DNA of 64,000 nucleotides from Microbacterium azadirachtae (GTDB lineage Bacteria > Actinomycetota > Actinomycetes > Actinomycetales > Microbacteriaceae): NCBI RefSeq assembly GCF_000956545.1, contig NZ_JYIT01000086.1:124001-188000 (forward strand), given 5' to 3'. The notes under the pieces are model-generated. The model did not search any database. It was not told the DNA's origin and saw nothing but the letters and a program-made list of their open reading frames with translations. The first letter of the stretch is position 1. Each line of letters begins with the position of its first letter. Below are positions 1 to 64,000 of the stretch, in pieces. The position numbers and the translations under genes are program-made.

Positions 1-1587
<1,587 letters not shown>

Positions 1588-1845
1588 TTACTCGGCGGCT
1601 GCGACGATGTTGACGACCTTGCGGCCGCCCTTCGCGCCGAACTCGACCGCGCCGGCGGCGAGGGCGAACAGCGTGTCGTCGCCGCCACGGCCGACGTTGA
1701 CGCCGGGGTGGAAGTGCGTGCCGCGCTGGCGGACGATGATCTCGCCGGCGTTGACGGTCTGGCCGCCGAAGCGCTTCACGCCGAGTCGCTGTGCGTTGGA
1801 GTCACGACCGTTGCGGGTCGAGCTCGCACCCTTTTTGTGTGCCAT
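1588..1845 (-). CDS. rpmA: 50S ribosomal protein L27
   Basis: Large-subunit ribosomal protein whose N-terminus reaches the peptidyl-transferase centre. The 85 residues start [16 protein letters not shown], the mature-type L27 start found in bacteria without the Firmicute-style cleaved extension. The conserved core ([33 protein letters not shown]) is complete. It sits 20 bp after rplU and 126 bp before obg and is probably transcribed from the rplU promoter at 2332-2360. Length and motifs are typical, and nothing odd is seen. Confidence 0.98.
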
Positions 1846-1865
1846 TTCTCAGCTCCTCTTCGTGC

Positions 1866-2174
1866 TTACTTGATGCCGGTGATCTTGACGCGCGTGAGGT
1901 CCTGACGGTGGCCCTGGCGCTTCTTGTAGCCGGTCTTGTTCTTGAACTTCTGGATGACGATCTTGGGGCCGCGGAGGTGGCTGACGACCTCGGCCGTGAC
2001 CTTGACCTTCGCGAGCTTGTCGGCGTCGGTGGTGACCTTGTCACCGTCGACGAGGAGAACCGCGGCGAGCTCGACCTTGTCGCCCTGGGCCGCCTTCAGA
2101 CGGTCGAGCTGAACGATCGTGCCGACCTCGACCTTCTCCTGGCGTCCACCGGCGCGCACTACTGCGTAAACCAC
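1866..2174 (-). CDS. rplU: 50S ribosomal protein L21
   Basis: Large-subunit ribosomal protein that binds 23S rRNA. I place the start at the GTG at 2174, giving 102 residues beginning [15 protein letters not shown], the usual L21 N-terminus. A longer in-frame extension to 2360 would run through the leader and promoter and has no L21 character. The C-terminal signature ([18 protein letters not shown]) is present. First gene of rplU-rpmA-obg. The leader from about 2325 to 2175 is roughly 150 nt and holds a small hairpin (GGAGC/GCTCC, 2194-2209) close to the start, so autogenous control is possible but unproven. Confidence 0.97.
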
Positions 2175-2331
2175 TTCATACCTGTTTCGTTGGGGAGCGG
2201 GACTGCTCCGTAATCTCACGGGAAGACTGTGCTTGCATCGCGCCACAGCAGAGGGATCCGCAGTGGCGGGCGCGAGTTGCATGATCCCGCGGCGGCCGAG
2301 TGGGGCGTCCGGCGCGGTGCACCAAGGAGCT

Positions 2332-2360
2332 ACTTTACCGGATGCCCGGCGACCTCGCAA
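2332..2360 (-). promoter_or_regulatory. Predicted sigma-70-type promoter of rplU-rpmA-obg
   Basis: On the minus strand TTGCGA (2355-2360) is followed after exactly 17 bp by TAAAGT (2332-2337), close to housekeeping consensus. Transcription would start near 2325, leaving a leader of about 150 nt before rplU. This is the only clear promoter-like pair in the 269-bp gap shared with the divergent DUF4031 gene. Confidence 0.6.
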
Positions 2361-2431
2361 AGCGAGCCCGACCGTGTCCGCCTCCTCCCTCCGCTGCCGG
2401 CGGAAACGGGCCCGCCGTCGGCGCCGCGCCC

Positions 2432-2437
2432 TAGGAT
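2432..2437 (+). promoter_or_regulatory. Probable -10 box of a leaderless transcript
   Basis: TAGGAT ends exactly six bases before the ATG at 2444, and there is no Shine-Dalgarno sequence. Transcription would start at or next to the A of the start codon. No matching -35 hexamer is seen. The same spacing recurs at several other genes here. Confidence 0.5.
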
Positions 2438-2443
2438 CGCCGC

Positions 2444-2743
2444 ATGGCGATACTCGTGGACGATCCGATCTGGCCCGCGCACGGCCGGCTCTGGGCGCAT
2501 CTGGTCAGCGACGCGGACGTCGAGGAGCTGCACGCGTTCGCCGCCGCGCACGGTATTCCCGCGCGGGCGTTCGACCTGGACCACTACGACGTGCCGGACG
2601 ATGCCCTTCCCCGGCTCGTCGCCGGCGGCGCGGAGCACGTCGGCGGCAAGGAGCTCACGCGTCGCCTCATCGCCTCGGGGCTGCGCGTGCCCGCGCGCGA
2701 CCGCGTCGGCGGCCATGACCACGGCACGAGGATCGCACGATGA
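2444..2743 (+). CDS. DUF4031 domain-containing protein
   Basis: Small cytoplasmic protein of 99 residues. [20 protein letters not shown] followed by [12 protein letters not shown] and [11 protein letters not shown] is the pattern of the DUF4031 family, which is common in actinobacteria and has no established function. The family features Asp/His-rich stretches, but I see no catalytic motif that can be named. Its stop overlaps the start of the TMEM175-like channel gene (ATGA at 2740-2743), so the two are translationally coupled. No RBS precedes the ATG; a -10 box six bases upstream suggests a leaderless mRNA. Function unknown. Confidence 0.85.
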
Positions 2744-3360
2744 CCTCAGGGCGCCTCGAGGCGTTCAGCGACGGCGTCCTCGCGATCATCATCACGGTCA
2801 TGGTGCTCGGCCTCGCCGTGCCGAAGGGCTCCTCCTGGACCGACCTCGTGCAGACCTCGGGCCTGGGTCTGCTCACGTACCTGCTGAGCTTCGTGTACGT
2901 CGGCATCTACTGGAGCAACCACCACCATCTGTTCCAGCTGCGCCCTGCCGTCGACGGCGTGGTGCTGTGGGCCAATCTGCACCTGCTGCTGTGGCTGTCG
3001 CTGTACCCGTTCACGACGGCGTGGCTCACCGAGACCGACGTCGCCGAGGTGCCGACGATCGTGTACGGGCTCAATCTCCTGGGCGCGGCCATCGCCTACA
3101 CGATCCTGCAGCGCACGATCGCACGCGGACCCGATCGCGACAGGGTCCGCGAGGCCTTCGGGCGCGACGTGAAGGGCATCGCCTCTCTCGTCCTCTATCT
3201 CGCCGGCATCGGGCTGGTCTTCGTCGCCCCGTGGCTGGGCCTGATCCCGTTCGTCGCCGTGGCCGTGATCTGGCTCGTGCCGGATCGGCGCGTCGAGCGC
3301 TACCTGCGCGCCCACGCGGCCGTCGGCTCCCCCGACGACGAGGAGGGCCCGACGCCGTAG
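2740..3360 (+). CDS. TMEM175-family (DUF1211) putative potassium channel
   Basis: Integral membrane protein of 206 residues. The N-terminal FSDGVLAIIITVMVL is the hallmark filter helix of the TMEM175/DUF1211 family (RxxxFSDG motif: here RLEAFSDG). About five to six hydrophobic segments follow, with WSNHHHLF after the second, also typical. Bacterial members form tetrameric K+-permeable channels with weak selectivity (family knowledge). It overlaps DUF4031 by four bases. Its stop codon lies inside the stem-loop shared with the convergent rne gene. The cytoplasmic tail is acidic (DDEEGP). Confidence 0.85.
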   Translation: MTSGRLEAFSDGVLAIIITVMVLGLAVPKGSSWTDLVQTSGLGLLTYLLSFVYVGIYWSNHHHLFQLRPAVDGVVLWANLHLLLWLSLYPFTTAWLTETDVAEVPTIVYGLNLLGAAIAYTILQRTIARGPDRDRVREAFGRDVKGIASLVLYLAGIGLVFVAPWLGLIPFVAVAVIWLVPDRRVERYLRAHAAVGSPDDEEGPTP

Positions 3361-3376
3361 CGTCGAGCCCTCCTCG
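3339..3376. terminator. Bidirectional terminator enclosing a stop codon
   Basis: Outer arms CGAGGAGGGC (3339-3348) and GCCCTCCTCG (3367-3376) pair perfectly. Inside lies GACGC-CGTA-GCGTC. The TAG stop of the TMEM175 gene falls in the apical part. The hairpin serves the convergent TMEM175 and rne genes. Confidence 0.65.
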
Positions 3377-3393
3377 GACGGTCTGGGTGCCGG

Positions 3394-5754
3394 TCAGCCC
3401 TGCTCGCGCGGCGGCGCAGCCTCGGTCGTGTGCACGACGGCGGTGCCCGCGGAGAGGCCCGCCGTGCTCACCCGGCGTCGGTTGCGGCCCTGGCCGGGCG
3501 CCTTGGGCTCGGGCAGCGCGTCCAGCACGGAGTCGAGCAGCTGCTCGGTCTCGGTGCGCGGCGCCTTGGCGCGGTCGGATCCGCGCTTCTTGCGCTGCTT
3601 CTTGGTCCGCTCGGCGACGGGAGCCTCCGCGGCGACGTCCTCGGACGCGTCGGCCGGGGCCGGGGCCTCACCGGCGGGTCGGGTCGAGGCGGCGATCTGG
3701 GCGAGCGCCGACTTCGCGCCCTCCGGGATGCTGTGCGTGCCTCCGTTCGCCGGCGCCGCCGGGGCGGACGGCGGGTTGCCGCCGTTGGAGGATCCGCCGT
3801 TGGAGGATCCGCCGCGCTGACGACGGTTGGAGCTCTGCTGGGGGGCGGCCGCACGGTGCTTCACGACGGGGTCGTGGTGCACGATCACGCCACGCCCCGC
3901 GCACACCTCGCACGGCTCGCTGAAGGTCTCCAGCAGGCCGAGGCCGAGCTTCTTGCGCGTCATCTGCACGAGGCCGAGCGAGGTGACCTCGGCGACCTGG
4001 TGCTTGGTGCGGTCGCGGCTCAGGCACTCGACGAGGCGTCGCAGCACGAGGTCGCGGTTGGACTCGAGCACCATGTCGATGAAGTCGACGACGATGATGC
4101 CGCCGATGTCGCGCAGGCGCAGCTGACGGACGATCTCCTCCGCCGCCTCGAGGTTGTTCTTGGTGACGGTCTCCTCGAGGTTTCCGCCCGATCCGACGAA
4201 CTTGCCGGTGTTGACGTCGACGACCGTCATCGCCTCGGTGCGGTCGATCACGAGGGATCCGCCGGAGGGCAGCCAGACCTTGCGATCCAGGGCCTTCTCG
4301 ATCTGCTCCGTCACGCGGTACGCGTCGAACGGATCGCGCTCGTCCTCGTAGGCCTCGACCCGGTCGAGCAGATCCGGGGCGACACTCTCCAGGTACGACC
4401 GGATGGTCCGCCCGGCGTCGGCGCCCTGGATGCGCATGCGGGTGAAGTCCTCGTTGAAGACGTCACGGACGATCTTGACGAGCAGATCCGGCTCCGCGTG
4501 CAGCAGTGCAGGAGCCTGCTGGGTCTCGACCTGCTTCTGGATGTAGCTCCACTGCGCGGTGAGGCGCTGCACGTCGTTGGTGAGCTGCTCCTCGGTCGCA
4601 CCCTCGGCCGCGGTGCGCACGATGACGCCGCTGGACTCGGGGAGCACCTCCTTGAGGATGCGCTTCAGGCGCGCACGCTCGGTGTCCGGGAGCTTGCGCG
4701 AGATGCCGTTCATGGAGCCGTTCGGCACGTACACCAGGTAGCGGCCGGGCAGCGAGATCTGGCTCGTCAGACGGGCGCCCTTGTGCCCGACCGGATCCTT
4801 CGTGACCTGCACGAGCACGCGGTCGCCGGCCTTGAGGGCGAGCTCGATGCGTCGCGGCTGGTTGCCGGTCTCGACGCCGTCCCAGTCGACCTCTCCGGAG
4901 TACAGCACCGCGTTGCGGCCGCGGCCGATGTCGACGAACGCCGCCTCCATGCTCGGGAGCACGTTCTGGACCCGGCCGAGGTACACGTTGCCGATGAGCG
5001 ACGCGTCCTGGTTGCGGGCGACGTAGTGCTCCACGAGCACGTTGTCCTCGAGCACGGCGATCTGGGTACGGCCGTTCTTGGAGCGCACGATCATCTCGCG
5101 GTCGACGGCCTCGCGGAGAGCGAGGAACTCCGCCTCGGTGACGACCGGGCGGCGGCGACCCGCGTCCCGGCCGTCGCGGCGGCGCTGCTTCTTGGCCTCG
5201 AGACGGGTGGATCCCTTGATCGCCTTGGGCTCGGTGATGTACTCGACCACGCGCTGACGCTGACGCGGCTCGCCTCCCTCGCCGCGGCCACGGGCGCGAC
5301 GGTCGTCGCTCTCCCGGCTCTCCCGCGTGCGCGCCGGAAGCGGCACGATCGTGGGCGCGTAGAAGTGCAGCTGGGTGGACACCCGCGACACGAACACCTC
5401 GGGGATCAGCCCCAGGCTCACCGCGGTGACCGCCTCGGGCTCGGTCGGCGCCTGCGGCGCGGCCTCGGCCGCAGCGTCCGCGGCGGGCTCGGTGCTCGCC
5501 TCGGAGGATGCGCCGTCGGCGGCCTCGGGCTCGGCCGGGACAGCCGCCACCTCAGGCTCGGCCGGGGTCTCGGCGACCTCGGACTCGGCCGGGGCCTCCG
5601 CAGCCTCAGGCTGCGCCGGTGCGACCTCGTCGGTTGCGGACTGCACAGCCTCGACGGCGTCCTCCCCCGTCGTCCGCTCTGCGGAGTCGAGCGCTACCGG
5701 CAGCAGCGCGTCGAGGTCGAGGGTAGGGGTGTTGTCATTGTTCTCGTCGGCCAT
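3394..5754 (-). CDS. rne: Ribonuclease E/G
   Basis: Endoribonuclease for mRNA decay and rRNA/tRNA processing. The 786 residues comprise an acidic, Ala/Pro/Glu-rich disordered N-terminal region (about 1-130, with repeated AEPE/AESE blocks), a basic stretch, and the catalytic core from about 220. The core shows the S1 domain (LIGNVYLGRVQNVLPSMEAA), the DNase I-like site with DVNTG near 511 and VVDFID near 556, and the Zn-link CEVC near 615. The tail is a low-complexity C-terminus with tandem SSNGG repeats. Catalytic core in the middle with disordered arms on both ends is the usual actinobacterial layout. A perfect hairpin lies just upstream of the RBS. Confidence 0.96.
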   Translation of the reverse strand: MADENNDNTPTLDLDALLPVALDSAERTTGEDAVEAVQSATDEVAPAQPEAAEAPAESEVAETPAEPEVAAVPAEPEAADGASSEASTEPAADAAAEAAPQAPTEPEAVTAVSLGLIPEVFVSRVSTQLHFYAPTIVPLPARTRESRESDDRRARGRGEGGEPRQRQRVVEYITEPKAIKGSTRLEAKKQRRRDGRDAGRRRPVVTEAEFLALREAVDREMIVRSKNGRTQIAVLEDNVLVEHYVARNQDASLIGNVYLGRVQNVLPSMEAAFVDIGRGRNAVLYSGEVDWDGVETGNQPRRIELALKAGDRVLVQVTKDPVGHKGARLTSQISLPGRYLVYVPNGSMNGISRKLPDTERARLKRILKEVLPESSGVIVRTAAEGATEEQLTNDVQRLTAQWSYIQKQVETQQAPALLHAEPDLLVKIVRDVFNEDFTRMRIQGADAGRTIRSYLESVAPDLLDRVEAYEDERDPFDAYRVTEQIEKALDRKVWLPSGGSLVIDRTEAMTVVDVNTGKFVGSGGNLEETVTKNNLEAAEEIVRQLRLRDIGGIIVVDFIDMVLESNRDLVLRRLVECLSRDRTKHQVAEVTSLGLVQMTRKKLGLGLLETFSEPCEVCAGRGVIVHHDPVVKHRAAAPQQSSNRRQRGGSSNGGSSNGGNPPSAPAAPANGGTHSIPEGAKSALAQIAASTRPAGEAPAPADASEDVAAEAPVAERTKKQRKKRGSDRAKAPRTETEQLLDSVLDALPEPKAPGQGRNRRRVSTAGLSAGTAVVHTTEAAPPREQG

Positions 5755-5771
5755 CTCTGGCGTACTCCCTG

Positions 5772-5792
5772 CACGACGGCCCTGCCGTCGTG
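5772..5792 (-). other. Perfect hairpin in the rne 5' leader
   Basis: CACGACGG (5772-5779) pairs with CCGTCGTG (5785-5792) around a five-base loop. It ends 17 bases upstream of the rne ATG and abuts the GGGAG that could serve as RBS. It is well placed to influence ribosome access or to be an RNase E target. Confidence 0.5.
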
Positions 5793-6004
5793 AATTCTCT
5801 CGTGCGGTGCGCTCGGCCCCGCGAACTCAATCGGTCTGCGATCGGCGTGTGCTCTGATCGCTGGAGGCCGGAGCCCCCGAAGTCTGTATCCGTCGTCCGC
5901 CGTCCTGGCGGTGCGACCCGTCCATTATCGCACCATCTGCGCGGGATGCCCGCCTCGACGCGAACGGATGCGCGCCCGTGCATCCCGCACAGAGGGGCGA
6001 CTGC

Positions 6005-6010
6005 CATAAT
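6005..6010 (+). promoter_or_regulatory. Probable -10 box of a leaderless transcript
   Basis: CATAAT, close to the TATAAT consensus, ends six bases before the ATG at 6017. No Shine-Dalgarno is present. The layout supports the 6017 start over the in-frame GTG at 5978. Confidence 0.5.
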
Positions 6011-6016
6011 CGCGAC

Positions 6017-6643
6017 ATGTCTGCACAGCGCAACCTCTCGGGCCACCGCCCCGTCGGCTACGCCATCTGGCTCATCGTGGCGAGCGTGGTCGGCTGGTGG
6101 GCGGCGTTCCAGCTCACCCTCGACAAGCTCGAGGTCCTGGCCCACCCCAAGGCGGCCCTGGGCTGCGACATCAGCGCCTTCGTGCAGTGCGGGGCGAACC
6201 TGGAGTCGTGGCAGGGATCGGTGTTCGGCTTCCCGAACCCGCTCATCGGACTCACCGGGTGGATGGCACCGCTCGTGGTCGGCGTCGCGATCCTCGCGGG
6301 CGCCCGCTTCCCGCGCTGGTTCTGGGCTCTGTTCGGTCTCGGCATCACGGGCGCCTTCGTGTTCATCGCCTGGCTGATCGGGCAGAGCTTCTTCGCACTG
6401 CACACCCTGTGCCCCTGGTGCGGACTCACGTACATCGTCGTGATCCCCACCTTCCTCGCCACGATCCAGCAGCTGTTCGCGAACGGCACGTTCCCGATCA
6501 GCCGCAGCGCGCAGGAGACGGCCCGCAAGCTCGGAGTCTGGGTGCCGCTGGCCTCGATCCTCGCCTTCGCCGTCGTCGTGGTGCTCGCGCAGTCCGCAGG
6601 GGTCGACCTCGTCGGCGAGGTCGTCCGCCTCGTGCGCGGCTGA
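6017..6643 (+). CDS. Vitamin K epoxide reductase (VKOR) family protein
   Basis: Membrane thiol oxidoreductase that reoxidises a DsbA-like partner at the expense of quinone, replacing DsbB in many actinobacteria. The 208 residues include four to five transmembrane segments, the loop cysteines C50 and C58 (GCDISAFVQCG) and the active-site CxxC C132-PW-C135 in the last helical pair, so all four redox cysteines are present. No fused thioredoxin domain is seen. The start was chosen at 6017, where a -10 box lies six bases upstream. It is divergent from rne and convergent with ndk. Confidence 0.9.
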   Translation: MSAQRNLSGHRPVGYAIWLIVASVVGWWAAFQLTLDKLEVLAHPKAALGCDISAFVQCGANLESWQGSVFGFPNPLIGLTGWMAPLVVGVAILAGARFPRWFWALFGLGITGAFVFIAWLIGQSFFALHTLCPWCGLTYIVVIPTFLATIQQLFANGTFPISRSAQETARKLGVWVPLASILAFAVVVVLAQSAGVDLVGEVVRLVRG

Positions 6644-6652
6644 CCCGCACCG

Positions 6653-6708
6653 ACGCAGAACGCCCTGCCGGCCCTTCGGAAGCGAAGGAGCGGCAGGGCG
6701 TTCTGCGT
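6653..6708. terminator. Strong bidirectional terminator
   Basis: An 18-bp perfect stem: 6653-6670 pairs with 6691-6708, with a 20-base loop that itself holds CTTCGGAAG. It separates the convergent VKOR and ndk genes. Confidence 0.8.
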
Positions 6709-6717
6709 GTCGGCGAC

Positions 6718-7134
6718 TCAGCCGAACCAGATGCCGAGCTCGCGCGCGGCGGACTCGGGCGAGTCGGAGCCGTGCACGAGGTTCTGCTGGACCTTGAGGC
6801 CCCAGTCCCGGCCGAAGTCGCCGCGGATCGTGCCGGGCGCTGCGGTGGTGGGGTCGGTCGTGCCGGCCAGCGAGCGGAATCCCTCGATGACGCGGTTGCC
6901 GGCGAGACGGATCGCGACGGAGGGACCCGAGAGCATGAACTCGAGCAGCGGCTCGTAGAAGGGCTTGCCCTCGTGCTCGGCGTAGTGCGCGGCGAGGAGG
7001 TCGCGGTCCGGCTCCACCAGGCGGATGTCGACGAGCGCATAGCCCTTGGACTCGATGCGGGCGAGGATCGCGCCGGTGAGGCCGCGGGCGACGCCGTCGG
7101 GCTTGACCAGGACGAGGGTCTCTTCGGTGGGCAT
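6718..7134 (-). CDS. ndk: Nucleoside diphosphate kinase
   Basis: Transfers the terminal phosphate of ATP to NDPs through a phosphohistidine. The 138 residues from the ATG at 7134 start MPTEETLVLVKPDGVARGL. The catalytic histidine is in NLVHGSDS near residue 119, and the whole NDK fold is covered. A GTG three codons upstream is possible, but the ATG sits directly after the stop of the DUF4233 gene and matches the family N-terminus. It is the last gene of ileS-folC-DUF4233-ndk and ends at the 18-bp terminator. Confidence 0.96.
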   Translation of the reverse strand: MPTEETLVLVKPDGVARGLTGAILARIESKGYALVDIRLVEPDRDLLAAHYAEHEGKPFYEPLLEFMLSGPSVAIRLAGNRVIEGFRSLAGTTDPTTAAPGTIRGDFGRDWGLKVQQNLVHGSDSPESAARELGIWFG

Positions 7135-7135
7135 G

Positions 7136-7573
7136 TCAGTCACTCTCTGTCGGATGAGCGGGGGCTGAGGGATGTGCGGCCGCGGCGCGGTCGGCGCGGC
7201 CGCCGACGATCATCGCGTAGGTCCACATGCCGCCGAAGACGATCGCGACCAGACCGATCGCGGGCACCAGGAAGGCGGACAGCAGGACGATGACCTGCAG
7301 GATCCATCCCATCACGATTCCGGCCCGGCTGCCCATCAGGCCGGCGGCGACGATCATCGCCAGCGCGACGACCGCGCCGCCCACGATGCCCCACCAGGGC
7401 TCGATGTCGGGCCCCAGGGCCTTGAGCCCGAAGACGGTCAGGCCGGCCAGTCCCACGACGACGGCCTCGAACACGAGCACGATCGATCCGAGCTTCTGGG
7501 CGAGCCCGCGGGGCGCACGGGCGCGCCGGCCCGCGGGCCGACGACCCTGCGGCGCGCCCGTCACGCCCGCCAT
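7136..7573 (-). CDS. DUF4233 membrane protein
   Basis: Small integral membrane protein of 145 residues. A basic, Arg/Pro-rich N-terminal tail (about 1-25) is followed by four hydrophobic segments, including IVLVFEAVVVGLAGLTVF and MGWILQVIVLLSAFL, and a short His/Pro-rich C-terminus. DUF4233 proteins occur almost only in actinobacteria, typically between folC and ndk, as here. The start overlaps the end of folC by 13 bp, which implies translational coupling. No catalytic residues can be recognised; the function is unknown. Confidence 0.85.
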   Translation of the reverse strand: MAGVTGAPQGRRPAGRRARAPRGLAQKLGSIVLVFEAVVVGLAGLTVFGLKALGPDIEPWWGIVGGAVVALAMIVAAGLMGSRAGIVMGWILQVIVLLSAFLVPAIGLVAIVFGGMWTYAMIVGGRADRAAAAHPSAPAHPTESD

Positions 7574-8916
7574 CCGCTCTTCCAGTCCTCGTCCTCGGCG
7601 AGGGCGATCGCCTCACCGGCGAGCACGACGGATCCGGCGATGATGACGGCGCGGCGATCCGCCGACGCCGCCCACTCGCGGGCCGCGTCGGCCGCCTCGA
7701 CGAGCGCCGGGTGCACGGTCGCCCGCCCTCCCACGCGCTCGACGAGATCGGCCAGTGCGTCCGGATCGCTGGCGCGATCCGAATCGGGCGCTGTCGCGAA
7801 CACGTGCTCGACGGCCGGCAGCAGCGTCTGCACGATGCCCGCCGCGTCCTTGTCGCCGAGCACGCCGAGCACGAGCCCCCACTCGTCGAAGTCGAAGCTG
7901 TCCTTCAGAGCCGCGGCGAGCGCCCTGGCACCGTGCGGGTTGTGCGCGGCATCGACGATCACGGTCGGCGCGACGCCGAGCAGCTGCAGGCGCCCCGGCG
8001 AGGTCGCGCCCTGCAAGCCCTCAGCCAGCACGTCGCCGACGATGGCGCGCTGCGACCCGCCGATGAGCGATTCGACCGCCGCGATCGCGAGCGCGGCGTT
8101 GAAGCCCTGGTGCTCGCCGTACAGCGGCAGGTACTCCTCGCGGTACTCGCCGGCGAGCCCGCGCACGGTGATCTGCTGCCCGCCGACCGCGAGCCGCTGC
8201 TCGACGAGCGCGAAGTCCTGCCCTTCGAACGCGATGGAGGCGTCCCGCTCGGCCGCGACACGGCGCAGCACCGCCTCGGCCTCCGGCGCCTGCCGCGAGG
8301 AGACGACGGCCGCGCCGTCCTTGATGATGCCGGCCTTGACCTCCGCGATCTTCTCGATCGTGTCGCCGAGCCGGTCCGCGTGATCCAGGTCGATGGGCGT
8401 GAACACCGCCACGTCGCCGTCGGCGGTGTTCGTCGAGTCCCAGGATCCGCCCATGCCGACCTCGAGCACGAGCACGTCGACCGGGGCGTCGGCGCAGGCG
8501 ACGAACGCGAGCACCGTCAGCAGCTCGAAGAACGTCAGGGGCGCATCCCCGGCCGCGTCGAGCTCGGCGTCGACGATCCCCACGAAGGGCTCGATCTCCT
8601 CCCAGGCGTCGGCGACGGCGGCGTCGGCGATCGGCTCGCCGTCGATCATGATCCGCTCCGTGAAGCGCTCCAGGTGCGGACTCGTGAACAGTCCGGTGCG
8701 CAGGCCGTGCGCGCGCACCAGGCTCTCGATCATCCGCGCGGTCGACGTCTTGCCGTTCGTGCCGGTGAGATGCACGACGCGGTACGTCTTCTGCGGGTCG
8801 TCGAGGAGCTCGAGCAGGCGCGCGGTGCGCTCCTTGCGGGGCTGCACCCACCGCTCCCCCGCGCGCTCCAGCAGCGCGGCGTACACGGCGTCAGCGCGTT
8901 CGCGATCATCGCTCAC
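7561..8916 (-). CDS. folC: Folylpolyglutamate synthase / dihydrofolate synthase
   Basis: Adds glutamate to dihydropteroate or folates, retaining them in the cell. The 451 residues start at the GTG at 8916, which overlaps the ileS stop (GTGA). The P-loop GTNGKTS is at 52-58, followed by the Mur-ligase-type central domain ([13 protein letters not shown], with [14 protein letters not shown]) and the C-terminal domain with [15 protein letters not shown]. An apparent open frame continues upstream to 10143 on this strand, but that part lies within ileS in another frame and lacks protein character. It overlaps the downstream DUF4233 gene by 13 bp. Confidence 0.95.
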
Positions 8917-11900
8917 GATGCGTCTCCGATCCGGCTCACGGCGACGGAGAACCCGCCGCGGTTGGCGTAGGTGCCCGCGGCGATGTCCGCCACGAACTCG
9001 GCCACGGCGAAGTCCGCCCCCGCCTCGAGGACGACCGCCTCGACGGCGAGCGTCTCCTCGGCGACCCCGGCGGCGTCGAACGCGCTGCGGACCGCCGTGG
9101 CGTCGTCCGCGTCGTCGAAGCGCAGCTGCAGCCGGATCCGGTCGCTCACGTCGAAGTCGGCGTTCTTGCGGGTGTCCTGCACGGCGCGGATCACGTCGCG
9201 CGCGAGGCCCTCGGCCTCGAGCTCGGGCGTCGTCGCGGTGTCGAGCAGCACGAAGCCGCCCGTCGGCACGACGGCGAGCGCCTCGCCCTCGGGCCGCCCC
9301 GTGGTCTCCAGCGCGAGCTCGTACTCGTGCGGCTCCAGCGCGATCCCGTCGGCGGTCACCACGCCGCCCTCCTCGGTCCAGAAGCCGTCCTTCGCGGCGC
9401 GGATCACCCGCTGCACGTCCTTGCCGAGCCGCGGACCCGCCGCGCGGGCGTTGACACTGAGGCGGTGGCTGATGCCGTACTCCGCGGCGGTGCCCTCGCC
9501 CTGGGCGACCAGCTCGACCGCCTTGACGTTGAGCTCGTCGCGGAGGATGTCCTCGAACGGCGCCAGCGCCGCGGCCTGCGGGGTGACCACGGTGAAACGG
9601 GCCAGTGGCAGCCGCACCCGCAGCTTCTCCTTCTTGCGCAGCGCGTTGCCGACGCTGGAGAGCTCGCGCACCGCGTCCATCGCGTCGCGCACGTCGTCGG
9701 CATGCGGGAACAGCTCGGCATCCGGCCAGTCGGCCAGGTGCACGCTGCGCCCGCCGGTGAGCCCCTGCCAGACGCGCTCGCCGACCAGCGGCACGAGTGG
9801 CGCCGCGACGCGCGTCAGCGTCTCCAGCACCGTGTAGAGCGTGTCGAACGCCTCGGTCGTCGTGGGGTCGGACGGGTCGACACCCACCCAGAACCGATCC
9901 CGGGAACGGCGGATGTACCAGTTCGTCAGCACCTCGGCGAAGTCGCGCAGGCGCGAGGCCGCCGTGGTCGAGTCGAGGCCCTCGAGGTCCTCCTGCACGC
10001 CGCGCACGAGATCGCCGGTGCGGGCGAGGATGTACCGGTCCAGCACGTCGGTCGAGTCGGTGCGCCAGCGCGCCTCGTACCCGGAGCCGTCGGGACCGCC
10101 CGCCGCGTTCGCGTAGGTGGCGAAGAAGTACCAGGAGTTCCACAGCGGCAGGATGAACTCGCGCACGCCGGCGCGGATCCCCTCCTCCGTCACGGACAGG
10201 TTGCCGCCGCGCAGCACGGAGCTCGACATCAGGAACCAGCGCATGGCGTCGGATCCGTCCCGGTCGAACACCTCGGAGACGTCGGGATAGTTACGCAGGG
10301 ACTTCGACATCTTGTAGCCGTCGGAGCCCAGCACGATGCCGTGGCAGCTCACACCCGTGAACGCCGGGCGATCGAACAGCGCCGTCGACAGCACATGCAT
10401 GAGGTAGAACCACCCACGCGTCTGGCCGATGTACTCGACGATGAAGTCGGCCGGCGAGTGCGAGTCGAACCACTCCTGGTTCTCGAACGGGTAGTGCACC
10501 TGCGCGAACGGCATGGATCCCGAGTCGAACCACACGTCGAAGACGTCCTCGATGCGGCGCATCGTGCTCCGCCCCGTGGGGTCGTCGGGGTTCGGCCGGG
10601 TCAGCTCGTCGATGTACGGGCGGTGCAGGTCGACCTCGCCCTCCGCATTGCGCGGAAGGCGCCCGAAGTCGCGCTCGAGCTCTTCGAGCGAGCCGTAGGC
10701 GTCGACGCGCGGGTGCTCGGGGTCGTCGCTCTTCCAGATCGGGATCGGGGATCCCCAGTAGCGGTTACGGCTGATCGACCAGTCGCGCGCGCCCTCGAGC
10801 CACTTGCCGAACTGGCCGTGCTTGACGTTCTCCGGCACCCAGGTGATCTGCTCGTTGTTCGCGAGCATCTCGTCCTTGAAGTCGGTGACGCGGACGAACC
10901 AGCTCGAGACGGCCTTGTAGATGAGGGGGTTCCGGCAGCGCCAGCAGTGCGGGTACGAGTGCAGGTAGCTCTGCAGCCGCAGCAGCCGTCCGGACGCACG
11001 GAGCAGCCGCACGAGCGGCGTGTTCGCGTCCATCCACAGCTCGCCCGCGACATCGGTCACCTGCGGCAGGAAGCGTCCTCCCTCATCGAGCGAGAGGATC
11101 GTCGGGATCCCGGCGGCGCCGGCGACGCGCTGGTCGTCCTCGCCGTACGCGGGCGCCTGGTGCACGATCCCGGTTCCGTCGCTCGTGGTGACGTAGTCGT
11201 CGACGAGGATCTGCCAGGCGTTCTCCGTGCCCCAGGTCGCGGTGTCGGCGTAGTAGTCGAAGAGGCGCTCGTAGGTCACGCCGCCGAGCTCCGCTCCGGT
11301 CACCGTCTGCTGCACCGCGGCGAGCGCGTCCTCCGCGCTCTCGTAGCCGAGGTCCTTGGCGTAGCCGCCCAGGAGGTCGCGGGCCAGCAGGAAGCGGTCG
11401 CCCTGCGCACCCTCGGCCGCTCCGTTCGGCCCGGCCGGGACGACGGCGTACGCGATCTCCGGCCCCACGGCGAGCGCGAGGTTGGTCGGCAGGGTCCACG
11501 GCGTGGTGGTCCAGGCCAGGGCGCGCACGCCTCCGAGGCCCAGGGAGGCCGCCTTCTCCCCGGTGAGCGGGAAGCTCACGGTGACGGACGGATCCTGGCG
11601 CTCCTTGTAGACGTCGTCGTCCATGCGCAGCTCGTGCGCCGAGAGCGGGGTCTCGTCGCGCCAGCAGTACGGCAGCACGCGGTACCCCTCGTAGGCGAGG
11701 CCCTTCTCGTAGAGCGTCTTGAACGCCCAGAGCACGCTCTCCATGTAGCTCAGGTCGAGCGTCTTGTAGCCGCGCTCGAAGTCGACCCAGCGCGCCTGCC
11801 GGGTGACGTAGTCCTGCCACTCGTGCGTGTACGCGAGCACCGAGTCGCGCGCCTTCGCGTTGAAGACGTCGATGCCCATCTGCTCGATCTCGTCCTTCTC

Positions 11901-12248
11901 GGTGATCCCGAGCTGCTTCATCGCCTCGAGCTCGGCCGGCAGGCCGTGCGTGTCCCACCCGAACACGCGATCGACCTTCTTGCCCCGCATGGTCTGGAAG
12001 CGCGGGAACAGATCCTTCGCGTAGCCGGTGAGCAGGTGACCGTAGTGGGGCAGGCCGTTGGCGAACGGCGGGCCGTCGTAGAAGACCCATTCCTCTGCGC
12101 CCTCGCGCTGCGCGATCGACGCGCGGAACGTGTCGTCGGCCTCCCAGAACGCGAGCACCTCGCGCTCGATCTCGGGGAAGCGCGGGCTCGGGGTCACGGC
12201 GGCCGGGCCGAAGGAGGATCCGGTGGGAGAGGTGCGCGGGTAGGTCAT
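8913..12248 (-). CDS. ileS: Isoleucyl-tRNA synthetase, eukaryote-like type
   Basis: Charges tRNA-Ile. The 1111 residues include the class I signatures PHYGH at 67-71 and KMSKS at 646-650. The CP1 editing domain lies between them ([17 protein letters not shown] and the acidic [15 protein letters not shown]). No C-terminal zinc finger cluster is visible, and the length and C-terminal character fit the eukaryote-like (IleRS2) group, whose members tend to be mupirocin-tolerant (family knowledge; not tested here). Expression is very likely controlled by the T-box leader directly upstream. First gene of ileS-folC-DUF4233-ndk, where many actinobacteria have valS. Confidence 0.96.
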
Positions 12249-12491
12249 CGTGTCTCGCAGTGTCGGTGGCGGATGCTGCTCGCGGGGACGATCCTGTGCT
12301 GCGTCGAGCCGAGGACCGCGGTACCACCCTGCGTTGCTCTCGACCTGGGCCGAGAACCACTCTCACTGCGGCTGTGACGGGCCTGCCCCGCTCGGTTCTA
12401 CTGACTCGGCCGCTCAGCCGGCTGCGCCTGCGCTGAGCGTGTCGAAGCGTTCTTCCGAGAGCTCCCCGGTGATGGCCGGATCGATGCTCGT
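12249..12491 (-). promoter_or_regulatory. T-box riboswitch leader of ileS (ultrashort Stem I, translational type)
   Basis: The minus-strand leader contains the near-invariant T-box sequence AGGGTGGTACCGCG at 12330-12317. It is enclosed by GTCGAG and CTCGAC, which would form the antisequestrator stem. About 140 nt upstream a short hairpin CCGG-CCATCA-CCGG presents the Ile specifier ATC at 12473-12471. GGAAGAACG follows. A stem GCTCAGC/GCTGAGC (12411-12437) fits the linker hairpin. There is no long Stem I and no U-run terminator, as in the actinobacterial ileS T-boxes that act on translation. Uncharged tRNA-Ile would raise ileS expression. Confidence 0.88.
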
Positions 12492-12497
12492 GCGCCC

Positions 12498-12503
12498 AGT
12501 CTA
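12498..12503 (-). promoter_or_regulatory. Probable -10 box of the ileS transcript
   Basis: TAGACT on the minus strand, with a purine about seven bases downstream at 12491. This places the 5' end just before the T-box specifier hairpin and gives a leader of about 243 nt. No clear -35 hexamer is seen. Confidence 0.45.
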
Positions 12504-12666
12504 CGTCCTCCCGGGGCGACCGCGATCAGGCGGATCGCCCCCGGACGAGGAGATCCCGCGCGGATCCGCCTTCTGCCGGTCGATCCGCCTCCTGCGGAGC
12601 GTCGTCGCGGAGCCCGGTGCCGCACTGCGGCGACGCCGGCCGGGTACGGCTGTCGGCGGGCCGCCG
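12504..12666. other. Intergenic remainder between ileS leader and next gene
   Basis: Together with the leader this forms a 430-bp gene-free stretch. I see scattered GGATCCGCC-like repeats but no coding signal, no strong hairpin and no further promoter pair. Confidence 0.4.
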
Positions 12667-12672
12667 TAGGGT
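12667..12672 (+). promoter_or_regulatory. Probable -10 box of a leaderless transcript
   Basis: TAGGGT ends six bases before the ATG at 12679, and no Shine-Dalgarno is present. Same geometry as at 2432 and 25617. Confidence 0.5.
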
Positions 12673-12678
12673 CGTGGC

Positions 12679-13323
12679 ATGGCCCGCAGCACCGAACGCC
12701 CCCTGCCGCCCCGCGTCTCGCCACCGGATCTGCCGGAGGAGCTCGCCGAGGCCGAGGGCCGCCGGCACGGCGACCATCTGGGCCAGCGGATCCCGCTCGC
12801 CGAGGATCTCGCGCACGCGCAGTTCGAGCAGTGCGTGCTGTGCGGCTCCGCGGACCGGGTCGACCTCACCGGCGCGACCCTGCTCGACGTCGAGATCGCC
12901 GACGCCAGGACCCCCGTGCTGTCGCTCCGGGACGCGACGATCCGGCGGCTGCGCATCGCCGGAGGCCGGATCGGCACGCTGGATCTCTCCGGCGCGCACG
13001 TCGCCGAGCTGATCCTCGAGCACGCCCGCGTCGACTACCTCTCCCTCGCCGCGGCCAGGGTCCAGGACTCCCTCATCGCCGACTGCACCGTGGCGACGCT
13101 GGATCTCCCCTCCGCCACGATGACCCGGGTGCGGTTCGAGCGCAGCAGGGTCGACGAGGTCGACACCCGCGGTCTGCGTGCCGATTCCCTGGATCTGCGC
13201 GGGCTCGACGCCCTGGCGTTCCTCGATGTGACGGCTCTGCGCGGCGCCACGCTGACCGGCCGTCAGGTGGAGTCGCTCGCCTCCGTGTTCGCGCAGGCCG
13301 CCGGCATCGACGTGCAGGACTAG
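12679..13323 (+). CDS. Pentapeptide-repeat-like protein
   Basis: Cytoplasmic protein of 214 residues, with no signal peptide or membrane segment. From about residue 60 the sequence has a five-residue rhythm typical of right-handed quadrilateral beta-helices: VDLTGATLLDVEIADA, LSLRDATIRRLRIAG, LDLSGAHVAELILEHA, RVDYLSLAAARV, VRFERSRVDEV, LDLRGLDALAFLDV. The pattern is degenerate compared with strict A(D/N)LXX repeats. Some pentapeptide proteins mimic DNA and protect gyrase, but nothing here proves that role. The N-terminal 55 residues are Glu/Pro-rich. Its TAG stop is shared with the convergent ABC ATPase gene in the palindrome CTAG at 13320-13323. Confidence 0.75.
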   Translation: MARSTERPLPPRVSPPDLPEELAEAEGRRHGDHLGQRIPLAEDLAHAQFEQCVLCGSADRVDLTGATLLDVEIADARTPVLSLRDATIRRLRIAGGRIGTLDLSGAHVAELILEHARVDYLSLAAARVQDSLIADCTVATLDLPSATMTRVRFERSRVDEVDTRGLRADSLDLRGLDALAFLDVTALRGATLTGRQVESLASVFAQAAGIDVQD

Positions 13324-14843
13324 TCGAGCCCGGAGGCGGCGACCAGCTCCCGGGTGAACGGGTGCTGCGGATCGCGGAGCACGGCGGCGGACGGTCCCTG
13401 CTCGACGATCGCGCCGTCCTGCATGACGAGCACGTCCTCCGCCGCGGCGGCGACGACCGCGAGGTCGTGCGAGATCAGCACCATGGTCAGGCCGCGCTCG
13501 CGCTGCAGACGGTCCAGCAGCGCGAGGATCCGTGCGCGCACGGTCGCGTCGAGGGCGGACACCGGCTCGTCGAGCACGAGGACCTCCGGATCCGCGGCGA
13601 GAGCGCGGGCGATCGCCGCACGCTGGCGCTGCCCTCCGGAGAGCTCCGCCGGGCGCCGCGCGGCGAGCCCTGGGTCGAGGTCGACCTCGCGCAGCAGCGC
13701 CGCCACGCGCTCCCGGCGCACCGTGCGGGGCGCGCCTCCCGCGGCGAGCGCCTCGCGCAGCGAGCGTCCGATCGTCCAGCGCGGGTCGAACGCGCCGAGC
13801 GGGTTCTGGTGCACGAGCTGGATCCTGGGCCGCGTGCCCCCGGCCCACGCGATGACGCCGTCGTCCGCGCGCTCGACGCCGATGAGGATGCGGGCGAGGG
13901 TGGTCTTACCCGATCCCGACTCCCCCACGATGCCCAGGGTGCGCCCGTGTCGCAGTGAGAACGCGACGTCCCGCAGCACCGGCCGGTCGAAGCGCTTGCG
14001 CAGCCCTGTCACGGTGGCGAGCACCTCGGCGTCGTCCCCGTCGAGCGCTCGCGGCGTCGGCGCCGCGGCGCGCACCAGCTCCCGGGTGTAGTCCTCCCTG
14101 GGCGCGGCGAGCAGCTGCGCCGCCGTCCCCTGCTCCACGACGCGGCCGCCGCGCAGCACCACGACCCGGTCGGCGATCCTGCGCACCGCGGCCATGTCGT
14201 GGCTCACCAGCACCACGGCGGTGCCCGCGTCCGTGATGAGACGGAGCAGGGCGAGCACGCGGGCCTGCACCGTCGCGTCGAGCGCGGTCGTCGGCTCGTC
14301 GGCGATCAGCAGCGCGGGATCCCCCGCGAGGGCGCTCGCGATCAGCGCGCGCTGACGCAGCCCGCCGGAGAGCTCGTGCGGGCGCTGCCGTGCGCGTCGG
14401 AGCGGATCCGGCATCGCGACATCCGTCAGGAGCTCCTGCACACGCGCGCTGCGCTCGGCGCGGGTGAGGCGCGCGTGGATCTCGAGGGGTTCTGCGACCT
14501 CGGCGCCGATGCGGCGCAGCGGATCGAGCGACACCAGCGCGTCCTGCGAGACGAGGGCGACCCGGGTTCCGCGCAGCGCGCGCCAGGCGCGGTCCGGCAG
14601 CGCCCTCGCGTCCACCCCGCCCACGTCGAGCGTCGCCGCCGACACCGCCGCGCCGACCGGACTGAGCCCGAGCAGCGCCCGCACGGTGAGGGACTTGCCC
14701 GCGCCGGACTCGCCCACGAGAGCGACGCACTCGCCGGGCGCGACCTCGAACGACACGTCGTCGACCAGCGCACGTCCGCCGATCGCGATCCGCAGGTCCG
14801 CCACGCGCAGCGCAGGACGGATGCCGGACAGTGCACCGCTCAT
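13320..14843 (-). CDS. Peptide/nickel-type ABC transporter ATP-binding protein, two fused ATPase domains
   Basis: Energises the importer encoded just upstream. The 507 residues hold two complete ATP-binding cassettes, equivalent to a DppD-DppF fusion. The first has Walker A GESGAGKS near 45-55, signature LSGGLRQ near 157 and Walker B LLIADEP. The second has GESGSGKT near 308-315, signature LSGGQRQ near 400, and VLVLDEP. Both have a switch histidine (SHD). The start is the ATG at 14843 overlapping the upstream permease stop (ATGA). The open frame extends further, but only as antisense-like sequence inside the permease gene. Last gene of a four-gene operon; tail-to-tail overlap with the pentapeptide gene. 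Confidence 0.93.
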   Translation of the reverse strand: MSGALSGIRPALRVADLRIAIGGRALVDDVSFEVAPGECVALVGESGAGKSLTVRALLGLSPVGAAVSAATLDVGGVDARALPDRAWRALRGTRVALVSQDALVSLDPLRRIGAEVAEPLEIHARLTRAERSARVQELLTDVAMPDPLRRARQRPHELSGGLRQRALIASALAGDPALLIADEPTTALDATVQARVLALLRLITDAGTAVVLVSHDMAAVRRIADRVVVLRGGRVVEQGTAAQLLAAPREDYTRELVRAAAPTPRALDGDDAEVLATVTGLRKRFDRPVLRDVAFSLRHGRTLGIVGESGSGKTTLARILIGVERADDGVIAWAGGTRPRIQLVHQNPLGAFDPRWTIGRSLREALAAGGAPRTVRRERVAALLREVDLDPGLAARRPAELSGGQRQRAAIARALAADPEVLVLDEPVSALDATVRARILALLDRLQRERGLTMVLISHDLAVVAAAAEDVLVMQDGAIVEQGPSAAVLRDPQHPFTRELVAASGLD

Positions 14844-15652
14844 CCGCGCCTCCCTTCGGCGCGGGCGCGCAGAGCACGCCCGAGGAAGGTCGCCGAGAGC
14901 ACCGCGAGCATGATCGCGACGCCGGGGAAGACGGCGATCCACCAGGCCTGCCCCAGCACGTTGCGCCCGCCGGCGAGCATGAGACCCCACTCCGGCGCGG
15001 GCTCCGTCGGACCCAGGCCGAGGAAGCTGAGCCCTGCGGCCGCGAGGATGCTGGATCCGAGGCCGATCGTGGCGAGCACGCTGAGCGAGCCCAGGACGCC
15101 GGGGGCGACGTGGCGGCGGAACGCGGTGAAGGCGCCCACGCCGAGGATCCGCGCTGCTTCGACGTGCTCAGCCCGGCGCAGCACCTGGGTCTGGGCGCGC
15201 GCGAGGCGCACGTACACGGGGATCGCGGCGAGGGTCACGCCGATCGCCACGTTCGCCGTACCCGGACCGAGGATCGCCACCACCACGAGCGCCAGCAGGA
15301 ACTCCGGGAACGCCATGAGCACGTCGTTGGTGCGCATGAGCGCGACGTCCACCACCCGGGGGGCGATACCTGCCGCCGATCCCACGAGCAGGCCTGTGAC
15401 GAGGGCGAGCACGGTCGCGAGCAGGCCGATCCCGAGCGAGCGCCCCGCGCCGTGCACGACGCGCGCGTACACGTCGCGCCCGCTCTGATCCGTGCCGAAC
15501 GGATGCCCGGGGCCGGGCGGGAGCAGTGCGTCGCGCACATGGGTCTGCACCGGATCCGCAGGGGCGAGCAGACCGGGTGCGAGGGCCGCGAGCACGACGA
15601 GGGCCAGCACGAGCAGCGCGAGGACGAGCAGTGCTCGCCGAAGGGCCGTCAT
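14840..15652 (-). CDS. Peptide/nickel-type ABC transporter permease (DppC-like)
   Basis: Inner-membrane channel subunit of 270 residues. A leading hydrophobic segment is followed by the typical DPVQTHVRDALLPPGPGHPFGTDQSGRD motif region that precedes the core in DppC/OppC/NikC proteins. The BPD_transp_1 domain of about five helices follows, with an EAARILG-type coupling loop (residues HVEAARILGVG) that contacts the ATPase. The start ATG at 15652 overlaps the DppB-like gene (ATGA), and the stop overlaps the ATPase gene. Substrate cannot be decided from the permease alone. Confidence 0.92.
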   Translation of the reverse strand: MTALRRALLVLALLVLALVVLAALAPGLLAPADPVQTHVRDALLPPGPGHPFGTDQSGRDVYARVVHGAGRSLGIGLLATVLALVTGLLVGSAAGIAPRVVDVALMRTNDVLMAFPEFLLALVVVAILGPGTANVAIGVTLAAIPVYVRLARAQTQVLRRAEHVEAARILGVGAFTAFRRHVAPGVLGSLSVLATIGLGSSILAAAGLSFLGLGPTEPAPEWGLMLAGGRNVLGQAWWIAVFPGVAIMLAVLSATFLGRALRARAEGRRG

Positions 15653-16620
15653 TCCACATCCTCCGGGCGTGCGAGCGCCGGGACCGCCGGCACGCGCGCA
15701 CCGCGCAGACGCGGATCCAGGAACGGCGCCGCGAGCTCCACGGCGGTGTTCACGACGACGAACACCAGCGCGCTGAACAGGATGATTCCGGTCACGACCG
15801 GCAGGTCGCGGCCGGTGATCGCCGCGAGCGTGACCCGGCCGAGGCCCGGGCGTGCGAACACCGTCTCCACCAGCACCGCCCCGCCGAGCAGGGAGCCCAC
15901 AAGGTAGGCGCTGAGGGTGAGCGCGCCGATCGAGCCATGGCGCAGCGTGTGCCGCAGGGTGAGCCGGGCGTGGTCGGCCCCGCGCGCACGGACGGTCAGA
16001 GCCCACGGCTGGCGCTCCGCCGCCTCCACCCCGTCGCGGACCACCTGCCCGAGCAGCGCCGCGACGGGCAGCGCGAGCGTCAGCGCCGGGAGCACCAGGC
16101 TCGCACCGGTACGGCTGCCGGCGACGGGGAACCAGCCCAGACCGAACGCGAAGACGGTGAGCAGCAGCAGCCCGATCCAGAACACCGGCGACGAGAGCAC
16201 GATCAGCTCGCCCGTCGCGATCAGCCCGCGCGCGAACGGCCGGCGCGCGAGGAGCACCCCGGCGAAGGCGAGCAGCACCGCGATGGCCAGCGCCAGGCCG
16301 GTCAGCTGCAGCGTCGCGCCGAGCTGGCGACCGATCACCTCGCTCACCGGCAGCCGCAGCTGATACGAGGTGCCGAGGTCTCCGCGCAGCAGATCCCCGA
16401 GCATCGACAGGTACTGCTGCCAGAGCGGGCGGTCCAGCCCGAGGTCGGCGCGGATCCGGTCCTTCACCGCCTCACCGACCTGCGCCTGGGGCCCGAGCAT
16501 GACGCTCACGGGGTCGCCGGGAAGCACTCGGAAGGCGAGGAAGGACAGCGTCGCGGCGCCCCACAGCACCAGCGCGATCGACAGCGCGATGCCGCCGAGC
16601 CGGCGCAGCAGGGGCCGCAT
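15649..16620 (-). CDS. Peptide/nickel-type ABC transporter permease (DppB-like)
   Basis: Inner-membrane channel subunit of 323 residues. The N-terminal helix is followed by FRVLPGDPVSVMLG, the typical DppB/OppB/NikB block, then a periplasmic segment (LGLDRPLWQQYLSMLGDLLRGDLG, shown in part) and a five-helix core. The coupling loop carries TVRARGADHARL, and VLVETVFARPGLGR lies near the C-terminus. It sits four bases after the substrate-binding protein gene and overlaps the DppC-like gene by four bases, so the four genes form one transcription unit. Confidence 0.92.
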   Translation of the reverse strand: MRPLLRRLGGIALSIALVLWGAATLSFLAFRVLPGDPVSVMLGPQAQVGEAVKDRIRADLGLDRPLWQQYLSMLGDLLRGDLGTSYQLRLPVSEVIGRQLGATLQLTGLALAIAVLLAFAGVLLARRPFARGLIATGELIVLSSPVFWIGLLLLTVFAFGLGWFPVAGSRTGASLVLPALTLALPVAALLGQVVRDGVEAAERQPWALTVRARGADHARLTLRHTLRHGSIGALTLSAYLVGSLLGGAVLVETVFARPGLGRVTLAAITGRDLPVVTGIILFSALVFVVVNTAVELAAPFLDPRLRGARVPAVPALARPEDVE

Positions 16621-16624
16621 GCGA

Positions 16625-18244
16625 CTACTTGACGCTGGTGCCGAAGAACAGCGGACGGCCGTAGATGTCGAAGGTCAGGTCCGACACCCGCTCGCCCGCC
16701 GCCGTGATCGCCGAGGTGACGTAGAGCGGCACGATCGCATCCTGCTCGGCATTCCACTCCTGGACCTGCGCGTAGACCTTCGCGCGCGCGGCGTCATCGG
16801 TCGTGGCGATGCCGTCCTTGAGGAGCTGGTCGAGCCTCGGGTCGCTCACCGAGGACGCGTTCTGGAAGCCGTCCGTGGCCAGGTGCGGACGCAGCAGGTC
16901 GGGGTCGACGCCGGAGAAGTCCCAGTCGGTGATGTCGAAGGTCTTCGGTCCGTACTTGGCGTTGTAGGCGCCGGGCTCGAGCGTCTCGCGCGTGATCTCG
17001 AAGCCGACCGCCTTGAGGTCGGACTGCACGGCGTTCGCGAGGGCGGCGTGATCGTCCGAGACCGGGGTCCAGGCGATCCAGTTCGCCGTGAGACGGTGGC
17101 CGTCCTTCATGCGGACGCCGTCGGCGCCGCGCTGGGTCCAGCCGGCCTCGTCGAGCAGGGCGTTCGCGCGGTCCTTGTCGAACGGCCAGCTCTTCTCGAG
17201 GCCTTTGTCGTACCCCGGGGTGGTCGGCCCGAGGATGCTCCACGCGCGGGGGAACTGACCGAAGAAGATCTTGTCCACGGCCGTGTCGACGTCGATCGCG
17301 CGCGTGAACGCCTCGCGCACCTTCTGGTCGGAGAACACCCCGTTCTTCTCGTTGAGGAACAGCGAGTACGGGAGCCCCGGAACCCGCACCGAGGTCACGG
17401 CCGCCTTCCCCTTGACCTGGGAGACGAGATTCGGCGGCAGCTGCGACGCGAGGTCGATCTCCCCCGAGGTGACGGACCCGCTGCGCACCGAGGCCTCCGG
17501 CAGGATCTGCACGCGCAGCGTCGTGAACTCCGGCGCCTTCATGCCCTCCGGCGCCCAGGAGTACTTCGCGTTGCGGGTGTACACGATCTCCTGGTCCGGC
17601 GTGTAGGACGAGATCCGGAACGGGCCGGTGCCGACGGTGACGCCCTTGCCGCCCGCCGCGAGGTCGGCCGCGTGCTCCTTGAGCACCTGGGGAGCGTAGA
17701 AGCCGAGCTGCGCCGTGCTCGCGGCCTGCAGGAAGGGCGCGTACGGCTGCGAGAAGGTGACCTTCACGGTCGTCGGGTCGATCACCTCGGTGCCCTTGTA
17801 CAGCTCCCCGCCGAGCATGCTCGCCGCCTGCGCGGACTTGGTGGCCGGATCGGCGATCCGATCGAAGTTGGCCTTGACCGCCGCCGCGTCGAACTTCTCG
17901 CCGTCCGTGAACGTCACATCGTCGCGCAGGTGGAACGTGTACGCGGTCCCGTCCTCGGAGACCTCCCACTTCTTCGCCAGCCAGGGGACGAAGGATCCGT
18001 CGGGCTTCTGGAACACGAGCGAGTCCAGCACCGCCCGCTGCACCATCGCGGTCACGTCGAGCTGGCTGGTCTGCGGATCCATCTTCCCCGCCGACAGGAG
18101 GCTGCCGTCGACGCCCCAGACGAGCTCGCCGTTCGCGTCGGAGGACGCCGCGCCGGACGACCCGGAGCAGGCGCTCAGCGCGAGCGCGGCGGCCGCGGCG
18201 AGCGCGGCGAGGGGCAGGATTCGACGCCGGAGCGGAGAAGGCAT
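16625..18244 (-). CDS. ABC transporter substrate-binding lipoprotein, SBP family 5
   Basis: Extracytoplasmic lipoprotein that captures the substrate. The 539 residues start at the ATG at 18244 behind GAGGA. The signal peptide has an RRR start and a lipobox L-S-A-C with the lipidated cysteine at residue 26, followed by a Ser/Ala linker. The mature part shows SBP_bac_5 features: LVWGVDGSLLSAGKMDP, KWEVSEDGTAYTFHLRDDV, FTRAIDVD. The family includes binders of oligopeptides, nickel-chelates, haem and opines, so the ligand is open. First gene of the importer operon; divergent from valS. A TAGCCT -10-like box lies about 45 bases upstream of the start. Confidence 0.9.
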   Translation of the reverse strand: MPSPLRRRILPLAALAAAAALALSACSGSSGAASSDANGELVWGVDGSLLSAGKMDPQTSQLDVTAMVQRAVLDSLVFQKPDGSFVPWLAKKWEVSEDGTAYTFHLRDDVTFTDGEKFDAAAVKANFDRIADPATKSAQAASMLGGELYKGTEVIDPTTVKVTFSQPYAPFLQAASTAQLGFYAPQVLKEHAADLAAGGKGVTVGTGPFRISSYTPDQEIVYTRNAKYSWAPEGMKAPEFTTLRVQILPEASVRSGSVTSGEIDLASQLPPNLVSQVKGKAAVTSVRVPGLPYSLFLNEKNGVFSDQKVREAFTRAIDVDTAVDKIFFGQFPRAWSILGPTTPGYDKGLEKSWPFDKDRANALLDEAGWTQRGADGVRMKDGHRLTANWIAWTPVSDDHAALANAVQSDLKAVGFEITRETLEPGAYNAKYGPKTFDITDWDFSGVDPDLLRPHLATDGFQNASSVSDPRLDQLLKDGIATTDDAARAKVYAQVQEWNAEQDAIVPLYVTSAITAAGERVSDLTFDIYGRPLFFGTSVK

Positions 18245-18408
18245 GGGGGTTCCTCGGGAGTGCTGTGTGCGGGACACTCCAGGCTACCGGTTTGTGGACA
18301 GAGTGGATCTATCGGGGACGGCGACGCGGGGCCCGGCCGGTAGACTGTCGGCACACCCCACACTCAGGCACGCTCACACGGTGCCGCACACATCGCACGA
18401 GGAGATCC

Positions 18409-21030
18409 ATGTCGTCGTTGAACGCGATTCCCGACAAGCCCGCGCTGGAAGGCCTCGAAGCGAAGTGGGGTGAGCGCTGGTCGACGGACGGCACGTTCCT
18501 GTTCGACCGGATCCGCGCCGCGCAGAGCGGTCGGGACGGCGTCTTCTCGATCGACACCCCGCCGCCCACCGCGAGCGGCAGCCTGCACATCGGGCATGTG
18601 TTCAGCTACACGCACACCGACATCAAGGCGCGTTTCGAGCGCATGCGCGGCAAGAACGTGTTCTACCCGATGGGCTGGGACGACAACGGCCTGCCCACCG
18701 AGCGCCGCGTGCAGAACTACTACGGCGTGCGCTGCGACCCGTCGCTCCCCTACGACCCCGATTTCACCCCGCCCTTCGAGGGCGGCGACAACAAGTCCTC
18801 CCGCGCCGCCGACCAGCTCCCGATCAGCCGTCGCAACTTCATCGAGCTCTGCGAGAAGCTCACCGAGGAGGACGAGAAGCACTTCGAGGCGCTGTTCCGC
18901 CAGCTCGGCCTCAGCGTGGACTGGACGCAGACCTACCGCACGATCTCCAACGAGTCGATCCGCCAGAGCCAGCTCGCCTTCCTGCGCAACCTGGAGCGCG
19001 GCGAGGCGTACCAGTCGCTCGCCCCGACGCTGTGGGATGTGGACTTCCGCTCCGCGATCGCTCAGGCCGAGCTCGAGGACCGCGACCAGCAGGCCTCGTA
19101 CCACACGATCGACTTCCCCTTCGCGGACGGCTCAGGGCACATCACCATCGAGACGACGCGACCGGAGCTGCTGCCCGCCTGCGTGGCGATCGTGACGCAC
19201 CCCGAAGGCCCGCACAAGCACCTCATCGGCACCAAGGTGCGCACTCCGTTCTTCGACGCGGACATCGAGATCCACGGCCACCACCTCGCCCAGCCCGACA
19301 AGGGCACGGGTGCGGCCATGGTCTGCACCTTCGGCGACGTGACCGACATCGTGTGGTGGCGCGAGCTGCGCACGACCGACGGCCGCGACCTGCCGAACAT
19401 GACCACGATCGGCCTGGACGGCCGCTTCCTGCCCGATGCCCCGGCCTCGGTGACGGACGCGGACGCCGCGGCCTGGTACGGGGAGAACATGGCGGGCAAG
19501 ACGGTGTTCTCCGCCCGCAAGGCCCTCGTGGAGAAGCTGCAGGAGACGGGCGCGATGACCGCCGTCGGCAAGCCGTTCAACCACGCCGTGAAGTTCTTCG
19601 AGAAGGGCGACCGGCCGCTCGAGATCGTCTCCACGCGCCAGTGGTACATCCGCAACGGCGCGCGCGACGCCGAGCTCCGCGAGCAGCTGCTCGCGAACGG
19701 CGCCGAGCTGAGCTGGCACCCGGAGTTCATGCGCGTCCGCTACGAGAACTGGGTGGGCGGCCTGACCGGCGACTGGCTCGTCTCGCGGCAGCGCTTCTTC
19801 GGCGTGCCGATCCCGCTCTGGTACGCCCTCGACGAGAACGGCGAGCGCGACTACGACCGCGTGCTCACCCCGGATCTCGCGTCGCTGCCGATCGACCCCA
19901 CCTCCGACGTGCCCGCGGGCTACACCGCGGAGCAGCGCGGCGTGCCGGGCGGCTTCGACGCGGAGGCGGACATCCTGGACACCTGGGCCACCTCCTCGCT
20001 CACCCCGCAGCTCGCGGGGGGCTGGGAGCGCGACGCCGAGCTGTGGGATCTCGTCTCGCCGATGGATCTGCGTCCGCAGGGCCAGGACATCATCCGCACC
20101 TGGCTGTTCTCGACCATGCTGCGCTCGACGCTCGAAGACGGGCGCACGCCGTGGCGCAACGCGGCGATCAGCGGCTTCATCGTCGATCCCGACCGCAAGA
20201 AGATGTCGAAGTCGAAGGGCAACGTCGTCACCCCGGCGGACATCCTCGACGCACACGGATCCGACGCCGTGCGGTACTGGTCGGCGTCCAGCCGCCTCGG
20301 GGCCGATGCCGCGTTCGACCCGCAGAACCCGACGCAGGTGAAGATCGGCCGCCGCCTGGCCATCAAGATCCTCAACGCGGCCAAGTTCGTGCTGTCGTTC
20401 CCCGTGCCGGAGGGCGCCGAGATCACCCACGCCCTGGACGCGTCGATGCTCGCCACCCTCGACGAGGTGATCCGCGACGCGACGGCGGCGTTCGAGAACT
20501 ACGACCAGGCCCGGGCGCTCGAGATCACCGAGGCGTTCTTCTGGACGTTCTGCGACGACTACCTCGAGCTCGTCAAGGAGCGCGCCTACGACCGGACGAA
20601 CGTGGGTCAGGCCTCCGCCGCCCTCGCCCTGCGCCTCGCCCTCTCCGCGCTGCTGCGCCTGCTCGCGCCCATCGTGTCGTTCGCGACCGAGGAGGCGTGG
20701 AGCTGGTTCGAGGACGGCTCGGTGCACACGGCGGCCTGGCCCGAGCCGCTCGGTCCGCTGCCCGGTTCGGCCGAGGCCGGGGACCCGGTGATCCTCGCGA
20801 CCGCGAGCAAGGCCCTGATCGGCATCCGCCGCGCGAAGACCGAAGCCAAGGCCTCGCAGAAGACCCCGGTGTCCTCGGCCACGATCAGCGCGCCCGTCGC
20901 CGACATCGCCGCCCTCCAGGCGGCGGCCGACGACCTGCGCGCCGTGGGCCGCATCGCCGAGCTCGCCTTCGCGGAGGCGGACGATCTCGCCGTCACGGCC
21001 ATCGAGCTGGCGCCCATCGAGGGGGCGTGA
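18409..21030 (+). CDS. valS: Valyl-tRNA synthetase, archaeal-like type
   Basis: Charges tRNA-Val. The 873 residues start at the ATG at 18409 behind GAGGAG. The class I signatures HIGH (60-63) and KMSKS (598-602) are intact, and the CP1 editing domain is present (IETTRPELLPACVAI, PDKGTGAAMVCTFGD). Two things differ from the common bacterial enzyme. There is an insertion region with FEGGDNKSSRAADQLPISR after the first half of the Rossmann fold. The protein also ends right after the anticodon-binding domain, without the roughly 60-residue C-terminal coiled coil. Both resemble archaeal-type ValRS. It is divergent from the peptide-importer operon. Confidence 0.95.
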   Translation: MSSLNAIPDKPALEGLEAKWGERWSTDGTFLFDRIRAAQSGRDGVFSIDTPPPTASGSLHIGHVFSYTHTDIKARFERMRGKNVFYPMGWDDNGLPTERRVQNYYGVRCDPSLPYDPDFTPPFEGGDNKSSRAADQLPISRRNFIELCEKLTEEDEKHFEALFRQLGLSVDWTQTYRTISNESIRQSQLAFLRNLERGEAYQSLAPTLWDVDFRSAIAQAELEDRDQQASYHTIDFPFADGSGHITIETTRPELLPACVAIVTHPEGPHKHLIGTKVRTPFFDADIEIHGHHLAQPDKGTGAAMVCTFGDVTDIVWWRELRTTDGRDLPNMTTIGLDGRFLPDAPASVTDADAAAWYGENMAGKTVFSARKALVEKLQETGAMTAVGKPFNHAVKFFEKGDRPLEIVSTRQWYIRNGARDAELREQLLANGAELSWHPEFMRVRYENWVGGLTGDWLVSRQRFFGVPIPLWYALDENGERDYDRVLTPDLASLPIDPTSDVPAGYTAEQRGVPGGFDAEADILDTWATSSLTPQLAGGWERDAELWDLVSPMDLRPQGQDIIRTWLFSTMLRSTLEDGRTPWRNAAISGFIVDPDRKKMSKSKGNVVTPADILDAHGSDAVRYWSASSRLGADAAFDPQNPTQVKIGRRLAIKILNAAKFVLSFPVPEGAEITHALDASMLATLDEVIRDATAAFENYDQARALEITEAFFWTFCDDYLELVKERAYDRTNVGQASAALALRLALSALLRLLAPIVSFATEEAWSWFEDGSVHTAAWPEPLGPLPGSAEAGDPVILATASKALIGIRRAKTEAKASQKTPVSSATISAPVADIAALQAAADDLRAVGRIAELAFAEADDLAVTAIELAPIEGA

Positions 21031-21290
21031 TGCAGCTCGGCACGCGCTGGGCCGCGGGTTCCGAGCCGCCGGCTTCGGTCCCCGCGGCGCTGCGCCCGGC
21101 GATCGCCGAGGCGGAGGCGCTCAGCGTGGCCGGCGGCACCCTGAGCCTGCAGACCGGGGCCTTGAACGTGCTGCGCGGCACCTGGACGCTCACCTGGCTG
21201 GAGGGCCGGCCGATCGCCGAGCTCGACACCGGGTGGGAAGTGCTGCGCACCGCCTCCGGCGAGGTCGTCGTCCGGCCCTTCGAGGACTGA
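21030..21290 (+). CDS. Small hypothetical protein coupled to valS
   Basis: An 86-residue cytoplasmic protein that I do not recognise. The start ATG at 21030 shares one base with the valS stop (TGATG), a strong sign of translational coupling. The C-terminal half looks like a short beta-rich unit (GGTLSLQTGALNVLRGTWTL, then WLEGRPIAELDTGWEVL and GEVVVRPFED), with several conserved-looking tryptophans. No signal peptide, membrane segment or cysteine. The link to valS may be positional only. Reading frame, base use and coupling support a real gene. Confidence 0.65.
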   Translation: MQLGTRWAAGSEPPASVPAALRPAIAEAEALSVAGGTLSLQTGALNVLRGTWTLTWLEGRPIAELDTGWEVLRTASGEVVVRPFED

Positions 21291-21318
21291 CCTCCCGACG
21301 GCCCCGGTCGGCGCGTCC

Positions 21319-21537
21319 TCAGCGCGAGCGCGAGCCGATCATCTGCAGCGCATGCTCGAGCAGGTAGGGATCGGACCGGCGCGACTGCTGCTCCCGCAGC
21401 AGGTCGAGCGCCAGCAGCCGGCGCTCGGCGCGGCGCTCGATGCGCCGGCGCACCCGCATGGTGATCGCGTCGGCGATACGAAGTCCCGTCCGCTCGACGA
21501 AGGTGGGCGCGGCGATGTGCAGCGTGGCGGCGGTCAT
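21319..21537 (-). CDS. Small basic hypothetical protein downstream of an ArsR-type regulator
   Basis: A 72-residue protein, not recognised. After MTAATLHIAAPTFVERTGLR it becomes one long, strongly basic, probably helical stretch (MRVRRRIERRAERRLLALDL) ending in Arg/Ser. No membrane segment is seen; the charge suggests nucleic-acid, membrane-surface or protein binding. Its ATG at 21537 overlaps the regulator stop (ATGA at 21534-21537), so it is co-translated with the regulator and likely under the same operator. It could be the regulated effector or a partner of the repressor. Confidence 0.65.
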   Translation of the reverse strand: MTAATLHIAAPTFVERTGLRIADAITMRVRRRIERRAERRLLALDLLREQQSRRSDPYLLEHALQMIGSRSR

Positions 21538-22190
21538 GACAGCTCCTCGGTCTCAGTGGTGCGGAGGGCGACGGCGCCCTCGGGGCGTCCGTCGGGAAGA
21601 TCGAACAGGTCGGCACGGACGGTGACCCGTCGCACTCCGGGACCGGTCTGTCCCCGGTAGCGCTGCACGGCCGCCTCGACGAGGGCGTCGATCTGCTGCG
21701 CCAGCTCCTGCAGCTGCGGCGCGGTCATGTCGAGCATCGTCGTCATGTGATGCGCCGCGTCGCGCCACTCCTGGGGCACCTCCGACTGGGGGCGGTGCAG
21801 GTGATCCATGAGGCGCTGGTGCCGGTTGCGGAAGAACTCGTCCTCGACGATCTGCGCGGCCGCCCGGCCCGAGGGCGTCATCTCGTCGTTGGGTCCGGAG
21901 AACGACATCCGGCCGCGCGGGCGCTCCCACCAGCGCTCGCGCGCCGTGCCCCGCCCCGCGACTTCGCGGATCAGATCGCGGGCGGCGAGTGCGCGCAGGT
22001 GGTAGCTGGTGACGCCCGAGCTCTCCCCGATCAGCGCGGCGAGCGAGCTCGCGGTCTGCGGGCCGCGTTCGGCGAGCAGATCCAGGATCCTGACCCGCAG
22101 CGGATGCGCGAGCGCCTTCAGAGCACTCGCATCGAGGGTGCGCATCTCATCCGTCGCGGTCTCCTGCGCGGGGTTCTCGTTCGAGGTCAT
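21534..22190 (-). CDS. ArsR-type winged-helix transcriptional regulator
   Basis: DNA-binding repressor of 218 residues. The N-terminal winged helix (about 15-95) shows LDASALKALAHPLRVRILDL, then AALIGESSGVTSYHLRALAA as recognition helix region, typical of ArsR/SmtB-like HTH_20 proteins. No metal-binding cysteine pair is visible, so the signal is not obviously a metal. The C-terminal half is helical and contains HHMTTMLDMTAPQLQEL. I chose the ATG at 22190 because a promoter (TTGCAA, 17 bp, TATCTT) ends six bases before it; an earlier ATG would lie inside that promoter. Probably autoregulated through the repeats at 22193-22238. Confidence 0.85.
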   Translation of the reverse strand: MTSNENPAQETATDEMRTLDASALKALAHPLRVRILDLLAERGPQTASSLAALIGESSGVTSYHLRALAARDLIREVAGRGTARERWWERPRGRMSFSGPNDEMTPSGRAAAQIVEDEFFRNRHQRLMDHLHRPQSEVPQEWRDAAHHMTTMLDMTAPQLQELAQQIDALVEAAVQRYRGQTGPGVRRVTVRADLFDLPDGRPEGAVALRTTETEELS

Positions 22191-22192
22191 GA

Positions 22193-22238
22193 TGCAAAGA
22201 TAGCTTTGCAAGCATCTCTTTGCAAGAGTTTCTTTGCA
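22193..22238 (-). promoter_or_regulatory. Promoter with iterated operator of the ArsR-type gene
   Basis: Three CTTTGCA copies start at 22204, 22218 and 22232, exactly 14 bp apart, and an inverted TGCAAA lies at 22193-22198. On the minus strand the array contains TTGCAA (22220-22225), a 17-bp spacer and TATCTT (22197-22202), followed six bases later by the ATG. The repeats cover the -35, the spacer and the start point, as expected of a repressor operator on a leaderless gene. Confidence 0.75.
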
Positions 22239-22273
22239 TCCACGTTGTCTGCGCGATGCGCGGAGGACGCAGA

Positions 22274-22326
22274 GCAGCGCCCCTCCGGTCGCCGTCGCCG
22301 AGTGGCGCGGATCGGAGGGGCGCTGC
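22274..22326 (-). terminator. Terminator after kbl
   Basis: A 14-bp perfect stem: GCAGCGCCCCTCCG (22274-22287) with its complement at 22313-22326, loop 25 bases. It lies 12 bases past the kbl stop and before the ArsR operator. Confidence 0.65.
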
Positions 22327-22337
22327 GAACAGAACGA

Positions 22338-23516
22338 TCAGGCGGCAGCGGCGCGCGCCGCCACGAATGCCGCGACGCAGCGCTCCACCTGCTCCGCGGT
22401 GTGCGCCGCGGACAGCTGCACGCGGATGCGCGCCAGGCCCCGAGGCACCACGGGGAAGCTGAACGCGGTGACGTAGACGCCCTGCTTCTGCATCTCCGCG
22501 GCGATGCGTGCCGTCAGCGCCGCGTCGCCGAACATCACGGGCACGATCGGGTGCTCGCCGGGCAGCAGCTCGAAGCCCTCCTCCGTCATCCGGCGGCGGA
22601 ACAGCGCGGCGTTGGACTGCAGCTCGGCGCGGAGCGACCCCGATCCCTCCACGAGGTCCAGGGCCTGCAGCGTCCCGGCGACGATCGACGGGGCGAGCGT
22701 GTTCGAGAACAGGTACGGACGCGCGCGCTGGCGCAGCAGCGCCACGATGTCGCGGTGCCCTGCGACATAGCCGCCGCTCGCGCCGCCGAGCGCCTTGCCG
22801 AACGTTCCCGTGTAGATGTCGATGCGCCCCTCGACGCCGCACAGCTCAGGCGTGCCGCGGCCGTGCTCCCCGATGAAGCCCACCGCGTGGGAATCGTCCA
22901 CGAACACGAGGGCGTCATAGCGCTCCGCGAGATCGCAGATGTCGGCGAGGGGCGCGATGTAGCCGTCCATCGAGAACACGCCATCGGTGACGATCACGCG
23001 GAACCGCGCGTCCGCGGCGGCCTTGAGCTGCTCCTCCAGGTCCGCCATGTCGCGGTTGCGGTAGCGCAGGCGGCGCGCCTTCGACAGCCGGATGCCGTCG
23101 ATGATCGACGCGTGGTTGAGCTCATCCGAGATGATCGCGTCCTCGGCCGTGAACAGGGTCTCGAAGACCCCGCCGTTCGCATCGAAGCACGACGAGAACA
23201 GGATCGCGTCATCGGTGCCGAGGAAGCCCGACAGACGCCGCTCCAGCTCGAGGTGCTGCTCCTGCGTGCCGCAGATGAAGCGGACGCTGGCGAGACCGTA
23301 TCCCCAGTCGTCGAGGGCTCCCTTCGCCGCGGCGACGAGGCGGTCGTCGTCCGCGAGGCCGAGGTAGTTGTTCGCGCAGAAGTTGAGCACCTCGGCGCCG
23401 TCGGCGATGATCTCCGCCCGCTGCGGGCCGCGGATCCCGCGCTCGTGCTTGGTGAGGCCCGCCTCGTCGATCCCGGCGAGCTCCGCCGCCAGGTGCTGCT
23501 GGAATGCTCCGTACAT
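22338..23516 (-). CDS. kbl: 2-amino-3-ketobutyrate CoA ligase (glycine C-acetyltransferase)
   Basis: PLP enzyme that cleaves 2-amino-3-oxobutyrate with CoA into glycine and acetyl-CoA, the second step of threonine degradation. The 392 residues belong to the alpha-oxoamine synthase family: [13 protein letters not shown] near the N-terminus, [19 protein letters not shown] for PLP contacts, and the Schiff-base lysine in [14 protein letters not shown] near 240. The ATG at 23516 was chosen because upstream in-frame codons run into tdh. It follows tdh by eight bases as a tdh-kbl operon and ends at a strong hairpin. Confidence 0.95.
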
Positions 23517-23524
23517 CGTGTCTC

Positions 23525-24568
23525 CTACAGTTCGGTCCAGTCGAGGATGATCTTGCCGGTGCCGGCCGAGGCCGCCGCCGCGAACCCCTTCTCCCACTCG
23601 CGGGCGGGCAGCACCTCCGCGATGATGCGGGAGATCGACTCGCGCAGCACGGGGCTGGTCTGCAGCATCGCGCCCATCGCGTTCCAGGTCTCGAACATCT
23701 CACGCCCGTAGATGCCCTTGACCGTGAGCATATGGGTGACGATCTTGCCCCAGTCGACGCCGAACGGGCCGGTGGGCAGTCCCAGCATCGCGATCCGCCC
23801 GCCGTGGTTCATGTTGTCGATCATCGCGGGGAGTGCACTCGGCGCCCCGCTCATCTCGAAGCCGATGTCGAAGCCCTCGCGCATGCCGAGTGCACGCTGC
23901 GCATCCCGGATGTCCTCCCGGGACACGTCGACGACCGCGTCCGCGCCCATCTGCCGGGCGAGCTCGAGGCGGGGCGCGCTCACGTCCGTCGCGGCGATGA
24001 AGCGCGCGCCCACGTGCCGCGCGATCGCGATCGCCATGAGGCCGATCGGGCCGCACCCGGTGACCAGCACGTCTTCACCGACGAGCGGGAACGCGAGCGC
24101 CGTGTGCACTGCATTGCCGAGGGGATCGAAGATCGCGCCCAGCTCCGGGGTCACGTCGGAGTGATGCACCCAGACGTTGGTGGCGGGCAGCGTGAGGTAC
24201 TCGGCGTAGGCGCCGTCGCGCTGCACGCCGAGTCCGATGGTGCGGATGCACATCTGGCGGCGACCGGCCCGGCAGTTGCGGCACATGCCGCACACGATGT
24301 GCCCTTCGCCCGAGACCCGGTTGCCGACGGCGATGTCGTGCACGAGGGGGCCGACCTCGACCACCTCGCCGTAGAACTCGTGACCGGGGATCAGCGGCGC
24401 CTTCACCGCGGACGCCGCCCAGTCGTCCCAGCGCTGGATGTGCAGGTCGGTGCCGCAGATGCCGGTGCGCAGCACGCGGATGACCACCTCGTCGGGTCCG
24501 GCCACGGGGTCCGGCCGGTCGACGAGCTCGAGGCCCGCGTGCGGGCCGTCCTTGTAGAGAGCCTTCAT
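23525..24568 (-). CDS. tdh: L-threonine 3-dehydrogenase
   Basis: Zinc-dependent medium-chain dehydrogenase oxidising threonine to 2-amino-3-oxobutyrate with NAD+. The 347 residues show the catalytic zinc site (GICGTD with Cys near 38, then GHEFYGE), the four-cysteine structural zinc lobe ([15 protein letters not shown], about 92-106) and the Rossmann motif [25 protein letters not shown] and NMNHGG are typical of Tdh rather than other zinc alcohol dehydrogenases. First gene of tdh-kbl, divergent from a LysR-type gene. The 87-bp shared gap carries an inverted repeat that is probably the regulator site. Confidence 0.95.
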
Positions 24569-24627
24569 GCTTCGATCCCACCGCGAACAACCCTGTAGAT
24601 CAATCCCTACCTTCTGGAGTAACCATT

Positions 24628-24645
24628 AAGCATCGCTACATGCTT
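24628..24645. promoter_or_regulatory. Inverted repeat in the tdh/LysR divergent gap
   Basis: AAGCAT (24628-24633) and ATGCTT (24640-24645) flank six bases. The repeat overlaps the TTGAAT that would be the -10 box of the LysR gene, and lies about 60 bases upstream of tdh. Position and symmetry fit a LysR-type regulator site controlling both directions. Confidence 0.5.
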
Positions 24646-24655
24646 GAATGATCAT

Positions 24656-25558
24656 ATGCAGTTGCAGCAGCTCCAGATCCTGCGCGAGCTGGGCGCTCTC
24701 GGCAGCGTGACCGCCGTCGCCGAGGCGCTGCGGGTGACGCCGTCGGCGGTGTCCCAGCAGCTTGCCGCGCTGCAGCGCGGCGTCCGCGCCCCGCTGACCA
24801 GGAAGCAGGGGCGCACGCTCGTGCTCACCCCCGCCGGTGAGGCCCTCGCGGAGGCGGGCGCCGCCGCGCTCGACGCCATGGCGGCTGCCCGATCCGCCGT
24901 CGACGAGTTCGAGGCGGCCGAGGGCGGCGTGGTGACGATCAGCGGCTTCCTGAGCGCGGCCCAGGCGCTGTTCGGACCGCTTCTGCGCGAGCTCGGATCC
25001 GGTCCGGACGTCCCCGCGATCCGCTTCACCGACGAGGACGTGGCGCAGAGCGACTTCCCGGCTCTCACGGCGCGCTACGACCTCGTCCTGGCCCACCGCA
25101 TGGAGCACAGCCCGCCGTGGCCGAAGACCGGCATCCGCGTGCTCACCCTCGCCGCCGAGCCCCTGGACGTGGCGCTGTCCCCCGAGCATCCGCTCGCGCA
25201 GCGGGCATCGCTGCAGCCGTCCGACGTCGTGGGCGAGCGCTGGGTGACGAGCCGCGCCGGGTACTCCCCGGACGATGTGCTGCGCACGATCTCCGCGATC
25301 ACGAACCGGCCGGCGGAGATCGTGCACCGCATCAACGACTACGGCGTCGCCGCCTCGGTGATCGCGACCGGCGACGTGATCGGCGTGCTCCCCCGCTACA
25401 CGTCGCCGGGCACCGACGCCGTGGTGCGGCGCCCGCTGCAGTACGTCAGCACGAACCGGATGATCGACGTCCTCGCGCGCCCGGAGAACCTGCGTCGTCG
25501 CTCCGTACGGCTCACCGCGGAGGCGCTCGGCCGGGTGATGACGCGACTCGCCCGCTGA
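24656..25558 (+). CDS. LysR-family transcriptional regulator
   Basis: 300 residues from the ATG at 24656. The N-terminal winged HTH reads MQLQQLQILRELGALGSV, then AEALRVTPSAVSQQLAALQ, and the wing contains RTLVLTPAGEALAEAG. The LysR substrate-binding domain runs from about 90 (VTISGFLSAAQALFGPLL) to the end. The divergent position next to tdh-kbl suggests control of threonine catabolism, with threonine, glycine or a downstream product as possible effector (inference). A TTG start four codons upstream is possible, but TTGAAT six bases before the ATG fits a -10 box of a leaderless mRNA better. Confidence 0.88.
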   Translation: MQLQQLQILRELGALGSVTAVAEALRVTPSAVSQQLAALQRGVRAPLTRKQGRTLVLTPAGEALAEAGAAALDAMAAARSAVDEFEAAEGGVVTISGFLSAAQALFGPLLRELGSGPDVPAIRFTDEDVAQSDFPALTARYDLVLAHRMEHSPPWPKTGIRVLTLAAEPLDVALSPEHPLAQRASLQPSDVVGERWVTSRAGYSPDDVLRTISAITNRPAEIVHRINDYGVAASVIATGDVIGVLPRYTSPGTDAVVRRPLQYVSTNRMIDVLARPENLRRRSVRLTAEALGRVMTRLAR

Positions 25559-25616
25559 CGGCGGAAACCTGCTGCCGATCCCCGGGATCTGTGCACACGC
25601 GCCCCGGGGCGTCTCC

Positions 25617-25622
25617 TAGGCT
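25617..25622 (+). promoter_or_regulatory. Probable -10 box of a leaderless transcript
   Basis: TAGGCT ends six bases before the ATG at 25629. The spacer CGGAGC could also look like a weak RBS, but it lies only two to three bases from the start, too close for normal use. Confidence 0.45.
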
Positions 25623-25628
25623 CGGAGC

Positions 25629-27680
25629 ATGACGGTCGAGACGAATCCGCTGCTCACGCCCTCCCCGCTGCCCTACGCCGTGCCCGACTACGGGCGCATC
25701 CGCGCGGAGCACTACCTGCCGGCCTTCCGGCAGGGATTCGACGAGCAGCTGGCGGAGATCCGGCGGATCACGATGGCGCGCTCGATGCCCACATTCGAGA
25801 ACACGATGGAGGCCCTCGAACGCAGCGGGGAGCTGCTGGACCGCGTCGCGCATGCGTTCTACACCGTCAGCTCCGCGGATGCCACGGCCGAGATCCAGGC
25901 GATCGACGAGGAGCTCGCGCCTCTCATGGCCGCCCATCACGATGCGATCCTGCTGAACGCCGCCCTGTACTGGCGGATCTCGCAGCTGCACGCGCAACTC
26001 GGCGTCCTGCCGCTCGAACCCGAGCAGCGCCGTCTCGTCGAGCGCTGGCACCGCGAGATGACCCTCGCCGGCGCCGCCCTCGACGATGAGGCGAAGGTGC
26101 GCCTCACCGACCTCAATCAGCGTCTGTCCTCGCTGAGTGCGACGTTCGAGAAGAACCTCCTCGCCGACACCAATGAGCTCGCCGTGGTGTTCGAGGACCC
26201 CGCCGAGCTGGACGGCCTGAGCGCCGGCGAGCTCTCGGCCGCGGCACGGGCGGCCGCCGAGCGCGGCCTCGACGGCGGGTACCTGATCGCACTCCCCCTG
26301 TTCACCGGGCATCCGGCTCTGGCGGTGCTGACGAACCGGGAGAGCCGTCGCCGGATCATGGAGGCGTCGCGGTCGCGGGGCTCTCACGGCGGCGAGCACG
26401 ACAACCGCGCCGTCCTGAGCGAGATCGTCGCGCTCCGCGCAGAGCGCGCGGCGCTGCTCGGCTACCCCACTCACGCGGCTGCGGTGACGGCTGATGAGAC
26501 GGCCGGGACCCCCGAGGCGGTGGAGCGCATGCTGCGCGACCTCGCCGCGCCCGCGGCGCGCAACGCCGAGACGGAGCGCGCCGCGCTGCAGCAGCTCATC
26601 GACGAGACGGAGGACGAGCCGTTCCCCCTCGAGGCGCATGACTGGGCCTATTACACCGAGAAGCTGCGCACGGCGCGCTACGACATCGACACCGCGGCGC
26701 TGCGGGCCTGGTTCGAGGCGGAGCGGGTGCTGCAGGACGGGGTGTTCGCCGCGGCGGGCCGGCTGTACGGCCTGTCGTTCCAGGAACGGCCCGACCTCCC
26801 CGTCTACCACCCCGGCGCCCGCACGTTCGAGGTGTTCCAGGAGGACGGCTCGCCGCTCGGCCTGTACGTCCTCGACCTGTACACGCGCGACAGCAAGCGG
26901 GGCGGCGCGTGGATGAACGAGATCGTGAGCCAGTCCGCCCTCCGCGGCACGAAGCCGGTGGTCGCGAACAACCTGAACGTGGCGCGCCCCGCCGACGGCG
27001 AGCCCACGCTGCTGACGCTGGACGAGGTCAACACGCTGTTCCACGAGTTCGGGCACGCGCTGCACGGCCTGTTCTCGGACGTGACGTATCCGCACTTCTC
27101 CGGGACGGAGGTGTTCCGCGACTTCGTCGAGTTCCCGAGCCAGGTCAACGAGATGTGGATGCTCTGGCCCGATATCGTGGGCGCCTACGCCCGCCACCAC
27201 GCGACGGGCGAGCCCCTCCCCTCCGACGTGATCGCGCGTCTGCAGGCGACGGAGACTTTCAACCAGGGATTCGAGACGAGCGAGTACCTCGCTGCGGCCT
27301 GGCTCGACCAGGCGCTTCACGCGCTGCGCGCGGGGATGCGGATCGACGACGTCGCCGCGTTCGAGGCGAACGCCCTCGTCGACATCGGCCTCGCCGACCC
27401 GGCCGTGCCCACGCGGTACTCGTCCGCCTATTTCGCGCACATCTTCGCCGGCGGTTACAGCGCCGGCTACTACTCGTACATCTGGAGCGAGGTGCTGGAT
27501 GCCGACACCGTCGAGTGGTTCCGGGAGAACGGCGGGCTCACGCGCGCGAACGGCGAGAGGTTCCGCCGACGTCTGCTCGCGGTCGGCGGTTCCCAGGATC
27601 CGCTCGAGGCCTACCGCGGCTTCCGTGGTCGTGATGCGGAGATCGCCCCGCTGCTGAAGCGGCGCGGGCTGGACGTCTGA
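25629..27680 (+). CDS. M3-family metallopeptidase (peptidyl-dipeptidase Dcp type)
   Basis: Zinc peptidase of 683 residues that trims short peptides in the cytoplasm. The N-terminal half is helical, with [16 protein letters not shown] and [21 protein letters not shown]. The catalytic site HEFGH lies at about 471-475 ([15 protein letters not shown]), and the third ligand glutamate is in the [12 protein letters not shown] region about 25 residues later. The C-terminal part has [21 protein letters not shown], characteristic of Dcp/oligopeptidase A. No signal peptide is seen. It stands alone and converges on clpX through a shared terminator. Confidence 0.93.
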
Positions 27681-27684
27681 GAGG

Positions 27685-27717
27685 GCTGTGGGCGGCGCGC
27701 AGGCGCCCGCCCACAGC
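27685..27717. terminator. Bidirectional terminator
   Basis: GCTGTGGGCGG (27685-27695) pairs perfectly with 27707-27717. It separates the convergent M3 peptidase and clpX genes, with a run of G (C on the other strand) following. Confidence 0.65.
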
Positions 27718-27726
27718 AGGGGGGGC

Positions 27727-28995
27727 TCACGCGCTCTTGCGCTTGCGGGCCAGCACGAGCGTGGGAGGAGCACCCTCATCGACGGCGGCGCGGGTCACGA
27801 CGACCTTCTGCACGTCTTCCGCCGACGGGATCTCGAACATGATCGGTCCGAGCACGTCCTCCAGGATCGCGCGCAGACCGCGGGCGCCCGTCTTCCGCTC
27901 CACAGCAAGGTCGGCGATCGACTGCAGCGCATCGTCTTCGAACTCCAGTTCGACGCCGTCGAGCTGGAACATGCGCTGGTACTGCTTGACCAGGGCGTTG
28001 CGCGGACCGGTGAGGATGTCGATGAGGGCGGCCTGGTCGAGCGGGGTGACCGAGGCGACGACGGGAAGCCGGCCGATGAACTCCGGGATCAGGCCGAACT
28101 TGTGCAGGTCCTCCGGCAGCACCTCGCTGAAGAGGTCCAGATCCTTGCCCTTGTCGTGCAGCGGGGCGCCGAAGCCGACGCCGTGCTTGCCTACGCGCGA
28201 GGAGATGATGTCTTCGAGGCCGGCGAAGGCGCCCGCCACGATGAAGAGCACGTTCGTCGTGTCGATCTGCAGGAATTCCTGGTGCGGGTGCTTGCGTCCG
28301 CCCTGCGGCGGCACCGACGCGACGGTGCCTTCGAGGATCTTCAGCAGCGCCTGCTGCACGCCCTCGCCGGAGACGTCGCGAGTGATCGAGGGGTTCTCCG
28401 CCTTGCGGGCGATCTTGTCGACCTCATCGATGTAGATGATGCCGGTCTCCGCGCGCTTGACGTCGTAGTCGGCGGCCTGGATGAGCTTCAGGAGGATGTT
28501 CTCCACGTCCTCGCCGACGTAGCCCGCCTCAGTGAGCGCCGTCGCATCGGCCACCGCGAACGGCACGTTGAGCCGCTTGGCGAGCGTCTGCGCGAGGTAG
28601 GTCTTGCCGCAGCCGGTGGGCCCGATCATCAGGATGTTGCTCTTGGCGATCTCGATCTCGTCGGCCTTCTGCTCGGCCGGCTGCAGCGTTCCGCGTGCGC
28701 GAACACGCTTGTAGTGGTTGTAGACCGCGACCGAGAGGGCACGCTTGGCCTGGTCCTGCCCCACGACGTACTCCTCGAGGAAGGAGAAGATCTCGCGCGG
28801 CTTCGGCAGGTCGAACTCCGCGACCTCGCCGTTGGCCGACTCGGCCATGCGCTCCTCGATGATCTCGTTGCAGAGCTCGACGCACTCGTCGCAGATGTAG
28901 ACGCCGGGACCCGCGATGAGCTGCTGCACCTGCTTCTGGCTCTTGCCGCAGAACGAGCACTTGAACAGGTCGGCGCTCTCACCGATTCGTGCCAT
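27727..28995 (-). CDS. clpX: ATP-dependent Clp protease ATP-binding subunit ClpX
   Basis: AAA+ unfoldase that feeds tagged or damaged proteins to ClpP. The 422 residues begin with the four-cysteine zinc-binding domain (C13, C16, C35, C38), which binds adaptors and substrates. Walker A GPTGCGKT lies near 124-131, Walker [12 protein letters not shown] follows, and the pore loop is in the [11 protein letters not shown] region. The ClpP-docking IGF-type loop appears as VGFGAPL (GVGFGA). GGAGGA precedes the ATG by six bases. It is separated from clpP1-clpP2 by about 6 kb of unrelated genes, unlike the common clpP-clpX adjacency. Confidence 0.97.
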
Positions 28996-29167
28996 GTGCG
29001 TCCTCCTTCGAGACGTGGGCCGCGGTCGCCGCAGCGCGTGCGATCACGACGTGATTCACCGTGCGGCGGAGCCGCGATTCGAGCCTAACCGCTGCACCCG
29101 ACATCGGGCCGTATCGCCACGGATCGCCGCCCTTCCCCGCTTCGCGCCCGGCGAACACGCCGACCCC

Positions 29168-30553
29168 TCAGCTGATGAAGCGGAACCCGCCCCAGCCGTT
29201 GCCGATCTGCTGGTACGAGCCGATCGTCCCCGATCCGGTCCCCCGATAGAGCCAGAGGGTCTGATCGGTTCCGTTGCGGCCGATGATGTCTGCGTTCCCG
29301 TCGCCGTCGTAGTCGCCGGCGCCGGTGATCGTCGAGAAGATGTTCCAGCCCCAGCCGATCTTCCGCGGAGCGGTGAATCCCGTGCTGAGTCCGAAGTAGG
29401 CCCACAGGTCGCCGTTCACGTCACGGGCGATCAGATCGCCCCGTCCGTTGTTGTCGAAGTCGCCTGCGACGAGCGCCGTCATCCCCGACCAGCCGTTGCC
29501 GATCTGGACGCGGCCTCCGAACCAGCCGTTGCCCAGGCCGGGATAGGCGTACAGCGCGGCGTCGGGTCCTCGGGTCACGAGGTCGGGCCGCCCGTCGCCC
29601 GTGAAATCCACCCCGCCCGTGAGCAGACTGTAGGCCGATGTCCATCCCGACCCGACCTGCAGGCCGCTGTAATGACTCGATGCGTCGCCGGAGTAGTAGA
29701 ACAGCCTGCCGTCGGTGCGCGTCTGAAGCAGATCCCCGGCCCCGTCCCCGTTGAAATCGCCGTGCACGATCGCCGAAGTCGTCTCCCACCCGTTGCCGAG
29801 CGTGTTGCCCGTCAACGCGACCGCGCCCGTGGGGCCGTAGCTCAGGTACTCGACCAGGTAGCCGTCGTCGCGCACTCCCAGCAGATCCGACTTCATATCG
29901 CCGTTCAGATCGAAGGGGCCGTTCGGCGCCAGGCCGCCGACCCCACCGCGGTATTCGAAGTGGTTGTGATCGCAGGAATCCTCGAACTGCGTCCATTGCG
30001 CCGGGACGCTGAGGGGGCTGCGGCATTGATACTGCCCGAGCCCTGCGGGGGCGGGCAGCGCGGTGAACATCGAGTTGATCAGCGCAAGGTCCTGCGCCGT
30101 GGCGCCCGTGGAAGGGACGCCGTTGACGCGGGAGATGTCCACCGCGTGGCCGCCTCCCGATCTCCAGTGATAGCTGCTGGTCCCGATCGAGCTGAGTTCC
30201 CCGGTGCAGAACCTGTTCAGCGACGCGACGTAGAGGGAGAACTTCCTGTCGACGATCGTCGTCTTGAGCGCTTGGAGGATCACCGGGTCGATGAGGCAGT
30301 CGCGTACCTGGCCGCCGACGACGTGAGAGAACAGCGCGCCGTTCGCGTACCCGCGGATCTGCGCCATCGGCTCCGGATTCCCGCTCAGCATGCCGCTGTT
30401 GACGATCTGCTGCGCCAGAGTCTGGGACGCGGTCGGAGGGGCCGTCGCCGACGCGGCGCTCCTCGGCACGACGACACTCGTCGCCACGAGGGCGGCAGCA
30501 AGTACCGCGAGCGTGAGCCGCCGCAGGGAGTTCGGGTGCACGAATCGCTTCAC
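29168..30553 (-). CDS. Secreted FG-GAP/VCBS-repeat protein with an M15-like N-terminal domain
   Basis: Exported protein of 461 residues: signal peptide at about 1-36 with a basic start and cleavage near SAASATA. The domain at about 45-200 has paired cysteines (C86, C116, C177, C194) and a possible zinc site: S127-Y-H129, then G135-H-A-V-D139, and DHNHFE at 195-200. This echoes SxHxxGxAxD plus HxH of M15 D,D-carboxypeptidases, with a three-residue insertion. Residues 210-461 hold FG-GAP-like repeats with calcium-type loops (DLNGDMKSD, DFNGDGAGD, DFTGDGRPD, DFDNNGRGD, DYDGDGNAD), expected to fold as part of a beta-propeller. Enzyme activity is inference; substrate unknown. Confidence 0.8.
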   Translation of the reverse strand: MKRFVHPNSLRRLTLAVLAAALVATSVVVPRSAASATAPPTASQTLAQQIVNSGMLSGNPEPMAQIRGYANGALFSHVVGGQVRDCLIDPVILQALKTTIVDRKFSLYVASLNRFCTGELSSIGTSSYHWRSGGGHAVDISRVNGVPSTGATAQDLALINSMFTALPAPAGLGQYQCRSPLSVPAQWTQFEDSCDHNHFEYRGGVGGLAPNGPFDLNGDMKSDLLGVRDDGYLVEYLSYGPTGAVALTGNTLGNGWETTSAIVHGDFNGDGAGDLLQTRTDGRLFYYSGDASSHYSGLQVGSGWTSAYSLLTGGVDFTGDGRPDLVTRGPDAALYAYPGLGNGWFGGRVQIGNGWSGMTALVAGDFDNNGRGDLIARDVNGDLWAYFGLSTGFTAPRKIGWGWNIFSTITGAGDYDGDGNADIIGRNGTDQTLWLYRGTGSGTIGSYQQIGNGWGGFRFIS

Positions 30554-30620
30554 GCGTTCAATATATTGCCTGCGCTCACCACTCTCGAACGCGCACTCGC
30601 GTCCTCGCCGTCACGACGAC

Positions 30621-30653
30621 AGGGCCCGCCCCGCATACAGCGGAGCGGGCCCT
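30621..30653 (-). terminator. Terminator of the SorC-deoC-ALDH operon
   Basis: AGGGCCCGC-C-CCGC (30621-30634) pairs with GCGG-A-GCGGGCCCT (30640-30653) apart from one internal mismatch. It lies 30 bases past the short ALDH gene. Confidence 0.65.
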
Positions 30654-30683
30654 CAGAGCCGCGGAAGCCTCGCGGCGGTTCGC

Positions 30684-31535
30684 TCAGACCATGCTCTTCG
30701 GGTGCCAGACCGTCTTGACCTCGGTGAAGGCCGCGATCCGCTGCGGGGAGGCGACGACCTCACCCGGCGTGAGCACCCGCTTGAGCGTGTCCGCCGCCGT
30801 GATCTGCAGATCGACCCAGTCGATCCCGCCGGCGCCGGACAGATCCAGCGCGTTCACGTCGGCGTGCGCGGCGAGCCACGGCGCGAGCTCCGCCGCAGAG
30901 CCGGTCAGCACGTTGACGACGCCGCCGGGCAGATCACTCGTGGCGAGCACCTCCGCCAGGCTGATCGCCGACAGAGGGTAGGCCTCGCTGGCGACGACGA
31001 CCACCGCGTTCCCGGCGACGAGGGCCGGCGCGACGACCGAGACCAGGCCGAGCAGCGCCGAGTCCTGCGGCGCGATGATCGCGACGACGCCCGTGGGTTC
31101 CGGCGCGGAGATGTTGAAGTAGGCGCCCGCGACCGGGTTCAGGTTGCCCGCGACCTGCGCGTACTTGTCGCACCAGCCCGCGTACCAGACCCACCGGTCG
31201 ATGGCCTCGTCGACCTGTGCGCCCGCGACGGCCGCGGACACGCCCTGCTGCGCCACGATCTCGTCGACGAACTGGGCGCGGCGCCCCTCGAGCACCTCGG
31301 CCACCCGGTACAGCACCTGACCGCGGTTGTACGCGGTGGCCTTGGCCCACCCGCCCTGTGCGCTGCGGGCGGCCTTGACCGCGTCGCGGGCGTCCTTGCG
31401 CGAGGCCTTCGCGGCGTTGGCCAGGAACGCGCCCTTCGGGGTCGTGACCTCGTAGGTGCGGCCGGACTCGCTCCGGGGGAACGCCCCGCCGATCGCGAGC
31501 TTGTAGGTCTTGGGAACGGTCAGTCGCGCGCTCAT
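30684..31535 (-). CDS. Truncated aldehyde dehydrogenase-like protein without catalytic residues
   Basis: 283 residues that align only with the NAD-binding half of aldehyde dehydrogenases: YKLAIGGAFPRSESGRTYEV, then WAKATAYNRGQVLYRVAEVL, GVVAIIAPQDSALLGLVSVV and ALVAGNAVVVVASE. It then stops. The catalytic domain with the nucleophilic Cys and the general-base Glu (ELGG) is absent. The frame is clean, the start overlaps the full-length ALDH stop (ATGA), and a proper terminator follows, so it looks like a maintained gene, not a broken one. Likely a non-catalytic partner of the upstream enzyme, reminiscent of the C-terminal pseudo-ALDH domain of ALDH16 (inference). Confidence 0.8.
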   Translation of the reverse strand: MSARLTVPKTYKLAIGGAFPRSESGRTYEVTTPKGAFLANAAKASRKDARDAVKAARSAQGGWAKATAYNRGQVLYRVAEVLEGRRAQFVDEIVAQQGVSAAVAGAQVDEAIDRWVWYAGWCDKYAQVAGNLNPVAGAYFNISAPEPTGVVAIIAPQDSALLGLVSVVAPALVAGNAVVVVASEAYPLSAISLAEVLATSDLPGGVVNVLTGSAAELAPWLAAHADVNALDLSGAGGIDWVDLQITAADTLKRVLTPGEVVASPQRIAAFTEVKTVWHPKSMV

Positions 31536-33046
31536 GCCGCGCCCCCCTTCTTCGCGGCGACGGCTTCGCCCTTCGCGTCCGTCCGCCCGGCCACGGCGCG
31601 CGGCGCGGCCGATGCCGGACGCAGGTACGCGGCCAGGCCCTGCTTGCCGCCCTCACGGCCGTAGCCCGACTCCTTGTAGCCTCCGAACGGACTCGACGGA
31701 TCGAACCGGTTGAACGTGTTGGCCCACACCACACCGGCGCGCAGCTGGTCGGCGACGGCCAGGATCCGGGATCCCTTGTCGCTCCAGATCCCTGCGGACA
31801 GGCCGTACGGCGTGTTGTTCGCCTTCGCGATCGCCTCGGCGGGGGTGCGGAACGTCAGCACCGACAGGACCGGGCCGAACACCTCCTCGCGCGCGATCCG
31901 GTGCGAGGCCTCGACGCCGGTGAAGATCGTCGGAGCGAACCAGAAGCCCTTGTCCGGGATGACGCAGTCGGCCGTCCAGCGCTCGGCGCCCTCGTCCTCG
32001 CCGACCTGGCTGAGCTCGCGGATGCGGGCCAGCTGCTCGGCGGAGTTGATCGCGCCGATGTCGGTGTTCTTGTCGAGCGGGTCTCCGAGGCGGAGCGTCG
32101 ACAGGCGCTCCTTGAGCCGGTCGATGACCTCGTCATGGATCGACTCCTGCACCAGCAGGCGGCTGCCCGCACAGCACACGTGCCCCTGGTTGAAGAAGAT
32201 GCCGTTGACGATGCCCTCGATCGCCTGGTCGATCGGCGCGTCGTCGAACACGATGTTCGCCGCCTTGCCGCCGAGCTCCAGGGTCAGCGCCTTGCCGGTG
32301 CCCGCGACGGCGCGCGCGATCTCGCGCCCCACCGCGGTGGATCCGGTGAAGGCCACCTTGTCGACGTCGGGATGGCGGACGACCGCCGCGCCGGTCGCGC
32401 CTGCCCCGGTGACGATGTTCACGACACCCGCCGGCAGATCGGCCTGCTGCAGGATCTCCGCGAAGATCAGTGCGGTGAGCGACGTCGTCTCGGCCGGCTT
32501 CAGCACCACCGTGTTGCCTGCCGCGAGAGCCGGGGCGACCTTCCACGCCAGCATCAGCAGCGGGAAGTTCCACGGGATGACCTGACCGGCCACGCCGTGC
32601 GCCTGCGGATTCGGACCCGCACCCGCATAGTCGAGCTTGTCCGCCCAGCCCGCGTAGTAGAAGAACCACGAGGCGACGAGCGGCACGTCGACGTCGCGCG
32701 ACTCCTTGATCGGCTTGCCGTTGTCCAGGCTCTCCGCGACGGCGAGCTCGCGAGCACGCTCCTGTACGAGGCGGGCGATGCGGAAGAGGTACTTCCCGCG
32801 GTCGCGCCCGCTCATCTTCGACCACACCTTGGTGTAGGCGCGGCGCGCGGCGGCGACGGCGAGGTCGACGTCCTCGTCGGAGGCGTGCGCGATCATCGCG
32901 ATGCGCGATTCATCGGCAGGCGAGATGGTCGCGAACGACGCCCCGCGTCCCTCGACGAACTCGCCGTCGATGAAGAGGCCGTATTCGTCCTTCAGTGCGA
33001 GGATGCTCCGCGACTCGGGCGCGGGCGCGTAATCCAGGAATCCCAT
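31532..33046 (-). CDS. Aldehyde dehydrogenase, full length
   Basis: NAD(P)-dependent aldehyde oxidation to the acid. The 504 residues include the cofactor site (VIPWNFPLLMLAWKVAPALA, GNTVVLKPAE, FTGSTAVGREIA), the general base in LELGGKAANIVFDDA and the catalytic cysteine in GHVCCAGSRLL near 290. In this operon the natural substrate would be acetaldehyde released by DeoC, giving acetate or feeding acetyl units (pathway inference). It starts 13 bases after deoC, and its stop overlaps the start of the short ALDH-like gene. The C-terminal tail (about 30 residues, Ala/Lys-rich) is not typical of the family. Confidence 0.92.
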   Translation of the reverse strand: MGFLDYAPAPESRSILALKDEYGLFIDGEFVEGRGASFATISPADESRIAMIAHASDEDVDLAVAAARRAYTKVWSKMSGRDRGKYLFRIARLVQERARELAVAESLDNGKPIKESRDVDVPLVASWFFYYAGWADKLDYAGAGPNPQAHGVAGQVIPWNFPLLMLAWKVAPALAAGNTVVLKPAETTSLTALIFAEILQQADLPAGVVNIVTGAGATGAAVVRHPDVDKVAFTGSTAVGREIARAVAGTGKALTLELGGKAANIVFDDAPIDQAIEGIVNGIFFNQGHVCCAGSRLLVQESIHDEVIDRLKERLSTLRLGDPLDKNTDIGAINSAEQLARIRELSQVGEDEGAERWTADCVIPDKGFWFAPTIFTGVEASHRIAREEVFGPVLSVLTFRTPAEAIAKANNTPYGLSAGIWSDKGSRILAVADQLRAGVVWANTFNRFDPSSPFGGYKESGYGREGGKQGLAAYLRPASAAPRAVAGRTDAKGEAVAAKKGGAA

Positions 33047-33059
33047 GCGTGGTCCTCCG

Positions 33060-34073
33060 TCAGTCGATCGTGACGTAGTCGGGGCCGGAGTAGTGGCCGG
33101 TGGTCAGCTTCTGCCGCTGCAGCAGCACGTCGTTGAGCAGGCTGGAGGCGCCGAACCGGAACAGGTGCGGCTGCAGCCACTCCTCCCCTACGGTCTCGGC
33201 GACGTGCACGAGGTACTTCACCGCGTCCTTCGAGGACCGGATGCCGCCGGCCGGCTTCACGCCGACCTTCGCGCCGGTCAGCCGATGCCAGTCGCGCACG
33301 GCCTCCAGCATGAGGAGGGTGACCGGCAGCGTCGCCGCCGGCGAGACCTTGCCGGTCGACGTCTTGATGAAGTCGCCGCCGGCCAGGATGCCGAGCCACG
33401 ACGCGCGCTTGATGTTGTCGTACGTGTTCAGCTCGCCGGTCTCGAGGATGACCTTGAGCGAGGCGGACGTGCCGTCCTCGCGGCGGCAGGCGTCCTTGAC
33501 CGCGACGATCTGATCGAACACCTGCCCGTAGCGCCCTGCGAGGAAAGCGCCGCGGTCGATCACCATGTCGATCTCGTCGGCGCCCGCCTGCACCGCGTCG
33601 CGGGTGTCCGCGAGCTTGACGGCGAGCGAGGCACGACCGCTCGGGAAGGCGGTCGCGACCGCCGCGACGGAGATGCCGCCGTCATCGGGGTCGCCGTGAC
33701 GGGAGCCCAGCGCCTCGACCGCGTGCGGCACCATGTCGCCGTAGACGCACACCGCCGCGACGGAGGGGCAGCTCGGGTCGGAGGCGTCCGGCAGCTTCGC
33801 CTTGGAGACGAGGGACCGCACCTTGCCCGGTGTGTCCGCGCCCTCGAGCGTGGTGAGGTCGATGAGGCGGATGATCGTGTCCAGCGCCCACGCCTTGGAC
33901 GTGGTCTTGATCGAGCGGGTGCCGAGTCCCGCGGAGCGCTGCTCGAGCCCCACCGCGTCCACACCCGGCAGTCCGTGCAGGAAGCGCCGCAGCGTGAGGT
34001 CGTCGGGGGCGCCGCCGAGCACCTCCAGCGCGGTGCGCCGCGCGAGTTCGGTCGTCGTCACAGTTCCGGTCAC
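33060..34073 (-). CDS. deoC: Deoxyribose-phosphate aldolase
   Basis: Splits 2-deoxyribose 5-phosphate into glyceraldehyde 3-phosphate and acetaldehyde. The 337 residues are longer than the short (about 220-residue) bacterial form and match the long E. coli/actinobacterial form. The Schiff-base lysine is in FIKTSTGKVSP near 236, the second lysine is in GVKPAGGIR near 270, and the acidic relay is in ADEIDMVID. The ATG at 34073 overlaps the regulator stop (ATGA). The chain regulator-deoC-ALDH-ALDH-like forms a compact pathway for deoxynucleoside salvage with acetaldehyde removal. Confidence 0.95.
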   Translation of the reverse strand: MTGTVTTTELARRTALEVLGGAPDDLTLRRFLHGLPGVDAVGLEQRSAGLGTRSIKTTSKAWALDTIIRLIDLTTLEGADTPGKVRSLVSKAKLPDASDPSCPSVAAVCVYGDMVPHAVEALGSRHGDPDDGGISVAAVATAFPSGRASLAVKLADTRDAVQAGADEIDMVIDRGAFLAGRYGQVFDQIVAVKDACRREDGTSASLKVILETGELNTYDNIKRASWLGILAGGDFIKTSTGKVSPAATLPVTLLMLEAVRDWHRLTGAKVGVKPAGGIRSSKDAVKYLVHVAETVGEEWLQPHLFRFGASSLLNDVLLQRQKLTTGHYSGPDYVTID

Positions 34074-35026
34074 TTGTCCAGCTCCAGGAGAGTCAGGGCG
34101 GTCGCCTCATCGGTGACCACCATCGTGCACAGTTTCGAGGCCACGACGGTCCGGGCGATGTCGTGCTTCGCCTCTCCCGCCGTGACGAAGACGGCGGTGC
34201 GCGCGTCGCGCAGCCGTTCGAGGCTCAGTCCCACCGTCCGGGCGTCGAGTTCGGGATCGACGATGTTGCCGTCCGCGTCGATGTAGCGACCGAGGACGTC
34301 TCCGACCGCGCCGCGACGGGCCAGCTCGTCGATGTCCTGAACCGTCAGGTATCCGTTCTCGACGTGCGCGGATCCGGCGTCGCAGACCCCCGCCGTGAAC
34401 AGGTACGCGTCGGCCTGCGCGGCCTGCTCGAGCACGCCGGCGACAGTGCGGTCGCGCTCGATGGCCTGCTTCGTCTCGAGCCGCTCCAGGATCGCGGGGC
34501 TGGGCAGCAGGGCGACCTGGCCGGCGGCGCGCTGCGCGATCGTCGCGGCGAGGGAGGCCGCGCCGCCGGGGCGCCGGTTGACACTCACGCCGCCGTTCAT
34601 CTGCACGACGGTCACGCTGCGCGCCCATCCGTCGGCCATGCGGTCGGCGACCGCGGTGAGAGTGCGCCCCCAGCTCACGGCGAGCGTCTTCGGGACGGGA
34701 CGGAGGGCGGCGAGGTGGTCGGCCGCCCCCTGGGCGACCCGTCCCAGGGTCTCCGTGTCGCTGGGGCCGTTCGGCACCACCACGGCGTCGGCGAGGCCGA
34801 AGCGCTCGCGCAGATCCCGCTCGATGCCCAGCTTGCGGGCGCGCGGGTGGACGATCTCGATGCGGACGATGCCGTCCGCGCGCGCCTGCTGCAGGAGGCG
34901 CCCGACCTTCCAGCGCGAGATGCCCAGGAGACCGCCGATCTCGTCCTGCGTCTTGTCCTCGTCGTAGTAGAGCTCCGCGACACGGACGGCGAGCAGTTCG
35001 TCGTCGTCGATGGCGATACGGGGCAT
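34070..35026 (-). CDS. SorC/DeoR-type sugar-phosphate-responsive regulator
   Basis: 318 residues from the ATG at 35026. The N-terminal HTH reads VAELYYDEDKTQDEIGGLLG, then ISRWKVGRLLQQARADGIV. From about 60 onward it is the SorC-type effector domain (NAGB/CoA-transferase-like fold) seen in Bacillus DeoR, with AVSWGRTLTAVADRM and ARTVVASKLCTMVVTDEATA. It leads the operon with deoC, so deoxyribose 5-phosphate is the expected ligand (family knowledge of DeoR; inference here). A -10 box six bases upstream suggests leaderless translation. The 16-bp palindrome at 35067-35082 is the likely operator. Confidence 0.88.
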   Translation of the reverse strand: MPRIAIDDDELLAVRVAELYYDEDKTQDEIGGLLGISRWKVGRLLQQARADGIVRIEIVHPRARKLGIERDLRERFGLADAVVVPNGPSDTETLGRVAQGAADHLAALRPVPKTLAVSWGRTLTAVADRMADGWARSVTVVQMNGGVSVNRRPGGAASLAATIAQRAAGQVALLPSPAILERLETKQAIERDRTVAGVLEQAAQADAYLFTAGVCDAGSAHVENGYLTVQDIDELARRGAVGDVLGRYIDADGNIVDPELDARTVGLSLERLRDARTAVFVTAGEAKHDIARTVVASKLCTMVVTDEATALTLLELDK

Positions 35027-35032
35027 GCTCCG

Positions 35033-35038
35033 AGGGTA
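35033..35038 (-). promoter_or_regulatory. Probable -10 box of the SorC-deoC operon
   Basis: TACCCT on the minus strand ends six bases before the ATG at 35026, the leaderless geometry seen repeatedly in the window. No Shine-Dalgarno at usable distance. Confidence 0.45.
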
Positions 35039-35066
35039 CCGCGTGACCACACGCACGCGCACGGAT

Positions 35067-35082
35067 CTGCTCATATGAGCAG
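35067..35082. promoter_or_regulatory. 16-bp perfect palindrome, likely SorC operator
   Basis: CTGCTCATATGAGCAG is a perfect palindrome centred about 29 bases upstream of the SorC -10 box, in the -35/-45 region. It is AT-rich at its centre and stands out from its GC-rich surroundings. Confidence 0.65.
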
Positions 35083-35115
35083 GTGGCGACGCTCACTCGC
35101 GCAACCGGAGCGCGA

Positions 35116-35160
35116 ACGCCGCAGGGCGGCCCGGAATCGATCCGGGCCGCCCTGCGGCGT
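35116..35160 (-). terminator. Very stable terminator after clpP2
   Basis: A 20-bp perfect stem: 35116-35135 with 35141-35160, loop ATCGA. It lies 12 bases past the clpP2 stop and closes the clpP1-clpP2 unit. Confidence 0.8.
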
Positions 35161-35172
35161 GGTTTCAGCGGG

Positions 35173-35823
35173 TCAGCTCAGCGCCTGGCGCTTGCGGCTG
35201 GACAGCACCTGGTCGACGATGCCGTAGTCCTTGGCCTCCTCGGCCGAGAGGATCTTGTCGCGATCGATGTCACGGTTGACCTGCTCGACCGGCTTGCCGG
35301 TGTGCTTGGCCATCGTCTCCTCGAGCCAGGTGCGCATCCGGAGGATCTCCGCCGCCTGGATCTCGATGTCCGACGCCTGGCCGTGCCCCGCCTCGCCCAT
35401 CGCGGGCTGGTGCATCAGCACGCGGGCGTTGGGCAGCGCGAGACGCTTGCCGGGGGCGCCCGCCGCGAGCAGCACCGAGGCGGCCGATGCGGCCTGCCCC
35501 AGCACGACCGTCTGGATCTGCGGCGCGACGTACTGCATCGTGTCGTAGATCGCGGTCATCGCGGTGAAGGATCCACCGGGCGAATTGATGTACATCGTGA
35601 TGTCGCGCTCGGAGTCCTGGCTCTCCAGGACGAGGAGCTGCGCCATCACGTCGTCGGCGGACGCGTCGTCCACCTGCACGCCGAGGAAGATCACTCGATC
35701 CTCGAACAGCTTGTTGTACGGGTCCTGGCGCTTGAAGCCGTAAGCGGTGCGCTCCTCGAACTGAGGAAGGACGTAGCGGCTCGAGGGCAGGGTGCCGGCG
35801 GAGCGGAACGTGGGTGTGTACAT
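35173..35823 (-). CDS. clpP2: ATP-dependent Clp protease proteolytic subunit ClpP2
   Basis: Serine peptidase ring subunit that works as a hetero-tetradecamer with ClpP1 in actinobacteria. The 216 residues include the nucleophile in GQAASAASVLLAAG near 111 and the histidine in VLMHQPAMGEAG; the Asp lies in RDIDRDKILSAEEA. The N-terminal MYTPTFRSAGTLPSSRYVLP followed by QFEERTAYG is typical of ClpP2. It starts 17 bases after clpP1 and ends at a 20-bp stem terminator. Confidence 0.96.
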   Translation of the reverse strand: MYTPTFRSAGTLPSSRYVLPQFEERTAYGFKRQDPYNKLFEDRVIFLGVQVDDASADDVMAQLLVLESQDSERDITMYINSPGGSFTAMTAIYDTMQYVAPQIQTVVLGQAASAASVLLAAGAPGKRLALPNARVLMHQPAMGEAGHGQASDIEIQAAEILRMRTWLEETMAKHTGKPVEQVNRDIDRDKILSAEEAKDYGIVDQVLSSRKRQALS

Positions 35824-35840
35824 GGGTGTCCTCTCCAGCC

Positions 35841-36440
35841 TTACTTGTCCGAGCCGTCGGCGCCGGTGCCGCCACCGCCGTGCACGTCACTGGCGTGCTC
35901 GCGCATGTGGTCGACGAAGCCGTACTCGAGGGCCTCCTGCGCCGAGAACCAGCGGTCCCGGTCGCCGTCGGCGTTGATCTGCTCGACGGTCTTGCCCGTC
36001 TGCGAGGCGGTGATCTCGGCGAGACGCTTCTTCATGTCGAGGATGAGCTGCGCCTGCGTCTGGATGTCGCTCGCAGTGCCGCCGAATCCGCCGTGCGGCT
36101 GGTGGAGCAGCACGCGGGCGTTCGGGGTGATGTAGCGCTTGCCCTTGGTGCCGCTGGTCAGCAGCAGCTGGCCCATCGAGGCGGCCATTCCGATGCCCAC
36201 CGTGACGATGTCGTTCGGAACGAACTGCATCGTGTCGTAGATCGCCATGCCTGCGGTGATGGAGCCGCCGGGCGAGTTGATGTAGAGGTAGATGTCCTTC
36301 TCAGGGTCCTCGGCGGCGAGAAGGAGGATCTTCGCACAGATCTCGTTGGCGTTCTCGTCCCGCACCTCGGATCCCAGCCAGATGATGCGATCCTTGAGCA
36401 GCCTGTCGAAGACGCTCGTCGCGACCAGGGGTTCAGCCAT
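35841..36440 (-). CDS. clpP1: ATP-dependent Clp protease proteolytic subunit ClpP1
   Basis: Partner ring of ClpP2. The 199 residues start at the ATG at 36440 ([20 protein letters not shown]); the in-frame extension upstream lacks family character. The nucleophile serine is in [11 protein letters not shown] and the histidine in [23 protein letters not shown] supplies the Asp region. The C-terminal tail is Gly/Ser/Asp-rich. It is 80 bp downstream of a TPR gene and directly before clpP2. Actinobacterial ClpP1P2 is usually essential and needs both subunits for activity (family knowledge). Confidence 0.96.
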
Positions 36441-36520
36441 TTCCGCTCCTGTTTCCGTGTTCGGTGATTCGAATCTACCGGCGACAACGCGCACGCCCGG
36501 CCGTGTTCGCCGTCGGCATA

Positions 36521-37015
36521 TCAGGCGCCGCGGCGCGCGATCTCCTCGGCGTAGGCGGTCATCGAGCGGCGGTAGCGCGGCATGTGCTCCACGAGCGCGA
36601 GGATCGCGACGCCGACGCCTTCCTCGGGCCGCCCTGCGCTCACCAGCGCGAGGGCGTGCATCGCCGCGATCGCGTCCCGGTAGGGCGAATCCGGGTGCGA
36701 CTCCTGTTCGGCGGCGATGAGCGCGAGGGCCTCGTCCACCTGACCGAGGTTGCGCAGCGTGCTGGCGAGCTGGATCGTCGCCTGCGCGCGCCGGTCGTCG
36801 TCGAGGCCGCGGGCGAGGGCGAGCCGGTACAGCGGCACCGCGTCCTCGGGGAGGTCGCCCGAGTCGCGGGCACCCGCCCGCTCGAACGCCGCCTCCGCAT
36901 CGTCAGATGCACGCTCGGCCGCGATCGCGTCGATGCGGGCGATGACCTCCTCGTCGACGAGTCCGCCCGCGGCGGCCTCCCAGACGGCGTCGATGCGCTC
37001 CTGCCAGTCGTCCAT
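36521..37015 (-). CDS. TPR-like tetratricopeptide repeat protein
   Basis: Cytoplasmic 164-residue helical protein. Repeats with TPR spacing can be followed: [20 protein letters not shown], then [28 protein letters not shown], and [21 protein letters not shown]. The family scaffold mediates protein contacts, and no enzymatic motif is seen. Members annotated as tetratricopeptide repeat proteins are common in actinobacteria, here between tig and clpP1. Whether it assists the protease is open. A terminator lies upstream after tig, so it probably has its own promoter. Confidence 0.82.
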
Positions 37016-37034
37016 GCGTCTCCTCCAGGGATGC

Positions 37035-37069
37035 GAAGAGGGCGGGTGCGCACGGCACCCGCCCTCTTC
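37035..37069 (-). terminator. Terminator after tig
   Basis: A 15-bp perfect stem: GAAGAGGGCGGGTGC (37035-37049) with 37055-37069, loop GCACG. It lies 20 bases past the tig stop. Confidence 0.75.
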
Positions 37070-37089
37070 CGGGATCTCGGATCCGAGGA

Positions 37090-38574
37090 TTACTCGGCGT
37101 CCGCAGCCTTCTCCGCCGCCTTCTTGGCCGGAGCCTTGCGCGCAACCGGCTTCTTGGCGGCGGGCTTCTCCTCGGCGGGAGCCTCGGCGGCGTCCTCGGC
37201 CTTGGCGGCGGCCTTCTTCGCCGGAGCCTTCTTGGCGGGCGCCTTCTTGGCCGGGGCCTTCTCCGCCGGGGCGTCCTCGGCCTGCTCGGCCTCGTCCTCG
37301 ACGGCCACGAAGCCGGTCAGGTCGACGGGCTTGCCGTTCGAGTCGACGACGGTGACCTTGCCCAGCGCGACGGCGAGCGCCTTGTTGCGGGCGACCTCTC
37401 CGACGAGCACCGGCAGCTGGTTCGCGGACTGCAGGGCCTCGACGAACTCCTGCGGCGCCATGCCGTACTGCGCGGCGGACTGGATCAGGTACTGGCTCAG
37501 CTCGTCCTGCGAGACCTGGACGTTCGCGTCCTCGGCGATCGCGTCCAGCAGCACCTGCGTCTTGAACTGCTTGGTGCTGGCCTCGGTCACCTCTGCGCGG
37601 TGCTCGTCGTCCTCGAGGCGGCCTTCGCCCTCGAGGTGGTTGTGCACCTCGTCCTCGATGAGCTGCGGCGGGACGGGGATGTCGATCTGCTCGAGCAGCG
37701 TCTCGACGAGCTTGTCGCGCGCGGCAGACGCCTGCGTGAACACGCCCTGCTGCGAGACCGACTCGCGCAGGCTGTCGCGCAGCTCGCCGATGGTGTCGAA
37801 CTCGCTCGCGATCTGCGCGAAGTCGTCGTCCGCCTCGGGGAGCTCGCGCTCCTTGACGGCCTTGACCGTGACGGAGACCTCGGCCTCCTCGCCGGCGTGG
37901 TCGCCGCCGACGAGCTTGGAGCGGAACGTGGTGTCCTCACCGGCGGTGAGCGACTCGATCGCGTCGTCGATGCCCTCGAGCAGCTCACCCGAGCCGACCT
38001 CGTACGACACGCCCTCGGCGCGGTCGATCTCGGCGCCGTCGATCGCGGCGACCAGGTCGAGCTCGACGAAGTCGCCGGACGTGGCCGGACGGTCGACGGG
38101 CACGAGCGTGCCGAAGCGGGAGCGCAGGCGGTCCAGCTCTGCGTCGAGCGCCGCGTCGTCGGCCTCGACGGCGTCGACGGTCAGCGTGATGCCGTCGAGC
38201 GAGGGGACCTCGATCTCCGGACGGACGTCGACCTCGACCTCGACCTTGAGGTCGCCGGAGAAGTCCTTCTCGTTCGGCCACTCGACGACCTCGGCCGACG
38301 GACGGCCGACGACGCGGAGGTTGTGCTCGAGGGTCGCCTCGCGGAAGAAGGTGTCGAGACCCTCGTTGACGGCGTGCTCGATGACGGCGCCACGGCCGAC
38401 GCGCTGGTCGATGATGGGCGCGGGCACCTTGCCCTTGCGGAAGCCGGGGATCTGCACGTCCTGCGCGATGTGCTCGTACGCGTGCGCGATGCTGGGCTTG
38501 AGGTCTTCCGGGGTGACCGTGATGTGCAGCTTGACCCGGGTCGGGGCAAGCTTCTCGACGGTGCTGTTCGCCAT
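37090..38574 (-). CDS. tig: Trigger factor with Lys/Ala/Pro-rich C-terminal tail
   Basis: Ribosome-bound chaperone and peptidyl-prolyl isomerase. The 494 residues begin with the ribosome-binding domain (signature near GFRKGKVP: residues about 43-50), then the FKBP-type domain (about 155-240, [17 protein letters not shown]), then the helical C-terminal chaperone domain. After about residue 425 the protein continues with an acidic stretch and then a striking tail of [20 protein letters not shown] type with more [15 protein letters not shown]. This is unlike the standard C-terminus and resembles actinobacterial histone-like tails. GGAGA precedes the ATG. Ends at a 15-bp stem terminator. Confidence 0.95.
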
Positions 38575-38637
38575 GCTGGTGTGTCTCCTTGTGAATGTCC
38601 CGCGCGGAAATCCCCGCGAGTGCGACGTATGTGAACG

Positions 38638-38711
38638 TCGGGGCGACAGGATTTGAACCTGCGACCTCCCGCTCCCAAAGCGGGCGCTCTACCAAGCTGA
38701 GCTACGCCCCG
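38638..38711 (-). tRNA. tRNA-Pro (anticodon TGG)
   Basis: Minus-strand cloverleaf of 74 nt. The acceptor stem CGGGGCG pairs with CGCCCCG, the D arm is GCTC-AGCTTGGTA-GAGC, the anticodon stem is CCCGC/GCGGG with loop TTTGGGA (anticodon TGG), and the T arm is GCAGG-TTCAAAT-CCTGT. Discriminator A. CCA is not encoded. Confidence 0.97.
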
Positions 38712-38747
38712 GGTTGGCAACCCGCGCGCGCGGGAACGGCCTTCACG

Positions 38748-38753
38748 AGTCTA
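38748..38753 (-). promoter_or_regulatory. Probable -10 box for tRNA-Pro
   Basis: TAGACT on the minus strand, about 37 bases upstream of the mature tRNA 5' end. No good -35 hexamer is visible. The plus-strand TATGCT at 38782-38787 may serve tRNA-Gly in the same way. Confidence 0.35.
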
Positions 38754-38844
38754 ACGGAACGGAGCACCCCCGTCAGTCAGGTATGCTCGATGGAGTCCCG
38801 CGGCGTTCGCCCGGGTCGGTCCCGGCGCCGATGGCGCAAGGTCC

Positions 38845-38918
38845 GGGGGTGTAGCTCAATGGTAGAGTCTCAGTCTTCCAAACTGATTGCGCGGGTTCGA
38901 TTCCCGTCACCCCCTCCA
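38845..38918 (+). tRNA. tRNA-Gly (anticodon TCC)
   Basis: Plus-strand cloverleaf of 74 nt including encoded CCA. Acceptor stem GGGGGTG/CACCCCC, D arm GCTC-AATGGTA-GAGT, anticodon stem TCAGT/ACTGA with loop CTTCCAA (anticodon TCC), T arm GCGGG-TTCGATT-CCCGT. Divergent from tRNA-Pro, with 133 bp between them. Confidence 0.97.
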
Positions 38919-38970
38919 CTTCCTCCCTCCTCCCCGGCGTAGAGTTCGCTCCGTCGGAAGGAGCAGTGAC

Positions 38971-39339
38971 ATGGAGATCACGCCGGAGCGCGTCACCGCG
39001 CTCCGACCCGACGAGGTGTTCGTCTTCGGGTCGAACGCGGAAGGGCACCATGGAGGCGGCGCCGCGCTCATCGCGTACCGCGACTTCGGCGCGGTATGGG
39101 GCGAGGGGCACGGCCATCACGGCGACACCTACGCCATCGACACGATGAGCGGCCTCGAGGTGCTCGCCGCCGAGGCGCGCACGTTCGCGGAGTACGCCGC
39201 CGCACACCCCGAGCGACGATTCCTGCTGACCCCGGTGGGCTGCGGGATCGCCGGATACCGGCCGGACCAGGTCGCTCCCCTGTTCACGGGGCTCCCCGAC
39301 AACGTGACGGTTCCGCGCAGCTTCGTCCCCTTCCTCTGA
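38971..39339 (+). CDS. Small phage-type macro-like protein (A1S_2505-like)
   Basis: A 122-residue cytoplasmic protein. VFVFGSNAEGHHGGGAALIA, then GAVWGEGHGHHGDTYAIDTM and FLLTPVGCGIAGYRPDQVA are the blocks of a small family found in phages and scattered bacteria (annotated as A1S_2505-type phage non-structural proteins). The fold is probably related to macro domains: an N-terminal FGSN loop and a C-terminal VGCGIAG loop would line the ligand pocket, as in ADP-ribose binders (inference). GGAAGGAG lies eight bases before the ATG, and TAGAGT about 30 bases upstream may be its -10 box. It sits 52 bp after tRNA-Gly. Confidence 0.75.
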   Translation: MEITPERVTALRPDEVFVFGSNAEGHHGGGAALIAYRDFGAVWGEGHGHHGDTYAIDTMSGLEVLAAEARTFAEYAAAHPERRFLLTPVGCGIAGYRPDQVAPLFTGLPDNVTVPRSFVPFL

Positions 39340-39379
39340 GCGACGCCGCCGGCGCCCCGAGCTCGGGCTCCCGCGAACG

Positions 39380-39410
39380 CCGAAGGCCCCCGCCGAGCGG
39401 GGGCCTTCGG
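39380..39410. terminator. Bidirectional terminator
   Basis: CCGAAGGCCCCCGC (39380-39393) pairs perfectly with 39397-39410 around a CGA triloop. It lies between the convergent macro-like gene and rbpA. Confidence 0.75.
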
Positions 39411-39432
39411 AAAGCAGACGGCGCCGAGCGGA

Positions 39433-39789
39433 TCAGCCCTGGCCGCGACGCTCGCGCAGCTGCGCGAGCGCGTCGCCGAGCAGCTGCTCGGCCTCCTCGT
39501 CGGTGCGACGCTCCTTCACGTACGCGAGGTGCGTCTTGTAGGGCTCCGCCTTGGCGATCTCCGGCGGGTTCTCCTTGTCGCGCCCTGCCGGCAGACCCGA
39601 ATGCGGGTGGTCGATGATGTCCGGGATCTCCTCCTCGGGCAGCCCCGCCGCGAAGTACCGCACGGTCTCGTTGCCGAGTCCGTCCCAGTACGAGATCGCG
39701 ATGCGGTCGGCGTGGTAGCCGTGGTCCTGCTCGCCCATGGGGCCGGAGCCGACCCTCGTCCCTCGGATTGCGTTGCCGCCGGTAGCCAT
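39433..39789 (-). CDS. rbpA: RNA polymerase-binding protein RbpA
   Basis: Actinobacterial transcription activator that binds the sigma-A subunit and stabilises the open promoter complex. The 118 residues start MATGGNAIRGTRVGSGPMGE. The central zinc-ribbon-like core is degenerate (no paired cysteines: HGYHADRIAISYWDGLGNET), as in many members. The basic linker and sigma-interaction helix contain KTHLAYVKERRTDEEAEQLL. The start shares one base with the secG stop (TGATG), so the two are co-translated. Identity is confident; presence supports an actinobacterial host. Confidence 0.94.
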   Translation of the reverse strand: MATGGNAIRGTRVGSGPMGEQDHGYHADRIAISYWDGLGNETVRYFAAGLPEEEIPDIIDHPHSGLPAGRDKENPPEIAKAEPYKTHLAYVKERRTDEEAEQLLGDALAQLRERRGQG

Positions 39790-40037
39790 CAGATCGCCTC
39801 GAACTTCGTGATGAGGCCGAGTCCGACGATCGCGACGAACCAGACCAGGGCCAGGACCACCGTGAACCTGTTGAGGTTGCGCTCGGCGAGTCCGCTGGAG
39901 CCGACCGCCGACGACATGCCGCCGCCGAACATGTCGGAGAGGCCTCCGCCGCGCCCCTTGTGGAGCAGGATCAGAAGGGTCAGCAGGACGCTGGTGATGC
40001 CCAGCAGCACCTGCAGGATGAACTGGATGATATCCAC
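39789..40037 (-). CDS. secG: Preprotein translocase subunit SecG
   Basis: Small membrane subunit of the SecYEG channel. The 82 residues start at the GTG at 40037, preceded by AAAGG eight bases upstream. The longer frame to 40064 would add a charged N-terminus atypical of SecG. Two hydrophobic helices (IIQFILQVLLGITSVLLTLLI, shown in part, and FTVVLALVWFVAIVGLGLI) flank the conserved HKGRGGGLSDMFGGG loop. It lies downstream of tpiA but behind its own promoter and is coupled to rbpA. Confidence 0.93.
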   Translation of the reverse strand: MDIIQFILQVLLGITSVLLTLLILLHKGRGGGLSDMFGGGMSSAVGSSGLAERNLNRFTVVLALVWFVAIVGLGLITKFEAI

Positions 40038-40092
40038 GGATCGGCCTTTCGCTCGGGCCCGCACGGGCGTGCAGGATCCCGGGTAACGGTCA

Positions 40093-40098
40093 ATTATA
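40093..40098 (-). promoter_or_regulatory. Consensus -10 box of secG-rbpA
   Basis: TATAAT on the minus strand, located between the tpiA terminator and secG. The start point would be near 40086, leaving a leader of about 49 nt. The -35 region overlaps the terminator stem. Confidence 0.55.
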
Positions 40099-40106
40099 CG
40101 TCGAGA

Positions 40107-40132
40107 CGTCCCCGCCCCTGAGGGCGGGGACG
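40107..40132 (-). terminator. Terminator after tpiA
   Basis: CGTCCCCGCCC (40107-40117) pairs perfectly with 40122-40132 around CTGA. It lies immediately downstream of tpiA and upstream of the secG promoter. Confidence 0.7.
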
Positions 40133-40136
40133 CGTG

Positions 40137-40928
40137 TCAGACCCCGACGTGCTTCTGATAGCGGACGATCGCGGCGAACTCGTCGACCACGAGGCTGGCA
40201 CCGCCGACGAGGGCGCCGTCCACATCCGGCTCACGCATGAAGCCTGCGATGTTCGCCGACTTCACCGAGCCGCCGTAGAGGATGCGGGTCCGTGCGGCCG
40301 CCTCGTCGCCGAGGACCTTCGCGATCACGCCGCGCAGCACGGCGCAGACGTCCTGCGCCTGCTGCGGCGTGGCGGCCTGACCGGATCCGATGGCCCAGAC
40401 GGGCTCGTACGCGATGACGATGTCCGCCTTGGCGTCCAGACCCTGCAGGGCCGTCTCGAGCTGACCGGCGGGCACGGCGCTGGCGCCGAACTTCTCCAGA
40501 TCCTCCGCCGTCTCGCCCACGCAGATCACCGGCACGAGGCCGTGCGTGATGGCCGCCTTGGTCTTCGCCGCCACGATCTCGTCGCTCTCGGCGTGGTACT
40601 CGCGTCGCTCGGAATGCCCGATGATCACGTAGCTCGCGTCGAGCTTTGCGAGGAACGCGCCGGAGATCTCCCCCGTGTAGGCGCCGGAGTCGTGCTGCGA
40701 CAGGTCCTGTGCACCGAACGCGAACGGGATCTTGTCGGCGTCGATGAGCGTCTGCACGCTGCGCAGGTCCGTGAACGGCGGGAAGATCGCCACCTCGACC
40801 GTTCCGTCCTCGTGCTTGGCGTCCTTGAGCGTCCAGTGCAGCTTCTGCACGAACGCCACCGCCTGCAGGTGGTCGAGGTTCATCTTCCAGTTGCCCGCGA
40901 TGAGGGGGGTACGACTGTTCACTGCCAT
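40137..40928 (-). CDS. tpiA: Triosephosphate isomerase
   Basis: Interconverts dihydroxyacetone phosphate and glyceraldehyde 3-phosphate. The 263 residues contain the substrate lysine in GNWKMN near the N-terminus, the catalytic histidine in [11 protein letters not shown], the catalytic glutamate in [11 protein letters not shown] (with flexible loop 6) and the phosphate-binding LYGGSVK and GALVGGASL. The ATG at 40928 lies ten bases inside the end of pgk, so translation is coupled. Last gene of gap-pgk-tpiA. Confidence 0.97.
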
Positions 40929-42145
40929 CCGAGGACCTCCAGTCCGGGGAGCTTCTTGCCTTCCAGGAACTCGAGGCTGGCGCCCCCGCCCGTCGAGATG
41001 TGACCGAACTGGTCGTCGGCGAAACCGAGCTGGCGCACGGCCGCGGCGGAGTCGCCTCCGCCGACGACGCTGAGGCCCTCGGTCTCCGTCAGCGCCTCGG
41101 CGACGGTCCGGGTGCCGGCCGCGAAGGCCGGGAACTCGAACACGCCCATCGGACCGTTCCAGAACACCGTCTTGGATCCGCGGATCGCCTCGGCGAAGCG
41201 CGCGGCCGTCTCCGGCCCGATGTCGAGGCCGATGCCCGAGGAGCCGAAGGAGGTGGACTCGATCGCGTCCGCCGCCGCGGTCTCGTGCGCCGCGTCCGCG
41301 GAGAACGAGGCGGCGACGACGACGTCGGTGGGCAGCACGAGCTCGACGCCGCGCTCGGCGGCCTCGGCGATGTAGCCGCGGACCGTGTCGAGCTGATCCT
41401 TCTCCAGCAGGCTGGAGGCGACGGCGTGGCCCTGGGCCGCGAGGAACGTGAACAGCATCCCGCCGCCCACGAGCAGACGGTCGACGCGCGGCAGCAGGTG
41501 CGAGATCACGCCGAGCTTGTCGGAGACCTTCGAGCCGCCGAGCACCACCGTGTAGGGGCGCTCGGGGTTCTCGGTGAGCCGGTCGAGGACCGTGAGCTCC
41601 GCCTCGATGAGGAGGCCCGCCGCGGAGGGCAGGATCTGGGCGAGCTCGTAGACGCTGGCCTGCTTGCGGTGCACGACGCCGAAGCCGTCGGAGACCAGGG
41701 CGTCGCCGAGGGTGGCGAGCTGCTCCGCGAAGGCGCGGCGCTCCGCGTCGTCCTTCGCGGTCTCCCCCGGGTTGAAACGGAGGTTCTCCAGCACGAGCAC
41801 GCCGCCCGGCTGCAGGGCGGCGACCGCTTCCTGCGCCGAAGCGCCGACGGTGTCGGTCGCGAACGCCACCGACTGCCCGAGCAGCTCGCCGAGGCGGGCC
41901 GCGACCGGCGCCAGGCTGTACTGCGGGTCCGGGGCGCCGTCGGGACGACCGAGGTGGGAGCACACGATGACACGCGCCCCCTGGTCGATGAGGGCCTTGA
42001 GGGTCGGCACCGACGCACGAACACGGCCATCGTCCGTGATGACCCCGTCCCGCAGGGGGACGTTGAGGTCACAACGGACGATGACGCGTGTTCCGTCGAG
42101 CGAACCGACCGATTCCTTCAGGGATTCGAGGGTGCGCAGAGTCAT
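40919..42145 (-). CDS. pgk: Phosphoglycerate kinase
   Basis: Makes ATP from 1,3-bisphosphoglycerate. The 408 residues from the ATG at 42145 show [14 protein letters not shown] and CSHLGRPDG for substrate binding, [10 protein letters not shown], the hinge region [11 protein letters not shown], the nucleotide loop [12 protein letters not shown] and the catalytic-helix region [13 protein letters not shown]. The usual DAFG-type motif is [12 protein letters not shown] here, a variant common in actinobacteria. It lies ten bases after gap and overlaps tpiA by ten bases. Confidence 0.97.
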
Positions 42146-42155
42146 GGAAATGAGC

Positions 42156-43260
<1,105 letters not shown>

Positions 43261-43266
43261 CATCTT

Positions 43267-43893
43267 TTACGACAGTACCAGCAGTCCGTTGGTCTTTTCG
43301 CGCGCTGCCGCGAAGCGCTGAGCCACGTTCTCCCAGTTCGCGATGTTCCACGCGGCCTTGACGTAGTCGGCCTTCACGTTGAGGTAGTCCAGGTAGAACG
43401 CGTGCTCCCACATGTCCAGCTGGAACAGCGGCACGGTGCCCTGCGCGGTGTTGCCCTGCTGGTCGAACAGCTGCTGGATGATCAGGCGCGCGCCGATCGG
43501 GTCCCAGCTCAGCACGGACCAGCCCGAGCCCTGGATGCCCATGGCCGCGGCGGTGAAGTGCGCCTGGAACTTCTCGAACGAGCCGAAGAACTCGTCGATC
43601 GCCGCACGCAGCTCGCCCTCGGGCTCGCCGCCGCCGTTCGGCGACAGGTTGGTCCAGAAGATCGAGTGGTTCACGTGGCCGCCGAGGTTGAAGGCCAGGT
43701 CCTTCTCGAGCTTGTTCACGTTCGCGAGATTGCCGCTCTCGCGCGCCTCGGCGAGGGACTCGAGCGCCGCGTTCGCACCGGCGACGTAGGCGGCGTGGTG
43801 CTTGTCATGGTGCAGCTCCATGATCTTGCCGCTGATGTGCGGCTCCAGGGCCGCGAAGTCGTAGGGAAGGTCGGGCAGCGTGTAGATCGCCAT
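43267..43893 (-). CDS. sodA: Superoxide dismutase, Fe/Mn family
   Basis: Converts superoxide to oxygen and peroxide. The 208 residues start at the ATG at 43893 ([20 protein letters not shown]). The metal ligands can be followed: His in [13 protein letters not shown], His in [10 protein letters not shown], and Asp and His in [12 protein letters not shown]. The residues around GGGEPEGEL and GWSVLSWD fit the Mn/cambialistic branch, but metal choice cannot be fixed by eye. No leader peptide, so cytoplasmic. It is inserted between whiA and gap, where many actinobacteria have none. TAGGAT about 85 bases upstream may be its -10 box. Confidence 0.95.
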
Positions 43894-44027
43894 GTCGATG
43901 TCATCCAATCCGCGCCGCGCTCGCGGCGCTTGCCGGTCCCCCGAAGCGCGGTGGTGCGCACGGGGCGGACGTCTTTCATCCTACTGACGGCAACGCGCGG
44001 ATTCCCCGGATCCTTCCGGATGTGACG

Positions 44028-44084
44028 CCTTCGCGGGCCTCGCCCGGGCGCGTTTCCACGTTCCGGAACGAAAGCCCGCGAAGG
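44028..44084 (-). terminator. Hairpin after whiA
   Basis: CCTTCGCGGGC (44028-44038) pairs perfectly with 44074-44084. The 35-base loop contains a second palindrome, CGTTCCGGAACG (44059-44070). It lies seven bases past the whiA stop. Confidence 0.55.
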
Positions 44085-44090
44085 ACGAGG

Positions 44091-45068
44091 TCAGACGTCG
44101 AGTCCGGCCGGAACGGCTGCCTCCGTGCCGGGGATCCCCTCGGTCTGCGCGCGCTTGTCGGCCATCGCCAACAGGCGGCGGATCCGTCCTGCGACGGCGT
44201 CCTTGGTGAGGGGCGGGTCGGCGTGGTGCCCGAGCTCGTCCAGGCTCGCGTCGCGGTGCGCGAGGCGCAGCGCCCCCGCCGTGCGCAGGTGCTCGGGCAC
44301 GTCGTCGCCCAGGATCTCGAGTGCACGCTCGACACGAGCGCAGGCGGCCACGGCGGCCTGCGCGGAGCGACGCAGGTTCGCGTCGTCGAAGTTGACGAGA
44401 CGGTTGACGCCCGCGCGCACCTCGCGGCGCTGGCGCATCTCCTCCCACGCCGCGGCCGTCTTCGACGCGCCCATCAGCGCGAGGATCGCGCGGATGCCCT
44501 CGGGCTCACGGACCACCACGCGGGGCATGCCGCGCACTTCACGGGCCTTCGCCGCGACGCCGATGCGGTGCGCGGCGCCGACGAGGGCCATCGCGGCCTC
44601 GGAGGACGGGCACGCGACCTCCAGCACCGCGGAGCGGCCGGGCTCGCTGAGCGACCCCGCGGCGAGGAACGCTCCGCGCCACAGGCCGGCGAGCTCCTCA
44701 CGGGAGCCGGTGGTGAGGCGGTTCGGCAGGCCGCGCACAGGACGGCGACGCTGATCGAGCAGGCCCGTCTGACGGGCCAGAGTCTCCCCCGCGGCGATGA
44801 CGCGCACGGCGTACTTCGCCCCATCGTGGCTGGACGCGCCCTGGATCGGGGCGATCTCCGGCCGCACGCCGAAGAGCTCGGCGAGGTCGCGCGCGACACG
44901 CCGCGCGAGCAGCTCCGCATCCACCTCTGCCTCGACCGCGATGCGGTTGGCGATCTGGTGCAGCCCCCCGGCGAACCTCAGCACTGCCGTCACCTCCGCG
45001 ACGCGCACCGAGGGCGGTGCGTTCCGGATGCTGACGAGCTCGGCCTTGACGTCGGTGGTGAGTGCCAC
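44091..45068 (-). CDS. whiA: DNA-binding protein WhiA
   Basis: Regulator combining a degenerate LAGLIDADG homing-endonuclease fold with a C-terminal helix-turn-helix. It controls sporulation or cell-division genes in Streptomyces and occurs widely in Gram-positives. The 325 residues start at the GTG at 45068 behind [57 protein letters not shown] at the C-terminal HTH. It lies 87 bp after rapZ in the conserved uvrC-rapZ-whiA order; a small hairpin (45133-45148) sits in that gap. No sporulation genes are seen here. Confidence 0.95.
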
Positions 45069-45155
45069 GGGTCTCCTTCTCACGGGCGGCGCCGGATCTC
45101 GGCGCAAGGGATCAGCTTACCCGGCCGAGGCCCCCCGCACCTGCGGGGCAGCGTC

Positions 45156-46025
45156 TCACTCGCGCCCGAGGTCGCGGTGCCGCACGGTCACGGCGACGCC
45201 CGGGATCTGACCGAGACGAGCCGCGAGCTCCTCCACCATCGCGACGGAGCGGTGCTTGCCGCCGGTGCAGCCGATCGCGACCGTGGAGTGGCTCTTGTTC
45301 TCGCGCTGGTAGCCCTCGAGGATCGGTCGGAGCGCGGCCGTGTACGCGTCCAGGAACTCCTGAGCGCCCTCCCGGCTGAGCACGTAGTCGCGCACCTCGG
45401 CATCGAGCCCGGTCGATCCGCGCAGCTCATCGATCCAGAACGGGTTCGGCAGGAAGCGCATGTCCGCCACGAGGTCGGCATCCGAGGGCAGTCCGTACTT
45501 GAAGCCGAAGCTCATGACGGTGAGCTTGTGCCGCGCGGCGCCCTCCTCGGCGAACACCTCGTTGACCTTGGTCGCGAGCTGGTGCACGTTGAAGTTCGAG
45601 GTGTCGATGACGATGTCGGCCGCCTCGCGCAGCGGCGCGACCCTGGTCCGCTCGGTGCGGATGCCGTCGAGCAGCGTGCCGTCGCCCTGCAGCGGGTGCG
45701 GGCGGCGGACCGACTCGAAACGGCGCACCAGCACGTCGTCCGAGGCGTCCAGGAAGACGACCTGGACCGAGCCGTGCTCGCGCAGCGCCCTGGCCACGCC
45801 GGGGAACCCGTCGAACAGATCGCGGCCGCGCACGTCGACCACCGCGGCGACCTTCGGCAGCGCCGCGCCTCCGAGGTTGGCGAGGTCGAGCAGCGGCCGG
45901 AGCATCTGCGGCGGGAGGTTGTCCACGACGTACCACCCGAGATCCTCGAGCGCGTTGGCGACGGTCGAGCGACCAGCGCCCGACATTCCGGTGACGATCA
46001 GGAACTCACCCTGGTCGGCGCTCAT
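45156..46025 (-). CDS. rapZ: RNase adapter protein RapZ (YvcJ-type nucleotide-binding protein)
   Basis: P-loop protein of 289 residues. In enterobacteria it senses glucosamine 6-phosphate and directs RNase E to the small RNA GlmZ; in Gram-positives its role is less clear. Walker A GMSGAGRS at 13-20, Walker B-like [15 protein letters not shown], and the C-terminal effector-binding domain with [18 protein letters not shown] and [15 protein letters not shown] are all conserved. It lies 27 bp after uvrC and 87 bp before whiA. Standard gene neighbourhood, normal length. Confidence 0.95.
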
Positions 46026-46052
46026 CTGCTCTCCTCCTCGCTCCCTCCCAGC

Positions 46053-48046
46053 CTAGTCAGAAGGCGGGGTCGCCGAGGCATCGGAATCGGATCCGGCACC
46101 GGCCATCGCGAGCTCCTTGGCGGGGACCGCCTCGGACGCGAGGTGCACCCGGATCGCCTCGGCCAGAGCCGGACCGATCCCCTGCACCTCCTGGATCTCC
46201 GCGGCACTGGCCCGTCGCAGCGCGGCGACCGACCCGAAGTGCCGCAGCAGAGACTTGATCCGCGCGGCGCCCAGACCCGGGACCTCGCCCAGGATGGAGG
46301 CGATGTCGCGCTTGCGCCGCTTGCGCTGGTGGGTGATCGCGAAGCGGTGCGCCTCGTCGCGCAGCCGCTGCACGAGATAGAGGGCCTCGCTGGTCCGCGG
46401 CAGGATGACGGGGTACTCGTCGCCCGGCAGCCAGAGCTCCTCCAGCCGCTTGGCGATGCCGCACAGCGCGATGTCCGATCGTCCGGCATCCCGGAGCGCG
46501 CGCGCCGCCGCCTCGACCTGGGGCTTGCCGCCGTCGACGATCAGCAGTTGGGGCGGATACGCGAACCGCGGCCTGCGCCGCTCCGTGACGACCAGCTCCT
46601 CGCCCGGTTCCTGAGCCTGATGGAGAGCGCCGACCGGCCGCGCCTCCTCGGGCTCCTCGGGAGCATCGATGTGCGCGAGGCGACGACGCAGCACCTGGTA
46701 GATCGAGTCGGTGTCGTCGGTGGTCTCCGCGATGTTGAAGGAGCGGTACTGATCCTTGCGGGGCAGTCCGTCCTCGAACACCACCATCGATGCGACGACG
46801 TTCGTGCCGCCGAGGTGCGAGATGTCGTAGCACTCGATCCGCAGCGGCGCCTCGTCGAGTCCGAGCGCCTCCTGCAGATCCGTGAGCGCCTGCGTGCGGG
46901 TGGTGTAATCGCTCGATCGGCGCGTCTTGTGCCGGATCAGCGCCTGCTGCGCGTTGAGGGTGGCGGTGCGCATGAGCTCCGCACGCTGACCGCGCTGCGC
47001 GACGGCGATCTCGACCTTCCGGCCGCGGCGCTCCCGCAGCCACTCCTCCAGCTCCGCGGCGTCCTCGGGGAGCGACGGCACGAGCACGCGTCGCGGGACC
47101 TGATCGCCGCTCGCCTCGCCATACGCGCGCTGGAGGATCTGGTCCACGAGATCCGCCCCCGAGATGTCGATCTCCTTGTCGAGGGTCGACGCCCGCACGC
47201 CGCGCACGCGGCCTCCGCGGATCACGAAGTGCTGGATCGCAGCGGACAGCTCGTCCTCGGCGACGCCGAACAGATCCGCGTCCTCGTCCTGCGGCAGCAC
47301 CAGGGCGCTGCGGCCCAGCACCGCGTCGATCGACGCGAGCCTGTCGCGGTACTTCGCGGCGCTCTCGTAGTCCATCGCGGCCGACGCCTCGTGCATCCGC
47401 CGCGTGAGGTCACGCGTGAACCGCTCGTCACCGCCCTCCATGAACGCGATGAAGTCGTCGACCATCGCACGGTGCTCTGCGATCGTCACCGTCATCGAGC
47501 ACGGGCCGCCGCACTTCCCGATCTGCCCGGGGAAGCACGGACGCCCCGTCGCCATCGCCTTCCGATAGCTCGCATCGCTGCAGGTGCGGATCGGGAAGAC
47601 CCTGATCATCTGATCGATCGTGTCGTGGACGGTCCACACCTTCGGGTACGGGCCGAAGTACTTCGCCCCCGGGATCCGCCGATTGCGCGTGACGATCACC
47701 CTGGGCGCCTCATCGGCGAGCGTGATCGCCATGAACGGGTACGACTTGTCGTCCTTGTAGCGCACGTTGAAGGGCGGATCGAACTCCTTGATCCACATGT
47801 ACTCGAGCTGCAGCGAGTCGACGTCGGTCGGCACGACGGTCCATTCGACGGAGGCCGCCGTCGTGACCATCCGCCGCGTGCGCTCATGGAGCGTGCGCAG
47901 CGGTGCGAAGTAGTTCGACAGCCGCTGACGCAGGTTCTTCGCCTTGCCGACGTAGAGCACGCGCCCCTGCGCATCGCGGAACCGGTACACCCCGGGATCC
48001 GTCGGGATCTCCCCCGGCCTGGGCTTGTACGGGAGTTCTGCGGCCA

Positions 48047-48047
<1 letters not shown>
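46053..48047 (-). CDS. uvrC: Excinuclease ABC subunit UvrC
   Basis: Makes the two incisions in nucleotide excision repair. The 664 residues comprise the GIY-YIG nuclease ([20 protein letters not shown], about 17-36), a four-cysteine segment (C156, C171, C179, C183), the UVR helix pair that binds UvrB (about 205-240), the RNase H-like 5'-incision domain ([27 protein letters not shown]) and a C-terminal double helix-hairpin-helix ([23 protein letters not shown]). The start shares one base with the uvrA stop (TGATG). Part of uvrA-uvrC-rapZ-whiA. Confidence 0.97.
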
Positions 48048-50965
<2,918 letters not shown>

Positions 50966-50971
50966 CCGTCA

Positions 50972-50977
50972 AGTCTA
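50972..50977 (-). promoter_or_regulatory. Probable -10 box of leaderless uvrA transcript
   Basis: TAGACT on the minus strand ends six bases before the GTG of uvrA and overlaps the TAG stop of the preceding gene (50975-50977). No LexA-type site is visible nearby. Confidence 0.45.
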
Positions 50978-51544
50978 GGAGCGGCCTCCGACATTGGCGC
51001 CGGTCGCCGGATCGTCGGTGCTCGCCGGATCCGGTCCGGCGACCGTGGACAGCCGCAGCACGGTCGCGCTCGCACCCGCGAGCACCGCCGCGCCGAGCGG
51101 TGCCAGCCAGGAGAACCCCGGGCCGTGCAGGGGCGGAACGGCCAGCACGACCGCCGCCGCCACCGTCTGCGCGATCGCCTGGATCACGAGCAGCCGCCGC
51201 ACGCCGGGGAGCAGCACGCGGAGCCGGATCCGCGAGTGCCACGGCACCGCCCAGGCCCAGGACGCGACGACGTGCGCGACGTGCACCAGCAGCACGGCCA
51301 GCGCGGTGCGCACCGCGGACGGCTCGGTCAGGACCACCCCCATCGCCAGACAGGCGATGGCGACCCACGACCCCATCGTTCGCGGGATCAGCACCGAGAG
51401 CAGTGCGGAGAGGACCGCGATCGTCCACCACATCGGATAAGGGTTCAGCAGCAGCACGCCGCCGACGATCAGCCCCGCCGCGCCCACCCGCAGCACCGGC
51501 GCCGGCATCGACCCCGGAACCCGCAGCTCATGAGCGTGCGTCAT
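50975..51544 (-). CDS. Hypothetical membrane protein of the MoxR/DUF58 module
   Basis: A 189-residue integral membrane protein with about five to six hydrophobic segments, among them [33 protein letters not shown] and [19 protein letters not shown]. The cytoplasmic C-terminus is short and polar. I do not recognise a named family. The start ATG at 51544 overlaps the DUF58 gene stop (ATGA), so it is the last member of the five-gene DUF4129-MoxR-DUF58 operon. Expected to act with that module at the membrane; function unknown. Confidence 0.75.
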
Positions 51545-52848
51545 CGTCCCGCCCTCCGCCCGCGTTCCCGCTGCATCCGGCGGGCCGCGATCCTCAGGTC
51601 CGTCGCCGCGTCCTCCGCCGACCACGCGACGACCTCCACCCCGGCGCCCCGAAGGTCCTGGAGGACGCCGGCGCGCTCGAGCAGGAGGGTCCGCATCGCG
51701 AGGGTCTGCACGGCTGTCAGGCGCTCGGTCCGCGGAGGAGGCAGCACGTCGACGGCGACCACGGCCTGCCCACTCGCGCTCCAGCGCAGTGCGAGGTCGG
51801 CCGCCGCCCCGTCGGAGAAGGTCGACAGGATGAAGACGATCGACCCCGGCGGCACCGGCGGGGTGCGCCGGTACCGCGTGCCGTCGCCGTCTGCGCCGAC
51901 GCCGGCGATCACGCCGCGCAACCGCTCCAGATGACGTGCGCCGGAGCCGCTCCGCACCGAGCGCCCGCCGGGTGCAAGGGCGTGGAAGGCCACACGATCC
52001 CCGGCGTCGATCGCCGACGCGGCGATCGACAGGGCCGCTTCACGCCCGAGATCCATCGAGGTGGGCCCGCTGCGCGCCGTCGCGCCGCTCCCCCACGTCG
52101 CCACGACGGCCCCGAGGTCGTCGACCGCATCCAGGGCGACGACGACGGCGCTGTCGCTGAGGGCGTTCGTGCGCCGCACCAGGAGGTCTCCCGGACGCCG
52201 CGCCATGCGCGCGGTCGCACGCCAGTCCACCCGGCGCAGCTCGTCACCGGGCCCGAACGGATGGATGTCGCGGAAGTCCCCTCCACTGCCCCCGCGCCGC
52301 CCCTCGTGCCCGCCGTGCAGACCGATCAGCCGCGGCGACAGCGGCAGTTCGGCCGCACGGCGCGTTCCCGGGGCGGCGTTCCAGATCGCCGCCACCCGCG
52401 GGAGCGGGATGCTCGCCCACGATGCGTCGTGCTGCAGGGCACGAGCGGTCACCGCCAGGGCCTCCCCCGGACCGGAATGCAGGATCCGCGTGCGCGCGGT
52501 CGCCGCCTCCCCCGGTCCCGTCTCGACGGCTCCGGTGCGCTCGCCGCCCTGATCGACCGCGAGCTGGATCCACTCGGCGTCTCCTCCGACCTCGATCCGC
52601 CCCTCCACGGCGCCGGTGTCCGGCTCCGCGTCGAGCGTCAGAGCGAGCTGCACGGATCCGGCATGCGGAGGCCGGAACAGAGCCCAGGCGCCGGCGAGGG
52701 CGAGCGGGAGGCCCACCGCGATGACATCAGGGCGGCCCAGCACGAGGCCCGCGCCGGCGAGGAGAACCGCACCGGCGAGCGCCGACGCGGGAACGGGCGT
52801 CCGCCTCCAGTGCAGCGGAGCGTCCTTCGTCGAGCGCACGCCGATCAT
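51541..52848 (-). CDS. DUF58 domain-containing protein
   Basis: 435 residues. Two hydrophobic helices near the N-terminus (about 18-65) anchor the protein. A beta-rich domain follows, then the DUF58 signature DIHPFGPGDELRRVDWRATAR at about 200-220 (shown in part). A von Willebrand A-like fold comes after, with VVVALDAVDDLGA and SIVFILSTFSDG at metal-site positions. DUF58 proteins almost always travel with MoxR AAA+ ATPases, as here, and the pair is thought to assemble or activate other complexes (family knowledge). Start and stop overlap the neighbours by four bases. Confidence 0.88.
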   Translation of the reverse strand: MIGVRSTKDAPLHWRRTPVPASALAGAVLLAGAGLVLGRPDVIAVGLPLALAGAWALFRPPHAGSVQLALTLDAEPDTGAVEGRIEVGGDAEWIQLAVDQGGERTGAVETGPGEAATARTRILHSGPGEALAVTARALQHDASWASIPLPRVAAIWNAAPGTRRAAELPLSPRLIGLHGGHEGRRGGSGGDFRDIHPFGPGDELRRVDWRATARMARRPGDLLVRRTNALSDSAVVVALDAVDDLGAVVATWGSGATARSGPTSMDLGREAALSIAASAIDAGDRVAFHALAPGGRSVRSGSGARHLERLRGVIAGVGADGDGTRYRRTPPVPPGSIVFILSTFSDGAAADLALRWSASGQAVVAVDVLPPPRTERLTAVQTLAMRTLLLERAGVLQDLRGAGVEVVAWSAEDAATDLRIAARRMQRERGRRAGR

Positions 52849-53840
52849 GCGCGGAGTGCTCCCTCCCGCGCGACCGTGGGCGGAACGGGGGTCGTCCCGA
52901 CGACGCCCGCGACGACGGTCGCCGGATCCACTCCCTGCGCCCATGCCTGGGGCGTCAGCGTGAGGCGGTGGGCCAGCACAGGGACGGCGACGCGCTTGAG
53001 GTCGTCGGGCCGCACGTACCCGCGCCCCTCGATCGCCGCGACGGCACGCGCGAGCAGGATCAGCGCCTGAGACCCTCGTGGCGACGCCCCGACCGCGACG
53101 TTCTGCGCCGTGCGGGTGCCCCGGGCGAGCGCCACCGCGTAGCGGATGAGATCCGCCTCGACATGGATCCGTTCGACGGCCGCCTGGATCCGCCACAGCT
53201 CCTCCGCGTCGATGACCGCGTCCACCTCGGCGTGCTCACGCCGGCGCCGGATGCGCTGGGCGACGATCCCCACCTCGTCCTCCTGGACGGGGTACCCCAC
53301 GGCCAGTCGCACCATGAAGCGGTCCAGCTGAGCCTCGGGCAGCGCAAAGGTGCCCTCGTACTCGATGGGGTTCGAGGTCGCGATCACGTGGAAGGGCTCG
53401 GGGAGCGGATAGCGTCGGCCCTCGACCGTCACCTGACGCTCGGCCATGGCCTCGAGCATCGCGGACTGCGTCTTCGGGGTGGTGCGGTTGATCTCGTCGG
53501 CGAGCAGCAGGCCGGTGAAGATCGGCCCCGGCCGGAACCGGAAGTCCCCCGTGTCCGGCGCGTAGACGAACGACCCGGTGACGTCGCCGGGCAGCATGTC
53601 GGGCGTGCACTGCAGCCGGCGGAACTCCAGCCCCAGGGCGGCCGCGAGGCTGCGGGCGGCAAGGGTCTTGCCCAGGCCGGGGACGTCCTCGAACAGCACG
53701 TGGCCCCCCGCGAGGATCGTGGCGAGCGCCAGGGTGAGCGGCTCGTCCATGCCGACCACCACCGCGCGCACGCGGTCGAGGATCTGCGCGGCCGTCCGCG
53801 TGATGTCGGTGATGTCGTCGCCGGTCTGCTCCGAGGTCAT
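52845..53840 (-). CDS. MoxR-family AAA+ ATPase
   Basis: Chaperone-like AAA+ protein of 331 residues. Walker A is in FEDVPGLGKTLAARSLA (about 50-66), Walker B in LLLADEINRTTPKTQSAMLE, sensor 1 in HVIATSNPIEYEGTF and the lid with ALILLARAVAAIEGRGYVRP. The subgroup is the MRP type that accompanies DUF58 and often transglutaminase/DUF4129 proteins. It overlaps DUF58 downstream and the small membrane-protein gene upstream by four bases each. Probable role: ATP-driven maturation of the membrane partners encoded in this operon. Confidence 0.93.
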   Translation of the reverse strand: MTSEQTGDDITDITRTAAQILDRVRAVVVGMDEPLTLALATILAGGHVLFEDVPGLGKTLAARSLAAALGLEFRRLQCTPDMLPGDVTGSFVYAPDTGDFRFRPGPIFTGLLLADEINRTTPKTQSAMLEAMAERQVTVEGRRYPLPEPFHVIATSNPIEYEGTFALPEAQLDRFMVRLAVGYPVQEDEVGIVAQRIRRRREHAEVDAVIDAEELWRIQAAVERIHVEADLIRYAVALARGTRTAQNVAVGASPRGSQALILLARAVAAIEGRGYVRPDDLKRVAVPVLAHRLTLTPQAWAQGVDPATVVAGVVGTTPVPPTVAREGALRA

Positions 53841-54310
53841 GGGCTCTCCTGGGTCGAAGGGACGAGGGGCTGCTCAAGAGCGCGCAGCAGGCTCTCGAGG
53901 TCTTCACGGCGCAGGACCGGTCCGGTCAGGGCCGCATGCGCTCCGGCGCCGAGAACGGCGTCCACGTCGGCCGGGTCCGCCGTCTCCGGCGGGAGTCCGT
54001 GCTCGCGCAGACGGCGTTCGGCGAGCGCAGTGATCCGGCGACGGAGCGACGGCCCGACCATCCCTGTACGGGTGTCGATCGACCAGGCGAGCCGAGCGAC
54101 CTCCGATCCCCGCTGCAGCGGCTGCGGCGGCGCCGGCGGCCAGGGACCCGCCTCATCGAGGAAGCTCTGCCGTGCGATCAGCAGCGCCGCGGCGAAGACG
54201 AGGATCCACGCCGCCCCGAAGACGAGCGGCACTCCGAGGAAGCCGAGGAACAGCACGACGGGGACGCCGAGGACGATCCAGACCGCCGTCATCACGATCG
54301 GACGCCTCAT
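53837..54310 (-). CDS. Hypothetical membrane protein upstream of moxR
   Basis: 157 residues from the ATG at 54310, which has GAGGA at a good distance and overlaps the DUF4129 stop (ATGA). Two adjacent hydrophobic segments (IVMTAVWIVLGVPVVLFLGF, shown in part, and GVPLVFGAAWILVFAAALLI) precede a soluble, Arg-rich C-terminal half with RRRITALAERRLREHGLPPE. Not recognised as a named family. Its place between DUF4129 and MoxR implies a role in the same complex. A start at 54316 is also possible. Confidence 0.72.
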   Translation of the reverse strand: MRRPIVMTAVWIVLGVPVVLFLGFLGVPLVFGAAWILVFAAALLIARQSFLDEAGPWPPAPPQPLQRGSEVARLAWSIDTRTGMVGPSLRRRITALAERRLREHGLPPETADPADVDAVLGAGAHAALTGPVLRREDLESLLRALEQPLVPSTQESP

Positions 54311-55017
54311 CGCCATTCCTCCTCGATGGCGGCGAGGCATCGTCGCGCGGCGGCGCGCGCCCGCTCGTCTGCGGGCACCCCGCCGAACCGCACCGACTCG
54401 TAGAGGGCCAGCAGCGTCTCCACCTCAGCATCACGTCCGGGGCGTCGCCGCAGGATCCTCACGGTGAACTCGCCGGGCGTCTCCGACTCGGCCCTCGCCC
54501 GGCCGGCGCGTGCGGACGCCTGCTCCAGCTCCACCCAGGCGGCGACGATCGCATCGCTCGGATCCCGGTGCTCGTCGATCGCCTGCTGCGCGTCGACGGC
54601 GGCGTCCCGGATCGCACCGGCGTCGACGCTGTCGTCGGAGGCCATCGCAGGCTGGCCGACATCGACCGCGCCGCCCTCCTGGCGACCCAGCGGACGCGCC
54701 GCCCAGAGCGCCCGGACCACGCGCCACAACAGCCAGCCGAGCAGCAGCAGCCCGACGACTGCCATCACGATCGCGATGACCGATGCGATGGCCGCGAGCA
54801 GCGGGAGATCCGGCAGCCGCTGACCGATCGACGGCCCCGCCGTCTGTCCGCCGGACGACGGGGTGGGCGCCGGAGGCCTGCGATCGAGCAGGAGGTTGCC
54901 GAACTGGGGCACGCCCTGGAGCGAGGCGATGGCCATGAGCAGCACGGTCACGAGCACCACGAGCGCCAGCGCTCCCGGGAGCGGGAGCGACCGCAGACGC
55001 CGGTCGTCGTGGACCAT
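54307..55017 (-). CDS. DUF4129 domain-containing membrane protein
   Basis: 236 residues: one N-terminal transmembrane helix, an extracytoplasmic Pro/Ser/Gly linker, a second helix at about 75-100, and the cytoplasmic DUF4129 domain. That domain shows AAWVELEQASARAG, RAESETPGEFTVRILRR and LLALYESVRFGGVPADERA. DUF4129 occurs fused to or next to transglutaminase-like TgpA proteins and MoxR/DUF58. No transglutaminase gene is present here. First gene of the operon, 63 bp downstream of the marR start region on the same strand. Confidence 0.85.
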   Translation of the reverse strand: MVHDDRRLRSLPLPGALALVVLVTVLLMAIASLQGVPQFGNLLLDRRPPAPTPSSGGQTAGPSIGQRLPDLPLLAAIASVIAIVMAVVGLLLLGWLLWRVVRALWAARPLGRQEGGAVDVGQPAMASDDSVDAGAIRDAAVDAQQAIDEHRDPSDAIVAAWVELEQASARAGRARAESETPGEFTVRILRRRPGRDAEVETLLALYESVRFGGVPADERARAAARRCLAAIEEEWR

Positions 55018-55080
55018 GTCCTCACCCTATGCGGCGGTCGGCCCGGCCGTGCGACGCCGTGTCAGGTCGGCGCCTCGGGC

Positions 55081-55524
55081 TCAGAGGTCGACGGCGCCCG
55101 CGAACCGGGTCAGAGCGTCGCGGACCGCTTCGACCTCCGGCACCGTCATGCCGAGCCGCGCCATGACCTGGCGAGGGACGTCCACTGCCTTGGCCCGGAG
55201 CGCGACGCCCTTCGGAGTGAGCGCGATGTCGAGCCGGCGCTCATCCGCGCTGCTGCGCCGCCGCTCGATGAGGCCGTCCGCCTCCAGCCGCTTGACCAGG
55301 GGCGAGGCGGTCGCCGGCTCCATGGCGAGGGCCGCAGCCAGATCCCCGAGCGAGCGCGGCGATTCCTCCCAGAGCGCCAGCATCGCGAGGTACTGCGGAT
55401 GCGTCAGGCCGAGCGGCTCGAGGATCGGGCGGTACACCGCCACCACGTTGCGGGCTGCGGTCACGAGCGCGAAGCACAGCTGGTTGTCCAGCCGGAGAAG
55501 GTCGTCGGTCGTGGTCTCGCTCAC
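55081..55524 (-). CDS. MarR-family transcriptional regulator
   Basis: 147 residues from the GTG at 55524. A winged helix-turn-helix lies in the middle: YLAMLALWEESPRSLGDLAA, then ALAMEPATASPLVKRLEADG as recognition helix and the wing RRRSSADERRLDIALTPKG. Terminal helices form the dimer interface. No cysteine stands out as a redox sensor; the ligand is unknown. The GTG has TACCAT seven bases upstream, so the mRNA is likely leaderless. The 12-bp palindrome at 55555-55566 in the divergent gap is the likely operator for this gene and the divergent small gene. Confidence 0.88.
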   Translation of the reverse strand: MSETTTDDLLRLDNQLCFALVTAARNVVAVYRPILEPLGLTHPQYLAMLALWEESPRSLGDLAAALAMEPATASPLVKRLEADGLIERRRSSADERRLDIALTPKGVALRAKAVDVPRQVMARLGMTVPEVEAVRDALTRFAGAVDL

Positions 55525-55554
55525 GGATCCGATGGTACCAAACTGCCCTAATCG

Positions 55555-55566
55555 TTAGTACACTAA
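55555..55566. promoter_or_regulatory. Palindromic MarR-type operator
   Basis: TTAGT-AC-ACTAA is a perfect inverted repeat in the 47-bp divergent gap. It overlaps TACACT (55559-55564), the probable -10 box of the plus-strand gene, and lies in the -35/-45 region of marR. AT-rich against a GC-rich background. Confidence 0.6.
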
Positions 55567-55571
55567 TGATC

Positions 55572-55817
55572 ATGGTGAACACTCCGACCGAGCACACGCC
55601 GCTCCGCCAGCGCATCCGTGATGCGGGTGGACTCTACGCCTGGATCAACACGAACCTCATCCGGTTCGCCGGTCCGGCTTCCGTCGGCCCGTATGAGGCG
55701 ACGCCGCCGCCGTCCGACGCCGAGCGCGCTCAGCGCGGCTGCCCGCTGTGCGGCGCACCGATGACGGCGCACGAGATCGACCGCAGCGGGCCGAAACCGC
55801 TCATGCACTGCCCCTGA
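55572..55817 (+). CDS. Small protein with a C-terminal Cys-pair motif, divergent from marR
   Basis: 81 residues from the ATG at 55572 (an in-frame ATG at 55566 is also possible). The N-terminal part LRQRIRDAGGLYAWINTNLI is helical. The C-terminus carries CPLCGAPMTAHEIDRSGPKP then MHCP, two zinc-ribbon-like knuckles (CPLC plus HxxD/HC). Not recognised as a characterised family. TACACT seven bases upstream overlaps the MarR palindrome, so it is probably the regulator's main target. No membrane segment. Confidence 0.72.
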   Translation: MVNTPTEHTPLRQRIRDAGGLYAWINTNLIRFAGPASVGPYEATPPPSDAERAQRGCPLCGAPMTAHEIDRSGPKPLMHCP

Positions 55818-55844
55818 GCACGCAGCAGCCGCCGGACCTGCCCG

Positions 55845-56177
55845 TCAGACGCCTTCCGCGTCCTCGCGGGCGAGGTCGATCCAGCCCATGAGCGCCGCGT
55901 CGTCGGCGACGGCCTCGGCTGAGACGTCGAGCCAGTTGTCGCTCATCGTGCGCGCCCCCATCACCGCGCGCGACACTCCGGGCTCGGTGATCAGGGCGGC
56001 CGCGCGCTCCGCCGCGACCCGCACGAGCAGCGTGCCGCCTTTGCGCGCGCCGACGAGGATCCGGCCTTCGCTCAGGAAGGCGCGACTGCCGAACATCGCC
56101 CGCTCCTCGATCTCGCCCTCACCGCCGAGCAGCGCGCGGATGCGGTCCGCCAGCTCGACGACCGCCGGATCCGCCAT
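55845..56177 (-). CDS. TfoX N-terminal domain-containing protein
   Basis: 110-residue cytoplasmic protein. ERAMFGSRAFLSEGRILVGA followed by GTLLVRVAAERAAALI and VMGARTMSDNWLDVSAE matches the TfoX/Sxy N-terminal domain. In Haemophilus and Vibrio, TfoX promotes competence gene expression. Stand-alone N-domain proteins in actinobacteria have no proven competence role, so the name should not be read as a function. It lies 43 bp upstream of the uvrB stop on the same strand but converges with the small Cys-protein gene. Confidence 0.85.
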   Translation of the reverse strand: MADPAVVELADRIRALLGGEGEIEERAMFGSRAFLSEGRILVGARKGGTLLVRVAAERAAALITEPGVSRAVMGARTMSDNWLDVSAEAVADDAALMGWIDLAREDAEGV

Positions 56178-56220
56178 GCTCCCGCCTTCCTCAGCGTCGC
56201 CTTGCGCGCTCAGACACGCC

Positions 56221-58290
56221 TCAGGCGTGTCCCGCCCGCTCCATCGCGCGCAGCTCCTTCTTCAGGTCCTGCACTTCGTCACGCAGTCGCGCTGCGAGCT
56301 CGAACTTGAGCTCACCCGCCGCGGCGAGCATCTGCGAGGAGAGATCCGCGATCGTCTCCTCCAGCTGGATCGCACCCTCGGCGGCGATGCCTTCGCGGCG
56401 CAGATTCGGCGTCGGCGACTTGCCCCGGCCCGACTTCGTACGCTTGGACAGCAGCTCGGCCGTGTCGGCGCCTTCGCGCGCGAGCACATCGGTGATGTCG
56501 GCGATACGCTTGCGCAGCGGCTGCGGATCGATGCCGTTGGCGGTGTTGTACGCGATCTGCTTCTCCCGCCGCCGCTCGGTCTCCTCGATCGCCTTCGCCA
56601 TCGAGTCGGTGACCGTGTCGGCATACATGTGCACCTGGCCCGACACGTTGCGGGCGGCGCGGCCGATCGTCTGGATGAGCGAGGTGCCGCTGCGGAGGAA
56701 GCCCTCCTTGTCTGCGTCGAGGATCGCGACGAGCGACACCTCGGGCAGGTCGAGTCCTTCCCGGAGCAGGTTGATGCCGACCAGGACGTCGTAGACGCCG
56801 GCTCGGAGTTCGGTGAGCAGCTCCACGCGTCGCAGCGTGTCGACGTCCGAGTGCAGATAGCGCACGCGGACCCCGTGCTCGCCGAGGAAGTCGGTCAGCT
56901 CCTCCGCCATCTTCTTGGTGAGGGTGGTGACCAGCACGCGCTCGTCCCGCGCGACCCGGATCCGGATCTCCTCGAGCAGATCGTCGATCTGCCCCTTCGA
57001 CGGCTTCACCACGATCTCGGGATCGACGAGGCCCGTCGGCCGGATGATCTGCTCGACCACGCCGTCTGCGATGCCCATCTCGTACTTCCCCGGCGTCGCG
57101 GAGAGGTAGACGGTCTGCCCGATGCGCTTGGTGAACTCATCCCATCGCAGCGGGCGGTTGTCCAGGGCGCTCGGCAGCCGGAAGCCGTGGTCGACGAGAG
57201 TGCGCTTGCGCGACGCGTCGCCCTCGTACATCGCGCCGATCTGCGGCACGGTGACGTGCGACTCGTCGATGACGAGCAGGAAGTCGTCGGGGAAGAAGTC
57301 GAGCAGGGTGTGCGGCGGCTCTCCGGCCTCGCGGCCGTCCATGTGCCGCGAGTAGTTCTCGATGCCGGAGCAGAAGCCGAGCTGCTGCAGCATCTCGAGA
57401 TCGAACGTCGTCCGCATGCGCAGTCGCTGCGCCTCCAGCAGCTTGCCCTGCCGCTCGAGTTCTGCGAGGCGCTCCGTGAGCTCGTCCTCGATCTGGCCGA
57501 TCGCACGCTGCACCACGTCGGTGCCGGCCACATAGTGCGACGCCGGGAAGATCGGCACGGAGTCGAGCTTCGCGATCACCTCACCGGTCAGCGGGTGCAG
57601 CGAGTACAGCGCCTCGATCTCGTCGCCGAACAGCTCGATGCGGATCGCATGCTCCTCGTAGACCGGGATGATCTCGATGGTGTCGCCGCGCACGCGGAAG
57701 TTCCCGCGGGAGAAGTCGACGTCGTTGCGGTTGTACTGCATGGCGATGAACTGGCGGATGAGAGCGTCGCGGTCGTACCGCTCCCCCACCTGCAGCGCCA
57801 CCATCGCGCGCAGGTACTCCTCGGGAGCACCGAGACCGTAGATGCACGAGACGGTCGAGACGACCACTACGTCGCGGCGGCTGAGGAGTGAATTCGTCGT
57901 CGAGTGGCGCAGGCGCTCGACCTCGGCGTTGACCGACGAGTCCTTCTCGATGAAGGTGTCCGTCTGCGGCACGTACGCCTCGGGCTGGTAGTAGTCGTAG
58001 TACGAGACGAAGTACTCGACCGCGTTGTTCGGCATGAGGTCGCGGAACTCGTTCGCGAGCTGGGCGGCGAGCGTCTTGTTGTGCGCGAGGACGAGCGTGG
58101 GCCGCTGCACCTGCTCGATGAGCCAGGCTGTCGTCGCGGACTTTCCCGTTCCCGTGGCGCCGAGCAGCACCACGTCGGTCTCACCGGCGTTGATGCGCGC
58201 CGCAAGCTCGGCGATCGCCTGCGGCTGATCTCCCGCGGGCGCGTACTCCGAGACGACTTCGAACGGCCGGACCGAACGTGTGGGTTGCAT
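56221..58290 (-). CDS. uvrB: Excinuclease ABC subunit UvrB
   Basis: Helicase-like damage-verification subunit. The 689 residues have Walker A GATGTGKS near 43-50, the DNA-separating beta-hairpin ([20 protein letters not shown]) at about 92-112, helicase motifs including [11 protein letters not shown] and the motif V/VI region ([26 protein letters not shown]), and a C-terminal UVR domain that contacts UvrC. ATG at 58290 with TAGTGT six bases upstream, so probably leaderless. It is about 5 kb from uvrA with unrelated genes between. Complete and typical. Confidence 0.97.
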
Positions 58291-58296
58291 CCCTTA

Positions 58297-58302
58297 ACAC
58301 TA
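58297..58302 (-). promoter_or_regulatory. Probable -10 box of leaderless uvrB transcript
   Basis: TAGTGT on the minus strand ends six bases before the ATG and directly abuts the terminator stem of the upstream Tat-protein gene. Confidence 0.45.
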
Positions 58303-58338
58303 CGAGGGGCTTCCGACATCGGCGCCGGAAGCCCCTCG
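58303..58338 (-). terminator. Terminator after the Tat-protein gene
   Basis: CGAGGGGCTTCCG (58303-58315) pairs perfectly with 58326-58338 around a ten-base loop. It lies ten bases past the stop at 58349, immediately before the uvrB -10 box. Confidence 0.75.
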
Positions 58339-58348
58339 CAGAGCAGAC

Positions 58349-58903
58349 TCAGGCGTCGTGCACCTTGGGCCCGACCACCGGGCCGCCGTCGAGCGCCGAC
58401 ACGAGTCCGTCGATCTTCAGCGTGCCGTCCGTGCTCACGCCCGAGATGTTCAGCGTCAGCGAGTTCAGCGGCGGCACCGCGGAGCCGGCGTTGTAGGCCA
58501 GGTCGAAGCCGGTGATCCCGACGAAGCAGGTCACCGTCTGCGTGGCGGTGAGCGTCACGGACGTCGCGGACCGGCTGGCGACCGTCCACACGCTGCCCGC
58601 CGAGGTGACGGTGCTGCCGGCGAGCGAGAACGCAGGGTCGCTGTTGTCGTACGTGATCGTGGCGATCAGGTTGAACGGCGCGGAGAACGTGTTGGCGGGG
58701 AAACAGGACTCGACGCGGGACGAAGAGGCCGACAGGACGGTGTCCTTCACGTTCGGCGAGGACTCGACGAGCGATCCGACGCTGTTCGGGGTGGTGCTCG
58801 CCGCAGCCATCGGCGCGGCCGCCGCGACGGCGATGACGGGCACCGACCACGCGGCCCCCTTGATCACGGTGCGGCGCGAGAGGCCGCTCTTGAGGTCAGT
58901 CAT
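58349..58903 (-). CDS. Tat-exported hypothetical protein
   Basis: 184 residues from the ATG at 58903. The twin-arginine signal (LSRRTVIKGAAWSVPVIAVA) is followed by an AAAPMAAAS cleavage region near 35. The mature part is Ser/Thr-rich and beta-sheet-like, with two cysteines (VESCFPANTF and TVTCFVGITG) that could form a disulfide. Signal peptides of this GAAWSVPV type precede many uncharacterised surface proteins in Microbacteriaceae. No enzymatic motif. The leader of about 160 nt contains six G4 tracts on the coding strand. Confidence 0.75.
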   Translation of the reverse strand: MTDLKSGLSRRTVIKGAAWSVPVIAVAAAAPMAAASTTPNSVGSLVESSPNVKDTVLSASSSRVESCFPANTFSAPFNLIATITYDNSDPAFSLAGSTVTSAGSVWTVASRSATSVTLTATQTVTCFVGITGFDLAYNAGSAVPPLNSLTLNISGVSTDGTLKIDGLVSALDGGPVVGPKVHDA

Positions 58904-59001
58904 TCTGTTGCACTCCAGATATCGGTTGAGCCCACAGCTCAGATACCGAGATCGCGCACGTCGCGGGTTCGATGCGCGCGACGGAGACGCAGTGCGTCCA
59001 G

Positions 59002-59061
59002 CCCCCAGAGTTCCCCAGAGCTTTTCCCCATTGTCCCCACAGCGCTTCCCCGCACTGCCCC
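59002..59061 (-). other. Six G-tracts in the leader of the Tat-protein gene
   Basis: On the minus (coding) strand runs of four to five G occur at 59058-59061, 59048-59051, 59035-59038, 59026-59029, 59013-59016 and 59002-59006, with loops of 6, 9, 5, 9 and 6 bases. Several share the core TGGGGA. The array begins right at the predicted transcription start. Together with the promoters this is the content of the 308-bp gap 58904-59211; the rest of that gap shows nothing else. Confidence 0.6.
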
Positions 59062-59068
59062 ACCGACG

Positions 59069-59097
59069 AAGATATACGATCGCGGCGAATATTGCAA
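59069..59097 (-). promoter_or_regulatory. Predicted promoter of the Tat-protein gene
   Basis: On the minus strand TTGCAA (59092-59097), 17 bp, TATCTT (59069-59074), identical in both hexamers to the promoter at 22197-22225. The start point would be at 59061-59063, leaving a leader of about 160 nt. Confidence 0.6.
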
Positions 59098-59199
59098 ACC
59101 ATCCGTACAAACTGTCCGATCGGTTGGTTTCTCCACTCGTAGACACGCTCCGGACAGTGAGCGACGCGCGATCGGGGGCGCGCCGGCTGCCCCCACCCC

Positions 59200-59205
59200 T
59201 ACAGT
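59200..59205 (+). promoter_or_regulatory. Probable -10 box of a leaderless transcript
   Basis: TACAGT ends six bases before the GTG at 59212, and no Shine-Dalgarno is present. Confidence 0.45.
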
Positions 59206-59211
59206 GGTGCC

Positions 59212-59811
59212 GTGATCGAGTTCGTGATCGGATCCAGTCTCGCCGCGGCCGCGGGCCTGAACGCGTGGATCCCCCTGTTCCTGCTCGGACTCGCGGCTCG
59301 CCTGCTCCCCGCCGTCACGCTCCCCGCGGGATGGAGCTGGCTGAGCAGCGATCTCGCGCTCTGGATCATCGGCCTCCTGCTCGTGCTGGAGATCGTCGCG
59401 GACAAGATCCCGGCACTCGACTCGCTGAACGACATCGTGCACAGCATCATCCGGCCCGCGGCGGGCGGCATCGCTTTCGGGGCGGGCGCGAGCGCGCAGA
59501 CCGTCGCCGTCGACGATCCAGGGACTTTCTTCTCCACGCACGCCTGGATCCCGATCGTCGCGGGAGTCCTCATCGCGCTGGCGGTGCACGTCGTGAAGGC
59601 GACGGGTCGCGTCGCGGCGAACACCGCGACCGCAGGGATCGCCGCGCCCGCGCTGAGCACCGCGGAGGACGTCGTGTCGTTCGTCCTCGCCGCGGCCGCG
59701 ATCCTCGTGCCGCTCCTCGCCGCCGCGCTGCTCGTGGGCCTGATCGTCGCCGTCGTCGTGCTCGTGCGACGGCGCACCCGCCGGCGGAGGACGACGGCGA
59801 CCGGGGACTAG
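59212..59811 (+). CDS. DUF4126 membrane protein
   Basis: 199-residue integral membrane protein from the GTG at 59212. IEFVIGSSLAAAAGLNAWIP then LFLLGLAARLLPAVTLP starts the DUF4126 family, and EIVADKIPALDSLNDIVHSI with IRPAAGGIAFGAGAS is its most conserved block. About five transmembrane segments; the C-terminus is strongly basic (RRRTRRRRTTATGD). Function unknown; the family is widespread in bacteria. Its TAG stop lies in the palindrome CTAG shared with the convergent GNAT gene. Confidence 0.85.
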   Translation: MIEFVIGSSLAAAAGLNAWIPLFLLGLAARLLPAVTLPAGWSWLSSDLALWIIGLLLVLEIVADKIPALDSLNDIVHSIIRPAAGGIAFGAGASAQTVAVDDPGTFFSTHAWIPIVAGVLIALAVHVVKATGRVAANTATAGIAAPALSTAEDVVSFVLAAAAILVPLLAAALLVGLIVAVVVLVRRRTRRRRTTATGD

Positions 59812-59820
59812 CCGGTCGCC
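59796..59820. terminator. Hairpin built over two overlapping stop codons
   Basis: GGCGACCGG (59796-59804) pairs perfectly with 59812-59820. The seven-base loop GGACTAG contains the CTAG that supplies both stop codons. It can serve as a terminator for both convergent genes. Confidence 0.6.
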
Positions 59821-60599
59821 TCCCGCGTCCACACCCACGGGGTGGTGGTCGTGAACCGACGCATGCCGGAGCGTTCCAGGATGGGACGGGAGAACTCGGT
59901 GGAGTCCGAGTGCAGGAACCGCAGCCCCCGTGCCAGCGCCGCCTGCGCGCGCTTCGCGGTGAGCGCGCGGTAGACGCCGCGCCCGCGCCACTCCGGAACG
60001 GTCGCACCTCCCCAGATGCCCGCGAACTCCGTGCCCGCCACCGGCTCCAGGCGCCCGGCGCTGATCACGCGTCCGCCGGCCTCCGCGATCCAGAGGACGA
60101 CGTCCTCCCCCTCGGCGAGCCGCTCGATCATGTGCTCCGCCCTGGCCTCCCCGTCGCCGTGTCCGAAGACGGCCGCCTCCATCTGCTCCATCGCGCGGAT
60201 GTCCCCGGCGTCACGGATCTCGCGCAGGACGACCCCGTCCGGCAGGGACAGATCGGCCGCGAGCGCCGCCGCCTCGCCCAGCATGACCGACTCCGTCTCC
60301 TCTGGCTCGAACCCTGCGTCGCGCAGGGCCGCGTCGAGCCCGGGCGCGACGTCGTGCCCGCGTGTCTTCCACTCCGCCGTGCGCACGGCCGGGTGCCGGG
60401 TGAAGTGCTCCCTGACCTGGACGACGAGGGACCGGATCCGGCGCTCGCCGAGCCCGTCCAGGTCTCGATAGCTCGCGAAGCCGGCTCCGCCGGGGAAGAT
60501 CCCGACCGACACCGGGCCGATCGTCTGCACGTCGTCGGCCCCCTGGAGCTCGGCCTCCCCGCGCAGCTGCGCATCGTATGCCGCGAGCAGATCCGTCAC
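59808..60599 (-). CDS. GNAT-family N-acetyltransferase
   Basis: 263 residues. The C-terminal half is a GNAT domain: AEAGGRVISAGRLEPV, then the acetyl-CoA pyrophosphate loop in GGATVPEWRGRGVYRALTAK (motif A, R/Q-x-x-G-x-G/A as RGRGVY), and LRFLHSDSTEFSRPILERSG. The N-terminal 100 residues are an extra domain found in longer acetyltransferases. The acceptor is unknown. The start overlaps the coaE stop (ATGA at 60596-60599), so it is co-translated with coaE. Confidence 0.87.
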   Translation of the reverse strand: MTDLLAAYDAQLRGEAELQGADDVQTIGPVSVGIFPGGAGFASYRDLDGLGERRIRSLVVQVREHFTRHPAVRTAEWKTRGHDVAPGLDAALRDAGFEPEETESVMLGEAAALAADLSLPDGVVLREIRDAGDIRAMEQMEAAVFGHGDGEARAEHMIERLAEGEDVVLWIAEAGGRVISAGRLEPVAGTEFAGIWGGATVPEWRGRGVYRALTAKRAQAALARGLRFLHSDSTEFSRPILERSGMRRFTTTTPWVWTREATG

Positions 60600-61204
60600 G
60601 CAGTCTCCCCCGCGCTCAGGCGACGCCAGAGGCCGTCCGTCTGCCGGAGCGTGTCGTCGAGGCTGCCCGCGGTGTCGATGACGACGTCCGCGATCTCCCG
60701 GCGCTTCTCGTCGGAGACCTGCGAGGCGATGCGCTTGCGCGCCTCGGCACGATCGAGGCCGCGCTCACGCACGAGCCTCTCCTCGCGCTCCGCGGCCGGT
60801 GCGTCGGCGACGACGATCAGATCCCAGGGATCGTCGACCCGCGCCTCGACGAGCAGGGGCACGTCGTAGACCACGACCGCCGCAGGATCCGCATCCCGCG
60901 CGGCCGCGAAGCGGCGCTGCGACTCGGCCTTGACGGCGGGATGGACGATCGCGTTGAGCCGGCCGAGGGCCTCAGCGTCGCCGAACACCCGTGCGCCGAG
61001 CGCGGCACGGTCCAGTTCGCCATCGGCCCGGATCACATCCTCGCCGAACTCTGCGGCGATGCGGTCGAGCACCGGGGAGCCCGGTGCCTGCACGTCGCGG
61101 ACGATCCGATCGGCATCGACGACGACGGCGCCGTGCTCCGCCAGCCGGGCGGCGATCGTGGACTTGCCCGACGCGATCCCGCCGGTGAGTGCGATGAGGG
61201 GCAT
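60596..61204 (-). CDS. coaE: Dephospho-CoA kinase
   Basis: Last step of coenzyme A synthesis, phosphorylating the ribose 3'-OH. The 202 residues from the ATG at 61204 begin MPLIALTGGIASGKSTIAAR with Walker A GGIASGKS at 8-15. DADRIVRDVQAPGSPVLDRI, IVHPAVKAE and VYDVPLLVEARVDDPWDLIVV are the CoaE signatures. Some actinobacteria carry a C-terminal UPF0157 extension; this protein lacks it. It is followed by the GNAT gene with a four-base overlap. The open frame upstream belongs to the MFS gene region in another frame and is not coding. Confidence 0.95.
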   Translation of the reverse strand: MPLIALTGGIASGKSTIAARLAEHGAVVVDADRIVRDVQAPGSPVLDRIAAEFGEDVIRADGELDRAALGARVFGDAEALGRLNAIVHPAVKAESQRRFAAARDADPAAVVVYDVPLLVEARVDDPWDLIVVADAPAAEREERLVRERGLDRAEARKRIASQVSDEKRREIADVVIDTAGSLDDTLRQTDGLWRRLSAGETA

Positions 61205-61216
61205 GCTGCCAGTCTC

Positions 61217-61240
61217 GCACGGTGCCGGCGGGCGCCGTGC
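61217..61240 (-). terminator. Hairpin between the MFS gene and coaE
   Basis: GCACGGTGCC (61217-61226) pairs with GGCGCCGTGC (61231-61240), one G-T wobble, loop GGCG. It lies eight bases past the MFS stop and 13 bases before coaE. Confidence 0.55.
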
Positions 61241-61248
61241 GCGCGGGA

Positions 61249-62460
61249 TCACCGCCGTGACGGGTCGGCGTCGCGCAGGGCGGAGGCGGCGGCCAGCGCG
61301 GCCAGAGCGCACATCGCGATGACGATCGCCGCGAACCACGCCCATCCCGCGGAGCCGAACACGACTCCCAGGATCCAGCCGAACAGACTCGATCCGGCGT
61401 AGTAGGCGAAGTAGTAGAGGGACGACGCCTGGGCGCGGCTGTCGGCCTCCGTGGCGACCGAGGTCCACCCCGATGCCACCGCGTGCGCGCCGAAGAAGCC
61501 CGCGGTGAACAGCAGCAGGCCGGCGAGCACCGCGATCGTGCTCGACGCCAGCAGGAGCAGCGCTCCGCACGCCATGACGGCGATCGCGCCCAGCAGCACC
61601 GGATACCGCCCGATGCGGGAGGCGAGCACGCCGGCCCAGGGTGAGGAGAACGTGCCGGCGAGATACGCGAGGAAGAGCAGCGTCACGAACCAGGCCGGCA
61701 GGGCGAACGGCGGCGCGGCGAGGTGGAAGCCCAGATAGTTGTACACGGCGACGAAGGCCCCCATGAGCAGGAACCCCTGCGCGTAGAGCGCGAGCTGGCG
61801 AGGCGAGCGCAGCAGGCGACGCAGGCGTGCCGGGACACCTGCGCCGCGCTCCCTCCCCGGGATCCGTGGGACGAACCCCTGCGAGCGCGGCGCCAGCCAC
61901 AGGAACAGCACGGCCGCCACCGCGCAGAGCCCGGTCGCCGTCCACACCCCGGCGCGCCACCCGCCGCCTTCCGCCACGAGGCCCGAGACGATGCGCCCCG
62001 CGAGGCCGCCGACGGTCGTGCCGGCGATGTAGCTGCCTGCGGCCGCCGCGGCGTGACGCGGCCCCACCTCCTCCGCGAGGTAGGCCAGCGCGACGGCGGG
62101 GACCGCGCCCAGGGCCACACCCTCGGCGCCGCGCACCACGAGCAGCACGACGATGTTCCCGCTGAAGGGAGCGAGCAGGCCCAGCACCGTCGCAGCGATC
62201 ACTCCGACCGCCATCACCGGCACGCGTCCGACGCGGTCGGCGACGACCGACCAGCCGATGACCGAGGCGGCGAGCCCCAGGGTCGCGGCCGAGACGCTCA
62301 GCGCCGCGGTGGCCGGCGGGATCGCGAGATCGCGGGCCATCTGAGGCAGCACGGCCTGGGGCGCGTAGAGCTGCGCGAAGGTCGCGACTCCAGCGAAGAA
62401 CAGTCCGAGGATCAGCCGCCGGTACTCCGCGGAACCGGGCGCGTGACCCGCGAAGCTCAT
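61249..62460 (-). CDS. MFS transporter
   Basis: 403-residue membrane transporter with twelve predicted hydrophobic segments in two halves. LILGLFFAGVATFAQLYAPQ then AVLPQMARDLAIPPATAALS, and the loop VVADRVGRVPVMAVG (motif A type GxxxDRxGR) place it with drug/arabinose-type exporters (YnfM-like). VALAYLAEEVGPRHAAAAAG follows the fifth helix, as in that group. Substrate cannot be named. It lies between rpsA and coaE on the same strand, flanked by terminators, so it is probably its own unit. Confidence 0.88.
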   Translation of the reverse strand: MSFAGHAPGSAEYRRLILGLFFAGVATFAQLYAPQAVLPQMARDLAIPPATAALSVSAATLGLAASVIGWSVVADRVGRVPVMAVGVIAATVLGLLAPFSGNIVVLLVVRGAEGVALGAVPAVALAYLAEEVGPRHAAAAAGSYIAGTTVGGLAGRIVSGLVAEGGGWRAGVWTATGLCAVAAVLFLWLAPRSQGFVPRIPGRERGAGVPARLRRLLRSPRQLALYAQGFLLMGAFVAVYNYLGFHLAAPPFALPAWFVTLLFLAYLAGTFSSPWAGVLASRIGRYPVLLGAIAVMACGALLLLASSTIAVLAGLLLFTAGFFGAHAVASGWTSVATEADSRAQASSLYYFAYYAGSSLFGWILGVVFGSAGWAWFAAIVIAMCALAALAAASALRDADPSRR

Positions 62461-62572
62461 GGGGCGAGGATCCGCATTCGCGTGCCGCGAGGGGGACGCG
62501 GCAGGAGCGGATCCATGTGCTCCATCCTCACATGCCGGCGGCGTCGCTCCGACGGGAGGCGCGTCGAGGATG

Positions 62573-62619
62573 CGGAAAGGGCCGCCACCCGCCCGAAGGC
62601 GAGGTGACGGCCCGTTCCG
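62573..62619 (-). terminator. Terminator after rpsA
   Basis: CGGAA plus GGGCCG-C-CACC on the left and GGTG-A-CGGCCC plus TTCCG on the right form a long imperfect stem across 62573-62619. It lies 13 bases past the rpsA stop. Confidence 0.65.
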
Positions 62620-62631
62620 ATGAGGCGATGC

Positions 62632-64000
62632 TTACGCGTTGCCGCCCGAGAGCTTCTCGCGGAGAGCCGCGAGAGCCTCGTCGTCGGCGAGCGTGCCGGC
62701 GCCGGTGGACTCGCTCGAGAACGACTGCGCGCCCCCGAAGTCGTCGCCCGCGGCAGCCTCGGCCTCGGCGGCCTTGAGCACCTGAGCCTTGTGCGCCTCC
62801 CAGCGAGCCTGGGCAGCGGCGTACTCCTGCTCCCAAGCCTCGCGCTGGGCGTCGAAGCCTTCCTTCCACGCACCGGTCTCGGCGTCGAAGCCCTCCGGGT
62901 ACTTGTACTCGCCGTTCTCGTCGTACTCGGCGAGCATGCCGTACAGAGCCGGGTCGAACTCGGTGCCGTACGGGTCGACCGACTCGTTGGCCTGCTTCAG
63001 CGACAGCGAGATGCGGCGACGCTCGAGGTCGATGTCGATGACCTTGACGAACACCTCTTCGCCCACCGAGACGACCTGCTCGGCCAGCTCGACGTGCTTG
63101 CTGGACAGCTCGGAGATGTGCACGAGGCCCTCGATGCCGTCCGCGACGCGGACGAACGCACCGAACGGGACGAGCTTGGTGACCTTGCCCGGGGTGACCT
63201 GGCCGATGGCGTGGGTGCGGGCGAAGACCTGCCACGGGTCCTCCTGCGTCGCCTTCAGCGACAGGGAGACGCGCTCGCGGTCGAGGTCGACCTCGAGGAT
63301 CTCGACGGTGACCTCCTGGCCCACCTCGACGACCTCGGAGGCGTGCTCGATGTGCTTCCAGGACAGCTCGGAGACGTGCACGAGGCCGTCCACGCCGCCG
63401 AGGTCGACGAACGCACCGAAGTTGACGATCGACGAGACGACGCCCTTGCGGACCTGGCCCTTGTGCAGGTTGTTGAGGAACGTGGTGCGCGACTCGGACT
63501 GCGTCTGCTCGAGCAGGGCGCGGCGCGAGAGGACCACGTTGTTGCGGTTCTTGTCGAGCTCGAGGATCTTGGCCTCGAGCTCCTGGCCGAGGTACGGCGT
63601 GAGGTCGCGGACGCGGCGCAGCTCGATGAGCGAGGCCGGCAGGAAGCCGCGGAGGCCGATGTCGACGATGAGTCCACCCTTGACGACCTCGATGACCTGA
63701 CCGGTGACGACGCCGTCGTTCTCCTTGATCTTCTCCACGTCGCCCCAGGCGCGCTCGTACTGGGCGCGCTTCTTGGACAGGATCAGACGGCCTTCCTTGT
63801 CCTCCTTCTGGAGGACGAGGGCCTCGACCTGGTCGCCGACGGAGACGACCTCGTTGGGGTCGACGTCGTGCTTGATGCTCAGCTCGCGCGAGGGGATGAC
63901 GCCCTCGGTCTTGTAGCCGACGTCCAGCAGCACCTCGTCGCGGTCGATCTTGACGATCGTGCCCTCGATGATGTCGCCGTCGTTGAAGAACTTCAGAGTC
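62632..64000 (-). CDS. rpsA: 30S ribosomal protein S1, N-terminal part beyond the window
   Basis: mRNA-binding ribosomal protein. The last 455 codons are inside the window; the gene runs off the right edge. Repeated S1 domains are visible: GDQVEALVLQKEDKEGRLIL, then VIEVVKGGLIVDIGLRGFLP, SIVNFGAFVDLGGVDGLVHV and LVPFGAFVRVADGIEGLVHI. Actinobacterial S1 usually has four such domains and a disordered acidic tail. The tail here is acidic, Ala/Glu/Trp-rich (EGFDAETGAWKEGFDAQ). The final segment AGTLADDEALAALREKLSGG is typical of the group. It ends at a terminator. Confidence 0.97.
   Translation of the reverse strand, partial: TLKFFNDGDIIEGTIVKIDRDEVLLDVGYKTEGVIPSRELSIKHDVDPNEVVSVGDQVEALVLQKEDKEGRLILSKKRAQYERAWGDVEKIKENDGVVTGQVIEVVKGGLIVDIGLRGFLPASLIELRRVRDLTPYLGQELEAKILELDKNRNNVVLSRRALLEQTQSESRTTFLNNLHKGQVRKGVVSSIVNFGAFVDLGGVDGLVHVSELSWKHIEHASEVVEVGQEVTVEILEVDLDRERVSLSLKATQEDPWQVFARTHAIGQVTPGKVTKLVPFGAFVRVADGIEGLVHISELSSKHVELAEQVVSVGEEVFVKVIDIDLERRRISLSLKQANESVDPYGTEFDPALYGMLAEYDENGEYKYPEGFDAETGAWKEGFDAQREAWEQEYAAAQARWEAHKAQVLKAAEAEAAAGDDFGGAQSFSSESTGAGTLADDEALAALREKLSGGNA

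Follow-up and report, generated by a model that had tools for sequence, protein, structure and literature searches.

Known ALDH16 enzymes and the layout of the locus

Human ALDH16A1 is a single-chain member of the ALDH16 family of aldehyde dehydrogenases (ALDHs). The extra domain found in ALDH16 is of unclear purpose, and the human member is an unexplained pseudoenzyme. For the ordinary NAD-dependent ALDHs (ALDH1/2, betaine ALDH) we know of no pseudo-subunit. In the aldolase-ALDH channelling pairs of the DmpFG type the ALDH is an acylating (CoA) enzyme. PMC8160307 describes human ALDH16A1 as lacking the catalytic Cys and having no activity. The ALDH16 of Loktanella sp. (6mvr, 6mvs, 6mvt, 6mvu) is known as a dimer which mimics the ALDH tetramer (in part from PMC8160307). 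The aldolase DeoC produces acetaldehyde and glyceraldehyde 3-phosphate, as stated in PMC6365646.

The locus presented here lies in a window of 64,000 nucleotides, which is the whole stretch of DNA that was analysed. On its minus strand the gene order is regulator, deoC, an ALDH of 504 aa and a short protein of 283 aa, and the Pfam and NCBIfam assignments of this cluster are Sugar-bind/DeoR-like, DeoC and twice Aldedh. The features are the following:

27727-28995, minus strand: clpX, flank of the cluster
29168-30553, minus strand: FG-GAP repeat protein, between clpX and the short gene
about 30621..30653, minus strand: 14-bp GC-rich hairpin 3' of the short gene, possible terminator without T-run (shuffle z -4.2)
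30684..31535, minus strand: putative pseudo-ALDH subunit (beta), stand-alone ALDH16 C-terminal domain, 283 aa (ORF; PDB match to 6mvr/6mvu residues 500-764; model)
31532..31535, minus strand: ATGA stop/start overlap of the ALDH gene and the short gene (sequence)
31532..33046, minus strand: putative catalytic ALDH subunit (alpha), ALDH16 N-terminal type, 504 aa (ORF; best PDB match 6mvr residues 11-491)
33060..34073, minus strand: deoC, deoxyribose-phosphate aldolase, 337 aa, the presumed acetaldehyde source (TIGR00126)
34070..35074, minus strand: SorC/DeoR-type sugar-binding regulator (Pfam Sugar-bind, 191.6 bits)
35173-35823, minus strand: ClpP gene, flank of the cluster
35841-36494, minus strand: ClpP gene, flank of the cluster

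The aldolase belongs to the DeoC family with 155.3 bits against TIGR00126, for which the curated cut-off is 117.3, and in the 4.04-Mb host genome the gene at 33060-34073 is the sole match to the DeoC model. The regulator reaches 224 bits against the NCBIfam DeoR repressor model, which is below the cut-off of 420. The cluster and the FG-GAP repeat protein are flanked by the ClpP pair and clpX, and all these genes (27727-36494 of the window) are on the minus strand.

An earlier note on this DNA had described a 504-residue ALDH with Cys and Glu intact and, joined to it by an ATGA overlap, a 283-residue protein; the ORFs at 31532-33046 and 30684-31535 are exactly these. It had also stated that the reading frame is followed by a terminator. 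Of this the 14-bp hairpin stands (z -4.2), but it lacks a T-run, and no canonical terminator (T-run) was found by the terminator scan after the short gene.

The two chains compared with solved ALDHs

The ALDH of the window has Cys292 as nucleophile and Glu257 as base, together with Asn160 and Lys183. Among solved ALDHs its catalytic domain is nearest to ALDH16: the Loktanella enzyme (6mvr) gives 562.5 bits and the next entry 427.2, and this same Loktanella chain is the best match of the short protein. The 504-aa chain shares catalytic residues and family with the ordinary NAD-dependent ALDHs, although these score lower against it (427 vs 562 bits). With Cys292 and Glu257 it has the catalytic pair of an active bacterial ALDH16, unlike human ALDH16A1, which by its description is catalytically dead. 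The same residues are conserved in the partner ALDHs across the loci compared (the fused L115 was omitted from these counts): Cys, Glu and Lys are kept in 220/220 and Asn in 219/220, the last one having an unreadable letter. Since the hydrolytic Glu is always kept, acetate is the expected product. This separates the window-type ALDHs from the acylating ALDH of DmpFG, which the locus otherwise resembles in that an acetaldehyde-making aldolase is encoded together with an aldehyde dehydrogenase. We infer that the 504-aa chain is an active NAD-dependent, non-acylating ALDH.

Pfam recognizes only the first half of Aldedh in the short protein (residues 22-235 against positions 4-214 of the 461 in the profile), and to this extent the statement of the earlier note that the chain stops before the catalytic domain is right. 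The fold, however, runs on through the last strand, and what is present corresponds to the full ALDH16 C-domain. The best PDB match of the short protein is to residues 500-764 of the 767 of Loktanella ALDH16, and the two proteins share their end point (TEVKTVWHP in the short protein and TEVKTIWVP in Loktanella). It scores 156.9 bits against the Loktanella C-domain (207.5 against the whole chain) and 113.4 against the next family. Identity of the Loktanella C-domain to 15 aligned short proteins is 31-42%.

An AlphaFold2 model of the short protein, made from an alignment of 51 rows of which 50 are fused ALDH16 C-domains, has a pLDDT of 90.8. Compared with the crystal structures it is best aligned with residues 494-766 of 6mvr/6mvu (Z 37.1 and 2.2 A for 270 residues, TM-score 0.88). 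The VIA Z-scores of ordinary ALDHs, 35.4-36.8, are tied with that of ALDH16 (37), and the fold by itself therefore cannot single out ALDH16. The comparison with ordinary ALDHs is informative in another way. Residues 9-283 of the model align with residues 7-482 of 4nmj_G with 272 residues aligned, and against such ALDHs the model spans the NAD domain, skips the catalytic domain and resumes at the last strand. This means that the short protein is an ALDH which lacks its catalytic domain and not the product of a truncated gene. Its model shows the ALDH16 C-terminal domain at full length, a Rossmann fold with a terminal flap strand, and this is the make-up of the C-terminal pseudo-ALDH domain that characterizes ALDH16.

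The locus resembles Loktanella ALDH16 in having a catalytic and a pseudo domain that each align nearly end to end, and in that close relatives of the Loktanella enzyme also adjoin deoC. It differs in that the Loktanella enzyme is one chain of 767 residues, whereas in the window there are two chains, from separate genes that overlap at ATGA and are out of frame with each other. The two domains are encoded by overlapping ORFs in different frames and are split in 92/92 loci of the phylum, so we call the system a two-chain variant and not a plain member of ALDH16.

In the short protein of the window the NAD-site Lys, equivalent to Lys183 of the partner ALDH, is replaced by Val. This Lys is absent from all 229 pseudo-domains, namely from 119/119 labelled split (among which L262 is an interrupted fused gene) and from 110/110 labelled fused, and for this reason it is unlikely that pseudo-domains, including that of the window, bind a cofactor in the way an ALDH does. 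The loss of the lysine and of the catalytic domain might be expected if the short protein were a decaying, truncated ALDH duplicate without function, and the short gene does evolve faster than the ALDH gene, its dN/dS being higher in 12 of 13 pairs. Within the genus (four members) the dN/dS values are nevertheless low: the short gene has 0.10-0.27, ALDH 0.06-0.19 and deoC 0.08-0.20. The value near 1 of a decayed pseudogene, named as a refuting observation in the earlier note, is not approached by the short gene, which by these ratios is under purifying selection. One pair, L069/L070, which is a distant one, has 0.69 for the short gene, but there ALDH and deoC also have 0.45 and 0.47. In addition, the short protein has nearly full-length matches in 92/396 genomes of the window's phylum, and the ALDH16 C-domain is its best match along its whole length. 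In view of the dN/dS values, the distribution and the full-length alignment we reject decay or chance truncation of this gene, and we find the duplicate without function scarcely credible.

Occurrence of the two-chain and one-chain forms

In the window's phylum, taken to be Actinomycetota, 105 of 396 genomes match the short protein at E <= 1e-28. These matches fall into two groups, 92 at 9.8e-73 or better and 13 at 4.2e-33 or weaker, and the 13 are taken as ordinary ALDHs. An ALDH of the ALDH16 type is found in 92 of the same 396 genomes, and both genes in 91 at the cut-offs used. The two sets of genomes differ by two, G189, where a contig end leaves only a fragment of the ALDH (L308), and G130, where the ALDH runs off its contig. 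The partner ALDH is present, at least as a fragment, in all 92 genomes that have the short gene.

The DNA around the short gene was read for all 92 loci of this phylum, the window included, and the short protein is on its own chain in each. The ALDH gene is upstream of the short gene in 91/92, at a distance of <=150 bp in 86 and of >150 bp in five; the locus in G094 begins at a contig end, and the ALDH gene of this genome sits at the end of another contig. An upstream deoC on the same strand is found in 85/92 loci. Of the seven loci that lack it, six start where a contig ends; the seventh, L311, has 2.7 kb upstream without deoC. In L061, L070 and L073 deoC is 0.9-2.5 kb away. ALDH and short gene have a stop/start overlap in 33/40 related loci when the start is picked from the alignment, a pattern known from genes with translational coupling. 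The count is 74/91 when the start nearest to a 4-base overlap is chosen; this choice favours overlaps, and we therefore quote 33/40. The order deoC, ALDH, short gene is kept in 40/40 loci. In one locus, L057 (G001), the three genes are in one frame and 60 bases separate the ALDH stop from the short start. A plasmid search gave one match, in Nonomuraea, in a stretch without annotation.

Named genomes were scanned with the domain of Loktanella as first row. The scan ranks loci by their resemblance to Loktanella and for that reason favours fused genes; its best 80 loci, mostly from Rhodobacterales, are 80/80 fused, and 78 have deoC upstream, the remaining two starting within the gene. A sample of Pseudomonadota, drawn evenly, gave matches in 60/397 genomes, 56 of them strong and four weak. 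In the 56 genomes the matches lie at 57 places, and the open frame is at least 768 aa long at every one. Loci were read from 29 of these 56 genomes, leaning to the lower scores, and the 29 strong loci are all fused and have deoC on the same strand. Two other Pseudomonadota loci, L294 and L295, are weak matches (160-163 bits) and were dropped from the family. A record titled Nocardioides marinus (L089) contains a fused ALDH16 with 73% identity to the C-domain of Loktanella, and either this title or the contig may have been assigned wrongly.

Verrucomicrobiota have both forms. In a sample of 240 genomes 30 match, 26 with split genes and 4 with fused genes (one interrupted). Of the 30 loci 26 include deoC, and three of the remaining four genomes have deoC elsewhere. 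The split genes are <=150 bp apart in 12 of the 26 and 0.4-5.6 kb apart in another 12; none of these 24 split loci with both genes on the locus has a stop/start overlap. In the last two the ALDH gene is about 24 kb off or on another contig, and the ALDH is still 66-68% identical. Some genes of the pair are distant in this phylum yet both are present, so the pair is kept even when the genes part. The arrangement is common in the window's phylum and present in Verrucomicrobiota, and is not special to this genome.

The genes found between ALDH and short gene in Verrucomicrobiota vary. L238 has a POT-family transporter there, and the gap proteins of L246 and L251 are transporter-like and resemble it by eye. 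L253 has a small protein of ~150 aa matching PDDEXK_3 (PD-(D/E)XK-type), and L257 a protein of ~150 aa that resembles the latter by eye. The interrupted fused gene, L262 in genome G903, has the frame of its catalytic part broken upstream in this assembly; G903 gave no match to the ALDH of the window at 1e-60 and none to its DeoC at 1e-10.

The lack of overlap and the sometimes long distance between the genes in Verrucomicrobiota are what one would expect if the short protein were a separate regulatory or chaperone-like pseudoenzyme, acting transiently on the ALDH and not being a stable subunit of it. The fused form speaks against such a role, since the pseudo-domain is necessarily stoichiometric there, and it is seen in 80/80 of the best 80 loci and in 29/29 strong Pseudomonadota loci; the gene overlaps in 33/40 loci of the window's phylum also argue for a subunit. 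A transient regulator is in our judgement quite unlikely.

Co-divergence was analyzed for 85 loci, in all cases without tree correction. The pairwise distances of ALDH and short protein correlate with r 0.90. The ALDH-short partial correlation given deoC is 0.69, and the deoC-short partial correlation given ALDH is 0.16, which points to ALDH and short chain as an interacting pair and away from binding of DeoC to the short chain. This bears on the possibility that DeoC, ALDH and pseudo-subunit form an acetaldehyde-channelling complex in which the pseudo-subunit docks DeoC. Acetaldehyde is toxic and volatile, and the order deoC, ALDH, short gene in 40/40 loci would agree with channelling. The low deoC-short value does not agree with it; furthermore, DeoC and ALDH are in different open frames in 40/40 loci and in 78/78 of the best-80 scan, so there is no fusion which hints of a complex at those loci. 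We consider the channelling complex very unlikely.

History and proposed function

Trees were made by the 'quick' method with 28/87 split rows of the window's phylum, 14/23 split rows of Verrucomicrobiota and, for the fused form, 5/5 Verrucomicrobiota and 24/105 others. In the tree of the catalytic domain (79 rows with 8 outgroup ALDHs) the split clade has an SH-aLRT support of 98 and the fused clade 99; when rooted, it has the root between these two clades, the outgroup branches being long, a position that fits fusion and fission alike. The tree of the pseudo-domain (71 rows) divides split from fused by one change with support 100, and so does the deoC tree (70 rows, support 100). A single switch between the one-chain and the two-chain form is enough to account for the rows sampled. 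Since this holds for all three trees, the operon was apparently inherited as one block. The occurrence of Verrucomicrobiota in both clades suggests a transfer.

deoC adjoins the split as well as the fused form in the three phyla sampled. It could still be that the two-chain enzyme serves another aldehyde and that the link to deoC reflects shared regulation or an inherited gene order, as might be read from the missing deoC within 2.7 kb in L311 and its distance of 0.9-2.5 kb in L061, L070 and L073. The position of deoC beside both forms in three phyla, the deoC tree which splits with one change like the others, and the production of acetaldehyde by DeoC (PMC6365646) make another aldehyde unlikely. 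Nucleoside-salvage neighbours were looked for among 32 ORFs from six loci, of which 10 were run on Pfam; 4 matched a family, and no salvage gene was among these four.

The explanation which we hold to be very probable is a two-chain ALDH16, likely of the form alpha2beta2, that oxidises acetaldehyde made by DeoC. The core of it, the reading of the two genes as a split ALDH16, was put forward in the earlier note and is strongly supported by the best structure matches of both chains, their co-occurrence, the fused orthologues beside deoC and the purifying selection. The model can be formulated as follows. The 504-aa chain would carry out a NAD-dependent, non-acylating oxidation of aldehyde. The 283-aa chain would be the pseudo-domain as a separate subunit, its flap strand packing on a neighbour as in ALDHs. 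ALDH and short chain would bind each other, two catalytic and two pseudo chains most likely forming an alpha2beta2 complex of the same shape as the Loktanella dimer; that two-chain dimer mimics the ALDH tetramer, so each pseudo chain would stand in for one protomer. In the window's phylum most loci have an overlap of a few bases between the genes, which would coordinate the synthesis of the two chains, but coupling is loose in Verrucomicrobiota, and in five loci of the former phylum the genes are >150 bp apart. Acetaldehyde from the upstream-encoded DeoC would be converted to acetate, a dedication suggested by synteny. The sugar-binding regulator at the head of the operon probably controls it.

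The balance tips slightly towards a wider statement. Bacterial ALDH16, in one or two chains, would be the dedicated acetaldehyde-oxidising partner of a long type of DeoC; in the window's phylum and in most Verrucomicrobiota that have it, it would be an obligate heteromer, half of the ALDH tetramer being replaced by a pseudo-subunit that has its own gene; and human ALDH16A1 would descend from an enzyme of deoxyribose catabolism.

With a natural two-chain form one can leave out the extra domain, exchange it or vary its amount without having to cleave a protein, and the role of this domain in assembly and activity thereby becomes directly testable. The constant deoC neighbour offers a physiological hypothesis, namely disposal of the acetaldehyde arising from catabolism of DNA sugar. 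The parts of the system are known; new, as far as our literature search went, are the two-chain form, the constant pairing and the link to deoC. By title and abstract none of these three was found among the open-access papers listed by the search, which did not cover the Loktanella ALDH16 paper. Titles and abstracts on ALDH16 and deoxyribose gave unrelated work only, and a search for a two-subunit or split aldehyde dehydrogenase in the open-access literature gave another enzyme only.

A match to DeoC is found in 297/396 genomes of the window's phylum. The DeoC encoded next to the pair is of a long kind (295-337 aa in 40 loci, the starts being chosen by resemblance to that of the window), and ALDH16 may travel with one type of DeoC. 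Two genomes of the same genus which are without the pair, G265 and G359, have one DeoC match each, at 219 and 213 bits vs about 155 in the window, and the open frame of the DeoC in G265 is only 242 aa.
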